64,000 nt of DNA from Paramagnetospirillum caucaseum (lineage in GTDB: Bacteria > Pseudomonadota > Alphaproteobacteria > Rhodospirillales > Magnetospirillaceae), in contig NZ_AONQ01000014.1 in NCBI RefSeq assembly GCF_000342045.1, positions 1-64,000 of the forward strand, read 5' to 3'. The notes below the pieces were generated by a model, which was not told the origin of the DNA, did not search any database, and worked only from the letters and a program-made list of their open reading frames with translations. Made by a program: the position numbers and the translations under genes. How positions within the stretch are numbered: position 1 is the first letter of the stretch; each line of letters starts with the position of its first letter. Positions 1-64,000 of the stretch are shown in pieces.

Positions 1-3
1 TCC

Positions 4-804
4 CTAATCCCGTCCGGCCACGCCGCATTCGGCGATGGTCTTGCCCAGCTCCGTGCAGATGGCCTTGGCGGCGCCGTCGTCCCTGGCTCCGGCGAACAGG
101 CGGACGAACTTGCCCTTGCCCTTGAGCTCGACGCTCTTCATCACCGGTTCCGAGGCCTTGAGGGTGGACGAGCGCCCGGCCAGGATGCCCCAGCCCTTGC
201 GGGCCCAATCCTCGGTCTTGTACGAGGCGAGATAGACCAGCTTGCGCGGTGCCCCGGCGGCCGGGGCGGCGGCCGGAGCGGGAGCGGGCGGCGGCGCGGG
301 GGGCGGCAGGGCGGCGGCCAGCGCCATGGGCGGCGCTGCCGGCTCGGCCATCATGGGAGCGGGATTGGCGGCCAGCTTCTCGCCATGCTCCAGGCGCAGC
401 ACCCAGCCGCCATACCGGGTCAGCAGGGCGCCGTCGCCCATCACCGCATAGCGGGCGAAGGGCTGGCCGGCGCATTCCACGGCAAGGACGGCGACCGTCT
501 CGTCCAGGCCCGCCCCGGCGGGAGCGGCGGCGCCGATCACCGTATTGAGCGGCGCCCGCTCCTCGCCATAGCGCGGCGACGGGCAGACGCGGCCGGCGGC
601 GTCGCCGGCGCGGGCCGCGTCCATGGGAACCGCCTGGCCGCGCGGGGCCGAGGCGGCGTCGCTCACCGCCCTCGAGGCGAAGGCGTCGGTGACGATCCAG
701 GTCCCGTGGTGCCAGGAGCCGTCCACGGGCCGGGGCGAGGCGCAGCCTCCCAGCAGGGCGGCGGCGCCAAGCGGCAGCAGGATGAGCGGAAACCGATGGG
801 TCAT
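4..804 (-). CDS. Lipoprotein with C-terminal SPOR-like domain
   Basis: Predicted envelope lipoprotein of 266 aa. The N-terminus is a hydrophobic signal ending in a lipobox (LLGGC), so the mature protein probably starts with a lipidated Cys. The middle is low-complexity Ala/Pro (around residues 150-185). The last ~70 residues (from KLVYLASYKTEDWARKGW) resemble a SPOR-type repeat fold, a family that binds denuded peptidoglycan or mediates envelope contacts. The start is placed at the ATG at 804 because a GAGGTG ribosome site lies just upstream; two GTG codons (810, 807) precede it in frame. It follows the carbonic anhydrase gene by a few bases and is probably co-transcribed with it. The SPOR assignment is by pattern only; the exact function is unknown. 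Confidence 0.65.
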   Translation of the reverse strand: MTHRFPLILLPLGAAALLGGCASPRPVDGSWHHGTWIVTDAFASRAVSDAASAPRGQAVPMDAARAGDAAGRVCPSPRYGEERAPLNTVIGAAAPAGAGLDETVAVLAVECAGQPFARYAVMGDGALLTRYGGWVLRLEHGEKLAANPAPMMAEPAAPPMALAAALPPPAPPPAPAPAAAPAAGAPRKLVYLASYKTEDWARKGWGILAGRSSTLKASEPVMKSVELKGKGKFVRLFAGARDDGAAKAICTELGKTIAECGVAGRD

Positions 805-811
805 CACCACC

Positions 812-1582
812 TCACATCACGTCGAGCAGCAGCTTGCGGCGGTTGAGCGGCTGGACCGGACGGGCATTGTTGGGAAACAGCTTGGCGAAGGCGGCCAGTT
901 GCTCGGCCGAGGCGGTGATTGCCTGACGGTAGACCACCCACTGCACCACTTCCGAGCAGGGCGGCGTGGTCAGCGACCCGGCATAGCGGAAGGTCACCGG
1001 GTCCTTGGGCACCAGCATGGCGGGATCGAGCATGGAGGCCGCCGTGGCGCTTTCGCCGCCCTTGGCCGGCATCACCTGCCAGATGGCCTCCAGCGCCGGA
1101 TTGGCGGCGCCCTTGGCGATCATCACGCCCAGCACCGCCAGACCGCCGTCGGCGGTCTTGTGGACGAAGTGACACTCCATGTCGAAGAAGGCCCCGTCCA
1201 CCGTATGCTCGCTGGGGTGATGGAAGTGGAACTGCAGCAGGTCGTACGACTTGCCGTCCAGCATCAGGCTGCCGCCGCCGGCGCAGTCCACCTGGATGGT
1301 GTGGCCGTTGTTCTGCACCCGGAGCGGCACCGGCCGCCACGCGGTCAGCGGGTCGCCGACGATGGCCGCCACCGGCTTGGTCAGGTCGATGGGCGATTGC
1401 TCGCGGCCCATGGAGCAGGCGGCGTATTCCGGCGACAGCATGCCCCATTCCTTGGGACCGCCATGCCCCTCATAGGCCCAGTGGGCCCCCTCGGCCGCCA
1501 CCGCCTGGGCGATGGAGCCGCCGCAGCTGCCGCACAGGCAGGCGGCGCCGGTGGCGCCCTTGAGGAATGAACGACGATCCAT
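812..1582 (-). CDS. Alpha-class carbonic anhydrase, exported (Tat-type signal)
   Basis: Zinc enzyme interconverting CO2 and bicarbonate, predicted periplasmic. Alpha-class hallmarks are visible: QFHFHHPSEH and ECHFVHK supply the three zinc-binding histidines, and GSLTTPPCSEVVQW is the conserved C-terminal block. The N-terminus has a twin-arginine motif (DRRSFLKG) followed by a hydrophobic stretch. The start is the ATG at 1582, which places RRxFLK at the N-terminus and has GGAGGGG upstream; an in-frame ATG at 1600 is less likely. About 256 aa, normal for bacterial alpha-CAs. Cysteines in the signal region (CLCGSC) are unusual but would be removed by processing. First gene of a two-gene unit with the downstream lipoprotein. 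Confidence 0.93.
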   Translation of the reverse strand: MDRRSFLKGATGAACLCGSCGGSIAQAVAAEGAHWAYEGHGGPKEWGMLSPEYAACSMGREQSPIDLTKPVAAIVGDPLTAWRPVPLRVQNNGHTIQVDCAGGGSLMLDGKSYDLLQFHFHHPSEHTVDGAFFDMECHFVHKTADGGLAVLGVMIAKGAANPALEAIWQVMPAKGGESATAASMLDPAMLVPKDPVTFRYAGSLTTPPCSEVVQWVVYRQAITASAEQLAAFAKLFPNNARPVQPLNRRKLLLDVM

Positions 1583-1644
1583 GACAGCCCCTCCCGTCAA
1601 ATACTTTGGGCGGAAAGGCTATCGTTGAATCCATCCGCCGTCCA

Positions 1645-3600
<1,956 letters not shown>

Positions 3601-3780
3601 GCTTCCTCCGCGCTTTACGATCATTCGTTCGATTCTACGGCGAAGCCGCAGCCGCGCCAAGGGTTGATCCTGCGGGGACTACCTATAGTCAGGACACAAT
3701 TTGCCTGATTCAATCCCTGGAGCGGAGAGCAAAGTCGTAGCATACTCATCGGCTATCCATTCGAGGAATCCAGGCTTCAC

Positions 3781-4083
3781 ATGAACATTTCCATCTCCCA
3801 CCAGGACGACACCCTGACCGTCCGGCTCGACGGGACCATGGACTATACCGTCACCAGCCAGATGAACGGTCTGATCACCGACATCAACTCGATCACTGCA
3901 TCGCGGGTCGTCTTCGACCTGGCCAAGGTCGGACGGGTGGATTCCGTCGGGCTGGGCATGCTGCACCTCGCCAAGGACGAGATCGTCGGCAAGGGGCGGC
4001 GCCTGACCCTGCGCGGGGCGGCGGGCAATGTCCGGCGCCTGTTCGAACTGACCGACGGCGATTCCAGCTTCGATTTCGAGTAG
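3781..4083 (+). CDS. STAS-domain protein (anti-anti-sigma-like)
   Basis: Single STAS domain of 100 aa, the fold of SpoIIAA/RsbV anti-sigma antagonists. The motif DSVGLGMLHLAKDE (around residues 58-71) carries the serine that partner-switching kinases phosphorylate in this family. No anti-sigma kinase or sigma factor is adjacent, so the partner is not evident. The downstream DnaJ-domain gene begins 9 bp after its stop, suggesting one transcript. The ribosome site is weak (GAGGA about 14 bases upstream). The STAS fold is clear; the pathway is unknown. Confidence 0.85.
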   Translation: MNISISHQDDTLTVRLDGTMDYTVTSQMNGLITDINSITASRVVFDLAKVGRVDSVGLGMLHLAKDEIVGKGRRLTLRGAAGNVRRLFELTDGDSSFDFE

Positions 4084-4092
4084 TCCACGTCC

Positions 4093-4578
4093 ATGCTTCT
4101 TCGCTTGGCTCTGGCGGTCGGCGGCGCGCTCGCCCTGTGGTGGGGGTGGCGCTGGTGGCGGAAGGCGCCGCCCGACAAGGCGAAGAAGGTGCTGGCCGGC
4201 GCCGTCCTCGCCGCCCTGGTGATCGGCGGCGTGGCGTTGGTGCTCACCGGCAAGCTGGCCGGGCTATTCGCCATCATCGCCGGCCTGTCGCCGTGGATCG
4301 GCCGGGCCATGCGCCTGCATCAGCTGTGGCGGACGCTGCGCGGCCTGGCCAATGGAACGCGCCCCGGCGCCGGGGCCCCGCCGCCGCCCTCTCCCCCCGC
4401 CGATACGGCCATGACCCGCGCCCAGGCCCTCGAGGTGCTGGGCCTCGCCCCCGGCGCCACCCCCGACGAAATCCGCGAGGCCCACCGCCGCCTGATGCGC
4501 TCGGCCCACCCCGATGCCGGCGGTTCCACCTGGATCGCCGCCCGCCTCAATCAGGCCCGCGACATCCTGTTGGGGTAA
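4093..4578 (+). CDS. Membrane-anchored DnaJ-domain protein
   Basis: Small J-domain protein of 161 aa. N-terminal hydrophobic segments (about residues 1-20 and 35-70) predict two membrane spans. A Pro-rich linker follows, then a C-terminal truncated J-domain (about residues 105-161) with the HPD tripeptide (RSAHPDAGG) that stimulates Hsp70 ATPase activity. This architecture resembles the bacterial relatives of mitochondrial Tim14/Pam18 common in alphaproteobacteria. It probably recruits DnaK to the membrane; the client is unknown. Follows the STAS gene closely and precedes galU by about 100 bp. Confidence 0.85.
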   Translation: MLLRLALAVGGALALWWGWRWWRKAPPDKAKKVLAGAVLAALVIGGVALVLTGKLAGLFAIIAGLSPWIGRAMRLHQLWRTLRGLANGTRPGAGAPPPPSPPADTAMTRAQALEVLGLAPGATPDEIREAHRRLMRSAHPDAGGSTWIAARLNQARDILLG

Positions 4579-4679
4579 TCGTTGCTTCCGTTGCGCGGGC
4601 ATGGCAAAACATGCCGCGACCGGAACGAGGCGCGGCCAAGAGCGCCGGGCGGTCGAGACAAAGCTTTCAGGAGTGTTCG

Positions 4680-5552
4680 ATGACTCGTCGAGTCCGCAAG
4701 GCCGTGTTCCCCGTGGGTGGCATGGGCACCCGCTTCCTGCCCGCCACCAAGGCGATGCCCAAGGAAATGCTGCCGGTGGTGGACAAGCCGCTGATCCAGT
4801 ACGCGGTGGAAGAGGCGGCGGCGGCCGGCTGCGAGCACTTCATCTTCGTCACCGGGCGCGGCAAGAACGCGCTGGAGGACCATTTCGACCACAACCCCGA
4901 GCTGGAGCGCATCCTCAAGGAACGCGGCAAGTTCGATCTGGTCGAGGCGGTGACCTCGTGGATGCCCAAGTCGGGCCAGATCTCCTATACAAGGCAATCC
5001 GAGCCCCTGGGCCTCGGCCACGCCGTGTGGTGCGCCCGCGACCTGGTGGCCGACGAACCCTTCGCCGTGCTGCTGCCCGACGACCTGATCCTGTCCAAGA
5101 CCGCCTGCCTGAAGCAGATGGCCGCCGTGCACACCGAGGTGGGCGGCCATGTGGTCGCCGTCTCCGACGTGCCGCGCGAGCACACCAGGCGCTACGGCAT
5201 CCTGGACGTGGAGCACGACAACGGCCGCCTGGCCCGCGCCAAGGGTCTGGTCGAGAAGCCCGACCCCGAGGTTGCCCCCTCGACCCTGTCGATCATCGGC
5301 CGCTACATCCTGCATCCCGCCGTCTTCGACGTGCTGGACAGGAAGGAAAAGGGCGCCGGCGGCGAGATTCAGCTGACCGACGCCATCAGCCAGACCATCG
5401 GCATGGTGCCCTTCCACGGCCTGCGCTTCGAGGGCACCCGTTACGATTGCGGCGACAAGGTGGGCTGGCTGGAAGCCAACCTGGCCTTCGCCCTGGCCCG
5501 CGACGACACGGCCGAGGCCGCCCGCGACCTGATCACCCGCTTTCACGGCTGA
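4680..5552 (+). CDS. galU: UTP--glucose-1-phosphate uridylyltransferase
   Basis: Makes UDP-glucose from UTP and glucose-1-phosphate. It is 290 aa, normal for GalU. The nucleotidyltransferase signature near the N-terminus is FPVGGMGTRFLPATKAMPKE; later family blocks include VDKPLIQYAVEEA and the C-terminal YDCGDKVGWLEANLAFAL. The start is the ATG at 4680 with AGGAG upstream. Ugd, which oxidises its product, begins 13 bp downstream, and phosphoglucomutase, which supplies its substrate, lies further on, so this is a sugar-nucleotide cluster for exopolysaccharide or LPS precursors. Confidence 0.95.
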   Translation: MTRRVRKAVFPVGGMGTRFLPATKAMPKEMLPVVDKPLIQYAVEEAAAAGCEHFIFVTGRGKNALEDHFDHNPELERILKERGKFDLVEAVTSWMPKSGQISYTRQSEPLGLGHAVWCARDLVADEPFAVLLPDDLILSKTACLKQMAAVHTEVGGHVVAVSDVPREHTRRYGILDVEHDNGRLARAKGLVEKPDPEVAPSTLSIIGRYILHPAVFDVLDRKEKGAGGEIQLTDAISQTIGMVPFHGLRFEGTRYDCGDKVGWLEANLAFALARDDTAEAARDLITRFHG

Positions 5553-5565
5553 GGACTAGAGCGTC

Positions 5566-6873
5566 ATGCGCATCGCCATGATCGGCACCGGCTATGTGGG
5601 TCTGGTGTCGGGAACCTGCTTCTCGGAATTCGGCATCGACGTCACCTGCGTCGACAAGGACGCCGCCAAGATCGAGAAGCTGCACCAGAACGTCATGCCC
5701 ATCTACGAGCCGGGCCTGGACGACATGGTCGCCGCCAATGTGGAAGCCGGCCGGCTGGCCTTCACCACCGACCTCAAGGCGGCGGTCAAGGATGCCGACG
5801 CGGTGTTCATCGCGGTGGGCACCCCGTCGCGGCGCGGCGACGGCCATGCCGACCTTTCCTACGTCTATGCCGCGGCCGAGGAAATCGCCGATGCCATGAC
5901 CGGCTACACCGTGGTGGTGACCAAGTCCACCGTGCCGGTGGGCACCGGCGACGAGGTGGAGCGCATCATCCGGGCGCGCCGCCCCGATGCCGAGTTCGAC
6001 GTGGTCTCCAATCCGGAATTCCTGCGCGAAGGCTCGGCCATCAACGACTTCATGCGGCCCGACCGCGTGGTGATCGGCACCGAATCCGAGAAGGCCCGCA
6101 AGGTGATGAAGCAACTCTATCGGGTGCTCTACCTGATCGAGACCCCCATCGCCTTCACCTCGCGCCGCACTTCCGAGCTGATCAAGTACGCCGGCAATAC
6201 CTTCCTGGCCACCAAGATCACCTTCATCAACGAGATCGCCGATCTGTGCGAGAAGGTGGGGGCCGACGTCCACGACGTGGCCAAGGGTATCGGCCTGGAC
6301 GGCCGCATCGGCAAGAAGTTCCTGCATCCCGGTCCCGGCTACGGCGGCTCGTGCTTCCCCAAGGACACCCTGGCCCTGGTCAAGACCGCGCGGGATTACG
6401 ACGCGCCCTTGCGTATCGTCGAGACGGTGGTGGCCGTCAACGACGCCCGCAAGAAGCAGATGGCCGAGCGGGTGATCGCCGCCTGCGGCGGCTCGGTCAA
6501 GGGCAGGACCGTCGCGGTGCTGGGCCTGACCTTCAAGCCCAACACCGACGACATGCGCGATTCGCCGTCCATCGACATCGTCACGGCCCTGGTCGAAGCC
6601 GGCGCCGCCGTCAAGGCCTTCGACCCCGAGGGCATGGAGGAGGCCAGGAAGCTGCTGCCTGCCGGCGTCGAATACTGCAAGGACGCCTACGCCACCATGC
6701 CGGGCGCCCATTGCGCGGTGATCATCACCGAGTGGAACGAGTTCCGCGCCCTCGACCTTAAGAAGGTCAAGTCGCTGCTGGCCTCTCCGGCCATCGTCGA
6801 CCTGCGCAACGTCTATGCGCCGGAAGAGATGGCCGAGCTGGGCTTCGCCTACACCAGCATCGGCCGGCCGTAG
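5566..6873 (+). CDS. ugd: UDP-glucose 6-dehydrogenase
   Basis: NAD-dependent four-electron oxidation of UDP-glucose to UDP-glucuronate. It is 435 aa, typical. The N-terminal Rossmann fingerprint is IGTGYVGLVSG; the catalytic block is GPGYGGSCFPKDT with the active-site Cys; NPEFLREGSAINDF and KSTVPVGTG are further family motifs. It lies 13 bp after galU and is almost certainly co-transcribed. A repeat-associated accessory patch follows before the next gene of the pathway (pgm), indicating an insertion between pathway genes or at least a cluster break. Confidence 0.95.
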   Translation: MRIAMIGTGYVGLVSGTCFSEFGIDVTCVDKDAAKIEKLHQNVMPIYEPGLDDMVAANVEAGRLAFTTDLKAAVKDADAVFIAVGTPSRRGDGHADLSYVYAAAEEIADAMTGYTVVVTKSTVPVGTGDEVERIIRARRPDAEFDVVSNPEFLREGSAINDFMRPDRVVIGTESEKARKVMKQLYRVLYLIETPIAFTSRRTSELIKYAGNTFLATKITFINEIADLCEKVGADVHDVAKGIGLDGRIGKKFLHPGPGYGGSCFPKDTLALVKTARDYDAPLRIVETVVAVNDARKKQMAERVIAACGGSVKGRTVAVLGLTFKPNTDDMRDSPSIDIVTALVEAGAAVKAFDPEGMEEARKLLPAGVEYCKDAYATMPGAHCAVIITEWNEFRALDLKKVKSLLASPAIVDLRNVYAPEEMAELGFAYTSIGRP

Positions 6874-6971
6874 GCATCGTCACCGGTTTATTGGAACGAC
6901 GGGAATGCGGGCACTTGTTGCCCGCATTCTTGTTTTCGCAGATCATCCATTCTGCGGCAGACGTGTTGATT

Positions 6972-7030
6972 GCAGCCGACTCCGGCTGGCAACACGGATG
7001 AACACAGATCAGCGCGGATGAACGCGGATG
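6972..7030 (+). repeat. Structured repeat R1 (GAACACGGATG family), forward orientation
   Basis: A small hairpin (AGCCGACTCCGGCT) is followed at 6991-7030 by four spaced copies of the word (A/C)ACGGATG or GCGGATG. The last copy contains the ATG used as start codon of the DUF2971 gene. Related copies in inverse orientation lie at 7882-7913 and 7957-8026, and relatives at 33876-33953 and 36122-36241. The function is not established; words of this type recur in intergenic regions of several bacteria (recollection, not checked). Confidence 0.8.
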
Positions 7031-7873
7031 GGCGACAAACCGGACACCCCCGAGATTCTCTACCACTATTGCAGCAATGCCGCCTTCCTCTCGATCATCG
7101 AGAGCGGCACCATCCGGCTGTCCGATCTCAGCCTGTCCAACGACAGCCAGGAAGGCCGGTGGGTGAAGAAGATAATCAATGATTCCCTGAAGCCTAGCGG
7201 TATCGAGACCGACATCCCGATGCGATATCTGGATGAAATCATAGATAAGACTCGGGCGCTCGGGTTCTGCGTGTCCGGGGACCATGACAGCCTGAGCCAA
7301 TGGAGAGCATGCGCCGACAATGCCTCTGGAGTAGCCATTGGCCTCTCGGCCGAATATTTGAAACTTTCATCACGCCCAAACCTCGGATTCCGCCACCACA
7401 TGGCGGGCTTTGACAGAGTTCGTTACAAATTAGATGAGCGGCAGCAACTTATTTTAGGGCTCATAGAAGAAATCTCATCAATTACCGCCGAAAATTAAGC
7501 AAAATTAACAAGAGAAGCAATTGCGCAATTAATAGATCAAAAAACTTCCGTCTTTATAGTTAGCAACCCATACGCACTATTTCTCATAAAGAATCCAAAA
7601 TTCTGTGAAGAGAATGAATATCGTACGCTTGTTCAGTACTTTACACCAAGTCAGCGAGAAAACAGTTTGGCTGATGTTCTTCAGCACAGGGTATCAGGGA
7701 ATGGGATTGTCCCTTTCTTGGCCGCGCGGCTTTGCCACAATGGCGGATCACCCATCAAGAGGGTCGTTCTCGGCCCCAGAAATAACACCCCAAAATACGT
7801 GATCGAAGACCTCCTGGCCAAGCACGGCCATGAGCGTGTCGATGTGGATCTATCCGAGGCCTCCTATCGTTGA
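7028..7873 (+). pseudogene. DUF2971 family gene interrupted by one in-frame TAA
   Basis: Reading one frame from the ATG at 7028 to the TGA at 7871-7873 gives 281 codons with a single internal stop, TAA at 7496-7498. Residues before the stop (LYHYCSNAAFLSIIESG, LSNDSQEGRW, SLSQWRACADNASGVAIGLS) match the DUF2971 pattern, and residues after it (NPKFCEENEYRTLVQYF) continue the same family. It is therefore one gene with a point nonsense change, not two genes. DUF2971 proteins are of unknown function and are scattered among accessory regions. Base composition is clearly AT-richer than the neighbours around 7300-7650, a sign of transfer. Its start codon sits inside repeat R1, and repeat R2 begins 8 bp after its stop. 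A sequencing error or a functional 156-aa truncated product cannot be excluded. Confidence 0.8.
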
Positions 7874-7881
7874 TCATCCCC

Positions 7882-7913
7882 TTCATCCGTGAACATCCGC
7901 GTCCATCCGTGTT
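7882..7913 (-). repeat. Repeat R2 (CATCCGTG family), inverse orientation to R1
   Basis: Thirty-two bases made of four spaced copies of CATCCGTG/CATCCGCG. It differs at only two positions from the right arm of R3 (7995-8026). Relative to R1 it is inverted, so the DUF2971 pseudogene is enclosed by inverted copies. Confidence 0.85.
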
Positions 7914-7956
7914 ACCTCATCCCCGTCGCCCGCACCTCTGCATGCAGCAAGAGCAG

Positions 7957-8026
7957 CACGGATAAACACAGATTGGTCTGAACAATCCGTCCCATTCATC
8001 CGTGGACATCCGCGTTCATCCGTGTT
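7957..8026. repeat. Repeat R3, self-complementary CACGGATA / CATCCGTG pair
   Basis: The left arm CACGGATAAACACAGATT (7957-7974) faces right-arm words AATCCGT (7984-7990) and CATCCGTG (from 7997), so the unit can fold on itself. It is preceded by the palindrome CTGCATGCAG (about 7938-7947). It ends 45 bp before the GxxExxY gene start, so it may lie in that gene's leader. Confidence 0.8.
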
Positions 8027-8071
8027 GTCCTCGCCTCGACCACCCCATCGCCCCACCCGCCACGACGTCCC

Positions 8072-8458
8072 ATGCTGTCTGAAGCAGAATCCGGCCTGAA
8101 TGCACTGACCGAACGCATCATCGGCGCGGCCTTTGCTGTGGCGAACGCCTTGGGCCATGGCTTCCTGGAAGTCGTCTACCGTAACGCCCTGTTCGAGGAA
8201 CTGAGCCTGGACGGCATTGCCGTCAGGAAGGAGCAGCCCTTCCCCGTCCATTACCGTGGACGGCAGGTAGGCCTTTACGTGGCCGATCTGGTGGAGGAAG
8301 ACAGGGTGATCGTGGAACTGAAGGCCATCGACGGGTTGGCGCAGTCCCACGCGGCGCAGGTCCTCAACGACCTCAAGGCCAGCACCCTGCCGGTGGGGCT
8401 GCTGCTGAATTTCGGGCGGCCGAAGCTGGAAATCCGTCGGGTGGTGTTGGCGAAATGA
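8072..8458 (+). CDS. GxxExxY family protein (PD-(D/E)XK nuclease fold)
   Basis: Protein of 128 aa. The family-defining motif is G30-F-L-E33-V-V-Y36. Downstream, D72 (YVADLV) and E82-L-K84 (VIVELKA) form the D...ExK core expected of the PD-(D/E)XK nuclease superfamily, to which this family is assigned. The C-terminal block HAAQVLNDLKAS...GLLLNFG is also characteristic. The catalytic triad looks intact, so a nuclease activity is possible, but no biochemical role is established that I know of. Repeats R2/R3 lie directly upstream; no good Shine-Dalgarno is visible, so the start is less certain. It is placed between ugd and pgm with the DUF2971 pseudogene, suggesting an accessory insert. Confidence 0.9.
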   Translation: MLSEAESGLNALTERIIGAAFAVANALGHGFLEVVYRNALFEELSLDGIAVRKEQPFPVHYRGRQVGLYVADLVEEDRVIVELKAIDGLAQSHAAQVLNDLKASTLPVGLLLNFGRPKLEIRRVVLAK

Positions 8459-10150
<1,692 letters not shown>

Positions 10151-10151
10151 C

Positions 10152-11537
10152 ATGACCGCACACACCTTTCACCCCACCATCCTGCGCGAATACGACATCC
10201 GCGGCATCGTCGGCGAGACCCTGTTCGCAGCCGATGCCGAGGCCATCGGCAAGGCCTTCGGCACCCGCATGCGGCGCAACGGCGGCCATGTGGTGGCGCT
10301 GGGCTGGGACGGACGGCTGTCGAGCCCCGAGATGGCCGAGGCGCTGACCCGGGGCCTGATCGCCTCGGGCTGCACGGTGCGGCGCATCGGGCGCGGCCCC
10401 ACCCCCATGCTGTACTTCGCCGCCAAGGTCAGGGACGCCGACGGCGGCATCATGGTGACCGGCAGCCACAACCCGCCCAACCACAACGGCTTCAAGATGG
10501 TGCTGGCCGGCCGGCCGTTCTTCGGTGCCGATATCCAGTCGCTGGGCGCCATCGCCTTCGCCGGCGACTTCGCCACCGGCGAAGGCAAGGCGATCGAGGA
10601 TTCGGTGTTCGAGGAATACGTCTCGCGCCTGGCCCAGGACTATGACGGCGAACGCGATCTGCGGGTGGTGTGGGATTGCGGCAACGGCGCCACCGGCGAG
10701 GTGCTGCATGCCCTGGTCAAGCGCCTGCCCGGCACCCACACCGTGCTGTTCGGCGAGATCGACGGGCGCTTTCCCAACCACCATCCCGACCCCACCGAGC
10801 CCCACAACCTGGTGGCGCTGCAGGACAAGGTGCTGACCGAATCCGCCCATCTGGGGATCGCCTTCGACGGCGACGGTGACCGCATCGGCGTGGTGGACGG
10901 CGAGGGCCGCATCCTCTATGGCGACCAGATCCTGGTGATCCTGGCCGAGGATCTGCTGAAGACCCAGCCCGGCGCCACCGTCATCGCCGACGTCAAGGCC
11001 TCCAGGGTGTTCTTCGACGAGGTCCGCCGCATGGGCGGCAACCCCATCATGGGCCGTACCGGCCATTCGCTGATCAAGACCCAGATGGCCGAGACCGGGG
11101 CGCCCCTGGCCGGCGAGATGAGCGGCCACATCTTCTTCGCCGACCGCTATTACGGCTTCGACGACGCCCTGTACGCCGCCATCCGGTTGCTGGGCATCGT
11201 GGCACGCTGGGATCACATGACCATCGGCCAGCGCCGCGACCATCTGCCCCACATGGTCAACACCCCGGAATTGCGTTTCGACTGCCCGGAGGAGCGCAAG
11301 TTCGCCGTGGTGGCCGAGGTCAGAGCCCGGCTGGAGGCCGAGGGCGCCGACTTCTCCGCCATCGACGGCGTGCGGGTCGATACCATGGACGGCTGGTGGC
11401 TTCTGCGTGCCTCCAACACCCAGGCGGTGCTGGTGGCCCGCTGCGAGGCGGCCAGTCCCGAGGGACTGAAACGCCTGCGCCGGACCCTGGCCGACCAGTT
11501 GGCCGCCAGCGGCGTCAGCCTTGGGCCTACCCACTGA
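10152..11537 (+). CDS. Phosphomannomutase/phosphoglucomutase
   Basis: Alpha-D-phosphohexomutase of 461 aa, like AlgC/ManB enzymes that make mannose-1-phosphate (and glucose-1-phosphate) for GDP-sugars and LPS. Motifs: YDIRGIVGETL at the N-terminus, the catalytic phosphoserine loop VTGSHNPPNHNGFK, the metal-binding FDGDGDRIGVVD, the sugar-binding GEMSGHIFF, and the C-terminal phosphate-binding RASNTQAVLVARCE. It follows pgm with 1 bp between them. Mannose versus glucose preference cannot be read from the sequence. The galU-ugd-pgm-pmm arrangement marks the region as a surface polysaccharide precursor cluster. Confidence 0.92.
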   Translation: MTAHTFHPTILREYDIRGIVGETLFAADAEAIGKAFGTRMRRNGGHVVALGWDGRLSSPEMAEALTRGLIASGCTVRRIGRGPTPMLYFAAKVRDADGGIMVTGSHNPPNHNGFKMVLAGRPFFGADIQSLGAIAFAGDFATGEGKAIEDSVFEEYVSRLAQDYDGERDLRVVWDCGNGATGEVLHALVKRLPGTHTVLFGEIDGRFPNHHPDPTEPHNLVALQDKVLTESAHLGIAFDGDGDRIGVVDGEGRILYGDQILVILAEDLLKTQPGATVIADVKASRVFFDEVRRMGGNPIMGRTGHSLIKTQMAETGAPLAGEMSGHIFFADRYYGFDDALYAAIRLLGIVARWDHMTIGQRRDHLPHMVNTPELRFDCPEERKFAVVAEVRARLEAEGADFSAIDGVRVDTMDGWWLLRASNTQAVLVARCEAASPEGLKRLRRTLADQLAASGVSLGPTH

Positions 11538-11654
11538 TGACGGCTTGAATTTCTCCGGCTTCGGTTTCAGACTGGTCCTATTCAAAGGTAGGGGGTCTGG
11601 GACCGGTCGCCCCGCCGTATAAAAACAAAGCCAAGACATCAAGGGGGACCAGCC

Positions 11655-12086
11655 ATGTCCGTTGAAACCATCCTGAAGACCAAGGGCAGCGTCGTCTTCA
11701 CCATCCGCCCCGAGCATTCGGTGGCTGACGCCGCGGCGCTGCTGACCAACAAGAAGGTCGGCGTCGCCGTGGTCTGCGACGTCAAGGGCAAGCTGCAGGG
11801 CGTGCTGTCCGAGCGCGACATCGTCAAGGGCCTGGCCCAGTACGGCAAGGCCGCGCTGGAGATGCCGGTGCGCAACGTGATGTCCAGCCCGGTGGTGACC
11901 TGCTCGCCCGGCGACAGCGTCAAGACCATCATGGGGGTGATGACCGAACGCCGCATCCGCCATCTGCCGGTGCTGGAAAAGGACGAGTTGATCGGCATCG
12001 TCTCCATCGGCGACGCGGTGAACTTCCGCCTGACCGAGGCCCAGACGGAGATGAACGTGCTGCGCGACGTCGTCGCCACCCGGTAG
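11655..12086 (+). CDS. CBS-domain pair protein
   Basis: A stand-alone Bateman module of 143 aa: two CBS domains (about residues 8-62 and 75-132) with no catalytic partner. The repeats end in the typical LSERDIVKGL and VLEKDELIGIVSIGD. Such proteins bind adenine nucleotides and regulate partners; none is evident here. The start ATG at 11655 has AAGGGGGACC upstream. A perfect-stem terminator follows at 12120-12149, so the gene is likely monocistronic or the end of the sugar-nucleotide cluster. Confidence 0.9.
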   Translation: MSVETILKTKGSVVFTIRPEHSVADAAALLTNKKVGVAVVCDVKGKLQGVLSERDIVKGLAQYGKAALEMPVRNVMSSPVVTCSPGDSVKTIMGVMTERRIRHLPVLEKDELIGIVSIGDAVNFRLTEAQTEMNVLRDVVATR

Positions 12087-12119
12087 TTTTTCTTGGCCTC
12101 AGTCGCCGGAAATCTTCCG

Positions 12120-12149
12120 CACCCCCGGAAACCCTGCTTTCCGGGGGTG
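12120..12149 (+). terminator. Hairpin after CBS gene
   Basis: Perfect 12-bp stem (CACCCCCGGAAA with TTTCCGGGGGTG) around a 6-nt loop CCCTGC, followed by TTCGCATTTTC. Lies 33 bp after the CBS gene stop; the T-tract is imperfect. Confidence 0.8.
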
Positions 12150-12187
12150 TTCGCATTTTCGCATCCCCTCCATGCAAGACGGTTATG

Positions 12188-12253
12188 TTGCAGTGCAAAA
12201 ATCATGTTGCACTGCGGCATGGTTCTGTTAGATTGGCGTCATGTTGCAGCGCA
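12188..12253 (+). promoter_or_regulatory. Three TTGCA(N)TGCAA-like sites and putative promoter upstream of phasin
   Basis: TTGCAGTGCAA at 12188-12198 is a perfect palindrome around one base. TTGCACTGCGG at 12207-12217 and TTGCAGCGCA at 12244-12253 are imperfect copies. PhaR-type repressors of PHB granule genes are known to bind TGC-rich sites of this kind, so these are candidate PhaR operators. A plausible promoter (TTGCAC at 12207, TAGATT at 12229) would overlap the second site, as expected for repression. Operator identity is inference. Confidence 0.55.
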
Positions 12254-12285
12254 CAACGCGCCCACCTCTGATAAGGAATACGCAC

Positions 12286-12636
12286 ATGACCATCAAGATC
12301 GACGGTTTCGAGAAGTTCGTGGCCCTGGGCAAGGAAAATGCCGACGCCTTCGCCAAGTCCAGCGCCGCCACCGTCAAGGCTTTCGAAGAGATCGCCAAGG
12401 CCCAGCAGGCCCTGATCGCCGAGAACGTCAAGAAGGCCGATGCCGCCGTCAAGGCGCTGTTCTCGGTCAAGAGCCCGGCCGAGTTGGCCGACCTGCAGGG
12501 CAAGCTGGCCCGCGAGACCCTCGAGAACGCCATCGCCGACGGCCGCAAGCTGGCCGAGCTGTCGACCTCGGCCCTGACCGCCGCGGTCGAGCCGATCCAG
12601 GCTCGCTTCGCCGCGCTGACCAAGGTTGCCGCCTAA
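12286..12636 (+). CDS. Phasin family protein
   Basis: PHB granule-associated protein of 116 aa. The sequence is almost entirely amphipathic helix (FEKFVALGKENADAFAKS..., then VKKADAAVKALFSVKSPAE) as in the phasin_2 family; it has no Cys and no signal. The start ATG at 12286 has AAGGA upstream; an in-frame ATG at 12241 lies within the operator region and is unlikely. Preceded by TGC-rich repeats that may bind PhaR and followed by strong hairpins. Fits an organism that accumulates polyhydroxyalkanoate. Confidence 0.88.
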   Translation: MTIKIDGFEKFVALGKENADAFAKSSAATVKAFEEIAKAQQALIAENVKKADAAVKALFSVKSPAELADLQGKLARETLENAIADGRKLAELSTSALTAAVEPIQARFAALTKVAA

Positions 12637-12637
12637 C

Positions 12638-12695
12638 TTCGATCCCCAAGGGTCCGGCGCGGCCTCTCCTCCCGCCGCGCCGGACCCGGATCGAA
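12638..12695 (+). terminator. Long hairpin directly after phasin gene
   Basis: Outer stem TTCGATCC (12638-12645) with GGATCGAA (12688-12695), and an inner perfect 13-bp stem from GGGTCCGGCGCGG (12650-12662) with 12675-12687. It begins 1 bp after the stop codon and has no T-tract, so it may protect the abundant phasin mRNA 3' end as much as terminate it. Confidence 0.65.
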
Positions 12696-12775
12696 AAGAC
12701 CGCCGTCGCTTATGAATGTCCGGGGCTCTCCCCCCCCATCCCGCTGCTTCCGGACATTTGCGACGACGGCCACGA

Positions 12776-12812
12776 GCCCCGGCCTTCCTCCCAAGGCCGG
12801 GGCTTTTTCTTT
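12776..12812 (+). terminator. Intrinsic terminator downstream of phasin
   Basis: GCCCCGGCCTT (12776-12786) pairs perfectly with AAGGCCGGGGC (12793-12803) around loop CCTCCC, followed by TTTTTCTTTC. A textbook rho-independent terminator. Confidence 0.92.
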
Positions 12813-13181
12813 CTGAAATCAATATTCCCATTCCATGCAGCCATCCCGGCGTCGGGATGGCGGGCTGTTCTGGTGGCCGGCATCGGAGAATTTATGGGCC
12901 GGCGAGGGATGGGGGCCGATTCTCTCGGCTCCGTCCCTCGCCGCCCGTGGCAGCTTCGCGCCCCGTATGGGGGGAGGGTGGCGCGAGCGATGCCCATTTC
13001 CCACCCGTCTCCCTGAGATTGAGCGGTGGGGCCCTGACGGCCCGCCCCGGCGGAGTGGGGGGAGCTGGGGCGAACGCCAGAGTGAGAAATAGAATAATTC
13101 AATAGCGGTGATTGGGCAAGGTCTTTGCGCCGGAAGCCGAAGGTTATCAACGGCTCGCCAGGAGGAGTTCGCGAAGGCCTG
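12813..13181. other. Intergenic stretch with hairpin-forming segments, no gene recognised
   Basis: About 370 bp between the phasin terminator and the YqaA-family gene on the other strand. It contains CCATCCCGGCGTCGGGATGG (12842-12861), an imperfect long inverted repeat around 12901-12950, and GGGCCCTGACGGCCC (about 13027-13041). Short open frames here lack family signatures. I could not match it to SRP RNA, 6S RNA, tmRNA or RNase P RNA. Confidence 0.4.
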
Positions 13182-13760
13182 CTACAGCAGCTTGACCACG
13201 AGGAAACCGCCCACCAGAACCACGATGAACACGCTGGTGACCAGGGTCAGGCGGCGTTCGACGAAATCGCGAATGGGCGGGCCGAACTTCCACAGCAGCG
13301 CCGCCACCAGGATGAAGCGCATGCCGCGCGCCACCACGGAGGCGAAGGTGAACTTGGCCAGGTCGAAATCGAAGGCGCCGGCGGTGATGGTCACCAGCTT
13401 GTAGGGAATGGGGGTGGCGCCCTTGACGATGATGAACCACACGCCCCATTCGTCGATGATCGGCTTCAAGGCCTGGAACTTTTCCTGCAGGTGGAAGGCG
13501 CCCAGGATGGCCATGCCGATGGAATCCATGGCGAAGGCGCCGATGGCATAGCCGAGGAAGCCGCCGGCCACCGAAGCAATGGTACAGATCATGGCGATGC
13601 GCAGCCAGCGGGTGGGGGCGGCGATCACCATGGGAATCAGCATCACGTCGGGCGGAATGGGGAAGAACGAGCTTTCCACGAACGAGATGAAGGCCAGCCA
13701 CCAGATGGCGTGCCGGTGGGCCGCCTTGGCCATCATCCAGTCGTAAACGCCCTTCAGCAT
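13182..13760 (-). CDS. YqaA-family membrane protein (VTT/SNARE-associated domain)
   Basis: Integral inner-membrane protein of 192 aa with about four to five hydrophobic segments. The family loop FISFVESSFFPIPPDVMLIPM and the second half-motif KGATPIPYKLVTITAGAFDFDLAKF are characteristic of the DedA-like VTT domain of the YqaA subgroup. These proteins are linked to membrane homeostasis or lipid scrambling; the substrate of this subgroup is unknown. The start ATG at 13760 has GGAGG upstream; the open frame continues upstream without family similarity. Divergent from the kinase gene. Confidence 0.88.
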   Translation of the reverse strand: MLKGVYDWMMAKAAHRHAIWWLAFISFVESSFFPIPPDVMLIPMVIAAPTRWLRIAMICTIASVAGGFLGYAIGAFAMDSIGMAILGAFHLQEKFQALKPIIDEWGVWFIIVKGATPIPYKLVTITAGAFDFDLAKFTFASVVARGMRFILVAALLWKFGPPIRDFVERRLTLVTSVFIVVLVGGFLVVKLL

Positions 13761-13878
13761 AACAAGCCCTCCTCGGAACAGCGGCCGAGGTGTAGCAGCC
13801 GGAAGGCAAAGGGGCAACCGCCCCTTGTCTTTTCCGCCGCTCACCGGCACTTTGGGGCCGTATTGGGGAGAATCGGGA

Positions 13879-16362
13879 ATGCGCGCGGGACTCGCGGCGG
13901 GATTGGGCGTGATGCTGACGGCGGGGAACGCCGTGGCCGAGGAGGCGCACGCCCTGGTCCAGCTCCGTTTCGATCCCCTGTCGCTGGGGACCGGCGCCCT
14001 GCTGGTGCTGGTCCCCGCCGTGGCGGCGCTGGCGCTGCTGCGCTGGCGCATGGCCGCGATGGCCGCCGAGGCCGGCCGGACCGCCACCCTGGCCGAGCGG
14101 CTGGGCGAGAGCCTGCTGGCGGCGCCCGACGGGTTCTACGCCTGGCTGGGGACCGAGCGCGAGACCTGCTCGCGCCGCCTCGCCGTTCTGCTGGGGCTGT
14201 TCGGCGGCACCGAGTCCACCTTCACCGACGTCTTGGAATCCTTCGCCGCCGCTGATGCCGCCCAACTGGACGACGCGGCGCGGCGCCTGCGCGAGGAGGG
14301 CCAGGGCTTCGAACTGGAACTGCGCCTGCGCGACGGCGGCCGCCGGGTCCGCGCCGTGGGCGTGCGGGCCTCGGGACCCGACGGCCAGGGCCTGGCCGAC
14401 CTGATCTGGATGCACGACGTCACCGAGGGCGCTGCCTTCGAGGCGGAACTGGCCTCGCGCCTGGCCGGGCTGGCCGGCGAGCGCGAGCGGATCGAGGGAT
14501 TGCTGGGCGTGCTGCCCATTCCCGTCTGGGTGCGCGACGACGACCTGTCCCTGCTGCACGTCAACCGGGCCTATGCTAGGGCGGTGGACGTGGCCTCGCC
14601 CCAGGCGGCGGTGGCGGGGCAGATCGAACTGGCCTCGGACGGTTCGGTGCGCGAAGCCCGCGCCCTGGCGGCCCGCGCCCGGGCGGCGGGCGAGCCCCGC
14701 GCCGAATCCTTCCATCTGGTGCTGGGCGGCCAGCGCCGCTTCACCGAGATCACCGAGGCGCCGTTCGAGGCCGGCGACGGCGGGCTGCTGACCGCCGGCT
14801 ACGCCCTGGACCTCACCCGCATCGAAGATTTGCAGGTAGAACTGGCCCGCCACGCCAGCGCCCATGCCCAGGTGCTGGAGCATCTGGCCACCGCCATCGC
14901 CATCTTCTCCACCGACACGCGGCTGACCTTCTTCAACACCGCCTTCACCCGGCTGTGGCGGCTGGAGGCCGAGTGGCTGTCGGCCCAGCCCACCTACGGC
15001 GCGGTGCTGGACTCGCTGCGCGAACGCCGCCTGCTGCCCGAGGTGGCCGATTACCGCGCCTACAAGGAAGACGAACTGAAGCGCTTCATCTCGCTGATCG
15101 ACGCCGCCGAAACCTTGCTGCACCTGCCCGACGGCCGCACCCTGCGCCGGATGATCGCCGCCCATCCCTATGGCGGGTTGATCTTCACCTACGAGGACGT
15201 CACCGACACCCTGGCGCTGGAGCGCTCGTTCAACACCGCGCTCGCGGTGCAGCGCGAAACCCTGGACCACCTGCACGAGGGCGTGGCGGTGTTCCGGGGC
15301 GACGGGCGGCTCAGGCTCTACAACCCCGCCTATGCCCGTATCTGGAACCTGCCCGCCGCCATGCTGGAGGCCGAACCCCATCTGGCCGAACTGGTCGAGG
15401 CCCACCGCCCCTATTTCGAGGGCGGCGCCGAGCGCGCCTCGGTGTGGCCCGAGGTGCGCGAGCGCCTGATGGCCCTGTTCAACACCAGGGCGCCCCAGAG
15501 CGGCCGGGTCGAGCGCCTGGACGATTCCATCGTGGATTTCGCCTCGGTGCCGCTGCCCGACGGCGCCATGCTGCTGACCTGGCTGGACGTCACCGATTCG
15601 GCGCGGGTCGAGCGCGCGCTGCGGGAACGGAACGAGGCGCTGGCCGCCGCCGACCTGCTGAAGAGCGAGTTCATCGCCAATGTCTCGGCCGAGGTCAGGA
15701 AGCCGCTGACCACGGTGATCGGCTTTTCCGAGATGCTGGCCGCCGAGTATTTCGGCAAGCTCAACAAGCGCCAGCACGAATACGCCCGCGGTATCACCGA
15801 GGCGGGCCAGGGGTTGCAGGCGCTGATCTCCGACATCCTCGACCTCGCCGCCATCGAGGCCGGGCAGATGGCCCTGGAGCTGGACACCGTCGATATTCAT
15901 CCCATGCTGTCGGGGGTGCTGGGGCTGGTGCGGGAAAGGGTGCGGGAGAAGAAGCTGCACCTGGATTTCGACTGCCCGCTGGATATCGGCTGGATCGTCG
16001 CCGATGAACGCCGTTTGCGGCAGGTGCTGTTCAATCTGCTGGGCAACGCCCTGAAGCGCACGCCCTCGGGCGGCAGGGTGACCGTGCGGGCCGAGCGGCG
16101 GGCGACGGAACTGGCGCTCACCATCAGCGATACCGGCTCGGGCCTGTCCGACGAGCAGCAGGAGCGTCTGTTCGGCGGCTTCGCCCTGGGCGGACGCCGC
16201 GAGGCGCTGCCGGCCGGCCGGGCCGACGACGATTCCGGCATCGGCCTGGCTTTAGTCCAGCGCTTCGTCGACCTGCATGGCGGAAGGGTGGAATTGGCTT
16301 CCGTCCCCGGTGAGGGTACGGTGGTGACCGTGCGCCTGCCGGTGGGGGCCGGAGCGGCGTGA
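13879..16362 (+). CDS. DivL-like multi-PAS sensor kinase lacking the phospho-acceptor His
   Basis: Membrane protein of 827 aa: an N-terminal signal/anchor and a second hydrophobic segment (about 30-60), several PAS domains (PAS_7-like, about 75-580), a HisKA-type dimerisation helix (about 590-660) and a C-terminal HATPase_c domain (N-box NLLGNALKRTP, G1 DTGSGLS, G2 GIGLALVQRF). In the H-box, SAEVRKPLTTVIGFSEML replaces the usual S-H-E-L-R-x-P, so Ala604 (codon 15688-15690) stands where the phosphorylated His should be. Caulobacter DivL has the same layout with Tyr at this place and acts as a binding/allosteric protein for CckA and DivK. Orthology to DivL is inference. Start at 13879 by position of the signal segment and GGGGAG upstream. 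Confidence 0.85.
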   Translation: MRAGLAAGLGVMLTAGNAVAEEAHALVQLRFDPLSLGTGALLVLVPAVAALALLRWRMAAMAAEAGRTATLAERLGESLLAAPDGFYAWLGTERETCSRRLAVLLGLFGGTESTFTDVLESFAAADAAQLDDAARRLREEGQGFELELRLRDGGRRVRAVGVRASGPDGQGLADLIWMHDVTEGAAFEAELASRLAGLAGERERIEGLLGVLPIPVWVRDDDLSLLHVNRAYARAVDVASPQAAVAGQIELASDGSVREARALAARARAAGEPRAESFHLVLGGQRRFTEITEAPFEAGDGGLLTAGYALDLTRIEDLQVELARHASAHAQVLEHLATAIAIFSTDTRLTFFNTAFTRLWRLEAEWLSAQPTYGAVLDSLRERRLLPEVADYRAYKEDELKRFISLIDAAETLLHLPDGRTLRRMIAAHPYGGLIFTYEDVTDTLALERSFNTALAVQRETLDHLHEGVAVFRGDGRLRLYNPAYARIWNLPAAMLEAEPHLAELVEAHRPYFEGGAERASVWPEVRERLMALFNTRAPQSGRVERLDDSIVDFASVPLPDGAMLLTWLDVTDSARVERALRERNEALAAADLLKSEFIANVSAEVRKPLTTVIGFSEMLAAEYFGKLNKRQHEYARGITEAGQGLQALISDILDLAAIEAGQMALELDTVDIHPMLSGVLGLVRERVREKKLHLDFDCPLDIGWIVADERRLRQVLFNLLGNALKRTPSGGRVTVRAERRATELALTISDTGSGLSDEQQERLFGGFALGGRREALPAGRADDDSGIGLALVQRFVDLHGGRVELASVPGEGTVVTVRLPVGAGAA

Positions 16363-16384
16363 TCAATAAGGGAGCGGACGGGCG

Positions 16385-17425
16385 ATGACCATGAGAACGG
16401 GCTGGCGGCTGGGGCTTCTGGCCGCCGCGATGCTGGCGGGGGCGGCGGGCACCGCCCGGGCCGAAACGGTGACCGAGGAATTCATGATCGGCAGCAAGTG
16501 GCCGGATCAGAAGCTCTACATCCGCAACAAGCACCCGGCGGCCCTCTACGACGTCAAGCCCGAGAAGACGGTGCTGTTCCTCCACGGCGCCACCTATCCC
16601 GCCCATTCCTCCTTCGACATGGCGGTGGACGGCCAGAGCTGGATGGACTGGATGGCGGCGCGGGGCTACGACGTCTATACGCTCGACATCCGCGGCTACG
16701 GCAAGTCGGGGCGCCCGCCCGAGATGAAGCAGGCCCCCGAGGCCAACCCCCCGGTGGTCGATACCGCCGAGGCGGTCGACGACGTCAGCCGCGCCGTGGA
16801 TTTCATCCTGTCGCGGCGCAATTCCCAGAAGGTGGTGCTGGTGGGCTGGTCGTGGGGCGCCACCCTGGCCGGCACCTTCGCCAACACCGCCCAGGACAAG
16901 GTCGAGCGCCTGGTGCTCTACGCCCCGCAATGGCTGCGCGAGGTGCCGCCGCCCACCGATGCCGATCTGGCGCGGGTCCCCGCCTGGCGCCAGGTGGACC
17001 CCAAGGACGCCCGCGACATCTGGCTGAAGGCGGTGCCCGAGACCAAGCGCGACGGCGTGCTGCCCAAGGCCGTCTTCGGCGAATGGCTGAAGGCCACCCT
17101 GGCCAGCGATGCCGAGCCGGCCACCCTCAACACGGTGCGCGCCCCCAACGGCGTGGTGCTCGACACCATGCGTTATTGGGCGTCGGGCAAGCCGCGCTGG
17201 AACCCCGAGCGCCTGTCGGTGCCCGCCCTGGTGATCCAGGGCGAATGGGACGCCGAGGCGCCGCCGGCCATGGGCATGAAGCTGTTCAACAAGCTCGCCT
17301 CCTCGCCTTACAAGCGCTACGTCATGGTGGGCGAGGCCACCCACGCGGCCTTGATCGAGAAGAACCGCCGCCAGCTCTATCAGGCGGTGGCCGAGTTCCT
17401 GGAATCCCCGGCACCGCGGCGGTAG
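16385..17425 (+). CDS. Exported alpha/beta-hydrolase
   Basis: Alpha/beta-hydrolase fold enzyme of 346 aa with a cleavable signal peptide (hydrophobic core, then AGTARA before ETV). The oxyanion region is FLHGATYPAHSSFD, the nucleophile elbow is GWSWG (Ser), and the acid and His are suggested by GEWDAEAPP and GEATHAALIEKN near the C-terminus. The triad appears complete. The substrate is not predictable; general esterase or lipase-like. It starts 22 bp after the DivL-like kinase, so may share its transcript, with AAGGGAG upstream of the ATG. A perfect inverted repeat follows its stop. Confidence 0.85.
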   Translation: MTMRTGWRLGLLAAAMLAGAAGTARAETVTEEFMIGSKWPDQKLYIRNKHPAALYDVKPEKTVLFLHGATYPAHSSFDMAVDGQSWMDWMAARGYDVYTLDIRGYGKSGRPPEMKQAPEANPPVVDTAEAVDDVSRAVDFILSRRNSQKVVLVGWSWGATLAGTFANTAQDKVERLVLYAPQWLREVPPPTDADLARVPAWRQVDPKDARDIWLKAVPETKRDGVLPKAVFGEWLKATLASDAEPATLNTVRAPNGVVLDTMRYWASGKPRWNPERLSVPALVIQGEWDAEAPPAMGMKLFNKLASSPYKRYVMVGEATHAALIEKNRRQLYQAVAEFLESPAPRR

Positions 17426-17436
17426 GGCGGCCCATT

Positions 17437-17474
17437 GCGCTATTGCGGCCTGCTACTGCCCGCCGCAATAGCGC
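17437..17474. terminator. Inverted repeat between convergent genes
   Basis: GCGCTATTGCGGC (17437-17449) pairs perfectly over 13 bp with GCCGCAATAGCGC (17462-17474) across a 12-nt loop. It lies at the junction of two convergent genes and overlaps the last codons of the receiver gene. Probably a bidirectional terminator without a clear T-tract. Confidence 0.6.
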
Positions 17475-17824
17475 GCCACTTCGTCCAGCAGCTTGCGGAT
17501 GGAGATGGGCTTGGTGATGACCTGGTTGAAGCCTTCCTCCATGAAGCCGGCCACCGAATCCGGGTCGGCGAAGGCGGTCACCGCCACTACCGGCACGTTC
17601 TTGGTGCGGTCGTCGGCGCGCAGCTGCTTCAGCAGGTCGATGCCGGAATATTTGGGCAGTTGGATGTCCATCAGGATGACGCCGGCGCCGCTGCCGGCGG
17701 CTAGGTCGACCAGACCGTCGCCGTCCGACGACTTGACGGTGGTGTAGCCCGCGATGGTCAGCGCCTGCTCCAGGAGCTTCATGTTCATCGCGTTGTCCTC
17801 AACGACGACGACGGTGCCGGTCAT
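17453..17824 (-). CDS. DivK-like single-domain response regulator
   Basis: Stand-alone receiver of 123 aa. Acidic pocket E9-D10, phospho-acceptor D53 (ILMDIQLP), T83 (AVTAF) and K105 (TKPIS) are all present. The sequence style (VVEDNAMNMKLLEQAL, ILMDIQLPKYSGIDLLKQLR, VPVVAVTAFA, KPISIRKLLDEV) closely resembles Caulobacter DivK, a 124-aa cell-polarity regulator. It starts 20 bp downstream of the receiver-GGDEF-EAL gene and is likely in the same operon, reminiscent of the divK-pleD pairing. Whether this is the DivK orthologue or a paralogue cannot be decided here. Confidence 0.85.
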   Translation of the reverse strand: MTGTVVVVEDNAMNMKLLEQALTIAGYTTVKSSDGDGLVDLAAGSGAGVILMDIQLPKYSGIDLLKQLRADDRTKNVPVVAVTAFADPDSVAGFMEEGFNQVITKPISIRKLLDEVARYCGGQ

Positions 17825-17844
17825 GACCCGATCCTCTCAGTCAT

Positions 17845-20800
17845 TCAACTGTGCCCCGCCCGCAACGCCCCGACCTTTTCCGGGCCGCGCGGGTGGTAGC
17901 TTTTGGCGAAGGTGGTGAAGTCGGCGGCGGGCATGGGCCGGCCGATCATGTAGCCCTGGATCTCGTCGCAGCCGTGCCGCGCCAGCAGGGCCGCCTGGGA
18001 TTCGGTCTCGACGCCCTCGGCGATGGTCTTGAGCGACAGGGAATGGGCCAGCGAGATGATGGCGTTGACCAGCACGCGGCCGTCCTCGTCCTGATCCAGG
18101 TCGCGCACGAAGGCGCGGTCGATCTTGACGGTGTCCACCGGGAAGCGCTTGAGGTAGGCCAGCGAGGAATAGCCGGTGCCGAAATCGTCGATGGACAGGG
18201 TGACGCCCAGCTTGGCCAGCGAGCGCAGCAGCTTCAGGGTGCCCTCGCCGTCGGCCATCAGCATGCTCTCGGTCAGTTCCAGGTCGAGGTCCCTGGCATT
18301 GACCCCGGTCTCCGAGATGCAGTCGGCGACGATGTCGGCCAGGTCGGCCTCGCGGAACTGGCGGCCGGAGATGTTGACCCCCAGGCGCAGGCCGACCATG
18401 CCGGAATCGTTCCACCGGCGCAGCTGGGTGCAGGCCTGGCGCAGCACCCAGCTGCCCATGGGGACGATCAGGCCGGTTTCCTCGGCGACGGGGATGAACT
18501 TGTCCGGGGTGATGATGCCCAGCTCGGGATGGCGCCAGCGGATCAGCGCCTCGGCCCCCACCAGGGCGTAATCGGCCAGGCGGACCTGCGGCTGGTAGAA
18601 CAGCTCGAACTGGCCGGCGCGCAGCGCATCCTTGATGGAGCGCTCGAGCGTCATGCGCTCGGTCACCGCGAAGGACATGGCGGCGTCGAAATAGCCCATG
18701 CGCTGGTCGCTGCGGCGCTTGACGTTGTGCAGCGCCATCTCGGCGTTGCGCAGCAGTTCCAGGGCGTCGTCGCCGTCGCGGGGATAGACCGAGACGCCCA
18801 TGTCCACCGGCACCACCATCTCGGAGCCGTGGATGGTGTAGGGCTTGTTCAGGATGTCGTGGATGTGCTGGACGGCGGCGGTGACCTCGTCCATCTCGCG
18901 CACCTGGGCGATGACCACCGCGAACTCGTCGCCGGCCAGACGGGCGGCGGTGCCGCCCGACGCCACCGCCTGGGCAAGGCGCCGCGCCGTCTCGCGCAGC
19001 AGGGAATTGCCCACGTCGTGGCCCATGGAATCGTTGATGGTGGTGAAGCCGTCCAGGTCGACGGTGATGATCGCCACGTGCAGCCCGGCGTTGCGGGCCA
19101 TGGCGATGGCCTGGCCGAGGCGGTCGGTCAGCAGGGTGCGGTTGGGCAGGTCGGTCAGCGGATCGTGGTTGGCCAGATAGGCGACGCGCTGGGCCAGTTG
19201 CTTGTTCTCGGTCAGGTCGCGGATGGTGCCGGTGAACAGGCGGCGCTTCTCGACGCGCAGTTCCGAGACGGACAGGTGGACCGGGAACAGCGAGCCGTCC
19301 TTGCGCTTGCCCATCACCTCGCGCCCGACGCCGATGATGGCGCCGATGCCGGTGGCGAGGTAGTTCCTGATGTAGCCGTCGTGCTTGCCGGCATCGGGTT
19401 CGGGCATCAGGGTCGAGACGTTGGCGCCGATCAGCTCCGACAGGGAATGGCCGAAGATGCGCTCCACCGACAGGTTGGCGTTGAGGATGGTGCCGTCCTC
19501 GTCGATGGTGACGATGCCGTCCAGCACGGTGTCCATGATGGCGCGGATGCGGTGTTCGCGCGCCGCCACCGCCCGCATGGCGGCGGTGACTTCGGTGGTG
19601 TCGCGTCCCACCAGCAGGGTGGCGTTGTGGGCCTCGCGCCGCAGCGGCACCGCCGACAGCTCCACGTCGCGCACCCGTCCGGCGAAGGTCACCACCTTGA
19701 CCGGCAGGGGGTGGCCTTCCTCGTACAGGGTGTCGAGGCCGCCCTCGAAGATGGCGCGGTAGTCGGGGTGGACGAACTCGGAGAAAGGCTTGCCCTCGCA
19801 GGCCGAGACCGAGGGGGCGCGCAGCATGCCCAGTCCGGCGGCGTTGATGCGCTCGATCACCCCGTCGACGCAGACGCAGATCAGGTCGGGCGACAGCTCC
19901 ACCAGATCGCGGTAGGACGCCTGGTCCTTCAAGAGCGCCGATTCCAGCATGGAGACGTCGGTGATGCGGTCCAGCAGTTTCAGGATCTGGCTGCCGGAAT
20001 TGAGGATGGATTCAGCGTATTCGCGATAGCCGGCCTGGGCGATGGTGCCCAGCATCTCGGCGGAGATCATCTCGGCGAAGCCGATGACGTCGTTCAAGGG
20101 CGTGCGGATGTCGCGGCTCATGCGGCCCATGAACTCGGTCTTGGCGCGGTTGGCGAAATCGGCCTCTTCCTTGGCCTCGGCCAGCTTGGCCGCTACCGCC
20201 CGCTCCGAGGTGATGTCGCGCGAGAACATGGCGCAGCGGTGCTCGCCCGCTCCGACACCGGCCACCGCCAGCAGGCGGTTGGCGAACCAGTGGATGCCGT
20301 CGGTATCCTCGAACTGGACGGTGCGCCCGGTCTCCAGCGCCTCGGCCAGGAACGAGCGGCGATGCTCGGCCAGCGCCTCGGGCAGCAGGTCGAAGATGGA
20401 TTGTCCCACCGTGGTGTCGGGCGGTGCGTTCAGGTACTGCTCGGCCTCGGTGTTCAGCGTCAGGATGCGCCCTTCGGCGTCCAGCAGCATGGCGATGTCG
20501 TGGCTGGCGTCCAGCAGGGCCTGGCTGGTGCGGTGCGAGGCCTCCAGCACCGTCTGGGCGTGCTGGCGCTCGATGGCGTGGCGGATGACGCGGGGCAGCA
20601 GGGTCAGGCCGGCGTCGGACTTGACCACGTAATCCTGGGCGCCGGCCCGGATGGCTTCCTGGGCCATCCGCTCGTCGTCCAGGCTGGTCAGCACCACCAG
20701 GGGCTTGTCGGGCGCCCAGGATTTCAGCTGCAGCACCGATTCGATGCCCGACGCGTCGGGCAGGCCCAGGTCGGACAGGATGCAGTCGAAGGCCTCGAAC

Positions 20801-20970
20801 GGGGCGTCCTTGGCAGCCTCGCCCAGGGCCCGGCGGCCGGATATCTTCCAGGTGGGCTGGGCGTCGGCCAACTCGATCTCGATCAACCGCTGGTCCCCAG
20901 GGTTGTCTTCGATAATCAGCAATCGCAGGATGTCGGCGCCCGAACTCATGATCGAATGACCATGCAGCAT
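17845..20970 (-). CDS. Receiver-PAS-HisKA-like-PAS-PAS-GGDEF-EAL protein
   Basis: Large cyclic-di-GMP signalling protein (1041 aa from the ATG at 20970; an ATG at 20949 is an alternative). Order: receiver (about 10-130), PAS (145-260), a HisKA-type helical hairpin (270-345) in which SRDIRTPL carries Arg286 instead of His, two PAS domains (350-590), GGDEF (600-765) with AGDEF at 679-683, and EAL (780-1025) with intact EAL (807-809), LELTES, DDFGTGYSS, AEGVET and IQGYMIGRP. The EAL phosphodiesterase site looks complete; AGDEF can still be active in some proteins. The DHp-like part lacks both His and ATPase, so it probably only dimerises. Co-oriented with the DivK-like receiver. Confidence 0.92.
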   Translation of the reverse strand: MLHGHSIMSSGADILRLLIIEDNPGDQRLIEIELADAQPTWKISGRRALGEAAKDAPFEAFDCILSDLGLPDASGIESVLQLKSWAPDKPLVVLTSLDDERMAQEAIRAGAQDYVVKSDAGLTLLPRVIRHAIERQHAQTVLEASHRTSQALLDASHDIAMLLDAEGRILTLNTEAEQYLNAPPDTTVGQSIFDLLPEALAEHRRSFLAEALETGRTVQFEDTDGIHWFANRLLAVAGVGAGEHRCAMFSRDITSERAVAAKLAEAKEEADFANRAKTEFMGRMSRDIRTPLNDVIGFAEMISAEMLGTIAQAGYREYAESILNSGSQILKLLDRITDVSMLESALLKDQASYRDLVELSPDLICVCVDGVIERINAAGLGMLRAPSVSACEGKPFSEFVHPDYRAIFEGGLDTLYEEGHPLPVKVVTFAGRVRDVELSAVPLRREAHNATLLVGRDTTEVTAAMRAVAAREHRIRAIMDTVLDGIVTIDEDGTILNANLSVERIFGHSLSELIGANVSTLMPEPDAGKHDGYIRNYLATGIGAIIGVGREVMGKRKDGSLFPVHLSVSELRVEKRRLFTGTIRDLTENKQLAQRVAYLANHDPLTDLPNRTLLTDRLGQAIAMARNAGLHVAIITVDLDGFTTINDSMGHDVGNSLLRETARRLAQAVASGGTAARLAGDEFAVVIAQVREMDEVTAAVQHIHDILNKPYTIHGSEMVVPVDMGVSVYPRDGDDALELLRNAEMALHNVKRRSDQRMGYFDAAMSFAVTERMTLERSIKDALRAGQFELFYQPQVRLADYALVGAEALIRWRHPELGIITPDKFIPVAEETGLIVPMGSWVLRQACTQLRRWNDSGMVGLRLGVNISGRQFREADLADIVADCISETGVNARDLDLELTESMLMADGEGTLKLLRSLAKLGVTLSIDDFGTGYSSLAYLKRFPVDTVKIDRAFVRDLDQDEDGRVLVNAIISLAHSLSLKTIAEGVETESQAALLARHGCDEIQGYMIGRPMPAADFTTFAKSYHPRGPEKVGALRAGHS

Positions 20971-21114
20971 CCGTGGCCTATTGTAAATATTCAGCGAATG
21001 GCATGGACGGTTCCGGTCGTACCAGGAAGCGGATTATCGTTTCGGTCAAACAGTTTTCCGGTGTTCCCGAAATAATCGGGTATCCGCCCGGGACCGGGGA
21101 AGAGTCGCCCGGCA

Positions 21115-22215
21115 TCAATGCCGCTTGGCCAGCCACTCGTCCACGGCCGGGACCATGGCCTTGATCGACAGGCCGAAGGCCAGCATCAGCTTGTCCTTGT
21201 CCTGGGTCATGTGCAGGAGGTTGTCCACCACCTTGCGCAGGATATCCTTGGCGAAGGCGGGGATGGCCAGGATTTCCGGCGCGCGGGGGCCGAAGCCGGT
21301 TTTCAGCGAGTGCACCATCACCTCGACCTTGTCGATGTTGAGGCGCTGGATTTCCTGCAGGTTCTCGGCGGCGATGTAGCACAGCATGTCGCCGAAGATC
21401 TTGGCCACCGACTTGTCCAGCGCGGCGCAGACGTTGAAGAAGGCCGGGTCGCGGGCGAAGAAGGCCCAGGCGTGGTCGCCCAGGGTCTTGCGGAAGAATT
21501 CGAACATGTCCCGGTTCCACACCGAGATGCCGCCGATGGCCTGGGGGCGCTCGGCGAGAATGGCGCCGAAATCGGCGCCTACGGCGGCCTTGACCTTCTT
21601 CAGCTTGTCGGGCTCGAACTGGGCCACCGCCTCGATATGGGCGATGGTGGGCAGGGCCACGATATCCTCGCCGATCTCGATGATCTGGGGATAGGAAAGC
21701 CTGGCGCGGTAGGTCTCGAGCAGCGGCAGCTGCCAGCCGAAGGCGATGTAGCGCGACAGCTCGCGGATCTTGCGTTCCTCGACCGGATCGACCGCCTGGC
21801 GCTCGATCTGCTCGGTCTTCTTGATCAGGCCGAACATGGAAGTCTTGGTGACGGTCTCGGTGACCGTCTCCATGGGCTTGTCGGCCTCGAAAATCTTCTT
21901 GGCGCAGGTCCGCACCAGCAATTGCTGAATCTGGCCCAGGCTGATGCCGCACACCAAAGGCGTGCTTTCGTCGCGCACCGGCCCGTCGCCGTCCCTGGCG
22001 CGGACCACGTCGTCGACCATGTCGCGCTTGGCCTGGAAGGTCTTGATGAAGGCCTGCAGCACGTCGGGGTCGGAGATCACCTGCTGGTAGGTGATGCCCG
22101 GGTCCACCAGACCGGCCTGCTGGAAGGTGGCCAGCACCTTCTTCAGCCCCTCGATGACTCCCTTTTTGGTCTCGGTATCGATCTCCACCGGCGGCGGAAG
22201 CTTGGCGACAGACAT
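21115..22215 (-). CDS. Conserved hypothetical protein
   Basis: A soluble-looking protein of 366 aa that I do not recognise. No signal peptide or membrane span is obvious; it is rich in charged helices. Landmarks: a Lys/Thr stretch around residue 130 (KPMETVTETVTKTSMFG), Trp/Phe-rich SVWNRDMFEFFRKTLGDHAW near the middle, and a C-terminal AFGLSIKAMVPAVDEWLAKRH. The start is set at the ATG at 22215; an in-frame ATG at 22284 would add 23 residues over the end region of the intergenic space. It stands alone between the c-di-GMP gene and the lipid A cluster, all on the minus strand. Confidence 0.7.
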   Translation of the reverse strand: MSVAKLPPPVEIDTETKKGVIEGLKKVLATFQQAGLVDPGITYQQVISDPDVLQAFIKTFQAKRDMVDDVVRARDGDGPVRDESTPLVCGISLGQIQQLLVRTCAKKIFEADKPMETVTETVTKTSMFGLIKKTEQIERQAVDPVEERKIRELSRYIAFGWQLPLLETYRARLSYPQIIEIGEDIVALPTIAHIEAVAQFEPDKLKKVKAAVGADFGAILAERPQAIGGISVWNRDMFEFFRKTLGDHAWAFFARDPAFFNVCAALDKSVAKIFGDMLCYIAAENLQEIQRLNIDKVEVMVHSLKTGFGPRAPEILAIPAFAKDILRKVVDNLLHMTQDKDKLMLAFGLSIKAMVPAVDEWLAKRH

Positions 22216-22264
22216 GAGGCGATAGGTCCCGGCAGGATGTTCCCCGAAGCTTACTGGTTTACTC

Positions 22265-23179
22265 CTAAGGGCATAGGGTGGCAAGTCGCATCCAGGTCAG
22301 CTCGTGTTTGTTGTGGGCCAGGTGCAGTAGACGCGATCCGGGAATGGCGGCGAAGGCCTGCGCGGTGGCATGGTCGGTGTCACCCTGGAATTTCAGCGTA
22401 AAGATGAAGTTGCGTGCCAGCCCGGTCTCCAGCCAGCGCTCCACCAGCCGCAGCAGGCGTTCGGGATAGCAGATGACGTCCGAGCACAGCCAGTCCACCG
22501 GCCCGATCTCGGTGGGCTCCAGCCCGAAGGCGCTGCCCTGGCGGTACTCCACGTTGGGCATGGCGGCGACGTTGGGCGCCAGGGGTGCCTTGTCGATGCT
22601 GATCACCCGGGCGCCGGCGGAGGCCAGCACCCAGGTCCAGCCGCCGGGGCAGGCGCCGAGGTCGACGCAGGTCTGGCCCGGCCCCGGCATCTCCCCGGCC
22701 AGGGTCAGGGCCTCCCACAGCTTGAGATAGGCGCGGCTGGGCGGCGTGACGCGGTCCTCGACGAAGACCGGTTCACCGTTGGGGAAGGGGCTGGAGCAGG
22801 CCGCCGCCGCCAGCACATGGCCCTCGTCCATCCAGGTGAACGAGCCCAGCGGCGCGGTGGGGGCCGGATCGCCGAAGGTCAGCGGCCTGGCCGAGACCTT
22901 GGGTAATTTCTCCACCAGCAGGGCGGTGCGGCGGTGCAGATGGAACTCGTAGGGCCACCAGTTGCGCTGGATGGCCTTCAGCGCCTTGGCTGCCGCGCCG
23001 ATGGAGGCCACTTCCAGCACCTGGGGCCGGGTCCAGATATTCTGCGCCCAGGCGGCCGGCTTGGCCGGACCGGGCGACAGCATCAGGCGGCCGTATTCGG
23101 CACTGACCTCGCCCAGTTCGACCCGCAAATCGGCCTCGAAGCCGGGGGCGGCCAGATAGGCGGTGAAGGACTCGCTCAT
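22265..23179 (-). CDS. RlmM-like rRNA 2'-O-methyltransferase
   Basis: SAM-dependent methyltransferase of 304 aa with an RrmJ/FtsJ-type catalytic fold. The SAM loop is VDLGACPGGWTWVLASAG, followed by ISIDKAPL and VDWLCSDVICYPERLL; the C-terminal lysines (TLKFQG, HNKHELTWM) fit the K-D-K-E tetrad of this group. The layout matches RlmM, which methylates C2498 of 23S rRNA, though the N-terminal THUMP-like part is shorter. Its ATG overlaps the stop of the upstream acyltransferase gene (ATGA), so it is the last gene of the lipid A operon; the functional link is not evident. Confidence 0.82.
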   Translation of the reverse strand: MSESFTAYLAAPGFEADLRVELGEVSAEYGRLMLSPGPAKPAAWAQNIWTRPQVLEVASIGAAAKALKAIQRNWWPYEFHLHRRTALLVEKLPKVSARPLTFGDPAPTAPLGSFTWMDEGHVLAAAACSSPFPNGEPVFVEDRVTPPSRAYLKLWEALTLAGEMPGPGQTCVDLGACPGGWTWVLASAGARVISIDKAPLAPNVAAMPNVEYRQGSAFGLEPTEIGPVDWLCSDVICYPERLLRLVERWLETGLARNFIFTLKFQGDTDHATAQAFAAIPGSRLLHLAHNKHELTWMRLATLCP

Positions 23180-24045
23180 TCCGGCCATCGCCGGTGGACC
23201 CACAGCCACTGCTCCGGCCGCTCGCGGATCCAGTCTTCGAGCAGGGCGTTGATGCGGACCAGCAGCAGGCGGTTGTCCTCGTGGTTGTCGTTGGTGTGGG
23301 GGAAGTCCATGGGCGGCAGGACGGTGAGGCGGAAATGGGCACCCTTGAGGCGCTCGACCCGGGCGGGGACCAGCGGACACTTGAATTTGGTGGCGAAGGC
23401 GGCCTGGGCCGGGGCGGTCATGGCGTCGCGGCCGAAGAACGGGATGGGCACCCCGTCATTCATCTTCTGGTCCACCAGCATGCCGAGATGGCCGCCCTTC
23501 TTCAGCACCAGCAGCGCCTGGCGGGCGCCTTCCGATCCCTTCTGGATCAGGGCGTGGCAGGCGTCGGCGCGGCCCCGGCGATAGAGATCCTCCACAAAAG
23601 GGTTGTTGGCGGCGCGGTAGACCAGATGCAGGGGCAGGCCGTGCCGGGCCGCCACCGCGCCGTTGATCTCCCAGTTGCCGATATGGCCCGAGATGAAGAT
23701 GCCGGCCTGGCCGTCGTCCCTCAGCAGGTCGATGTTCTCGCCGCCGATCAGTTCCACCCGTTCGGCGGCGATGCGCTTCAGGTGGGGGAACTCGCCGGCC
23801 ACCCGGCCGATATTGTCCCACATGGCGCGGATGACGGCGTTGATCTCGGCGTCGCCCTTGTCGGGGAAGGCGGCCTTGAGGTTGCGCCGCGCCACCCGGT
23901 TGACGCCGCCCAGCAGCGGGCCGACGGTGCGGCCCAGCCAGCCGCCCAGGCCCGACGCGGCATCCAGCGGCAGCAGGGCGAACAGCCCCCACACCGCACG
24001 GGCGCCCAGGGCCTCCAGCCGCTGGCGCAGTTCCTTGCCTTTCAT
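23176..24045 (-). CDS. Lipid A biosynthesis acyltransferase (LpxL/HtrB family)
   Basis: Adds a secondary acyl chain to the lipid A precursor at the inner membrane. It is 289 aa. The catalytic HX4E motif is visible in SGHIGNWEI; NRVARRNLKAAFPDK and DQKMNDGVPIPFFG are further family blocks, and an N-terminal hydrophobic segment (about 16-45) is the membrane anchor. Start and stop overlap the neighbours by 4 bp (ATGA at both ends), so it is translationally coupled with lpxK upstream and the methyltransferase downstream. Which acyl chain and position it uses cannot be told. Confidence 0.92.
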   Translation of the reverse strand: MKGKELRQRLEALGARAVWGLFALLPLDAASGLGGWLGRTVGPLLGGVNRVARRNLKAAFPDKGDAEINAVIRAMWDNIGRVAGEFPHLKRIAAERVELIGGENIDLLRDDGQAGIFISGHIGNWEINGAVAARHGLPLHLVYRAANNPFVEDLYRRGRADACHALIQKGSEGARQALLVLKKGGHLGMLVDQKMNDGVPIPFFGRDAMTAPAQAAFATKFKCPLVPARVERLKGAHFRLTVLPPMDFPHTNDNHEDNRLLLVRINALLEDWIRERPEQWLWVHRRWPE

Positions 24046-25019
24046 GCCCGCACTCCGATCCGGTCGAACAGGGGAGTTAGCAGAGAGGGGTCCTCCCAGT
24101 CCAGCGTCACGCCGAGCACCGCGACGCGGGCGCGCAGGTCGGCGGGCAGCCGTACCGCGTCCTTGGCGGTGGTGACGGCCTGGGCCTCGTTGGCCTCGGC
24201 CTCGGCCAGCAGCGCCTCGATCTCGGCGCGGGCGAAGGGGTGGTGGTCGGGAAAGGAATGGTCGGCGGTAAGGCGCGCCCCGCATTGCTTCAGGCTGGCG
24301 AAGAACTTTTCCGGCCGGCCGATGCCGGCGAAGGCCACCACCTTGCGGCCCGACAGCGCCGCGCCCTCGGGGCCGGGGACCAGCCGGGCGGCCAGCAGCG
24401 GCAGGCCGTGGGCGCGGGCCAGTCCGGCCAGCCCGCTGCGGTCCTCGCCGATCACCACCATGGCGTCGGCGCGGGCCAGCCCCTGGCCGGGCGGCTCGCG
24501 GCACGGCCCGGCCGGCATGGCGCGGCCATTGCCGAAGCCGTATTCGCCGTCCACCACCACCAGCGACAGGTCCTTGGCGATGGAGCCGTTCTGGAAGCCG
24601 TCATCCATGATGATCACCTCGGCGCCCATTTCCACGGCGGCCACCGCGCCGTCGGGGCGCCAGCGCGCCACCCAGGTGGGCGCCTCGCGGGCCAGCAGCA
24701 GCGCCTCGTCGCCGACGCGGGTGAAGTCGTGGCGGTCGAGGTCGACGGCGCGCGGCCCCACCTCGGTGCCGCCATAGCCCCGGGTGAGGAAATGGGGGTT
24801 GCGGCCGGCGGCGATCAGCCGCCGGGCCAGACTGATGCCCACCGGCGTCTTGCCGGCCCCGCCGGCCACGATGTTGCCGACGCAGATCACCGGCACGGCG
24901 GGGCGGTATTCCTCGGCCCGCTCCAGGTTGTGGCGTACCGCCCAGCCGTAGACCGCCCCCAGCGGGTTCAGCAGGCGGGACAGGGCGGTGTCCCTGCGCC
25001 AGAAGTCAGGGGCGCGCAT
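24042..25019 (-). CDS. lpxK: Tetraacyldisaccharide 4'-kinase
   Basis: Phosphorylates the 4' position of the lipid A disaccharide to give lipid IVA. It is 325 aa, normal. The P-loop is GNIVAGGAGKTPVGISLARRL, preceded by the hydrophobic N-terminus (LLNPLGAVYGWAVR) that sits on the membrane. Other family blocks: HFLTRGYGG, IMDDGFQNGSI and VAFAGIGRPEKFF. It overlaps waaA by 14 bp and the acyltransferase by 4 bp, forming a tight operon. Confidence 0.96.
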   Translation of the reverse strand: MRAPDFWRRDTALSRLLNPLGAVYGWAVRHNLERAEEYRPAVPVICVGNIVAGGAGKTPVGISLARRLIAAGRNPHFLTRGYGGTEVGPRAVDLDRHDFTRVGDEALLLAREAPTWVARWRPDGAVAAVEMGAEVIIMDDGFQNGSIAKDLSLVVVDGEYGFGNGRAMPAGPCREPPGQGLARADAMVVIGEDRSGLAGLARAHGLPLLAARLVPGPEGAALSGRKVVAFAGIGRPEKFFASLKQCGARLTADHSFPDHHPFARAEIEALLAEAEANEAQAVTTAKDAVRLPADLRARVAVLGVTLDWEDPSLLTPLFDRIGVRA

Positions 25020-26280
25020 GGCCGGCCTCCAGGGGGGCGAGGAAGGGGGAGAGCGCCTGCTCCACCTGCTCGAGCACTCCGGCCTCGCCCTCGGCCCAGG
25101 CCTGGGCCGCCGCGCCCGCCGCCCGCAGGGCCGGCGGGTCGGCCAGCAGGGCGCCGACCGCCGCCGCCAGTTCGTTCTCGTCCCCGACCCGCAGCGCGGC
25201 TTTCGCCGCCAGCATGGACGGCGCCATGTCGGGGAAGTTGTCCATCAGCGGGCCGAACATCACGGCGGCGCCCAGCAGGGCCGGTTCGAAGGGGTTCTGG
25301 CCGCCGCCGGCGCAAAGGCTCTTGCCCACGAAGACCGGGCCGCCCAGGCGGTAGAACAGTCCCAGTTCGCCCATGGTGTCGGCCACGTAGACCTGGGTTC
25401 CGGCGGCGACCGCCTCGCCGGCCGAGCGCAGCGCCACGGCCAGCCCCTGCGCCCGCAACCCGGCGGCGATCTCGGGCCCCCGCGTGTGGTGGCGCGGCAC
25501 GACGACGGTCAGCAGGCCGGCAAGGCCGAGGGCGGCGTGCACCCGCCCGGCCATGGCTTCCTCGCCCGGATGGGTGCTGGCCGCCAGCCACAGGGGCCGC
25601 CCGGCGGTGGCGGTCCTCAGGCTCTCCAGCGCCGCGCCGTCGCAGGGCAGCGGCGCCACCGCGTATTTGAGATTGCCGAGACAGCGCACGTCGCGCCCCC
25701 CCAGGGCGCGGATGCGCCCGGCGTCGGATTCGGTCTGGGCCAGACACAGCGCGAAGCCCGACAGCATCTTGCGCATGAAGCCGGGAACCTTCTTCCACGA
25801 GGCGAAGGAGCGGGCCGACATGCGGCCCTGGATCAGCACCTGGGGAATGCCGCGATGGCGGGTCTCGGCCAGCAGGTTGGGCCAGTATTCCGATTCCGCC
25901 CACAGCGCCAGATCGGGCCGCCAGTGGTTGAGGAAGCTCCGCACATAGGCGATGCGGTCCACCGGCACGTACTGGTGGATCGCGCCGGCGGGCAGCCGCT
26001 CGGCCAGCAGGCGGGCCGAGGTGACTGTGCCGGTGGTCATCAGCACGCCCAGGCCCCGGGCGATCAGGCGTTCGGCCAGCGGCAGCATGGACAGCGCCTC
26101 GCCCACCGAGGCCCCGTGCATCCACACTATCGGCCCGGCGGGGCGGGGCTGTCCGGGATGACCCAGGCGCTCGGCGAAGCGGGCGGCGTCTTCCTTGCCG
26201 CGCGCCTTGCGCCGCTCCAGATAGGCGGCGATCAGCGGCCCGCCCATGGTGGTCAGTCCCCGGTACAGGCGGTAGATCAT
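25006..26280 (-). CDS. waaA: 3-deoxy-D-manno-octulosonic acid (Kdo) transferase
   Basis: Transfers Kdo from CMP-Kdo to lipid IVA. It is 424 aa, typical. Family features: MHGASVGEALSMLPLAERL near the N-terminus, TTGTVTSARLLAERLP, PVDRIAYVRSFLNHWRPDL, WAESEYWPNLL, and C-terminal VADTMGELGLFYRLGGPVFVGKSL with the ligand-binding loop. An N-terminal hydrophobic membrane anchor is present. First gene of the waaA-lpxK-acyltransferase unit; in related genomes a DUF374 gene and an msbA-like gene usually abut its upstream side, but here a divergent two-gene insert separates them. Confidence 0.95.
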   Translation of the reverse strand: MIYRLYRGLTTMGGPLIAAYLERRKARGKEDAARFAERLGHPGQPRPAGPIVWMHGASVGEALSMLPLAERLIARGLGVLMTTGTVTSARLLAERLPAGAIHQYVPVDRIAYVRSFLNHWRPDLALWAESEYWPNLLAETRHRGIPQVLIQGRMSARSFASWKKVPGFMRKMLSGFALCLAQTESDAGRIRALGGRDVRCLGNLKYAVAPLPCDGAALESLRTATAGRPLWLAASTHPGEEAMAGRVHAALGLAGLLTVVVPRHHTRGPEIAAGLRAQGLAVALRSAGEAVAAGTQVYVADTMGELGLFYRLGGPVFVGKSLCAGGGQNPFEPALLGAAVMFGPLMDNFPDMAPSMLAAKAALRVGDENELAAAVGALLADPPALRAAGAAAQAWAEGEAGVLEQVEQALSPFLAPLEAGHARP

Positions 26281-26304
26281 ACCGCCTCCGGAAAAGAGAA
26301 CAAA

Positions 26305-26333
26305 TTGACAACATTGTCGTTGGCGACTAGGCT
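26305..26333 (+). promoter_or_regulatory. Putative sigma70-type promoter for amidase/immunity pair
   Basis: TTGACA at 26305-26310, then a 17-bp spacer and TAGGCT at 26328-26333. A consensus -35 with optimal spacing is rare in this GC-rich window. Transcription would start near 26340 and run through a terminator-like hairpin before the first gene. Confidence 0.55.
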
Positions 26334-26369
26334 GGGTACATCAACGCCATAATTACGTCCACAGCCAAG

Positions 26370-26393
26370 CTGCCCCCATCGGGCAGTTTTTTT
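26370..26393 (+). terminator. Terminator-like hairpin in the leader before the amidase gene
   Basis: CTGCCC (26370-26375), loop CCATC, GGGCAG (26381-26386), then seven T. Oriented left to right, it ends 15 bp before the ATG at 26409 and about 30 nt after the predicted transcription start. It would truncate transcripts before the gene unless antiterminated, or insulate the insert from read-through. Confidence 0.75.
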
Positions 26394-26408
26394 CATTGGA
26401 GTTTCGCC

Positions 26409-26864
26409 ATGCCGAACACCTACGACCCCGCCCAGCCCCGCGATGACCATGGGCGCTGGTCCAAGACCGCCTCGGAACACGGATATGTGGTCAAGGACTT
26501 CGAAGCCAGGATGGCGAAGGTCATCGCCGACGGCAAGCAGGTGGGCGAGAGCAGCGAATGCGTCGCGCTGGTCAAGCACCTCGCGCCGGAAGTGGGCCGC
26601 GCCGCCGACTGGCAGGAAGGTCCGCCCATCCGGAATTTCGGAGATCCGCCGGTGGAGCGCGGCACGCCCATCGCCACCTTCGTCGATGGCCGCTACCGCA
26701 ATGCATCGAGCGGCAACCATGCCGCCGTCTTCATCCAATACGGAACCAAGGGCATCACGCCGGGAATCTGGGTGCTGGATCAGGCGAAGGACCTTGATCC
26801 GCAGAAACGATTTATCCAATTCGGAGGCCGAGCCGAACGCTATTCCGTTATCAAACATAAGTGA
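26409..26864 (+). CDS. BPSL0067-family amidase-like protein (putative antibacterial effector)
   Basis: Protein of 151 aa. Cys51 (SSECVALVKHLAP) and His104 (GNHAAVFIQYG) sit in the order expected of a papain-like/NlpC-CHAP fold, and the block GTPIATFVDGRY is typical of the BPSL0067 family, members of which are associated with peptidoglycan-targeting effectors. The N-terminus (DPAQPRDDHGRWSK) resembles a short segment found in phage head-morphogenesis proteins. No signal peptide is seen, consistent with delivery by a secretion system. The small exported protein encoded 30 bp downstream would be its immunity partner. It is inserted on the opposite strand within the lipid A cluster. Activity and delivery route are inference. 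Confidence 0.7.
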   Translation: MPNTYDPAQPRDDHGRWSKTASEHGYVVKDFEARMAKVIADGKQVGESSECVALVKHLAPEVGRAADWQEGPPIRNFGDPPVERGTPIATFVDGRYRNASSGNHAAVFIQYGTKGITPGIWVLDQAKDLDPQKRFIQFGGRAERYSVIKHK

Positions 26865-26894
26865 GTGTGGCAGCATGGGCCTGGAGACATGTCC

Positions 26895-27296
26895 ATGCTT
26901 CGTTTTTTGTCTTTTATTGCCCTGATTGTCGCTGCCACGCCGGCCTTCGGTGCCGTGGTGGACTGCCCTTTGCGGAATCCCGATCATCCCGAACAAGTCC
27001 TGAGCGGAGCGGGTAACGACGCCGGCGACGAAGTCGATGGCGTCGAACAGCGGCGGGGGGATATCCGGCATCAGACCCAATACCTTGAGAAATGGCGGGA
27101 ACGGGATACCGCACTGCGCTGTACCTATCGTAGCCCCCAGGGCGACCATAGCGCGTTGATCCTCATGGTGCCCGGCCTTCTCATCCGCTGCGACTGGCTG
27201 GCCCGAGAGGTTTTGCGCCCCCAACCGGTCGAACCCGGTACCGGCGGACCAATCGATCAGGTCTATTTGCGCATCTGGTGTACGTCGCGGCCCTAG
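26895..27296 (+). CDS. Small exported Cys-containing protein (STY0301-like, putative immunity protein)
   Basis: Protein of 133 aa with a clear signal peptide (MLRFLSFIALIVAATPAFGA) followed by VVDCPLRNP; four mature cysteines (DCPL, LRCTY, IRCDW, WCTS) could form two disulfides in the periplasm. The size, the early CP motif and the place directly after a BPSL0067-type gene resemble the STY0301 family. The ATG at 26895 is preferred because GGAG lies 8 bp upstream; ATGs at 26889 and 26865 are in frame. It converges on the DUF374 gene with 2 bp between the stops, so the insert is tightly packed. Immunity role is inferred from context. Confidence 0.65.
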   Translation: MLRFLSFIALIVAATPAFGAVVDCPLRNPDHPEQVLSGAGNDAGDEVDGVEQRRGDIRHQTQYLEKWRERDTALRCTYRSPQGDHSALILMVPGLLIRCDWLAREVLRPQPVEPGTGGPIDQVYLRIWCTSRP

Positions 27297-27298
27297 AA

Positions 27299-27994
27299 TC
27301 ATGAGGCCGGCTCCGGCGTATCCTGCCCCACCCTGGCATCGGCGTCCCGCGTGATGGCGTTGAGGCTGTCCTCCACCGCTTGGCGGGCGGCTTCCATGGC
27401 CGTCTCGCCGGCCTCCTTGGGCACCAGGATCGGGTCGCCCCAGACGAAGATTCCGGTGGAGAACGGCAAGGCCACGGCGAAGCGGTCCCAGCTGGAGAGC
27501 AGCCTGCGGCGGCTGGTGGCGAAGGTGGCGGGCAGGATGGGAACCTGCGCCAGCCGGGCCACCGCCACGATGCCGTCGCTGGCCCGCATGCGCGGCCCCT
27601 TGGGGCCGTCGGGGGTGATACCGACGCACTCGCCGTTCTTCAGGAATTTCAGCATGGCGCGCAGCGCCGCGCTGCCGCCCCGGGTGGTGGAGCCCTGGAC
27701 GGTGTCGATGCCGAAATGTGACACGGTCCGCGCGATCAGCTGGCCGTCCCGGTGCTGGCTGATCAGCATGTGAATGGGCACGCTTGAGCGCCACGACCTG
27801 GGCATCATCAGGATGCGGCCGTGCCAGAAGGCCAGGATGAAGGGCTGGCCGGCATTCCACAGCGCCTGGGCATGGCCGCCGTTGACCACGCTCCAGCGCC
27901 CGGTGAGAAAGACGAAGCGGATATAGAGCGAGCCCAGCCAGCACAACAGCCCGCGCAATCCCTCGCTCTTGCCGATGCGCTTGGCCCAACTCAT
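27299..27994 (-). CDS. DUF374 lysophospholipid acyltransferase-family protein
   Basis: Protein of 231 aa related to 1-acyl-glycerol-phosphate acyltransferases. The HX4D-like motif appears in FWHGRILMMP, and the family signature is GITPDGPKGPRM. An N-terminal hydrophobic segment suggests membrane association. The family usually sits in lipid A gene clusters between an msbA-like gene and waaA, as here if the inserted pair is ignored. It begins 19 bp downstream of the ABC transporter gene. The acyl acceptor is unknown. Confidence 0.88.
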   Translation of the reverse strand: MSWAKRIGKSEGLRGLLCWLGSLYIRFVFLTGRWSVVNGGHAQALWNAGQPFILAFWHGRILMMPRSWRSSVPIHMLISQHRDGQLIARTVSHFGIDTVQGSTTRGGSAALRAMLKFLKNGECVGITPDGPKGPRMRASDGIVAVARLAQVPILPATFATSRRRLLSSWDRFAVALPFSTGIFVWGDPILVPKEAGETAMEAARQAVEDSLNAITRDADARVGQDTPEPAS

Positions 27995-28013
27995 GGCATG
28001 GCGTCCATGGGCT

Positions 28014-29837
28014 TCAGCCTCCGTCGGCCTTGGAGGCTTCCTCGGCGAACTGCATGGCGTAGAGGCGGGCGTAAGTGCCGTCCTTGGCCATCAGGGCGTT
28101 GTGGTCGCCGGATTCGATCACCCTGCCCTTGTCCAGCACATGGATCAGGTCGGCGTTGACCACGGTGGACAGGCGGTGGGCGATGACGATGGTGGTGCGG
28201 CCCTTCATCAGCAGTTCCAGGGCGGTCTGCACCTGGCGCTCGGATTCGGTGTCCAGCGCGCTGGTGGCCTCGTCCAGCAGCAGGATGGGGGCGTTCTTCA
28301 GCATGGCCCGGGCGATGGCGAGGCGCTGGCGCTGGCCGCCCGACAGGTTCAGGCCGCGCTCGCCCACCACGGTGTCGTAGCCCTCGGGCAGGCCGACGAT
28401 GAAGTCGTGGGCGGCGGCCGAGCGGGCGGCGGCCTCGATCTCCTCGTCGGTGGCGCCGAAGCGGCCATAGGCGATGTTGGCGCGGATAGTGTCGTCGAAC
28501 AGGGTGATTTCCTGGCTGACCAGGGCGATCTTGGCGCGCAGGCTGGCCAGGCTCACCCCCCGCACGTCCTGGCCGTCCACCAGAACATGGCCGTCGGTGA
28601 CGTCGTAGAAGCGGGGCAGCAGGTTCAGCACCGTCGACTTGCCGGCCCCGGAGGGGCCGACCAGGGCCACCGTCTTGCCGCCCGGCACGGCCAGATCGAT
28701 GCCGTCCAGCACCGCCTTGGCGCCGTCATAGGTGAAGAACACGCCATCGAAGCTGACCTTGCCCTCCAGCACCACCAGGTCGGGGACGCCGTCCTTCTCG
28801 ACGATGCTGGGCTGGGTGTCCAGCACCGAGAAGGTCCGTGCCGCCGCCGCCAGGCCTTCCTGCAGGTTGGTGTTCATGGCGGCCAGGGACTTGATGGGGC
28901 GGTAGGCCAGCATCAGGGCGGTGATGAACGAGAAGAAGGCGCCCGGCGTGGTCTCGCCCGCCACCACCCGCGTGCCGCCGTAGAGGATCACCACGGTGAT
29001 GGCGATGCCGCCCAGCAGTTCCATGATCGGCGACGAGGCGGCGCGCACCCGGGCCGCCTTGTAGATCAGGTCCTGCAGCATCTCGACCAGGGCGGTGACC
29101 TTGCGCTTCTCGTAATCCTCCATGCCATAGGCCTTGACCACCCGGATGCCCTGGACCGCCTGCTCCAGATAGGTGGTCAGCTGGCCCATGTGCTCCTGGG
29201 TGTTGGCGGTGACCTTGCGCATGCGCCGGCCCAGCTTGCGGATGGGCAGGATGGCGATGGGGAAGATGAAGAAGGTCCAGGCCGACAGCCGCCAGTCCTG
29301 GTAGAACATGGCGCCGATCAGGAACAGCACCGACGAGGCGTCCTTGCCGGCGCCGGTCAGGGCGTCGGACACCGCGAAGCGCATCTGCGAGATGTCGTTG
29401 GTCAGCCGCGACAGGATGCGTCCGGTGGAATTGGCGTGGAAGAAGGCGACGTCGAGCCGCATCAGGTGGGAAAACAGGCGCGACTGCATGTCGGCGATGA
29501 CGCGCAGGCCGACCTTGGACAGGAACACCGCCTCGCCGTAATTGCACACCGACTTGACCGCGAAGGTGGCCAGCACGGCGGCCGCCAGCGGCACCAGGAA
29601 TTCGGGGCGCTTCTCGGTGAAGATCTTGTTGACCACCGGGTCCATCAAGAGGGCGTAGCCGGCATTGGCGGCGGCGCCCACCACCATGCAGAACACGGCG
29701 GCCATCACCTTGCCCATGTAGGGGCGCATGCCCTCGTTGAATAGGCGGCGCACCAGCACCCAGGTGGAATGATCGAGGGAAATCTTCTGCTTGCTCAACG
29801 GACTATGGCCCCAAGACGGCACGCGCGGGCGGACCAT
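28014..29837 (-). CDS. MsbA-like lipid A/phospholipid exporter (ABC half-transporter)
   Basis: Fused membrane/ATPase half-transporter of about 607 aa that would flip lipid A core or phospholipid across the inner membrane as a homodimer. Six-span transmembrane domain (about 40-335), then the nucleotide-binding domain with Walker A GPSGAGKSTVLNLLP, Q-loop VSQEITLFDD, signature LNLSGGQRQRL, Walker B ILLLDEATSALD and the H-loop IAHRLSTV. The ATG at 29837 is chosen because an in-frame TTG at 29861 abuts the petABC terminator; neither has a good ribosome site. Placement in the lipid A cluster supports the MsbA role. Confidence 0.88.
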   Translation of the reverse strand: MVRPRVPSWGHSPLSKQKISLDHSTWVLVRRLFNEGMRPYMGKVMAAVFCMVVGAAANAGYALLMDPVVNKIFTEKRPEFLVPLAAAVLATFAVKSVCNYGEAVFLSKVGLRVIADMQSRLFSHLMRLDVAFFHANSTGRILSRLTNDISQMRFAVSDALTGAGKDASSVLFLIGAMFYQDWRLSAWTFFIFPIAILPIRKLGRRMRKVTANTQEHMGQLTTYLEQAVQGIRVVKAYGMEDYEKRKVTALVEMLQDLIYKAARVRAASSPIMELLGGIAITVVILYGGTRVVAGETTPGAFFSFITALMLAYRPIKSLAAMNTNLQEGLAAAARTFSVLDTQPSIVEKDGVPDLVVLEGKVSFDGVFFTYDGAKAVLDGIDLAVPGGKTVALVGPSGAGKSTVLNLLPRFYDVTDGHVLVDGQDVRGVSLASLRAKIALVSQEITLFDDTIRANIAYGRFGATDEEIEAAARSAAAHDFIVGLPEGYDTVVGERGLNLSGGQRQRLAIARAMLKNAPILLLDEATSALDTESERQVQTALELLMKGRTTIVIAHRLSTVVNADLIHVLDKGRVIESGDHNALMAKDGTYARLYAMQFAEEASKADGG

Positions 29838-29866
29838 ATCACGGCGGGGCGCAAGGGCCAAACGAA

Positions 29867-29896
29867 ACGGCCGCCCTCCGTTAGGAGGACGGCCGT
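29867..29896 (-). terminator. Terminator of the cytochrome bc1 operon
   Basis: On the minus strand, ACGGCCGTCCTCC pairs with GGAGGGCGGCCGT (one mismatch) around a 4-nt loop, followed by TTCGTTT. It lies 41 bp after the fbcH stop and just before the MsbA-like gene. Confidence 0.85.
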
Positions 29897-29937
29897 ACCG
29901 TTCAGGTGGGATATGCTTCGAGGCGCGGGCCCGCTCC

Positions 29938-31935
29938 TCAGTGCACGTCCTTCCAGATCTGGCGCTTCAGCGCGTACATCAGGGCGGTCAGCAGGGCCAG
30001 GAACACCATCACCTTGACGCCCATGGACTTGCGGGCGTCCAACTCGGGCTCGGCGGCCCAGTTGAGGAAGGTCACGATGTCGTAGGCCACCTGCTCCTTG
30101 GTCGCCTTGGTGCCGTCGGCATAGGCGACGATGTCGTCGCTGATCACCGCCGGCATGCTGATGGCGTTGCCGGGGAAGTAGTGGTTGAAGAACTTGCCTT
30201 CGGGGATCGGATGACCCTCGGGGGCGGCGTCCTCGTACCCCAGCATCAGCGAGTAGACGTAGTAGGGGCCGCTGGGACGCGCCTTGTTCATCAGCGACAG
30301 GTCGGGCGGCAGGGCGCCGCCGTTGGCCGCCGCGGCGGCCTTGTCGTTGGCGAAGGGCGGCACGATGCGGTCCGACGGACGGGCGGGGCGGTTGTTGACC
30401 ACGCCTTCGTCGTTGGGCTCGTCGGGGACTTCCTTCTCGGCGGCGAACGCCTTGACCTCGTCCGCGGTGAAGCCGATGTCGGCCAGGTTGCGGTACGCCA
30501 CCAGCTTCATGGAGTGGCAGTTGGCGCACACGTCGTGGAACACCTGCCAGCCACGCTTGAGCGCCGCCTGGTCATGCTTGCCGAACATGCCTTCCCACGA
30601 GAAGGCGGCGGCCGGCTTCTTGAACTCCGGCATGCCGGCGCTGCTGGCCTGGGCCTGGCCACCGAAGCCGGCGATGCCGAAGCCGATCATGGCCAGCAGG
30701 GCGGCGGCCTTGACCACCGGCTGGGCGATGGAGGCGGGCAGCGGCTTGGGCTTCTCGATGCGCGACAGGAGCGGCAGGATCAGCAGGAAGTGGGCGAAGT
30801 AGTAGGCGGTGCAGAACTGGCCGACCTTGATCAGGACGCCTTCCGCCGGCTTGCCGCCCACATAGCCCAGCACCATGCAGTCCACGAAGAACAGCCAGAA
30901 GAACTGGCGGTACAGCGGACGGAACTTGGCCGAGCGCACCTTGGAGCTGTCCAGCCAGGGCAGGGCGAACAGGATCAGGATGGCTGAGAACATGGCCAGC
31001 ACGCCCTGCAGCTTGGCCGGCAGCAGCGGCAGGTCGAAGGTGAAGGCGCGCAGGATCGCGTAGAACGGCAGGTAGTACCATTCGGGCACGATGTGGGGCG
31101 GCGTCACCATCGGATTGGCCGGGATGTAGTTGTCGGGCTCGCCGAAGAAGTTGGGCGCCCAGAACACGAAGGCCATGTAGAACATCAGGAACAGGCCGAT
31201 GCCGTACAGATCCTTGATCGTGTAGAAGGGGTGGAAGGGGATGGAATCCTGCGGCCCCTTCATGTCGATACCCAGCGGGTTGTTTGACTTGACGGTGTGC
31301 AGCGCCCAGACGTGCAGCACGACCAGGCCCACGATGACGAAGGGCAGCAGGAAGTGCAGCGCGAAGAAGCGGTTCAGCGTCGGATTGTCCACCGAGAAGC
31401 CGCCCCACAGCAGGGTGACGATGTAATCGCCGACCACCGGGAAGGCCGAGAACAGGTTGGTGATCACCGTGGCGCCCCAGAAGGACATCTGGCCCCAGGG
31501 CAGCACGTAGCCCATGAAGCCGGTGGCCATCATCGCCAGGAAGATGGCGATGCCGATGAACCACAGGATCTCGCGCGGCGACTTGTACGAACCGTAGTAC
31601 AGGCCGCGGAAGATGTGGATGTACACCAGGATGAAGAACATCGAGGCGCCGTTGGCGTGCAGGTAGCGCAGCAGCCAGCCGTAATTCACGTCGCGCATGA
31701 TGCGCTCGACCGAGTCGAAGGCCAGCGATGTGTGGGAGGAATAGTTCATGGCCAGGAACAGGCCGGTGAGGATCATGATGATCAGCATCACCGCGGCCAG
31801 CGAACCGAAGTTCCACCAGTAGTTCAGATTGCGGGGGGTCGGATATTCGATCGCGCTGTGCTGCATCATCGAGAAGACGGGCAGGCGCTCTTCGATCCAG
31901 TTGACCACCTTGTTGTTGCTCTTGAAGTCGCTCAT
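29938..31935 (-). CDS. fbcH: Fused cytochrome b / cytochrome c1 (FbcH type)
   Basis: One 665-aa polypeptide carrying both haem subunits of the ubiquinol:cytochrome c reductase. Residues about 1-425 are cytochrome b: eight or more membrane spans, haem-b histidines in the [14 protein letters not shown] helix and [19 protein letters not shown], and the PEWYY quinol-site motif. A hydrophobic segment ending AQASSAG acts as an internal signal before cytochrome c1 (about 455-665), with haem-binding CANCH, a MPAVISD region that should supply the Met ligand, and a C-terminal membrane anchor. In Bradyrhizobium fbcH the same fusion is cleaved after synthesis. The start ATG at 31935 has GAGGGGA upstream; petA ends 11 bp before it. 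Confidence 0.95.
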
Positions 31936-31946
31936 GACGGGTCCCC

Positions 31947-32501
31947 TCAGCCGATCCGGACGGTGGTGTCGGTGGTGAACTGATAAGGCGGCACCGGCAG
32001 ATTGGACGGTGCGGGACCCTTGCGGATACGGCCCGACGTGTCGTAGTGCGACCCATGGCACGGACAGAACCAGCCGCCGAACTCACCCTTGGGGTCGGCG
32101 GGCTTCTGGCCCAGCGGCACGCAGCCCAGATGGGTGCAGACGCCGATCAGGACCAGCCATTCCGGCTTCTTGGCGCGCTGGGTATCGGTCTCGGGTTCAC
32201 GCAGGTCGGCGGTGTTGACCTTGGCGGCGTCGGCGATTTCCTCGGGCAGGCGGTGCCGGACGAAGACCGGCTTGCCGCGCCACACCACGGTGACGGACTG
32301 TCCCGGCTTGATGGCCGAGATATCGACGTCGGTGGTAGAAAGCGCCAAAGTATCAGCGGCCGGGTTCATGCTATGCACGAACGGCCAAAGTGCCAAACCG
32401 GTCCCCACCGCACCGACGGCGGAGGTGGCATACAGCAGGAAGTCCCGCCGTGTCTGCCCGTCCACCGACGAGGGCTGGGCATTGTGTGCCTGATCAGCCA
32501 T
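31947..32501 (-). CDS. petA: Ubiquinol-cytochrome c reductase Rieske iron-sulfur subunit
   Basis: Rieske protein of 184 aa. The [2Fe-2S] ligand motifs are [10 protein letters not shown] and [14 protein letters not shown] (two Cys, two His, plus the disulfide cysteines). The N-terminus has a twin-arginine motif ([12 protein letters not shown]) followed by the transmembrane helix, which stays as the anchor, as is usual for bc1 Rieske proteins. First gene of the petA-fbcH operon; transcription diverges from trmL. Confidence 0.97.
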
Positions 32502-32597
32502 GATTAATCCTCTTGTTGGCCCGCGGAAGCGCGACTATTAACCACATCGTCAGAGTCGATTCAACAGCCGTCTCGACATGCATGCGCGACGGCTAAT

Positions 32598-33143
32598 ATG
32601 ACGTTGCTGCAAAGCACCATCACACCGCACGCCGAATTCGCCGCCGGGACTCCCCCCTTGGATCTTCTCCGTCTCGCCCTTTACCAGCCGGACATCCCGC
32701 AGAACGCGGGAACGCTGCTGCGCCTGTCCGCCTGCCTGGGCGTGGCGGTGGATATAATCGAACCCTGCGGCTTTGTCCTTGATGAACGTAAAGTCCGGCG
32801 CGCGGGAATGGACTATATCGATCAGGCCCGCTACGCCCGTCATTCGTCCTGGGAATCCTTCGCCGCCGCCCTGGCCGCCGAGGGGCGCCGGCTGGTGCTG
32901 CTCACCACCGGGGCCGAGATGCGCCATGACCGCTTTCCTTTCCAGGCGGGAGACACCATCATGGTGGGGCGGGAAAGCTCCGGCGTGCCGCGCGAGGTGG
33001 CCGAACGGGCCCATGCCCGTATCCGCATTCCCATGCGGGCCGGGGCGCGCTCGCTCAACGTGGCCCTGGCGGCGTCCGTCGCTACCGCCGAGGCGTTGCG
33101 CCAACTGGACGGATTTCCCGGCGAGGGGGACGAGCAGGCATGA
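32598..33143 (+). CDS. trmL: tRNA (cytidine(34)-2'-O)-methyltransferase
   Basis: SpoU/TrmD-fold (SPOUT) methyltransferase modifying the wobble position of tRNA-Leu isoacceptors. The knotted SAM site is visible in IMVGRESSGVPREV and IRIPMRAGARSLNVALAASVA; the N-terminal LALYQPDIPQNAGTLLRLSAC is characteristic of TrmL. It is 181 aa from the ATG at 32598; the first ~20 residues are not family-like and no ribosome site is obvious, so a TTG near 32658 is possible. Its stop overlaps the next gene's ATG. Confidence 0.92.
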   Translation: MTLLQSTITPHAEFAAGTPPLDLLRLALYQPDIPQNAGTLLRLSACLGVAVDIIEPCGFVLDERKVRRAGMDYIDQARYARHSSWESFAAALAAEGRRLVLLTTGAEMRHDRFPFQAGDTIMVGRESSGVPREVAERAHARIRIPMRAGARSLNVALAASVATAEALRQLDGFPGEGDEQA

Positions 33144-33838
33144 GTCACGATACCGTCCGGCACTGGGACGCCGACCGCGCCGCCGCCTATGACCGGCGGG
33201 TGAGGGAGGCCATTCCCGGCTATGACGCCCTGCACGTCCTGTCGTGCCAGATCGTCGCCGAAACCACCTCCGGCCGTGGCCGCGCCCTGGTGATCGGGGC
33301 GGGGACGGGGGCCGAATGCATCGCCCTGGCGCAAAGCTGCCCCAACCTCTCGGTGGTGGGCGTCGATCCCAGCAAGGAGATGCTCGACCACGCCGAGGCC
33401 AAGGTGAAGGAGCACGACCTCACCGCCCGGGTGCGGCTCTATCCCGTCAAGGTCGGCGATCTGCCGAAGTTCGAGCCCTTCGACGCCGCCTCGCTGCTGC
33501 TGGTGATGCACTTCCTCAAGGACGACGGGGCGAAGAAGGCCCTGCTCGACGAGATCGCCGCCCATCTCAAGCCCGGCGCCCCCCTGATCCTCGCCGACCT
33601 GTTCGGCGCCTGGAGCGACGCGTGGCAGCAGCAGTTGCGCGGCTGGTGGCGGCACCTGCAACTGGCGGCGGGGATTCCCGAGGCCGAGGTGGAAAAGGGC
33701 TTCCGCCACGTGGACCGCGACATCTTCCCGGTCACCGAGGCCCGCCTGGCCGAATTGCTGGCCGAAACCGGCTTCGGCCGGCCGGAACCCTATTTCCGCG
33801 CGCTGTGCTTCGGCGGCTGGGTGGCCAGGAAGATTTAG
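33140..33838 (+). CDS. Class I SAM-dependent methyltransferase
   Basis: Protein of 232 aa with a Rossmann-like methyltransferase fold: motif I LVIGAGTGAECIALAQ, motif II VVGVDPSKEMLDHA, and a later LKPGAPLILADLFG block. The pattern resembles small-molecule or carboxyl methyltransferases; the substrate is unknown. It is coupled to trmL through an ATGA overlap. A structured repeat follows 37 bp after its stop. Confidence 0.85.
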   Translation: MSHDTVRHWDADRAAAYDRRVREAIPGYDALHVLSCQIVAETTSGRGRALVIGAGTGAECIALAQSCPNLSVVGVDPSKEMLDHAEAKVKEHDLTARVRLYPVKVGDLPKFEPFDAASLLLVMHFLKDDGAKKALLDEIAAHLKPGAPLILADLFGAWSDAWQQQLRGWWRHLQLAAGIPEAEVEKGFRHVDRDIFPVTEARLAELLAETGFGRPEPYFRALCFGGWVARKI

Positions 33839-33875
33839 GGCCAATCGACATTCAAGCGGATGGGACGAAAAACGG

Positions 33876-33953
33876 GCCACAGATGAACACAGATTCCCGC
33901 TACGCGGGACACAGATAAGGAATATTCTCAATTCATCTGTGTTTACCTGTGGC
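33876..33953. repeat. Structured repeat R4 (CATCTGTG variant)
   Basis: The outer stem GCCACAGATGAACACAGA (33876-33893) pairs with 33936-33953 at 16 of 18 positions. Inside is a perfect hairpin TCCCGCTACGCGGGA (33895-33909), then CACAGAT (33910-33916), which could alternatively pair with ATCTGTG. The layout matches R5 at 36122. Lies between convergent genes (methyltransferase and the 183-aa hypothetical protein). Confidence 0.85.
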
Positions 33954-34018
33954 TGAAATTTCTGTCAGGAAGACGCTCTGGCCTGAAATCAGCCGAATTT
34001 CCTGAATGTCGATACAGC

Positions 34019-34570
34019 CTAGGACCCGCCCAGCAATCCATCGATCTCGACCTGAGCCATGGCGCGGTCCGAGCCGTGGATGATGGCGTTGGCGCAGTCC
34101 ATCAGGGCCTGGGCGGCGCGGCTGATGGCCTTGACGTGCTCGGCGGTGAGCGCCGGGTCGGTGCCGCCGACGATCTCGTCCTCCAGCTTGGCGACGCCGC
34201 CGAGGATCAGGGTGTTGAGGTGGTTGATGGTCTCCTCGAAGGGGCGGCGGAACTTGGACGGCACGCGGTCATAGGCCTCCACCGCCAGCAGCTTGTCCTT
34301 GAAGGTGGAATCGGCGAAATGCTCCTGGTAGCTCTTCGGAGCCCACATCTTGCATTCCTCGATCATGTCCGGCATGTCCGGCACCATGTCGAGCAGCATG
34401 ACGATTTCGTTGAAGTGGTTGAGGTAATCGGTGGCGAGCAGGGTCTGGGCGCTGATATTGGTGCCGCCGACCCTGACAACGTATTCCTCGAATGCCGCCC
34501 GCTCTTCCGGCGGGATATCAGATTCCGTCACCACCCCTCCTTGGACCCGCGCCGACTCCCGGTCCGCCAT
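34019..34570 (-). CDS. Conserved hypothetical protein
   Basis: Soluble protein of 183 aa that I do not recognise. Mostly predicted helical, acidic, with no signal peptide or membrane span. Landmarks: SDIPPEERAAFEEYVVRVGG near the N-terminus, DYLNHFNEIVMLLDMVPDMP, and a C-terminal helix ending ALMDCANAIIHGSDRAMAQV. The N-terminal start is uncertain. It lies next to the rlmH operon on the same strand but about 50 bp upstream of nothing co-directional, so is probably transcribed after rlmH or alone. Confidence 0.65.
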   Translation of the reverse strand: MADRESARVQGGVVTESDIPPEERAAFEEYVVRVGGTNISAQTLLATDYLNHFNEIVMLLDMVPDMPDMIEECKMWAPKSYQEHFADSTFKDKLLAVEAYDRVPSKFRRPFEETINHLNTLILGGVAKLEDEIVGGTDPALTAEHVKAISRAAQALMDCANAIIHGSDRAMAQVEIDGLLGGS

Positions 34571-34617
34571 CCTTGCGCCATGATCCCAAGAATTTCAAGA
34601 GGTCCTATGCCCATGGA

Positions 34618-35076
34618 TCAGGTCCGGTGGTACGGATGGCCGGCCAGGATGGAATGGGCGCGCCACAATTGTTCGGCCAGCAGGGCGCGGACCAGCATGT
34701 GCGGCCAGGTCATGCGCCCGAAGGACAGCAGCAGGCCGGCCCTTTCCCGCACCGCGTCGCCGTGGCCGTCGGCGCCGCCGATCAGGAAGGCGACGTCCTG
34801 GGCCCCGCCGTCGCGCCAGCCGCGCAATTTGCCGGCGAATTCCACCGAGCCCATGTCGCGCCCTTTCTCGTCCAGGGCCACCACCACCGCGCCCTCGGGC
34901 AGGGCGGCCAGCAGAAGCTCCGCCTCGCGCGCCTTCAGCTGAGGGCCGGCGAGGGGACGCTTCTCCTCCACCTCCTTGAGGACGGGCGGCGGCGTCAGGC
35001 GGCGGCAGTACTGGCGGAACAGCTCCTGCTCCGGTCCGGCCTTGGCCTTGCCCACCGCGGCGATGATCAGGCGCAT
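34618..35076 (-). CDS. rlmH: 23S rRNA (pseudouridine(1915)-N(3))-methyltransferase
   Basis: SPOUT methyltransferase of 152 aa acting on helix 69 of 23S rRNA in assembled ribosomes. Features: [20 protein letters not shown] at the N-terminus, [16 protein letters not shown], the SAM-binding knot [17 protein letters not shown], and the C-terminal [24 protein letters not shown]. Its ATG overlaps the stop of rsfS by 1 bp. Last gene of the obg-proB-proA-nadD-rsfS-rlmH block. Confidence 0.96.
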
Positions 35077-35492
35077 CAGCCCTGTTCGATGGCCTTGGCG
35101 CGCACCGCGCTGGCGGTGGGGGCGTCGGCCTTGGCCTCCAGCGCGCCCCACATCTTTTCCAGGTTGTAGAAGGTGCGGACCTCGGGGCGGAACAGGTGGA
35201 CGATGATGTCGCCGGCATCGACCAGCACCCAGTCGCACTGGGGCATGCCCTCGGTGGTGACCTTCTGGCCGGCCTGCTTCAGGGCCTTCTCCACGTATTC
35301 GGCCATGGCGCCCACCTGGCGCTGCGACTTGCCGGTGGCGATGACCATGGTGTCGGTGATGGAGGTGCGGCCCTTGAGGTCGAGGACGATGACGTCCTCG
35401 GCTTTCAGGTCGTCCAGGGTGGCCGCGACGATTTCCGCCAGACTGGGGGCGGGGGCGGGTTGTTCGGCCTTGGCGGCGGGCTTGCGGGCTAT
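35076..35492 (-). CDS. rsfS: Ribosomal silencing factor
   Basis: Binds ribosomal protein L14 and blocks subunit joining. The core is unmistakable: [37 protein letters not shown] and [31 protein letters not shown]. No ATG, GTG or TTG occurs in frame between the upstream ribosome site and the core. The only codon at proper distance from AGGAG (on the minus strand CAGGAGAGAACC) is ATA at 35492-35490, giving 138 aa beginning ATA-GCC-CGC-AAG. This overlaps the nadD stop (ATAG). A non-canonical ATA start is therefore proposed; a much longer frame through nadD is not credible. Confidence 0.88.
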
Positions 35493-36100
35493 GGTTCTCT
35501 CCTGTTGCGGATGGCGGTAGACGAGGCGGCGTGGCGCCGGATGTGCAGGAACACCCAGGCGGGCGGCTGTCCTTGCCACAGAAATCGGGCCCTCGGCGAG
35601 GGCAGGCGGCGTCCGGCGAAGCGGTGGGCCGCTTGGGCGCCCAGGGTTCGGGCAGAATAGGGACCGCGGGCCAGAATCGCAACGGGGACAGCGCGGAAGA
35701 TGCTTTCCCAGCGGGCCCAGCGATGGAATCCGGCCAGATTGTCGGCGCCCATCAGCCAGACGAAGCGGATGCGGGGAAAGCGACGCCGCAATACGCCCAG
35801 GGTATCGGCGGTGTAGCGCGTGCCCAATTCCGTCTCGATGGCGGTGGGGCGCAAGTGGGGATGGCCGGCGCACACCGCCTCGGCCGAGGCGAGGCGCTCG
35901 GGGAACGGCGCCATGCCGGCCACCGGCTTCAAGGGGTTCTGCGGACTGACCAGCAGCCAGACCTCGTCCAGCCTCAGCAGCCGCAGGGCCAGCAGGGCGA
36001 TGTGCCGGTGCCCGTCATGGGCCGGGTTGAACGAGCCGCCCAGAAGGCCGACCCGCGCCCGGCGGGGCTCGCCCCAGGGATTGAGCCTCGGGCGGGTCAT
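35489..36100 (-). CDS. nadD: Nicotinate-nucleotide adenylyltransferase
   Basis: Adenylates nicotinate mononucleotide in NAD synthesis. It is 203 aa. The nucleotidyltransferase signature is [19 protein letters not shown] (with HxGH), followed by [13 protein letters not shown] and [14 protein letters not shown]; the second signature ISSTxIR appears as ASSTAIRNR at the C-terminus. Its TAG stop shares bases with the proposed ATA start of rsfS. A 120-bp structured repeat separates it from proA. Confidence 0.95.
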
Positions 36101-36121
36101 GACGGTTCCGGCTTTTCACGG

Positions 36122-36241
36122 GACACGGATGGACGCGGATGCCGGCTGCGCCGGCCACGGATGGACGGTGAAGTGGACATTATTCCACTCCGATCCGTGT
36201 CCATCCGTGAGCGCGAGGCGCAATCCGTGTTCATCCGTGTT
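36122..36241. repeat. Structured repeat R5, nested cruciform of CACGGATG/CATCCGTG words
   Basis: Symmetric layout: outer arms ACACGGATGGACGCGGAT (from 36123) and the facing AATCCGTG..CATCCGTGTT (36222-36241); side hairpins GCCGGCTGCGCCGGC (36141-36155) and GCGCGAGGCGC (36211-36221); inner arms CACGGATGGAC (36156-36166) and GTCCATCCGTG (36199-36209), perfectly complementary; and a top stem AGTGGA/TCCACT around CATTAT. Lies between nadD and proA, which are co-directional. Confidence 0.88.
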
Positions 36242-36254
36242 CCTCGGCAAAATC

Positions 36255-37519
36255 TCAGCCGGGCCTGGTCTGGCCGCTGCCCTTCACCACGTATTTGAAG
36301 GTGCAGAGCTGTTCGACGCCCACCGGGCCGCGCGCGTGCATCTTGCCCGTCGAGATGCCGATTTCGGCGCCCATGCCGAACTCGCCGCCATCGGCGAACT
36401 GGGTCGAGGCGTTCCACAGCACGATGGCCGAGTCGCATCCCTGCAGGAAGGTCTCGGCGGCTTTCGGGTCCCCGGCGATGATCGCCTCGGTGTGGTGCGA
36501 GCCATAGGTGTTGATGTGCTCCACCGCAGCCCCCACCCCGTCCACCACCTTCACCGAGATGACGGCGTCGAGGTATTCGGTGCTCCAGTCGGCTTCGGCG
36601 GCGGGCGACACCCGGCAATCGGCGTCCTGGGCCGGCTGGTCGCCCCGCACCTCGCAGCCCGCATCGATCAGCATGGCGACCAGGGGCGCGAGGTGGGTTC
36701 CGGCGCAGGCACGATCGACCAGCAGCGTCTCGGTGGCGCCGCAGACGCCGGTGCGGCGCATCTTGGCGTTGAGCACGATGGTTCTGGCCATCTCCAGGTC
36801 GGCGGAACCGTCCACATAGGTGTGGCAGATGCCTTCCAGGTGCTGGAACAGGGGAATGCGGCTCTCGGCCACCACCCGTTCGACCAGCGACTTGCCGCCG
36901 CGCGGCACGATGACGTCGATATACTCGGACAGGCGCAGCATGGCGCCCACCGCCTCGCGGTCGGTGGTCGGCACCATCTGCACCGCGTCGGCGGGCAGGC
37001 CGCAGGCGGCAAAACCGCCCGAGAGCGCCGTCAGGATGGCCTGGGACGAATGGAAGCTTTCCGAGCCGCCGCGCAGGATGGTGGCGTTGCCCGATTTCAG
37101 GCAAAGCGCGGCGGCGTCGGCGGTGACGTTCGGGCGGCTCTCGTAGATGATGCCGATCACCCCCAGCGGCACGGCGACGCGGGAAATGTGCATGCCGTTG
37201 GGCCGGGTCCATTCGGCCAGCGAGCGCCCCACCGGATCGGGCAGCCGGGCGATGTCCTCCAGCCCCTTGGCCATGGCCTCGACGCGGGCCGGATCGAGCA
37301 TCAGGCGGTCGAGCATGGCCTTGGTGAGCCCCTTGGCCTCGCCCGCTTCCATGTCACGCGCATTGGCGGCGAGGATCAGCCCGGCATCGATGCGGATGGC
37401 CTGCGCCGCGGCGCGCAGCGCCTTGTCCTTTTGCTCGGACGGGACCAGGGCGAGCGCACGGGCGGCGGCGCGGGCGCGCCGGCCCAAATCGGTCATCAGG
37501 GTATCGAGGTTGGCGGTCA

Positions 37520-37520
<1 letters not shown>
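36255..37520 (-). CDS. proA: Gamma-glutamyl phosphate reductase
   Basis: NADPH-dependent reduction of glutamyl-5-phosphate in proline synthesis. It is 421 aa, usual length. Aldehyde-dehydrogenase-like fold with the catalytic Cys in [15 protein letters not shown]; also [22 protein letters not shown] and [12 protein letters not shown]. The ATG at 37520 (overlapping the proB TGA by 1 bp) is preferred over the ATG at 37523 because GGAGG is then at a workable distance. Translationally coupled to proB. Confidence 0.96.
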
Positions 37521-39897
<2,377 letters not shown>

Positions 39898-39925
39898 TTA
39901 AAAACGCAAGCGTCCGGGAACGGCC

Positions 39926-40195
39926 TTATTCGGCGGCCTCCGGCAGGGGCTCCACAACCACGAAGGTGCGGCCCTCGGCCTTGTGCTGGAAGCTCACCTT
40001 GCCCATGGCGGTGGCGAACAGGGTGTGATCCTTGCCCATGCCGACATTGGTGCCGGGATAGAACTTGGTGCCGCGCTGGCGCACGATGATGTTGCCAGGG
40101 ATGACCAGCTCGCCGCCGAACTTCTTGACGCCGAGCCGCTGACCCGCGGAGTCGCGGCCGTTGCGGGACGAACCGCCAGCCTTTTTATGAGCCAT
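39926..40195 (-). CDS. rpmA: 50S ribosomal protein L27
   Basis: Bacterial L27 of 89 aa. The N-terminus [20 protein letters not shown] and the block [27 protein letters not shown] are diagnostic. It sits at the peptidyl-transferase centre where its N-terminal tail contacts tRNA. Follows rplU by about 30 bp in the usual two-gene unit. Confidence 0.98.
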
Positions 40196-40226
40196 TGTCT
40201 ACTCTCCTCGTATCCGGCGCGGGCGA

Positions 40227-40529
40227 TCAGCCGGCGGAAATATCGGTGATGCGCAGGATCGTCAGGTCCTGGCGGTGGCCGTTCTTGCGGCGCGAATTCT
40301 GGCGGCGGCGCTTCTTGAAGATGATGATCTTCTCGCCACGGGCCTGAGCCACCACGGTGGCCTTCACGCTGGCGCCGGCCACGACGGGGGCGCCGATCTT
40401 GTCGCCGACCATCAGAACCTGATCGAGCACGACTTCGGCACCGGCCTCGCCACCCAGCTTCTCGACGCGGATCACGTCGCCCGAAGCCACCTTGTACTGC
40501 TTACCGCCGGTCTGAATGACTGCGAACAT
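40227..40529 (-). CDS. rplU: 50S ribosomal protein L21
   Basis: L21 of 100 aa, binding 23S rRNA. The N-terminus [24 protein letters not shown] and the basic [19 protein letters not shown] stretch are typical. First gene of the rplU-rpmA(-obg) cluster. Confidence 0.98.
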
Positions 40530-40672
40530 GACGATTCTACCTGAGCAAAAGAAATAGTGACGCGCAAGGTTTGGGCCTAGCGCGAGAGGGCCGAAATATA
40601 CTCACCCCCGGGGCAGAGTCAACGGCTATCTGAATCGGATTGCGAAGAACCCCGGCTAACCGATTCCGATCG

Positions 40673-40885
40673 CTAGGAACCGCCTCCGGCCAGCACTTCC
40701 GGCTCGGCGGCGGCGCGGACGGGCAGGCGGGCCAGGATGTCTTGCTTCTCGGCGTCGCTGGCGGTGGACCACGCCTTGATCTCGGCCCGGGTGCGCTTGC
40801 AGCCGATGCACCAGCCAAACCGGTCGTCGATGCGGCAGACGGATTTGCAGGGAGAGTCGAAGATGCGGAGCGGCGGGGCTGGCAA
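40673..40885 (-). CDS. DUF1289 small Cys-rich protein
   Basis: Small protein of 70 aa. The pattern SPCKSVCRIDDRFGWCIGCKRTRAEIKAW shows the four Cys of the DUF1289 family (CxxxC...CxGC), probably a metal site; the function is unknown. The start is a TTG at 40885 with GAGGACACCCC upstream; a longer frame to 40920 in another reading frame is not supported. It diverges from pfp, and a promoter region is shared. Confidence 0.82.
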   Translation of the reverse strand: MPAPPLRIFDSPCKSVCRIDDRFGWCIGCKRTRAEIKAWSTASDAEKQDILARLPVRAAAEPEVLAGGGS

Positions 40886-40984
40886 GGGGTGTCCTCATCA
40901 AAGCGTTGGCCTCCCCTCATATTGGTCGCTGGCGGCCCGGCAAAAAGGGGCTATCCTGTTCGGGCACCAAGAGGGAGGCGTTCC

Positions 40985-42199
40985 ATGCTGCACGGCAAGG
41001 TTCTGGTGGCCCAGGGCGGCGGCCCCACCGCGGTGATCAACCAGTCCATGGTCGGCGCGGTGCTCGAATCCAGGAAGTTCCGCAACGTGGACCTGGTCTA
41101 CGGCGCCCATCACGGGGTGCGCGGCATCGTCAACGAGGACTTCCTCGACCTCACCCAGGAGACCGGCCACAACCTGGAAATGGTGGCGCAGACGCCGTCC
41201 TCGGCGCTGGGCTCGACGCGGGACAAGCCCGACCTCAAGTACTGCCACGAGATTTTCGAGGTGCTGAAGGCCCACGGCATCGCCTATTTCTTCTATATCG
41301 GCGGCAACGATTCGTCGGACACCGTGCGCATCGTCTCGGAGGAGGCGCGCAACGCCGGCTACCCGCTGCGCTGCATCCACATCCCCAAGACCATCGACAA
41401 CGATCTGGTGCTCAACGACCACACGCCGGGCTTTCCCTCCGCGGCCCGCTTCGTCGCCCAGGCCTTCATGGGGGTCAACCTCGACAACGCGGCGCTGCGC
41501 GGCGTCTATCTGGCGGTGGTGATGGGCCGCAACGCCGGCTTCCTGACGGCGGCCTCGGCGCTGGGCAAGAAGTTTCCCGAGGATGGCCCCCACCTTATCT
41601 ATATCCCCGAGCGCACTTTCCGGGTGGAGAGCTTCCTGGCCGACGTCAAGGCCGCCTACGACAGATACGGCCGCTGCGTCGTCGCCCTGTCGGAGGGAAT
41701 CCACGACGAGGACGGCACTCCCATCGTCTCCACCCTGTCCAAGGCGGTGGAAAAGGACGCCCACGGCAACCTGCAGCTTTCCGGCACCGGGGCGCTGTCC
41801 GACCTGCTGTGCGACGAGGTCAAGGACAAGCTGGGGATCAAGCGGGTGCGGGGCGACACCTTCGGCTACCTGCAGCGCTCGTTCATCGGCTGCGTCTCGG
41901 ACGTGGATCAGCGCGAAGCCCGCGAGGTGGGGGAAAAGGCGGTGCAGTTCGCCATGTGGGGCGACCAGGACGGCTCGGTGACCATCCAGCGCACCGGCTT
42001 CTACTCGGTGGACTACAAGCTGCTGCCGCTCGAGGCGGTGGCCGGCAAGACCAGGGTGATGGAGGATCACTTCATCGCCGAATCGGGCACCGACGTCACC
42101 GATTCCTTCCGCATGTATCTGCGGCCGCTGCTGGGCTCGGGCATGCCCGACGCCTTCCGGCTGCGCCTCAACTCGGTGCCGAGGATTCTGAAGCGGTAG
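40985..42199 (+). CDS. pfp: PPi-dependent 6-phosphofructokinase
   Basis: Phosphofructokinase of 404 aa that would use pyrophosphate reversibly. The sequence has PKTIDNDL; the Lys in this motif (ATP enzymes have PGTIDND) and the absence of the ATP-type GGDGS (YIGGNDSSDT instead) are accepted markers of PPi use. Other blocks: VAQGGGPTAVINQS and MGRNAGFLTAASALG. The start ATG at 40985 has GGGAGG upstream; the open frame extends further upstream without similarity. Monocistronic before the rimP leader. Confidence 0.9.
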   Translation: MLHGKVLVAQGGGPTAVINQSMVGAVLESRKFRNVDLVYGAHHGVRGIVNEDFLDLTQETGHNLEMVAQTPSSALGSTRDKPDLKYCHEIFEVLKAHGIAYFFYIGGNDSSDTVRIVSEEARNAGYPLRCIHIPKTIDNDLVLNDHTPGFPSAARFVAQAFMGVNLDNAALRGVYLAVVMGRNAGFLTAASALGKKFPEDGPHLIYIPERTFRVESFLADVKAAYDRYGRCVVALSEGIHDEDGTPIVSTLSKAVEKDAHGNLQLSGTGALSDLLCDEVKDKLGIKRVRGDTFGYLQRSFIGCVSDVDQREAREVGEKAVQFAMWGDQDGSVTIQRTGFYSVDYKLLPLEAVAGKTRVMEDHFIAESGTDVTDSFRMYLRPLLGSGMPDAFRLRLNSVPRILKR

Positions 42200-42218
42200 G
42201 GGGCGAGTCCACAAACTC

Positions 42219-42246
42219 TTGCCTCTGGCGCGGATTTGGCTATATT
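42219..42246 (+). promoter_or_regulatory. Putative promoter of the rimP-nusA-infB operon
   Basis: TTGCCT at 42219-42224, 16-bp spacer, TATATT at 42241-42246. It lies just after the pfp stop and upstream of a structured leader. Confidence 0.5.
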
Positions 42247-42270
42247 GACGCCCAGACACATTCTTGTATT

Positions 42271-42315
42271 CCCGTCCGACGGGATTGTGAGGGTGGGCCA
42301 TCGGCCCACTTTTTT
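42271..42315 (+). promoter_or_regulatory. rimP leader with premature terminator
   Basis: A small hairpin CCCGTCCGACGGG (42271-42283) is followed by GTGGGCC-ATC-GGCCCAC (42293-42309) and TTTTTT. The terminator lies about 43 bp before the rimP ATG and about 40-60 nt after the predicted start. Premature terminators upstream of rimP-nusA operons have been reported in bacteria; NusA itself acts on pausing and termination, so autoregulation is plausible. The mechanism here is inference. Confidence 0.7.
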
Positions 42316-42357
42316 CGTTTTTAGGGACCAACGTTAGGTCGCAAGGCGACAGGGTTT

Positions 42358-42855
42358 ATGGATCTTCAAAGCCGTTTGGAGGCCCTGATCGCGCCGTCAC
42401 TGGACGCCATGGGGTACGAGTTGGTGCGGGTGCAGCTGCAGGGAAAGCAGCGGCTCACGCTCCAGATCATGGCGGATCGCAAAGACGGCGTGATGATGGC
42501 CGTGGACGATTGCGCCGACATCAGCCGCGCGGTTTCGGCCCTGCTGGATGTGGAGGACCCCATCTCGGCGGCCTATACCCTCGAGGTGAGTTCGCCGGGC
42601 ATCGACCGTCCGTTGACCCGGGCCAAGGACTTCGTCACCTGGGCGGGGTTCGAGGCCAAGATGGAATCGTGCCAGCCCATCGATGGGCGCAAGCGGTTCC
42701 GGGGCAAGCTGCTGGGTCTGGACGAGGCGGGCGTCAATGTGCTCCTCGCCGTCGAGACCGGGGACGTTGCCATTCCGCTGGCCGACGTTCGTGGCGCCAA
42801 GCTGGTGCTGACCGACGAACTGATCGCCGCGACCATGCAAGACCAGGAAGAGTGA
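42358..42855 (+). CDS. rimP: Ribosome maturation factor RimP
   Basis: 30S assembly factor of 165 aa. Recognised by MGYELVRVQLQGKQRLTLQIMADR, the DDCADISRAVSALLDVEDPI block and YTLEVSSPGIDRPLTRAKDF; the C-terminal SH3-like part follows. First gene of the rimP-nusA-ylxR-infB-rbfA operon; nusA begins 15 bp after its stop. Confidence 0.96.
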   Translation: MDLQSRLEALIAPSLDAMGYELVRVQLQGKQRLTLQIMADRKDGVMMAVDDCADISRAVSALLDVEDPISAAYTLEVSSPGIDRPLTRAKDFVTWAGFEAKMESCQPIDGRKRFRGKLLGLDEAGVNVLLAVETGDVAIPLADVRGAKLVLTDELIAATMQDQEE

Positions 42856-42870
42856 GGACGCATTAGGACC

Positions 42871-44382
42871 ATGGAACGGATCGCCGCACTTCCCCGCCCC
42901 GAACTCCTTCAGGTGGCCGACGCCGTCGCCCGCGACAAGGGCATCGACCGCGACGAGGTTCTCGAAGCCATGGAGCAGGCCATTCAGAAGGCCGGTCGCT
43001 CCAAGTACGGCCACGAGCACGACATTCGCGCCCACATCGACCGCAAGACCGGCGAGATTCAGCTGGCCCGCTACATCGAAGTGGTCGAGGAGGTGGAGAA
43101 CGAGGCCACCCAGCAGACCCTGAAGCAGGTGCTGAAGAAGAAGCCCGACGCCGCAATCGGTGACTTCCTGGTCGATCCGTTGCCGCCCATCGATTTCGGC
43201 CGCATCGCCGCCCAGACCGCCAAGCAGGTCATCGTCCAGAAGGTGCGCGACGCCGAGCGTCAGCGCCAGTTCAACGAATACAAGGACCGCGTCGGCGAGA
43301 TCAGCAATGGTCTGGTCAAGCGCGTCGAATTCGGCAACGTCATCGTCGACCTCGGCCGGGCCGAGGCCCTGCTGCGCCGCGACGAGCTGATCCCGCGCGA
43401 GACCTTCCGCACCGGCGACCGCGTGCGGGCCTACATCTACGACGTCCGCCAGGAGCCCCGGGGGCCGCAAATCTTCCTGTCGCGCACCCATCCCATCTTC
43501 ATGGCCAAGCTGTTCGCCCAGGAAGTGCCGGAAATCTACGACGGCATCATCGAGATCAAGGCGGTGGCCCGTGACCCCGGCTCGCGCGCCAAGATCGCCG
43601 TGCTGTCCCACGATTCCTCCATCGATCCCGTGGGCGCCTGCGTCGGCATGCGCGGCTCGCGCGTCCAGGCGGTGGTGGCCGAGCTGCAGGGTGAGAAGAT
43701 CGACATCATCCAGTGGTCGCCCGACGTCGCCACCTTCGTGGTCAACGGCCTTGCGCCCGCCGAGGTCACCAAGGTGGTGCTGGACGAGGAAGCCGGCCGC
43801 ATCGAGGTGGTGGTGCCCGACGACCAGCTGTCGCTGGCCATCGGCCGCCGCGGCCAGAACGTGCGTCTGGCCAGCCAGCTGACCCAGTGGAACATCGACA
43901 TCCTCACCGAGGCCGAGGAATCCGAGCGCCGCACCGAGGAATTCCGCTCGCGCTCCAATATGTTCATCCAGGCCCTGGACGTGGACGACGTCATCGCCCA
44001 TCTGCTGGTGACCGAGGGCTTCTCGTCGGTGGAGGAGGTGGCCTACGTGCCCGCCGAGGACATCGCCGATATCGAGGGCTTCGACGAGAACGTCGCCGAG
44101 GAGCTGCAGACCCGCGCGCGGAACTTCCTGGCCGAGCAGGACGAGCGCTACGACCAGATGCGCAAGGACATGGGCGTCGCCGACGAGATGGCCGCCATCG
44201 AGGGCTTGGCGCCCTCCATGCTGGTCAAGCTGGGCGACAAGGGTATCAAGACCCTGGACGATCTGGGCGATCTGGCCGGCGACGAGCTGATCGACATCCT
44301 GGGCAAGGATGCCATGAGCGAGGACGAGGCCAACGCGGTCATCATGGCGGCGCGCGCGCACTGGTTCGAGGAAGGCAAGTAA
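42871..44382 (+). CDS. nusA: Transcription termination/antitermination factor NusA
   Basis: RNA polymerase-binding pause and antitermination factor of 503 aa. Domains: N-terminal RNAP-binding (1-~125), S1 (~135-200; [21 protein letters not shown]), two KH domains (~205-350; [16 protein letters not shown] and [16 protein letters not shown]), and a C-terminal acidic repeat region (~360-503; helix-hairpin-helix-type, [15 protein letters not shown] and [14 protein letters not shown]), as in proteobacterial NusA. An AGGA site precedes the ATG at 42871. Confidence 0.97.
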
Positions 44383-44394
44383 GGGGGGGGCGGC

Positions 44395-44991
44395 ATGGCC
44401 GAATCCCCCGACCTGGAAGAGGAAGAAGAGGTCGGACCCGAGCGCCGGTGCATCGTCACCGGTCAGGTGCGGCCCAAGGCGGAATTGCTGCGGTTCGCCG
44501 TGGCGCCCGATGGTACGCTGTTTCCAGACCCCGGCCATGAGCTGCCCGGACGGGGAATCTGGTTGAGCGCCAGCCGGGATGTGGTAAATACGGCCGTGTC
44601 CAAACGGTCCTTCGCCCGGGCGGCCCGCCGCCAAGTGGCGGTGCCCGAGGGGCTGGCCGATCGGATCGAGGTGCTTCTGGCGCGCCGCTGCCTGGATATC
44701 CTGGGCCTTGCGCGCCGCGCCGGCCAGGCGGTCTGTGGGTTCGAAAAGGTGTGCGCCGAGATCAAGTCCCGCCGCGCCGCCTTGCTTCTTGGGGCCAGGG
44801 ACGCCGCCCGCGACGGGCGCGCCAAGGTCCAGGCGATGGCACCCGGTGTGCCGGTGATCGAGCTTTTTGACGGGGCCGAGTTGGGCACCGTTTTTGGCCG
44901 CGATGCGGCCGTTCATGTCTGCGTGTCCCCGGGCAGGCTGGCGCAGCGTCTCAAGGATGACGCGGCGTTGCTTGCCGGTTTCCGCGGATGA
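44395..44991 (+). CDS. ylxR: YlxR (DUF448)/L7Ae-like RNA-binding fusion protein
   Basis: Protein of 198 aa combining an N-terminal YlxR domain (about 15-90; RRCIVTGQVRPKAELLRF, ELPGRGIWLSASRDVV) with a C-terminal YlxQ/L7Ae-like fold (about 95-190; ILGLARRAGQAVCGFEKV). In Firmicutes these are two genes; in alphaproteobacteria the fusion is usual. YlxR relatives have been linked to RNase P regulation, but the role here is not known. The upstream region carries a run of eight G (44383-44390) that serves as ribosome site. Confidence 0.9.
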   Translation: MAESPDLEEEEEVGPERRCIVTGQVRPKAELLRFAVAPDGTLFPDPGHELPGRGIWLSASRDVVNTAVSKRSFARAARRQVAVPEGLADRIEVLLARRCLDILGLARRAGQAVCGFEKVCAEIKSRRAALLLGARDAARDGRAKVQAMAPGVPVIELFDGAELGTVFGRDAAVHVCVSPGRLAQRLKDDAALLAGFRG

Positions 44992-45018
44992 TTTTTTGCA
45001 GAAGAGACGAAGTCGTAC

Positions 45019-47634
45019 ATGAGCGATTCCCAGGATCAAGACCGTAAGGCCCCGCTGAAGCTGACCCAGCCGGGCAAGCTGGAGCTGAAGAAGACCGTCG
45101 AGACCGGCCAGGTCCGGCAGAGCTTCTCCCATGGACGATCCAAGGTGGTGACCGTCGAGGTCCGCAAGAAGCGCACCTTCTCCAGCGCCGGCGGCGCCAT
45201 GCACGAGATCAAGGACGGCGTCCATTCCATCGCCGAGGCCGATCTCGCCGCCGCCGTGGCCAAGGTGGAGGCCGCGACGCGGGCCGCCAGCGCCCACGAC
45301 CTGACCAACAACGAAAAGGCCGCCCGCGCCAAGGCGCTGCAGGACGCTCTCCACCAGCAGGAAGAGGCCCGCGTCCGTGCCGAGGAAGAGGCCGTCCGCC
45401 GCGCCGCCGAGGACGAGGCCAATCGCGTCGCCGAGGAAGAGGCCGCCCGCCTCGCCGAGGACGAGGCGCGCCTGCGCGCCGCCGAGCCGCAATCCGGTCA
45501 GGATTCCCCGGCCGAAGCCGCCGCTCCGGTTCCCGCCGCCGCTCCGGCCGCTCCTGCCGCCGCTCCCGCTCCGGCCCAGCCCAAGCCCGCCGCTCCCGTC
45601 GCCGGCGCACCCGCCGCTCCGGCCGGCGATGCGCCCGCCGCGCCGCGCGGCCGCACCGAGGAAGAGGAAGAGGAAGAGGAGCGCGCCAAGAAGCGCGCCG
45701 CCGCCCACAAGCCCGCCCCGGTCAAGCGCACCGAACCGCGGCGGCGCACCGGCAAGCTGACCATCACCGACGCGCTGACCGACGACGACCGCTCCGAGCG
45801 CGGCCGCTCGCTGGCCGCCGTCAAGCGCGCCCGCGAACGCGAGCGCCTGAAGCACATGCAGAAGGGCTCGGAAAAGGTCATCCGCGAGGTGATCGTGCCC
45901 GAAAGCATCACGGTGCAGGAGCTGGCCAACCGCATGGCGGTGCGCGGCGCCGACGTGATCAAGTGCCTGATGCGCCTGGGCGTGATGGCCACCATCAACC
46001 AGAACATCGATGCCGACACCGCCGAGCTGGTGGTCACCGAGTTCGGCCACAACATGAAGCGCGTGTCCGAAGCCGACGTCCTGGTCGGCCTGGAGGGCGA
46101 GGCCGACACCGACGAGGTGCTGATCTCGCGTCCGCCGGTGGTCACCGTCATGGGTCACGTCGACCACGGCAAGACCTCGCTCTTGGACGCGCTGCGCGCC
46201 ACCGACGTGGTGTCGGGCGAAGCCGGCGGCATCACCCAGCACATCGGCGCCTATCAGGTGACCATGAGCTCGGGCGACAAGATCACCTTCATCGACACTC
46301 CCGGCCACGAGGCCTTCACCGCCATGCGCGCCCGCGGCGCCAAGGTGACCGACATCGTGGTGCTGGTGGTGGCCGCCGACGACGGCATCATGCCGCAGAC
46401 GGTGGAAGCCATCCGCCACGCCAAGGCCGCCGGCGTGCCGATCATCGTCGCCATCAACAAGATCGACAAGCCCGGCGCCAATACCGAAAAGGTCCGCCAG
46501 GAGCTGTTGCAGCACGAACTGGTGACCGAGGAACTGGGCGGCGACGTCCTGGCCATCGAGGTGTCCGCCAAGAAGCGCATGAACCTCGAGAAGCTGGAAG
46601 AAGCCATCCTGCTGCAGGCCGAAATCCTCGACCTCAAGGCCAACCCGACCCGTGCCGCCCAGGGTGTGGTGGTCGAGGCCAAGATGGAAAAGGGCCGCGG
46701 CTCGGTGGCAACCGTGCTGGTGCAGAAGGGGACGATCCGGGTCGGCGAAGTGTTCGTGGCCGGCGCCGAATGGGGCCGCGTCCGCGCCCTGGTCGACGAC
46801 CACGGCAATTCCATCAAGGAAGCCGGCCCCTCCACTCCGGTCGAGGTGCTGGGCCTGCAGGGCACCCCCGCCGCCGGCGACGATTTCGTCACCGTCGAGG
46901 ACGAGGGCCGCGCCCGCGAAATCGCCGGCTACCGCCAGCGCATGGACCGCGAGGCCAAGGCCAAGCTGGCCCAGCGCGGCACCCTGGAGCAGATGTTCTC
47001 GGCCATCAAGTCGGGCGAGGCCCAGGAACTGCCCGTGGTCATCAAGGGCGACGTGCAGGGCTCCATCGAGGCCATCTCGTCCACCCTGGAGAAGATGGGC
47101 AACGAAAACGTCAAGGTGCGCATCCTGCATGCCGCCGTCGGCGCCATCAACGAGTCGGACATCACCCTGGCCAAGGCTTCCAACGGCCTGCTGATCGGCT
47201 TCAACGTCCGCGCCAATCCCCAGGCCCGCGACATGGCGCGGCGCGACGGCGTCGACATCCGCTACTACTCGATCATCTACGACGTCACCGACGACCTGAA
47301 GAAGATGCTGTCGGGCATGCTGGCGCCGGAACTGCGCGAGCGCTTCCTGGGCTACGCCTCCATCCGCGAGGTGTTCAACATCACCAAGGTCGGCAAGGTG
47401 GCGGGCTGCATGATCACCGAGGGCACCGTCAAGCGCGGGTCCAAGGTGCGCCTGCTGCGCGACAACGTGGTCATCCATACCGGCGACCTCGCCCAGCTCA
47501 AGCGCTTCAAGGACGACGTCAAGGACGTCCGCGAGGGCTACGAGTGCGGCATGTCCTTCACCAATTACGAGGACATCCGGGTCGGCGACGTCATCGAATG
47601 CTTCGAGATCGAGGAGATCGCGGTCACCCTGTAA
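45019..47634 (+). CDS. infB: Translation initiation factor IF-2
   Basis: Initiator-tRNA recruiting GTPase of 871 aa. The N-terminal ~270 residues are low-complexity Ala/Glu/Arg/Pro (poorly conserved in all IF-2), followed by an IF2-N-like segment ([22 protein letters not shown]). The G domain has G1 [16 protein letters not shown]2 [14 protein letters not shown]3 [17 protein letters not shown]4 NKID and G5 SAKK; the C-terminal tRNA-binding domain ends [12 protein letters not shown]. Follows ylxR in the operon. Confidence 0.98.
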
Positions 47635-47670
47635 CGGGGTGATCGTGTCTCTCGCGGCGGAGTCTTTGCC

Positions 47671-48102
47671 ATGAGCCGGGGTGCCAAGCCACCGTCCCAG
47701 CGCCAGCTTCGCGTCGGCGAGGAACTGCGCCACGCCATCGCCATGGTGATCGAGCGCGGCGAGTTCCGCGACCCCGACCTCCAGGGCCGCGCCATCACCG
47801 TCACCGAGGTCCGGGTCAGCCCCGATCTGCGCAACGCCACGGTCTTCGTGGTGCCGCTGGGCGGTGGCGAAGTCGCCCCCATCCTGACCGGCCTGAAACG
47901 CGCCAAGGCCTTCCTGCGCCATGAACTGGCCCGCATGGTAGAACTGCGCGCCGTGCCCGATCTGTGGTTCCAGGAAGACACCACCTTCGATACCGCGTCG
48001 CGCATCGACTCGATCCTCAACTCGCCGGAAGTGCGGCGCGACATCGCCCATGCTTCGGCCGAGAACGACGACTTTCCCACCGACGGCGACGACGGGCAGT
48101 AG
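47671..48102 (+). CDS. rbfA: Ribosome-binding factor A
   Basis: 30S maturation factor with a KH-like fold, 143 aa. Typical blocks: RQLRVGEELRHAIAMVIERGEF, ITVTEVRVSPDLRNATVFVVPLGG, LRHELARMVELRAVPDLWFQED and DTASRIDSILNSPEV. It ends the rimP operon here; truB and rpsO, which often follow rbfA in relatives, are not found, and two hairpins come next. Confidence 0.96.
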   Translation: MSRGAKPPSQRQLRVGEELRHAIAMVIERGEFRDPDLQGRAITVTEVRVSPDLRNATVFVVPLGGGEVAPILTGLKRAKAFLRHELARMVELRAVPDLWFQEDTTFDTASRIDSILNSPEVRRDIAHASAENDDFPTDGDDGQ

Positions 48103-48143
48103 TAGGGGATCGCTGGCGCGAGCGGGCTGCCGCCCGCACCCAC

Positions 48144-48230
48144 GCGGAAGCACAGCTTCCGCACCTTCAGTTTTTCCTATAAACAAGGAATAGGGATGCG
48201 CGAAGGGACGAGTCCCTTCGCATCTTCTTT
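48144..48230 (+). terminator. Tandem terminator hairpins after rbfA
   Basis: First: GCGGAAGC-ACA-GCTTCCGC (48144-48162) with a five-T run at 48171-48175. Second: GAAGGGAC/GTCCCTTC (48202-48219) extended by GATGC/GCATC, then TTCTTTCC. Just before them is GCGGGCTGCCGCCCGC. Together they close the rimP-rbfA operon. Confidence 0.8.
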
Positions 48231-48243
48231 CCCCAAAACAAAA

Positions 48244-48267
48244 CGGCGGCCCCTTTCGGGACCGCCG
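48244..48267 (-). terminator. Terminator of the leuB-side operon
   Basis: CGGCGGCCCCTTTCGGGACCGCCG forms a stem of 6+3 bp with one mismatch; on the minus strand it is followed by TTTTGTTTTGG. It lies 21 bp after the leuB stop. Confidence 0.88.
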
Positions 48268-48288
48268 CCGCGTTTCGTCGCCTGAGGA

Positions 48289-49398
48289 TCAGGCGTTGAG
48301 CTTGTCCAACTCGCGGACCACGGCTTCACCCATGACGGTGGTGGAGACCTTGGCCTTGCCGGGCTGCATGATGTCGGCGGTGCGCAGGCCGCCCTTCAGG
48401 ACGTTCTTGACGGCATTCTCGATCAGGTCGGCCTCGGCGGCCATGTCGAACGAGTAGCGCAGGCACATGGCGAACGACATGATGGTGGCCAGCGGGTTGG
48501 CCATGTCCTTGCCGGCGATGTCGGGGGCCGAGCCGTGGACGGGCTCGTAGAGGGCCTTGCGGCGGCCCTGGGCGTCGGCTTCACCCAAGGAGGCCGACGG
48601 CAGCATGCCGAGGCTGCCGGTCAGCATAGCGGCGCAATCGGACAGGATGTCGCCGAACATGTTCTCGGTGACCATCACGTCGAACTGCTTGGGATTGCGC
48701 ACCAACTGCATGGCGGCGTTGTCCACGTACATGTGGCTGAGTTCCACGTCGGGGAACTCCTCCTTCTGCAGCTTGATCATCTCTTCGCGCCACAGCACGG
48801 TGCATTCCAGCACGTTGGCCTTGTCCACCGAGCAGAGCTTCTTGTTGCGCTTCCTCGCCAGGTCGAAGGCGACGCGGCCGATGCGCTGGATTTCGGGCGT
48901 GGTGTAGACCAGGGTGTTGTAGCCCTTGCGGGTGCCGTCGGGCAGGGTGTCGATGCCGCGCGGCTGGCCGAAATACAGGCCGCCGGTCAGCTCGCGCAGG
49001 ATCATGATGTCCAGGCCGGCGACCACTTCGTTCTTCAGCGTCGAGGCGTCGGCCAGGGCTTCCAGCACGGTGGCGGGGCGCAGATTGGCGAACAGGCCCA
49101 TTTCCTTGCGGATCTTCAGCAGGCCGCGCTCGGGCTTGACATCGAAGGGCAGGTCGTCCCACTTGGGGCCGCCCACGGCGCCCAGCAGCACGGCGTCGGC
49201 GGCCATGGCGGCGGCCAGGGTCTCGTCGGACAGCGGGGTGCCGTGCACGTCGTAGGAGGAGCCGCCGATCAGGCCTTCGGTGATCTCGAACTCGATCTTC
49301 CGCTTGCGGGCCATCCAGTCGATGATCCGGCGGACCTGCGCCATCACTTCGACGCCGATGCCGTCACCGGGAAGGATCAAAAGCTTCTTGGCGGCCAT
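48289..49398 (-). CDS. leuB: 3-isopropylmalate dehydrogenase
   Basis: Third leucine-pathway enzyme, oxidative decarboxylation of 3-isopropylmalate. It is 369 aa. Motifs: [46 protein letters not shown], the metal/substrate region [26 protein letters not shown] and [23 protein letters not shown]. The ATG at 49398 has GGGAGA upstream. Last gene of the leu cluster. Confidence 0.97.
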
Positions 49399-49492
49399 AC
49401 TACTCTCCCGAACCTAGGATATATCGATCGGATGCCTGCCTAACGCCTGGGCGAGGCCCCGTCAAGCAACGGATGGAAACGAATTCCCTTGG

Positions 49493-50098
49493 CTACAGCC
49501 AGGGCGAGGACACCTTGCGGGCTTCCTCAAACGCCGCGATCTTGCCTTCGCGCTGGAGCGTCAAACCGATGTCGTCCAGGCCGTTCAGCAGGCAATGCTT
49601 GCGGAAGGGATCGACCTCGAAGGCGATGGAGCCGCCGTCGGGGCCGGTGATGACCTGACGCGCCAGATCGACGGTGACAATGGCGTTGGCGCCGCGATTG
49701 GCGTCGTCCAGCAGCTTGTCCACCTGCTCCTGCGGCAAGGTGATGGGCAGGATGCCGTTCTTGAAGCAGTTGTTGAAGAAGATGTCGGCGAAGCTGGGCG
49801 CGATGACGCAGCGGATGCCGAAATCACCGATGGCCCACGGCGCATGCTCACGCGACGAGCCGCAGCCGAAATTGGCGCCGGCCACCAGGATCTTGGCCGA
49901 GCGATAGGCCGGCTTGTTCAGCACGAAGTCGGGGACTTCCTTGCCGTCCTGGGTGTAGCGCATCTCGTCGAACAGATTCTTGCCCAGCCCGGTGCGCTTG
50001 ATGGTCTTGAGGAACTGCTTGGGGATGATCATGTCGGTGTCGACGTTGATCATGGGCAGCGGCGCCGCGACGCCGGTGAGAGTGGTGAACTTTTCCAT
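49493..50098 (-). CDS. leuD: 3-isopropylmalate dehydratase small subunit
   Basis: Swivel-domain subunit of isopropylmalate isomerase, 201 aa. Characteristic: [60 protein letters not shown]. The ATG at 50098 is used since family similarity begins there; the frame extends upstream without homology. Separated from its partner leuC by an unrelated SGNH-type gene. Confidence 0.97.
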
Positions 50099-50225
50099 AA
50101 CTACGTCCGTCTCCCTCGATTCATTCTCTTCCCTCGACTGAAAGGGACGGGGGCGCAAACGCCGCGAGAACATTATCGCTCCCGCGCCTGCGGCGCCACC
50201 CCGCATCATGCAGCCATTATCGCCC

Positions 50226-51512
50226 TTACAACTTCCGATCAAGTTCTCCGCGCCGACTGGCCATCCGCGCGGCCTCCATGATGTGGGGTCCCAGTTTATC
50301 CGCCAGGACGGAATTAATCACAGTATATCCAGCCGGCGTATAGTGAACATGGTCGCATGCGTAAGTCACGTCGGCAGGCTTGCTCGCGAATGCATGCGTC
50401 ATATCCAAGAATACCAACTGCTTTTGGCTTGCATAGCTCTTTGCCAGAGCAGTGACGCGCTCTCCGACGCGGCCAAAAAATTTCTCGCGAGCCTTCAGCG
50501 GCCCGGTATCCTTGCCCCAGGCACCCTTATCCCAATTTTCAAAAATTTCCTGTTCTTCTGTACTCATGGGCACGCCTTCATACATGATGGGCTGAAGAAC
50601 GTAGGCATACGACATCTGCGGCCAGCCGAGAGTCAGGGACAGGGAGGAACGGATATTGCGCTCGAGACGGTCAACCTGCGGAGCGAACCGCTCCTCGGCG
50701 GTAGGAACCGGAATCTCGACGCTGGCATCACCCTTTTCCAGGATATTTCGGGCGCGGGCGCGCTCCTTGGTGAGCTTGTTCAGGACCCGTCTGTAATTAT
50801 CCATGGTGAAGCGCGCCAGGGCCAGATGGTCCTGCAGAATGATCGGAAGCTGCTTCAGCAGCCCCCCAAAGGTGAACATATTGTTGTAGGAATCATAAAG
50901 GGCCAGCGCATCGCCGCCGTAATTGGACCGCAGCAATCCCTTGATGTCGCTGCCGCTCCACCCTTCACCGAATGAGTTGTAAAAGTCGTTTGCGCCATCG
51001 AACATGATGATGTAATCGGGGGCCAGGCCGGTGATGACTCGATCGAGCAGTGCCGATTCCTGAGCCGAGAAATAGGCACTGACTCCCGCGTTGATGACGT
51101 GCGGAACAAGATTGATCTTGTTTGCGGCGAACATCTCCTTGAGGGATGTCTCGAGCCGGGCGGTGATGCTCAGGGACGGAGCCGGGACGCAGCTTCCGGC
51201 CACCGTGCTGCCGCCCAGGATAAACACCCGGAATTCATTGGCCGGCTTGACGGTCAGGTCGCGGTCTCCGTCATCGCCATTGGTCACAAAGCCATGGCGA
51301 TCGGAAAACAGGGCTTTCTTGACACGGGAGTTCGGCTTATGGGCATAGCCCACATACGGGATATGAGTGAATTTCACATTCCGTTCCGAAAAATTCCCAT
51401 CTTTCTGCCCGTAGTAAATCTGTAGCGCGATCTCAGCAAGAATGAACGGCATGAGTGCAGCAAGGCAAAGAATAAAGAACTTCTTTGCAGGAGATGCACG
51501 TTCCAGGCTCAT
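50226..51512 (-). CDS. Membrane-anchored SGNH-hydrolase-like protein
   Basis: Protein of 428 aa with an N-terminal transmembrane helix (about 10-30; [19 protein letters not shown]) and a large extracytoplasmic part. SGNH blocks in order: [11 protein letters not shown] (I, Ser), [12 protein letters not shown] (II, Gly), [10 protein letters not shown] (III, GxND), [11 protein letters not shown] (V, DxxH), so the catalytic set seems complete. Such proteins often de-acetylate or acetylate-edit polysaccharides or act as esterases; the substrate is unknown. It lies between leuC and leuD on the same strand and is visibly less GC-rich than they are, suggesting later insertion. Confidence 0.78.
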
Positions 51513-51599
51513 TGCGTCATTGCTCCCCGAATATCCGGACCATTTTCGACCTGTCGGGTTTAAAGCCCGTCATCTGCTCCGGTGGCCCGGTCTCGTCGC

Positions 51600-53003
51600 T
51601 TACAGACTCCGCACATCCGTCAGCCTGCCGGTGACGGCGGCGGCGGCGGCCATGGCGGGGCTGACCAGATGGGTGCGCCCGCCGCGGCCCTGGCGGCCCT
51701 CGAAATTGCGGTTCGAGGTCGACGCCGAGCGCTGGCCCGGCTTCAACTGGTCGGCGTTCATGGCCAGGCACATGGAGCAGCCGGGCTCGCGCCATTCGGC
51801 ACCCGCCTCGAGGAATACCTTGTCCAGGCCCTCTTCCTCGGCCTGCTCCTTGACCAGGCCCGAACCGGGAACCACCAGGACCTGGACGCCCGGGGCGACC
51901 TTGCGGCCCTTGAAGATCTCGGCGGCGGCGCGGAAATCCTCGATACGGCCGTTGGTGCACGAGCCGATGAACACTACGTCGATGGCGATGTCGGTGGCCT
52001 TCTGGCCGGCGGTGAGGCCCATGTAGTCGAGCGAGCGCTCGACGGCCTTGCGCTTGGCCTCGTCCTTGATGTCGGCGGGGTTGGGCACGGTGCCGGTGAT
52101 CGGAATGACGTCCTCGGGGCTGGTGCCCCAGGTGATCTGCGGCACCAGGGCGGAGGCGTCGAGGGTCACCTCGGCATCGAAATGGGCGCTTTCGTCGGTG
52201 AACAGGGTCTTCCAGTAGCTGACCGCTGCCTCGAAGGCGGCGCCCTTGGGCGAGCGCGGCTTGCCGGCGATGTAGGCGAAGGTCTTGTCGTCGGGGGCGA
52301 TCAGGCCGGCGCGGGCACCGGCCTCGATGGTCATGTTGCAGACCGTCATGCGGCCTTCCATGGACAGGTCGCGGATGGCCTCGCCGGCGAATTCCACCAC
52401 GTAGCCGGTCCCGCCGGCGGTGCCGATCTTGCCGATGATGGCCAGCACGATGTCCTTGGCGGTGACGCCGGAGCCGGGCTTGCCGGTCACGGTGATGCGC
52501 ATGTTCTTGGCCGGCTTCTGCACCAGGGTCTGGGTGGCCAGCACGTGCTCCACCTCGGAGGTGCCGATGCCGAAGGCCAGGGAGCCGAAGGCGCCGTGGG
52601 TGGCGGTGTGGGAATCACCGCAGACGATGGTGGTGCCGGGCAGGGTGAAACCCTGTTCCGGCCCGACGATGTGCACCACGCCCTGGCGGATGTCGTCCAT
52701 GGCGAAGTATTCGACGCCGAACTTCCGGGCGTTGGCTTCCAGGGTCTCGACCTGAATCCGGCTCTCCTCGTTCTCGATGCCCTTGGAGCGGTCGGTGGTC
52801 GGCACGTTGTGGTCGGCCACGGCCAGGGTCATCTCGGGATGGCGCACCTTGCGGCCCGACATCTCCAGGCCCTCGAAGGCCTGCGGGCTGGTGACCTCGT
52901 GGACCATGTGGCGGTCGATGTAGATCAGGCAGGTACCGTCGTCCTGGACGTCCACCAGATGGGCGTCCCAGATCTTGTCGAACAGCGTGCGGGGCTTGGC
53001 CAT
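51600..53003 (-). CDS. leuC: 3-isopropylmalate dehydratase large subunit
   Basis: Aconitase-family [4Fe-4S] subunit of 467 aa. Cluster cysteines are in [15 protein letters not shown] and the C-x2-C of [10 protein letters not shown]; the N-terminus [17 protein letters not shown] and [20 protein letters not shown] are diagnostic. The ATG at 53003 has AGGGATT upstream. Works with leuD, which is now displaced by about 1.5 kb. Confidence 0.98.
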
Positions 53004-53175
53004 GTCGAATCCCTAGAATGAAGCAGCACTCAGGCGGCCTGATATCTCGGGACGCGAACGCCCCTGGGGCTAAGAGGCCGCACCAACCAGTCAAGCATCC
53101 GGTCCCCGAACAGCCCCCTTCCCGGCGGGAAGGAGGCTGATACGAGGGCGGAACCAAGGAACCGAAAGGAAGAGA

Positions 53176-53622
53176 CTACTCTTCCTTGGCGGCGGCGACC
53201 TTGGCGGCCTTGACGGCGGCGGCGTCGGCGCGCTCGGCGGCGGCCACCTTGCCGGAATGGCCGGTGGTCTGCTCGGCGATACGGGCCGACTTGCCGCGAC
53301 GGTCGCGCAGGTAGTACAGCTTGGCCCGGCGTACGTCGCCGCGGCGCACCACCTCGATGGAGGCGATGTTCGGGGAGTACAGCGGGAAGATACGCTCGAC
53401 GCCCTCGCCGTAGCTGATCTTGCGCACCACGAAGGACGAGTTCAGGCCGTCGTTCTTGCGGGCGATGCAGACGCCCTCATAGGCCTGGACGCGCTCGCGG
53501 TTGCCTTCGATCACCTTGACGTTGACCTTCAGCGTATCGCCCGGAGCAAAGCTGGGGACGCCGCGATCGGCGGTCAGCTTCTCGATCTGCTCCTTCTCGA
53601 GCTGCTCAATGATGTTAACCAT
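53176..53622 (-). CDS. rplS: 50S ribosomal protein L19
   Basis: L19 at the subunit interface, 148 aa. Core blocks: [50 protein letters not shown] and [25 protein letters not shown]. The C-terminal ~30 residues are an Ala/Lys/Glu tail ([15 protein letters not shown]) beyond the usual ~115 aa, as seen in some alphaproteobacteria. It follows trmD with 3 bp between. Confidence 0.97.
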
Positions 53623-53625
53623 GGC

Positions 53626-54345
53626 TCAACCCTCACTCACGTTCTTGGCCGCGACGTACCGATCCCAGAGATCGGGCCGGCGCTGCCGGGTTATGTCCTC
53701 CGCCTGACGTTTCCGCCATGCGCGAATCTTCTCGTGGTGACCGGAAAGCAGGACCTCCGGCACCGTTCGCCCGTCCCATACCTGGGGCCGGGTATAATGG
53801 GGATACTCAAGCAATCCCCATTCGAAGCTCTCTTCCGCCAGCGATTCCTCCTTCCCGATCACGCCGGGAAGCAGGCGGACGATGGCGTCCAACATCACCA
53901 GCGCCGCCGGCTCGCCGCCCGAAAGGACGAAATCGCCGGCGCTGATCTCGAGCGCCCCGTGGGCCTCCAGCAACCGCTGGTCGACCCCTTCGAAACGCCC
54001 GCACAGAACCCTCACACCCGGCCCCGCCGCCAGCTCACGAACCAGGTTCTGGTTCAGCAGCCGGCCGCGCGGCGTCATGTACACCAGAGGCCCCGGCGCC
54101 GGGCTGCCCTGGATGGCGGCGTCCAGCACGTCGGGACGCATCACCATTCCGGCTCCGCCGCCGAAGGGCGAGTCGTCCACCGACCGGTGCCTATCCGAAG
54201 CGAAGCTCCGGATATCCACCGTGTCGAGAGCCCACTTGCCCTCCTCCAGCGCCCTTCCTGCCAAAGACAGGCCGAGCGGCCCCGGAAACATCTCGGGGAA
54301 GATGGTGAGCAATGTGGCCCGCCAGGGGTCCCTATGCTCCACCAT
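53626..54345 (-). CDS. trmD: tRNA (guanine(37)-N(1))-methyltransferase
   Basis: SPOUT methyltransferase of 239 aa preventing frameshifting at tRNA position 37. Motifs: [43 protein letters not shown], the knot region [15 protein letters not shown] and [19 protein letters not shown], and a C-terminal domain. The ATG at 54345 has AGGAGAGGA upstream and overlaps rimM by 14 bp. Confidence 0.97.
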
Positions 54346-54865
54346 TCCTCTCCTCGTTCTCATCGGGCGCGTAGACCGGCGGAACCACCACCAGCCGACC
54401 GCCCGCAATATCCACTTCCGGCACCGAGTCCTTGGTGAAGGGCACCATCATGTCGCCTTTCGGCTCCAGCTTGATGTCCAGCACGTCACCGGCCCCGTAA
54501 TCGGCCACCGCCTTGACGGTGCCCAACCTCTTGCCGTCGACCGCCTCCACCACCAGCCCGATCAGATCGGAATAGAGGAACTCGTCCTCGGCCAATCTGC
54601 CGGGGAGACGCTCGCGGGGCACCCACAATCCGGTGCCCTTCAGCGCCTCGGCGGCGTTGCGGTCGGCAATTCCCTCCAGCGTGGCGATGACCAGGCCCTT
54701 GACCTCGCCCGTCACCTTCAGCCGGAATTTGGTGCCGCCCGCCTCGTCCTCCATCGGGGAGTAATAGCCGATATCGGCCGGCTCCTCGGTAAAGCTCTTG
54801 ATGCGGACCGCACCCCGGACCCCATGGACGCCGACGATCACGCCGACGCGGACACGAGGTCCCAT
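54332..54865 (-). CDS. rimM: Ribosome maturation factor RimM
   Basis: 30S head assembly factor of 177 aa with an N-terminal RimM barrel ([20 protein letters not shown]) and a C-terminal PRC-barrel ([24 protein letters not shown], then [19 protein letters not shown]). It sits between rpsP and trmD as in most bacteria. Confidence 0.96.
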
Positions 54866-54871
54866 GGGGAA

Positions 54872-55246
54872 TTACTCGCCCGCTTCGGAAGCGGCGGCGG
54901 CGGCGGCCGCGTCGCGCTCGGCCTGGTCCTTGGCGCGCTGCAGCGCCTTGGCCTTGGGCTGGGGCTGCTTGGTCTGCTCAGGCCGCGCCGGCTTGGCGAT
55001 CAGGCCCTTGTCGGCGAAGAAGCGGACCAGACGGTCGGTCGGCTGGGCGCCGACGGAGAGCCAATGCTTGACGCGGTCCTCGTCGAGAATCCAGCGCTGG
55101 CCGTTGTCGTTCGGCAGCATGGGGTTGTAGGTGCCCACCTTCTCGATGAAGCGGCCATCGCGCGGCGCGCGGGCGTCGGCGACGACGATCTTGTAGAACG
55201 GACGCTTCTTGGCGCCGCCGCGGGAGAGACGAATCTTCAGAGCCAT
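54872..55246 (-). CDS. rpsP: 30S ribosomal protein S16
   Basis: S16 of 124 aa. The N-terminus [30 protein letters not shown] (split by family convention) and [30 protein letters not shown]-like blocks are typical. A C-terminal Ala/Lys/Glu extension of about 40 residues goes beyond the ~80-aa core. Rather close to ffh upstream (46 bp). Confidence 0.97.
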
Positions 55247-55292
55247 TCTTAGGTCTTCCTCTGTTCGAAACCGAATAACCTTTGGGCGCCGG

Positions 55293-56660
55293 TCAGCGCC
55301 CGAACTTCATGCCGGGGGGCAGCAGGCCGCCGATGCCGTGCCGCATCAGCCCCTTCTGACCCAGCTTGCCGACCTTCTTCATCATGTCGGCCATCTGCTG
55401 ATACTGCTTGAGCAGCTTGTTGACGTCCTGGACCTCGACCCCGGCGCCCGCGGCGATGCGCTTCTTGCGCGACGCCTTGATCAGGTCGGGATTGCGGCGC
55501 TCGGCCTTGGTCATGGACGTGATGATCGCTTCCTGGCGGGCGACCATCTTGTTGTCGATATTGGCGTCCTTCAGCGCGCCGGCCATCTTGCCGATGCCGG
55601 GCAGCATGCCGAGGATGCCCTTCAGGTCACCCATCTTGCGGACCTGGGCGAATTGCTTGCGCATGTCGTCCAGGTCGAACTTGCCCTTCTCCATGCGCTT
55701 GGCAAGACGCTCGGCCTCTTCCTGGTCCAGCGTCTCCATGGCCTTCTCGACCAGGCCGACCACGTCGCCCATGCCGAGAATGCGCCCGGCGATGCGGTCC
55801 GGGTGGAAGACTTCCAGGGCGTCGAGCTTTTCGCCGGCACCCAGGAACTTGATGGGCCGCCCGGTGATGGCGCGCATGGACAGGGCGGCGCCGCCACGGG
55901 CGTCGCCGTCGATACGGGTGAGAACGATGCCGGTGACGCCGACCTTCTCGTTGAATTCGCGCGCCAGGGTGACGGCATCCTGGCCGGTCATGGCGTCGGT
56001 GACCAGCAGGGTCTCGGTGGGCTGGGTGGCGTCGCGCACGGCGGCGACCTCGGCCATCAGCTCCTGGTCGATGTGCAGGCGGCCGGCGGTGTCGAGAATG
56101 ACGACATCGTAGCCTTCCTTGCGGCCCACGTCGACGGCCCGCCTGGAGATGGCCACCGGCATCTCGCCCATGACGATGGGCAGGCTGCCCACCTCGGCCT
56201 GTCCGGCCAGAATCTGCAATTGCTGCTGGGCGGCGGGGCGGTAGACGTCGAGCGAAGCGAGAAGAACCTTCTTCTTCTCCTTCTTGAGCTTCAAGGCGAT
56301 CTTGGCCGAGGTGGTGGTCTTGCCCGACCCCTGCAGGCCGACCATCAGGATGACCACCGGCGGCACGGCGCTGAGGTTGAGCTCGGTACCCTTGGTGCCC
56401 AGGGTGGCGATCAGCTCGTCGTGGACGATCTTCACCACCATCTGGCCGGGGGTGACCGACTTGATCACCTCCTGGCCGACGGCGCGGGCCTTGACCCGGC
56501 CGATGAATTCCTTGACCACGGAGAGCGCGACGTCGGCCTCGAGCAGGGCGACGCGAACCTCGCGCAGGGCCTCGGTGACGTCGGCTTCCGACAGGGCGCC
56601 ACGGCCCGTCAGCTTCTCGAACACCTTACCCAGTCTTGAGCTCAAGCTCTCGAACATCAT
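55293..56660 (-). CDS. ffh: Signal recognition particle protein
   Basis: SRP54 GTPase of 455 aa that binds signal sequences and targets ribosomes to FtsY. NG domain (1-~295): G1 [45 protein letters not shown] domain (~300-455) is methionine-rich ([33 protein letters not shown]). First gene of the ffh-rpsP-rimM-trmD-rplS-leuC cluster on the minus strand. Confidence 0.98.
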
Positions 56661-56849
56661 CCAGGCCCAAAAACAATTACACGCCGGTGCGCGACACTCG
56701 CGGACCAGCGGGCCTCCTCGGAGGCGGGGATCTCCAGAACTCTGAAGAGGATGGGGTTCTAGTCCGTCGCGGCGGAAGAGTCAACAGGAATGGCGGCCGG
56801 GACGGCCGCGCTCCATGGCGTTTTCGGAGCGCGGGCATCCTGTCCGCAT

Positions 56850-58610
56850 TCAGGCCCGCTCGGGCTTGCCCTTGCGGGGACCGTCCTTCTTGTCCTTCCA
56901 TGGGGCCTTCTTCGGCCCGCCGGTCTTCGGCCCGATGGGCTTGACCCCGGCGGGGACGGGGCCGGCGGCGGGTTCCGAGGCGTGCTCGGCCAGGCGCTCG
57001 ATGCGCACCTCGGCCTTTTCGATCTGGCGGAGCGCGGTGGCGAAGCGGTCGGCGGTGGCGGCGTCGATCTCGAAGCGGGTCTCGCGCTCGAAGATGCGGA
57101 TGGCGCCGATCTCCGCCTTGGTGATCTTGCCCTGGCGGCAGATCATGGGGATCAGCCAGCGCGGATCGGCGTTCTTCTGGCGGCCGATATTCATGCGGAA
57201 CCATACGGCTCCGCCGGGCAGGCCGGGGCCTTTGCCCTCGCGCGGCGGGCGGGGTTCGCGCTCGCGGTGCTCCCGGGGTTCCCGAGACGGCGAGCCGGGG
57301 CCGGGATCGAACACTTCCTCGGCGGCGGGCAGGTGCGAGCGGTACATGCGCACCAGGGCGGCGGCGATCTCCTCGGCCGGGCGCTCGGCCAGCAGGGCCT
57401 TGGCCATGGCCAGATCGTCCTCGGTGGTCTCCTCGGTGAGCAGCGGGCTGGTCAGCAGGCGCTCCTGGTCCAGCTTGCGGATGTCTTCGGCCGAGGGCGC
57501 CCCGCTCCAGATGGCCTGGAGTCCGGCGGTCTGCAGCAGCATGTCCGCCTTGCGCCGCCGGGACAGCTGGACCAGCAGCACGCTCACCCCCTTCTTGCCC
57601 GCCCGGCCGGTGCGGCCGGAGCGGTGCTGCAGGGTCTGGGCGTTCTGCGGCAGTTCGGCATGGATCACCAGCCCGAGATTGGGCAGGTCGATGCCGCGTG
57701 CCGCCACGTCGGTGGCGACGCAGACCCGGGCGCGGCCGTCGCGGAGCGCCTGCAGCGCGTTGTTGCGCTCGTTCTGGCCCAACTCGCCCGACAGGGCCAC
57801 GGCGGCGAAGCCGCGCTCCAGCAGGATGGCCTGGAGGTGACGCACCGAATCGCGCGTGTTGCAGAACACCATGGCGGTGGGCGATTCGAAATAGCGCAGC
57901 AGGTTGACCACCGCGTGCTCGATCTCGTTGGGAGCCACCCGCACGGCGCGGTATTCGATGTCGGCATGGCCTTGCGTCCCGGCCGAGACGGCGATGCGCC
58001 AGGCGTTGCGCTGGTAGCGCTTGGCCATGGAAACGATGCCGTGGGGCAGGGTGGCCGAGAACAAAAGGGTGCGGCGCTCCTGGGGCGTGGCCTCCAGGAT
58101 GAATTCCAGGTCCTCGCGGAAGCCGAGGTCGAGCATCTCGTCGGCCTCGTCCAGCACCACCGCCTTCAGGCGGTTGATGCGCAACCCGCCGCGCTCCAGG
58201 TGGTCGCGCAGGCGCCCGGGGGTGCCCACCACGATATGAGCGCCCTGGCCCAGCATGCGCTGCTCGGCGCGGGGATCCATGCCGCCGACGCAGGAGACCA
58301 CGCGGGCACCGGCATGCTCGTACAGCCAGGTCAGCTCGCGGTGGACCTGCAGCGCCAGCTCGCGGGTCGGGGCGACGATCAGGGCCAGGGGCTCGGCCGC
58401 CGGCTCCAGCACGAAGGAATCGCCCAGAAGGGTGTCGGCGATGGCCAGGCCGTAGGCCACGGTCTTGCCGGACCCGGTCTGCGCCGAGACCAGCAGGTCG
58501 CGGCCCGCGGCGCCGGGTTCGAGCACGGCTTCCTGAACGGCGGTGGGGTCGGTGTAGTCGCGCTCGGTCAGAGCCTTGAGCAGCGGATGGCCCGCGGGAA
58601 AGAAGTCCAT
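56850..58610 (-). CDS. DEAD-box RNA helicase with DbpA-type RNA-binding domain
   Basis: ATP-dependent RNA helicase of 586 aa. Motifs in order: Q-like PTAVQEAVLEP, I SAQTGSGKT, Ia APTRELALQ, II VLDEADEMLD, III LFSATLP, IV VFCNTRDSV, V ATDVAARGID, VI HRSGRTGRAGK. After an Arg/Pro/Glu linker (about 425-460) comes a DbpA-like RNA-binding domain (AVWFRMNIGRQKNADPRWLIPMI), then a basic tail ending GKPERA. This arrangement resembles CsdA/DeaD and DbpA helicases in ribosome assembly or mRNA decay. The start ATG at 58610 is family-based; the frame continues upstream. Confidence 0.9.
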   Translation of the reverse strand: MDFFPAGHPLLKALTERDYTDPTAVQEAVLEPGAAGRDLLVSAQTGSGKTVAYGLAIADTLLGDSFVLEPAAEPLALIVAPTRELALQVHRELTWLYEHAGARVVSCVGGMDPRAEQRMLGQGAHIVVGTPGRLRDHLERGGLRINRLKAVVLDEADEMLDLGFREDLEFILEATPQERRTLLFSATLPHGIVSMAKRYQRNAWRIAVSAGTQGHADIEYRAVRVAPNEIEHAVVNLLRYFESPTAMVFCNTRDSVRHLQAILLERGFAAVALSGELGQNERNNALQALRDGRARVCVATDVAARGIDLPNLGLVIHAELPQNAQTLQHRSGRTGRAGKKGVSVLLVQLSRRRKADMLLQTAGLQAIWSGAPSAEDIRKLDQERLLTSPLLTEETTEDDLAMAKALLAERPAEEIAAALVRMYRSHLPAAEEVFDPGPGSPSREPREHREREPRPPREGKGPGLPGGAVWFRMNIGRQKNADPRWLIPMICRQGKITKAEIGAIRIFERETRFEIDAATADRFATALRQIEKAEVRIERLAEHASEPAAGPVPAGVKPIGPKTGGPKKAPWKDKKDGPRKGKPERA

Positions 58611-58838
58611 GGAGAGGTGGGTGCTTTCTTCAGAAATAAAGGGGGGCGCTGGCCCCGGGCTTTCCGCCAAGGGGCGGCAAGCGACGCGGTGAGATATCAC
58701 GATTCCCGTCGCCATGACCAAGAATATTGATCCGCCCGCCGGACAGCCCAGCCGTGCGCCCGCCGAAGAACCGCCGTTCAGGCCCCGTTCATCCGGCGGC
58801 GGCTACGGTTGGCTTGGATTAATTCCGCGCGTACAGCC

Positions 58839-58849
58839 GGGGGGGGGGG
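58839..58849 (+). repeat. Homopolymeric G11 tract just upstream of adenylate cyclase
   Basis: Eleven G in a row end 7 bp before the ATG at 58857 and form part of the ribosome-binding region. Such tracts can change length by slippage and alter translation. Confidence 0.9.
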
Positions 58850-58856
58850 AGCGAGC

Positions 58857-60152
58857 ATGACCGCCATCATAGAGCCCGTGGATCAGCCTTTTCCCATCCG
58901 CCGGCTGTTCCTCACCCGGATGATCCCGGCCCTGGTGGTTTCGGCGTTGATCCTGCTGGCCGGCGGCTGGCTGTCGGTGACCTCGCTGGAGCGCCGCGTC
59001 TATCTGGAGACGACCCAGCGCCGGGTGGAGAACGCCGTGCATCTGGTGGAGAAGGCCGAGGCCGCCATCTGGTCGCGCCTGATCGCCGGAGAGAATCCGG
59101 CGGTGGTGTTCGCCGACCCGGCCAGCGCCCGGGCCCGCTTTCTGCTGGAGGCGGTGGCCAATGACGGCCACGTCTACAAGCTGAAGATCTTCAACGAGCG
59201 CGGCATCACGCTGTATGCCTCGGACAGCGCCGACCTCGGGGTGCGCGAGGAGAATGCCCTGATGCGCCGGGTGCTGCGCAACCTGCGCCCCGAGATCGAG
59301 ACCACTCTGCGCGGCGACCTGTCGCTTTATGAAATCTATATTCCCGTCCAGAGCGGCGGCCATACCATCGCCTTCGAGGTCTACGAGCCGTCCAGCGTGC
59401 TCGACGACATCATCTTCGACAGCTTCGCCCGGTTCGCCGTGCTGCCGGCGCTGATCCTGCTGGCCTTCGGCGTGTGGCTTCACCGGGTGGTGAGCAAGGC
59501 CCAGGCCGATATCGACGGTCGGGTCAACGTGCAGCAGAGCCTGCGCCGCCAGTTGGAGCGCTTCGTGTCGCAAAGCGCCGGCGCGGCAGCGCGCCTGTCC
59601 CCCGACGGGGTGGTGCCGACCACCCGCGCCGGGATGACCCTGTTTTATTCCGACGTCCGCGACTTCTCCAGCCTGGCCGAGTTCCATCCGCCCAGGGCGA
59701 CGGTGGATTTTCTCAACGAACTGATGACCCGTCAGGTGGAGATCGTCACCAATCATGGCGGCGACGTGGACAAGATGATCGGCGACGCCTTGCTGGTGCG
59801 CTTCGAGGGCAGCGACCGCGAGGCCCGGGCCCTGGCGGCGGCTCAGGCCGTGCTGTCCGATCTGGCGGCGCGTCCCATGGCCCGCTCCATCGGCATCGGC
59901 ATCTATGACGGCGAGGCCATCCTGGGCGCCATCGGCCCCAAGGAGCGGCAGGACTTCACGGTGATCGGCGACAGCGTCAATCTGGCGGCCCGGTTATGCT
60001 CCTTGGCCGAGGCCAACCAGTTGGTCATCGACGAACTGGCCCTGCGCCGCTCGGGCCTGCCCGATACCGGCTTTTCGGCCGCCGAGGAGAACAAGGTCAA
60101 GGGCCGGGCCGGACTGGTCAGTGTTCGCCGCTGGTCGCCAGTCCAGGCATAA
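58857..60152 (+). CDS. Membrane class III adenylate/guanylate cyclase
   Basis: Protein of 431 aa: an N-terminal transmembrane helix (about 22-45), a periplasmic sensor-like region (about 46-190), a second transmembrane helix (about 193-215), then a class III cyclase domain (about 245-425). Catalytic features: metal Asp in LFYSDVRDFSSLAEF and DKMIGDALLVRFEG, the Lys of DKMIGD and the Asp of QDFTVIGDSVNLAAR fit adenylate (rather than guanylate) selection, and the Asn/Arg of NLAAR are the transition-state residues. Ligand unknown. Start chosen by the ribosome site GGGGGAGCGAGC, which includes a G11 tract. Confidence 0.88.
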   Translation: MTAIIEPVDQPFPIRRLFLTRMIPALVVSALILLAGGWLSVTSLERRVYLETTQRRVENAVHLVEKAEAAIWSRLIAGENPAVVFADPASARARFLLEAVANDGHVYKLKIFNERGITLYASDSADLGVREENALMRRVLRNLRPEIETTLRGDLSLYEIYIPVQSGGHTIAFEVYEPSSVLDDIIFDSFARFAVLPALILLAFGVWLHRVVSKAQADIDGRVNVQQSLRRQLERFVSQSAGAAARLSPDGVVPTTRAGMTLFYSDVRDFSSLAEFHPPRATVDFLNELMTRQVEIVTNHGGDVDKMIGDALLVRFEGSDREARALAAAQAVLSDLAARPMARSIGIGIYDGEAILGAIGPKERQDFTVIGDSVNLAARLCSLAEANQLVIDELALRRSGLPDTGFSAAEENKVKGRAGLVSVRRWSPVQA

Positions 60153-60244
60153 CAAATTGATAGGACCCGTTCCTTCACTAAAACTTCAGACTCTGTCGGG
60201 AATAGTACCAAGTTGAACCAGTGCGAATTGTCCCAAGGGGTCTG

Positions 60245-61720
60245 GTGTTGCCGGGTCGGACGAAGTTCAGGAATGCGGTTCTGGGGGTGGGTGCGGCGGC
60301 CATGCTGTCGGCGTGTTCCGTCATGCCCGAGGATCTGGCCGAGATTCGCCAAGACATCAGCAGCCACGCCGAATCCCTGCCGCAAGAGGTGCTGAAGCGG
60401 CCGCTTTCGGTGGAGGACGCCGTGGCGCTGGCCGTGGCCCACAATCTGGACGCCAGGGTCAAGTCGCTGGAGGAGGCGCTGGCCGCCGGCAAGGCCGACC
60501 TGTCGCTGTTCGCCATGCTGCCCGAGCTGGCGGCCAAGGGGAACTGGTCCAAGCGCGGCCCCAGGAAGGCCACCACCTCCAAGGACCTCAGCACCGGCAC
60601 CGTGGCCAATTACAGCACCGGCGAGGACAGAATCAGCCGCACCGGCGACCTGACCGCCTCGTGGAATTTGGTGGATTTCGGCATCGCCCTGGTGCGCGCC
60701 GACCAGGAGGAGGACAAGATGGTCCTGGCGGCGGAAAAGCGCCGCCGCGCCCAGCACCTGCTGATCCAGGACGTCCAGGCCGCCTACTGGAAGGCGGTGA
60801 TCAACGAATTCGCCAACCGCAAATACGCCTCGCTGGAGGCCCGGCTGGTCAAGTCGGTGGAGGACGCCGAGACCGCCGAGCGCACCAAGGTGGGCGACCC
60901 CATGCAGATGCTGGGGCACCAGCGCGCCATCGTTGATACCATGCGCCAGATCGCCGAACTGCAGCGCCAGACCTCGACCGCCAAGGCCGATCTGGCCGGG
61001 CACATGGGGGTGCCGTCGTCCGGCGCCTTCGAACTGGCCGAGTTGAAGGACGATTCCTTCCTGTCGGTGGAGGACCCGGACCTGAGCGTCGAGGCCATGG
61101 AGGCCACCGCCCTGGCCAACCGGCCGGAACTGAAGACCGAGGAGGTGCAGTTCCGCATCGACCGCGACGATATCCGCACCGAACTGCTGAAGACCCTGCC
61201 GGGCATCGGCCCGTTCATGGGTGGCCACTACGATTCCAACAGCTACATCAAGTACAACGCCTGGGCCGACGCCGGCACCCACATGGCCTGGAACCTGGTG
61301 GATATCCTGACGGCGCCCAAGCGCATCGGCAACGCCCAGACCGTCGCCGAGACCACCCGCGCCCGGCGCCTGGCCATGGGCATGGCGGTGCTGACCCAGG
61401 TGCACGTGGCCGACATCCAGGTCCGCCACGCGCTCAAGGAATACCGCCTGACCGAGCAGATGGCCGCCATCGACCGTCGCATCACCGGGCTGGCCGCCAA
61501 GTCCAAGCAGGCGGGCAGCGGCAGCGCCATGGAGGAGATCAAGGCCGAGGCCTCGGCCATGCTGTCGACGCTGCGCCGTTTCATCCTGTATTCCGACCTG
61601 CAGGGGGCCAAGGCCCGCCTCAAATCGGCCCAGGGCATCGACCATGTGCCGCCGTCGGACACCTTCACCGATACGCCGCCGCCGGAGAGCACCGCCGATG
61701 CTGCCCCTCAGGCCGGTTGA
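60245..61720 (+). CDS. TolC-like outer-membrane lipoprotein (type I secretion)
   Basis: Outer-membrane efflux protein of about 491 aa. The lipobox MLSACSVMPEDL marks a lipoprotein; two long coiled-coil/beta-barrel repeats follow (about 60-240 and 270-460), typical of the OEP family. No ATG is near; the GTG at 60245 is preferred because AAGGGG lies 4 bp upstream (GTG at 60221 and TTG at 60248 are alternatives). Its end overlaps the ABC exporter gene by 23 bp, and an HlyD gene follows, so it is the outer-membrane channel of this secretion locus. Confidence 0.82.
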   Translation: MLPGRTKFRNAVLGVGAAAMLSACSVMPEDLAEIRQDISSHAESLPQEVLKRPLSVEDAVALAVAHNLDARVKSLEEALAAGKADLSLFAMLPELAAKGNWSKRGPRKATTSKDLSTGTVANYSTGEDRISRTGDLTASWNLVDFGIALVRADQEEDKMVLAAEKRRRAQHLLIQDVQAAYWKAVINEFANRKYASLEARLVKSVEDAETAERTKVGDPMQMLGHQRAIVDTMRQIAELQRQTSTAKADLAGHMGVPSSGAFELAELKDDSFLSVEDPDLSVEAMEATALANRPELKTEEVQFRIDRDDIRTELLKTLPGIGPFMGGHYDSNSYIKYNAWADAGTHMAWNLVDILTAPKRIGNAQTVAETTRARRLAMGMAVLTQVHVADIQVRHALKEYRLTEQMAAIDRRITGLAAKSKQAGSGSAMEEIKAEASAMLSTLRRFILYSDLQGAKARLKSAQGIDHVPPSDTFTDTPPPESTADAAPQAG

Positions 61721-63719
61721 GCTGGAGGGACTGGACGACAAGGCCCTGGCGGTCTCGGCCTGCCTGCGCGCCATGGGCCACGCGGTGGCGGCGACGGCGC
61801 TCAAGGATTCCTACCGCATGGCCACCGCCGACGGCGCCGAGGCGCCGTGGATCGCCACGCTGTCGCGCTACGGCTTCGCCGCCCATGTGGAGGACGGGGT
61901 CAATCCCGCCCGGCTGGGCGCCGACCTGTTCCCCTGCGTGGTTCTCGGCCCCGGCGAGCCGCGCGCCCTGGTGATGGCCCCCGCCGAGGGGGCGTCGTGC
62001 CGCATGCTGTTCCTGCGGCCCCGTCTGGACCGCGAGGCCTCGGCCCTGCCGACCTCGTGGCCGGCGCTGCTGGCCTCGTGGCGGCCCATGGTGATGCGGG
62101 CCGGGCTGGCCGGCATGCTGGCCAACGTCCTGGCGCTGGCCGCCCCCATCTTCTCGGCCCAGGTCTACGACCGGGTGCTGCCCCACGGTCTGCTGGATTC
62201 GCTGCTGGCCATGGTGCTGATGTTCCTGGGCGCCGCCCTGTTCGAGCAGGTGTTCCGCCGCCTGCGCGCCCTGTTCGTCGAGGACGCCCTGCACGAGGGC
62301 AACATCCGCCTGGCCATGGACATGCATCGCCGCATCCTGGAGACCCGCTTCGACGGGGCGGCGGCGCCCAGCGGCCACCTGATGCGCCTGCTGCAGGATT
62401 TCGATTCCATCCGCGACGGGCTGGGGGCGGCGGCGGTGTCGCTGCTGGCCGACCTGCCGTTCATGCTGCTGTTCCTGCTGGGCCTGTTTCTTTGCGACCC
62501 GCTGATCGCCCTGGCGGTGCTGGGGCTCAACCTGCTGGTCTCGGGAGGAACCCTGCTGGCCATCCATCGCCAGCGCCTGCTCTACAAGGAATTGTCGGGG
62601 GCCGCCACCCACCGGGCCCAGGCGGCGCAGGAATCCTTTTCCGATCCCGAGACGGTGCGGCGCGTCGGCGCCGGGGCCTATCTCCAGGCCCGCTTCCGCC
62701 ACGGCACGGCACTCTATGCCGCCACGGCGCGGGCCATCCGCACCCTGTCGGCGGCGCGCGGCAACATTTCCATGCTGGCCCAGAACCTGGCGCTGCTGAT
62801 GGCGGTGGGCCTGGGGGCGTGGCGGGCGGTGGAGGGCGGCATGAGCGCCGGGGTGATCCTGGCCGCCACCATGCTGGCCACCCGCTTCACCGGCGCCGCC
62901 ATGCAGATGGTCTCGGTGGTGCCCCAGGTGCAGTCGGCGGTGGCCTCGCTGGAGGCGCTGCGCACCGTTACCGGGCGGCCCACCGAGCGGCCCACCGGCT
63001 CGGCCCTGATCCACCGGCCGGTGTCGCGCGGCGGCCTGATGGTCGAGGCGGTGACCGCCCGCTATCCCGGCGCCTTCAATCCGGCGCTGGACTCCATCAC
63101 CCTGGAACTGGAGGCCGGCGGCCGGCTGGCGGTGGTCGGGCCGTCGGGATCGGGCAAGACCACCCTGGAAAAGGTGCTGTCGGGCATCATCCGCCCGGCC
63201 GCGGGCCGGGTGCTGCTGGACGGCGTCGACATCGCCCTGGTCGACCCCGCCGATCTGCGCCGCCATATGGCGGTGTGCCCGCAGACCCCGCCGCTCTATT
63301 CCGGCACCTTGCGCAACAATCTGTGCTTCGACGGGCTGGTCCCGGACGAGCAGATGATCGCCATGATGAACACCCTGGGGGCGGGCGGCATCATGCCCAT
63401 GGGCATGGGCCTGGACTTCCAGGTGGCGGAGGGCGGCCGCAACCTGTCGGGCGGCCAGCGCCAGATCGTCGCCCTGGCCCGCACCCTGCTGCGCGGCGCG
63501 CCGTTGACCATTCTGGACGAGCCCACCGCCTTCCTGGACGAGGCCTCGGAAAAGCGGGCCATCGCCGGCATCCATCAGGCCGTCGGCGTCCGCTCGCTGG
63601 TGGTCATCTCGCACCGCCCGGCGGTGGTGGCCCTGGCCGCCGGGGTGGCGCGGCTGGACAAGGGCAGGCTGCTGGACGTCACCCGCCGCCCGGCGGCGCC
63701 GGCGGGAGGGGGAGCCTGA
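61698..63719 (+). CDS. Type I secretion ABC exporter (permease/ATPase)
   Basis: Protein of 673 aa. Residues 1-~120 resemble a degenerate C39-like domain (no catalytic Cys-His pair is obvious), as in RTX-type exporters where it only binds substrate. Six membrane spans follow (about 135-420; RAGLAGMLANVLALAAPIFSAQ). The ATPase has Walker A VVGPSGSGKTTLEKVLS, signature GGRNLSGGQRQIVALA, Walker B LTILDEPTAFLDEAS and the H-loop VISHRPAVVALA. The ATG at 61698 has GGAGAG upstream. Secreted substrate is not encoded in the window. Confidence 0.88.
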   Translation: MLPLRPVELEGLDDKALAVSACLRAMGHAVAATALKDSYRMATADGAEAPWIATLSRYGFAAHVEDGVNPARLGADLFPCVVLGPGEPRALVMAPAEGASCRMLFLRPRLDREASALPTSWPALLASWRPMVMRAGLAGMLANVLALAAPIFSAQVYDRVLPHGLLDSLLAMVLMFLGAALFEQVFRRLRALFVEDALHEGNIRLAMDMHRRILETRFDGAAAPSGHLMRLLQDFDSIRDGLGAAAVSLLADLPFMLLFLLGLFLCDPLIALAVLGLNLLVSGGTLLAIHRQRLLYKELSGAATHRAQAAQESFSDPETVRRVGAGAYLQARFRHGTALYAATARAIRTLSAARGNISMLAQNLALLMAVGLGAWRAVEGGMSAGVILAATMLATRFTGAAMQMVSVVPQVQSAVASLEALRTVTGRPTERPTGSALIHRPVSRGGLMVEAVTARYPGAFNPALDSITLELEAGGRLAVVGPSGSGKTTLEKVLSGIIRPAAGRVLLDGVDIALVDPADLRRHMAVCPQTPPLYSGTLRNNLCFDGLVPDEQMIAMMNTLGAGGIMPMGMGLDFQVAEGGRNLSGGQRQIVALARTLLRGAPLTILDEPTAFLDEASEKRAIAGIHQAVGVRSLVVISHRPAVVALAAGVARLDKGRLLDVTRRPAAPAGGGA

Positions 63720-63720
63720 G

Positions 63721-64000
63721 ATGGCCGCCGATCCCATGGACCCGTTCCGCTCGCCCATCCACGGCATCGCCCCCCGGCTGACGCCGCCCTCCGCCTCGTG
63801 GCTGCTGGTCTGGTCGGCCCTGGCCTTCATGGGGCTGGCCGGCGCCTCCGCGGTCCTGGAGATCGACGAGGTGGTGACCGCCCAGGCCCGCATCGAACCC
63901 TCAAGCCAGGTGCGCCACGTCCAGCATTTCGAGGGCGGCACCATTTCCGAGGTGCTGGTGCACGAGGGCACCCTGGTGGCCGAGGGCGACGTGCTGGTCC
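63721..64000 (+). CDS. HlyD-family membrane fusion protein (partial, cut by window end)
   Basis: The first 93 codons are present and the frame stays open to the edge. An N-terminal transmembrane helix (SWLLVWSALAFMGLAGASAV) is followed by the start of the periplasmic barrel with the lipoyl-like half motif SSQVRHVQHFEGGTISEVLV, characteristic of type I secretion adaptor proteins. GGAGGGGGAGCC precedes the ATG, 1 bp after the ABC exporter stop. It completes the TolC-ABC-HlyD set. Confidence 0.9.
   Translation, partial: MAADPMDPFRSPIHGIAPRLTPPSASWLLVWSALAFMGLAGASAVLEIDEVVTAQARIEPSSQVRHVQHFEGGTISEVLVHEGTLVAEGDVLV

Follow-up and report, generated by a model that had tools for sequence, protein, structure and literature searches.

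A nuclease-fold gene often set between arrays of its own clade, with scattered gene-free hairpins in some genomes, hints at a kind of very small mobile DNA that has gone unnoticed

A patch of the Paramagnetospirillum caucaseum genome in which a DUF2971 gene and a small GxxExxY gene lie among short repeats raises the question of which gene the repeats belong to, and whether they mark DNA that moves. The window, a 64,000-nt stretch of contig NZ_AONQ01000014.1, contains the following features.

5566–6873, plus strand: ugd-like nucleotide sugar dehydrogenase gene, the left neighbour
6991–7030, plus strand: R1, a T-type arm with four CRCRGAT heptamers spaced 10 nt apart
7028–7873, plus strand: DUF2971 pseudogene, a passenger between R1 and R2, with an in-frame TAA at 7496–7498
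7882–7913, minus strand: R2, an inverted T-type arm of three heptamer positions, identical in the relative G009
7957–8026, plus strand at 7957–7974 and minus strand at 7995–8026: R3, a convergent arm pair directly upstream of GxxExxY
8072–8458, plus strand: GxxExxY gene, 128 aa, PD-(D/E)XK fold
8522–10150, plus strand: pgm phosphoglucomutase gene, the right neighbour
33836–34022, no strand assigned: 187-bp dispersed repeat with an inner convergent arm pair (33876–33894 and 33935–33953)
36099–36255, no strand assigned: hairpin insertion of ~156 bp with T-type arms, between nadD and proA

The positions of R1, R2 and R3 given in a preliminary description of this DNA are borne out, as are its relatives of the repeat at 33.9 and 36.2 kb and its count of two differences in 32 bases between R2 and the right arm of R3, which agree at 92% over 37 nt. 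What was there taken for a repeat word of 32–40 nt is really a tandem unit of ~10 nt with the heptamer core CRCRGAT. The repeat word occurs 16 times in the window at three mismatches or fewer, against 1.94 expected and with no shuffle of 100 reaching 16, and 45 times in the whole genome at two mismatches or fewer, against 4 for a reversed control. R1 alone forms no strong single-strand fold (z 0.25), and a comparison of loci shows R3 to be absent from the corresponding place in G009. The DUF2971 gene does lie between R1 and R2 as described, but it is not intact, the internal TAA leaving a 156-aa fragment. No arm lies 3′ of the GxxExxY gene, which with a score of 8.5 is bracketed at background level, as at six of the 17 loci of the genus (itself included) and unlike the other 11. 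With the 3′ arm missing, a broken DUF2971 gene trapped between two arms and one near-invariant protein residue lost, the unit in the window is probably an old one.

The protein encoded by the GxxExxY gene matches TIGR04256 (E 5e-39; 133.2 bits against a curated cut-off of 35) and PF13366, PDDEXK_3 (E 1e-36; 126.2 bits against a cut-off of 22). Its core, earlier described as intact, does retain D72, E82 and K84, but the near-invariant Y100 is replaced by D; across 79 GxxExxY proteins D72 is invariant, and E82 and K84 are present in at least 90%. An AlphaFold2 model (pLDDT 95.9) adopts a high-confidence PD-(D/E)XK fold, and the closest structure to it is SSO0001 (4ic1; Z 10.1, rmsd 3.8, 101 residues aligned), a Cas4-type nuclease; a sequence search of the PDB returned a single match, at E 0.68. 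Fold and active-site residues are like those of R.SwaI, the Cas4 protein Pcal_0546 and SSO0001, and GxxExxY differs from other PD-(D/E)XK proteins in being a single domain of 128 aa. From fold and residues, it is predicted to be an active nuclease. A likeness to Holliday-junction resolvases (2eo0, 4tkd), with Z about 6, was too weak for argument. The gene has a patchy distribution, with matches at E ≤ 0.001 in 58 of 299 genomes, 57 of them over the curated cut-off, and is rare on plasmids, where one GxxExxY query matched 8 of 72,556 records; of two plasmid loci, L484 is bracketed by repeats (score 22.5) and L483 is not (6.5). A phage origin was rejected, with no PHROGs match for three members and none when a single query was compared with 50,697 phage records, as was an RNA family, since neither the window nor ten loci matched Rfam at the gathering score.

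Across relatives, an arm is a tandem array of heptamers, either CRCNRAT every 9–10 bp, mostly 10 (T-type, a spacing of about one helical turn), or CRCNRAG every 8–10 bp (G-type). Among 127 GxxExxY loci, a count that excludes the contig-end fragment L045 and includes L103 and L145, both interrupted by a stop within the matching region, inverted arrays lie on both sides of the gene at 72, on one side at 30 and on neither at 25, the array thus missing from one or both sides at 55. Inverted-repeat bracketing, searched over 220 bp on either side of the gene, exceeded the 99th percentile of 2,176 controls slid within the loci at 62 of the 78 loci of a first sample, and the control maximum at 35 (80 loci were fetched, and L080 and L140 dropped for short flanks). 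In a phylum sample, 30 loci drawn from the 57 genomes over the curated cut-off, the same levels were exceeded at 23 and 20 loci, respectively (393 controls).

The type of arm follows the clade of the protein. Loci encoding 'GFLE' proteins (91) carry T-type arms at 65, G-type at 3 and none at 23, and those encoding 'GLLE' proteins (31) carry no T-type arms, G-type at 29 and none at 2; a further five loci have an unclassified protein type, and the two array types occur in 38 and 40 of 3,320 background windows. On the protein tree, computed for the 75 loci that carry four or more heptamers, arm type changes twice, against 19.1 times (sd 1.5) when shuffled, with none of 500 shuffles as low. Single genomes, G003 for example, may hold both arm types, each beside its own clade, and exceptions such as L080 and L125 pair G-type arrays with 'GFLE' proteins. 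One protein alignment comprised the best 80 of 545 relatives, and 'GLLE' proteins are under-represented in it because the protein that stood first was of the 'GFLE' type. The second letter of the heptamer (A or G) also tracks the tree (9 changes against 17.8), a pattern that may come from host base composition; letters 4–6 gave no clear signal among T-type loci (19 against 21.2 shuffled), and no fine heptamer dialects are therefore claimed. Arms and protein are very probably cognate.

The arms also occur in the absence of the gene, as dispersed pairs. At least two matches to the T-type word are found in 21 of the 57 GxxExxY-positive genomes and in 5 of the 242 others, and, inside one family, in 20 of 45 against 3 of 29; with a threshold of at least one match the contrast is weaker, at 28 of 57 against 48 of 242 overall and, for the family alone, 25 of 45 against 9 of 29 (p 0.06). 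In these counts G017, with a protein match below the curated cut-off and two word matches, was scored as GxxExxY-negative. Within the genus, repeat counts are higher where a 'GFLE' gene is present (p 0.007). The T-type word is absent from 29 of the 57 positive genomes, many of which may hold 'GLLE' genes only. The expectation that repeats accompany the gene held in the main: the word is commoner with GxxExxY, but G006 has 16 repeat matches and G012 has 13, among the matches listed, to the 187-bp family of the window, both without the gene, and further repeat-bearing genomes lacking it are G179, G285, G258 and G282. Across 40 regions from G041 and G176, a part of the listed sites, all 22 adjacent arm pairs are convergent, 58 of 71 arms are exactly 27 nt long and 27 of 71 are single. 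In G009, 36 of 46 arms are instead 17 nt long (two heptamers), 5 of 46 are single, and 17 of 24 adjacent pairs are convergent and 7 are not. The interiors of gene-free pairs are not shortened copies of the GxxExxY unit, and those of G041 and G176 are mutually unlike, with no sign of one longer source element. In the genus to which the window belongs, seven solo pairs have strong single-strand folds (z −3.3 to −8.4). In the 187-bp family, which looks like a MITE and has seven other copies in the same genome at 85–93% identity among the matches listed, the arms sit inside outer inverted ends of the repeat's own, and because of these ends the 187-bp repeat may have been spread by another transposase.

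Gene units and gene-free pairs alike show discrete presence and absence at orthologous intergenic sites, and clean empty sites, for which the preliminary description had proposed a search in close relatives, were found for several of them. A GxxExxY unit between accD and trpA is present in four genomes and absent in G010, G000, G005, G006 and G011, and in these five genomes only 23–34 bp separate the two flank probes. The 36.1-kb hairpin is present in G009, G006 and G011 and absent in G010, G005, G013, G015 and G003; the 187-bp repeat at 33836–34022 has an empty site in G005, and G009 has an insert of 452 bp, carrying an arm pair, that is missing from G010. Terminal inverted repeats together with a precise empty site, a hallmark of insertion sequences with a classical DDE transposase, are both present. 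The 35 well-preserved GxxExxY units are 429–637 bp long, their outer ends reading TTAGCC, ATGGAACC, AATGGGAC and similar, and no target-site duplication of shared length or position, another hallmark of DDE-type insertion sequences, was found at them. One hairpin has TCA on both sides, which may be chance. Paired arms of G041 and G176 (18 pairs, one of them a GxxExxY unit) show no mirror covariation, their identity of 0.517 equalling that of shuffled pairs, and strict hairpin pairing was therefore rejected as a conserved feature there.

The repeats belong to GxxExxY rather than to DUF2971, and the earlier suggestion that they are tied to the nuclease-fold gene is upheld by their bracketing of many relatives, the agreement of type with clade, the greater number of copies where the gene is present and the empty sites. 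GxxExxY and its heptamer arrays probably form a cognate pair similar to REP and RAYT, in which a PD-(D/E)XK fold takes the place of the HUH enzyme, and the protein is slightly more likely than not to be the agent that spreads the arms. In such a scheme, the GxxExxY protein would have nuclease activity and would bind arrays of its own clade, cleaving the DNA at those sites. As the cleaved hairpin was repaired or replicated, the segment between the arms would be copied into other intergenic sites, and the gene-free pairs would be non-autonomous riders. More tentatively, and with rather less than even confidence, these units may constitute a self-contained minimal mobile DNA of bacteria and archaea whose sole protein, a PD-(D/E)XK nuclease of ~125 aa, reads clade-specific arrays and copies array-bounded segments without target-site duplication, with the S23/IVP units as a second, independent protein that converged on or shares this way of life.

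REP and BIME repeats, with their TnpA-REP (RAYT) transposases, form 'REPtrons' and REPINs (PMC8266576, PMC3116915). The present system is alike in having a chromosomal gene with adjoining repeats, copies of those repeats scattered mostly as inverted doublets around a variable spacer, a repeat number that goes with gene presence and protein groups that co-evolve with their own repeats; the convergent doublets of G041, G176 and G009 and the link of abundance to the gene, stronger at two matches than at one, are of this kind. REPtrons are marked by an HUH tyrosine transposase, whereas the gene here is PF13366 with a PD-(D/E)XK fold, and REP sequences are palindromes, whereas GxxExxY arms are tandem heptamers at 8–10 nt pitch. 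The palindromes of REPtrons are preceded by GTAG, with which the outer ends quoted above for GxxExxY units may be compared. PMC8266576 reports no evidence of tnpA-REP movement, unlike the whole GxxExxY unit with its clean empty sites, and compensatory changes have been reported in REPINs, unlike the 18 pairs above. MITEs and small insertion sequences share the short inverted ends, small size, intergenic location and polymorphism between relatives, but GxxExxY units differ from them in having no consistent target-site duplication and no known transposase family, and solo interiors in G041 and G176 differ from those of MITEs in showing no sign of descent from one longer element.

A parallel is offered by the small S23 ORF of 23S rRNA intervening sequences (TIGR02436, PF05635), which like GxxExxY lies between inverted arrays of short tandem units, close to the ORF; 21 of 30 loci exceeded the 99th percentile of 317 controls (L437 and L438 were dropped for short flanks). 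The S23 units differ in being purine-rich, such as GTAGGCA, and GxxExxY array types were found around none of the 30 S23 genes. The S23 protein, a four-helix bundle, belongs to a family unrelated to GxxExxY.

An unlikely alternative is that the arrays terminate elements which some other enzyme mobilises, such as an IS or RAYT transposase, with GxxExxY a mere passenger. It would accommodate the arms of the 187-bp family within their own outer ends, the repeats of G006 and G012 and the S23/IVP genes, which show the same architecture built from other units. A passenger should not dictate its own ends, however, and this reading is weakened because arm type tracks the GxxExxY clade (two changes against 19), because a single genome can carry both types, each alongside the matching clade, and because the units around S23 genes are of distinct types, with GxxExxY-type arrays at none of 30. 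A cognate nuclease that spreads its arms is also to be weighed against arrays that stay in place as operator or RNA-processing sites, regulating or insulating GxxExxY, with other copies as a regulon or decayed remains. The closeness of the arms, which were sought up to 220 bp from each end of the gene, the strong folds of the seven solo pairs and the upstream-only array at four 'GLLE' loci of the genus (L034, L035, L040, L046) are compatible with such sites, but an operator has no use for an inverted array past the stop codon, and 72 of 127 loci carry one there as well as upstream. Both gene-free pairs and whole units, moreover, are insertions with discrete boundaries and matching empty sites, and pair interiors of two genomes are mutually unlike, all of which makes this account improbable. 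GxxExxY could otherwise serve in defence or addiction, as a nuclease whose protected or self-recognition sites are the arrays, as a lone, small and patchily distributed nuclease-fold gene might suggest, yet three members have no PADLOC match, the bracketed units are too small for a sizeable partner and both sites examined are flanked by housekeeping genes, and we consider this very improbable. A repeat-bounded cassette that travels with DUF2971, as first proposed from the place of that gene between R1 and R2, is scarcely credible, since the frame is broken in the window, the only other copy near arms is at the corresponding locus of G009, where its first part falls outside a 227-codon open frame, and all four other copies of the genus that were testable lack arms (two further copies had too little flank).

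In the literature searched, with bioRxiv and most subscription journals outside its scope, no description of a role for GxxExxY was found, its mentions in the text available being incidental; the titles and opening lines of abstracts searched held no description of the gene–repeat pairing, and six repeat words did not occur in the literature searched. GxxExxY is found across many phyla, in bacteria and archaea, and its clade-specific arrays provide a candidate substrate for bench experiments. If the protein does spread its own arrays, gene and repeats would together form an element that relies on a PD-(D/E)XK nuclease and needs no classical transposase, and the origin of short 'CACGGATGAACACGGATG'-like repeats in many genomes would be explained. 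The S23/IVP parallel suggests that small proteins within inverted arrays of tandem units may amount to a general type of bacterial DNA that has escaped notice. A GxxExxY protein of an algal virus is listed in one paper.

The repeat word put forward in the preliminary description is far above chance level, with 16 matches in the window at three or fewer mismatches against 1.94 expected, and 45 matches in the 4.86-Mb genome at two or fewer mismatches against 4 with a reversed control. Its unit is a ~10-nt tandem with the heptamer core CRCRGAT (e.g., CACGGAT-GAA-CACAGAT), and the difference of 2 of 32 bases noted earlier between R2 (7882-7913) and the right arm of R3 (7995-8026) was confirmed. 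The gene downstream of these repeats matches two family models, in agreement with its original naming:

8072-8458, + strand, GxxExxY gene (TIGR04256 at 5e-39; PF13366 PDDEXK_3)

The preceding DUF2971 frame (7028-7873), initially described as a gene, is interrupted by a TAA at 7496-7498. R1 (6991-7030), this DUF2971 remnant, R2, and GxxExxY are common to the window and to G009, a relative sharing the locus, while R3 is confined to the window and absent from the G009 counterpart, where DUF2971 is an open frame of 227 codons stop to stop with its first part missing. The middle part of DUF2971 is highly diverged between the window and the G009 locus (L443), and the adjoining R2 is identical. None of the four testable copies of other DUF2971 genes in the genus has arms, as the tandem heptamer arrays are termed here, beside it. 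The window GxxExxY gene is without a 3' arm and carries D at residue 100, where Y is found in at least 90% of 79 aligned proteins; we interpret the locus as a unit that is ageing and has trapped a passenger. Its insert between the ugd-like gene and pgm is matched in G009 alone among 17 genus genomes; these flanks lie ~28-126 bp apart in G004, G006, G011, and G016, enclose 0.8-1.4 kb of other sequence in several other genomes, and are separated in some.

GxxExxY occurs in 9 of the 17 genus genomes (18 matches), and inspection of the sequence beside 17 of them revealed inverted arrays of several kinds: CACAGAT, CACGGAT, CACGAAT, and the differing CACGAAGG and CACCAAGA. When bracketing is scored as the best inverted match between the 220 bp upstream and the 220 bp downstream, 11 of these genes are bracketed (at least 21.5) and six, including the window gene and its G009 counterpart, lie at background (8.5 or less). 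The general test drew on named genomes and covered the best 80 of 545 relatives, with loci from Planctomycetota, Acidobacteriota, Chloroflexota, several proteobacterial groups, and two Methanosarcinales MAGs among them. Controls were 2,176 window pairs moved along the loci themselves. Of the 78 loci with enough flank, 62 scored above the 99th percentile of these controls and 35 above their maximum; in a phylum sample (30 loci from 299 genomes, 393 controls) the corresponding counts were 23 and 20. By a strict count of heptamer arrays over all 127 loci (80 + 30 + 17), arrays are inverted on both sides in 72, on one side in 30, and on neither in 25. Four 'GLLE' genes of the genus (L034, L035, L040, and L046) have an array on the upstream side only.

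The GxxExxY family comprises two large branches, 'GFLE' and 'GLLE', told apart by the motif after LGxG, and the type of array follows the branch. Across the same 127 loci, the 91 'GFLE' genes have T-type arrays (CRCNRAT) in 65 cases, G-type arrays (CRCNRAG) in three, and none in 23, while the 31 'GLLE' genes have G-type arrays in 29 cases, T-type in none, and no array in two; five loci are unclassed by motif (four T, one G). Among 3,320 background windows, 38 contain a T-type array and 40 a G-type array. Of 224 T-type junctions, 206 have a 3-nt spacer and 18 a 2-nt spacer; the G-type spacer is 1-3 nt. Fisher's test of arm type against branch gives p 1e-21, a value that ignores relatedness; on the protein tree, arm type changes twice among 75 labelled loci versus 19.1 times (sd 1.5) after shuffling, with 0 of 500 shuffles as low. 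Host taxonomy is no explanation of arm type, since one genome can contain both types, each beside its own branch, as in G003. The exceptions are L080 and L125, two 'GFLE' proteins whose printed sequences begin alike and whose genes have G-type arrays, and L121, whose single G-type match may be chance.

Genes for the 23S-rRNA-intervening-sequence protein (S23/IVP; TIGR02436; loci L405-L434) served as a comparison family. Inverted arrays bracket them above the 99th percentile of 317 controls in 21 of 30 loci, with short, purine-rich tandem units such as GTAGGCA and GTGAGGAGT, among others (e.g., L407, L419, L409, and L433), and arrays of the GxxExxY type surround none of the 30. This result supports each small protein having its own arrays, and the parallel also leaves room for a mechanism shared through a third party.

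Arrays also lie within a larger element of the window:

33836-34022, 187-bp dispersed repeat, a heptamer hairpin inside outer inverted ends CGACATTCA...TGAATGTCG

At least seven other copies (85-93% identity) are present in its own genome (G000; contigs C1, C15, C45, C52, C59, C69, and C84), and G003, G012, and G013 have 13-15 matches each among the matches listed. Its site is empty in G005 and occupied by other sequence in G009, G013, G010, G011, and G006. The outer inverted ends of this family speak for GxxExxY being a passenger in elements moved by another transposase, a reading that we consider unlikely and set beside the branch-specific arrays. At the same intergenic site, G006 carries a different insertion of ~400 bp (L158, ~1100-1500) with a T-type arm pair within longer inverted ends CCGGTTTAAATT / AATTAAACCGG, and in G009 related sequence lies at L454, L456, and L459, among other loci.

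Empty sites in relatives, which the preliminary description had proposed to look for around its insert, were found for a GxxExxY unit between accD and trpA and for the 36.1-kb hairpin of the window. The accD-trpA interval, aligned in 13 of the 17 genus genomes, holds the whole unit in G009, G013, G014, and G003 and is empty in G010, G000, G005, G006, and G011, with 23-34 bp between two flank probes; the G010 flanks are 93-96% identical to those of G009. The spacing is ~300 bp in G015 and ~70 bp in G007, G001, and G002. The nadD-proA interval carries the hairpin as a ~156-bp insertion in G009, G006, and G011 and is empty in G010, G005, G013, G015, and G003. G010 also lacks a 452-bp insert of G009 that contains an arm pair (L456). 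A consistent target-site duplication was looked for at the units and none was found. That the arrays are immobile control sites is, beside these filled and empty sites, quite improbable.

The tie between repeat and gene suggested at the outset holds in the main, with exceptions. At least two T-type word matches occur in 21 of 57 phylum genomes with GxxExxY versus 5 of 242 without, and in 20 of 45 versus 3 of 29 in the best-sampled family; at one or more matches the contrast is weaker (28/57 versus 48/242 in the phylum; 25/45 versus 9/29, p 0.06, in that family). Within the genus, the eight genomes that have a 'GFLE' gene show higher word counts than the nine that have none (p 0.007). As exceptions, both G006 (16 word matches) and G012 (one word match, with 13 matches to the 187-bp family among those listed) bear repeats and lack GxxExxY. 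In 40 regions of two repeat-rich genomes (G041 and G176), with arms defined allowing one mismatch, an exact length of 27 nt, or three heptamers, is shared by 58 of 71 arms, and 27 of 71 are single; all 22 adjacent pairs less than 200 bp apart are convergent, around dissimilar interiors of 24-181 bp. G009, read in 20 regions, has mostly two-heptamer arms (17 nt in 36 of 46), and convergence is seen in 17 of its 24 adjacent pairs. Two long arms, G041:C1:232589-232695 (L366; 107 nt, ~11 heptamers) and G041:C6:144387-144463 (L375; 87 nt, ~9 heptamers), look as if expanded by slippage.

The closest parallel among known systems is the pairing of REP repeats with TnpA-REP/RAYT (PMC8266576, PMC3116915), which has in common with GxxExxY a gene beside its repeats, dispersed inverted doublets, repeat numbers that track the gene, co-evolved groups, and a mostly chromosomal location. 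The REPIN layout (PMC3116915) is close to the dispersed arm pairs seen here. GxxExxY was found in 8 of 72,556 plasmid records and 0 of 50,697 phage records (one query, E 1e-5). A role of GxxExxY in defence seems very improbable. The HUH enzyme of REP/RAYT is missing, so the GxxExxY system is no member of that group; its working is likened to that of REP/RAYT, with a different protein and different repeats.

The AlphaFold2 model of GxxExxY (pLDDT 95.9) has a PD-(D/E)XK fold, with its best structural match in SSO0001 (Z 10.1, rmsd 3.8 over 101 residues), which we take to be a Cas4-type nuclease. The match between protein clade and array type supports a model in which the GxxExxY protein would recognise its own array; it may then cut there, and repair or replication could copy the array-bounded segment. 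The 10-nt spacing places successive T-type heptamers on one helix face, which would be compatible with a protein on duplex DNA, and no covariation was seen at variable positions of paired arms in 18 pairs. In contrast, seven solo pairs of the genus, convergent arms without a gene, show strong single-strand folding (z -3.3 to -8.4), so the array may be recognised either as duplex or in a folded form. In two such hairpins (window 36115-36248 and L450 1015-1132), two small GC hairpins face each other in the stem, so that the folded strand would contain a four-way junction.
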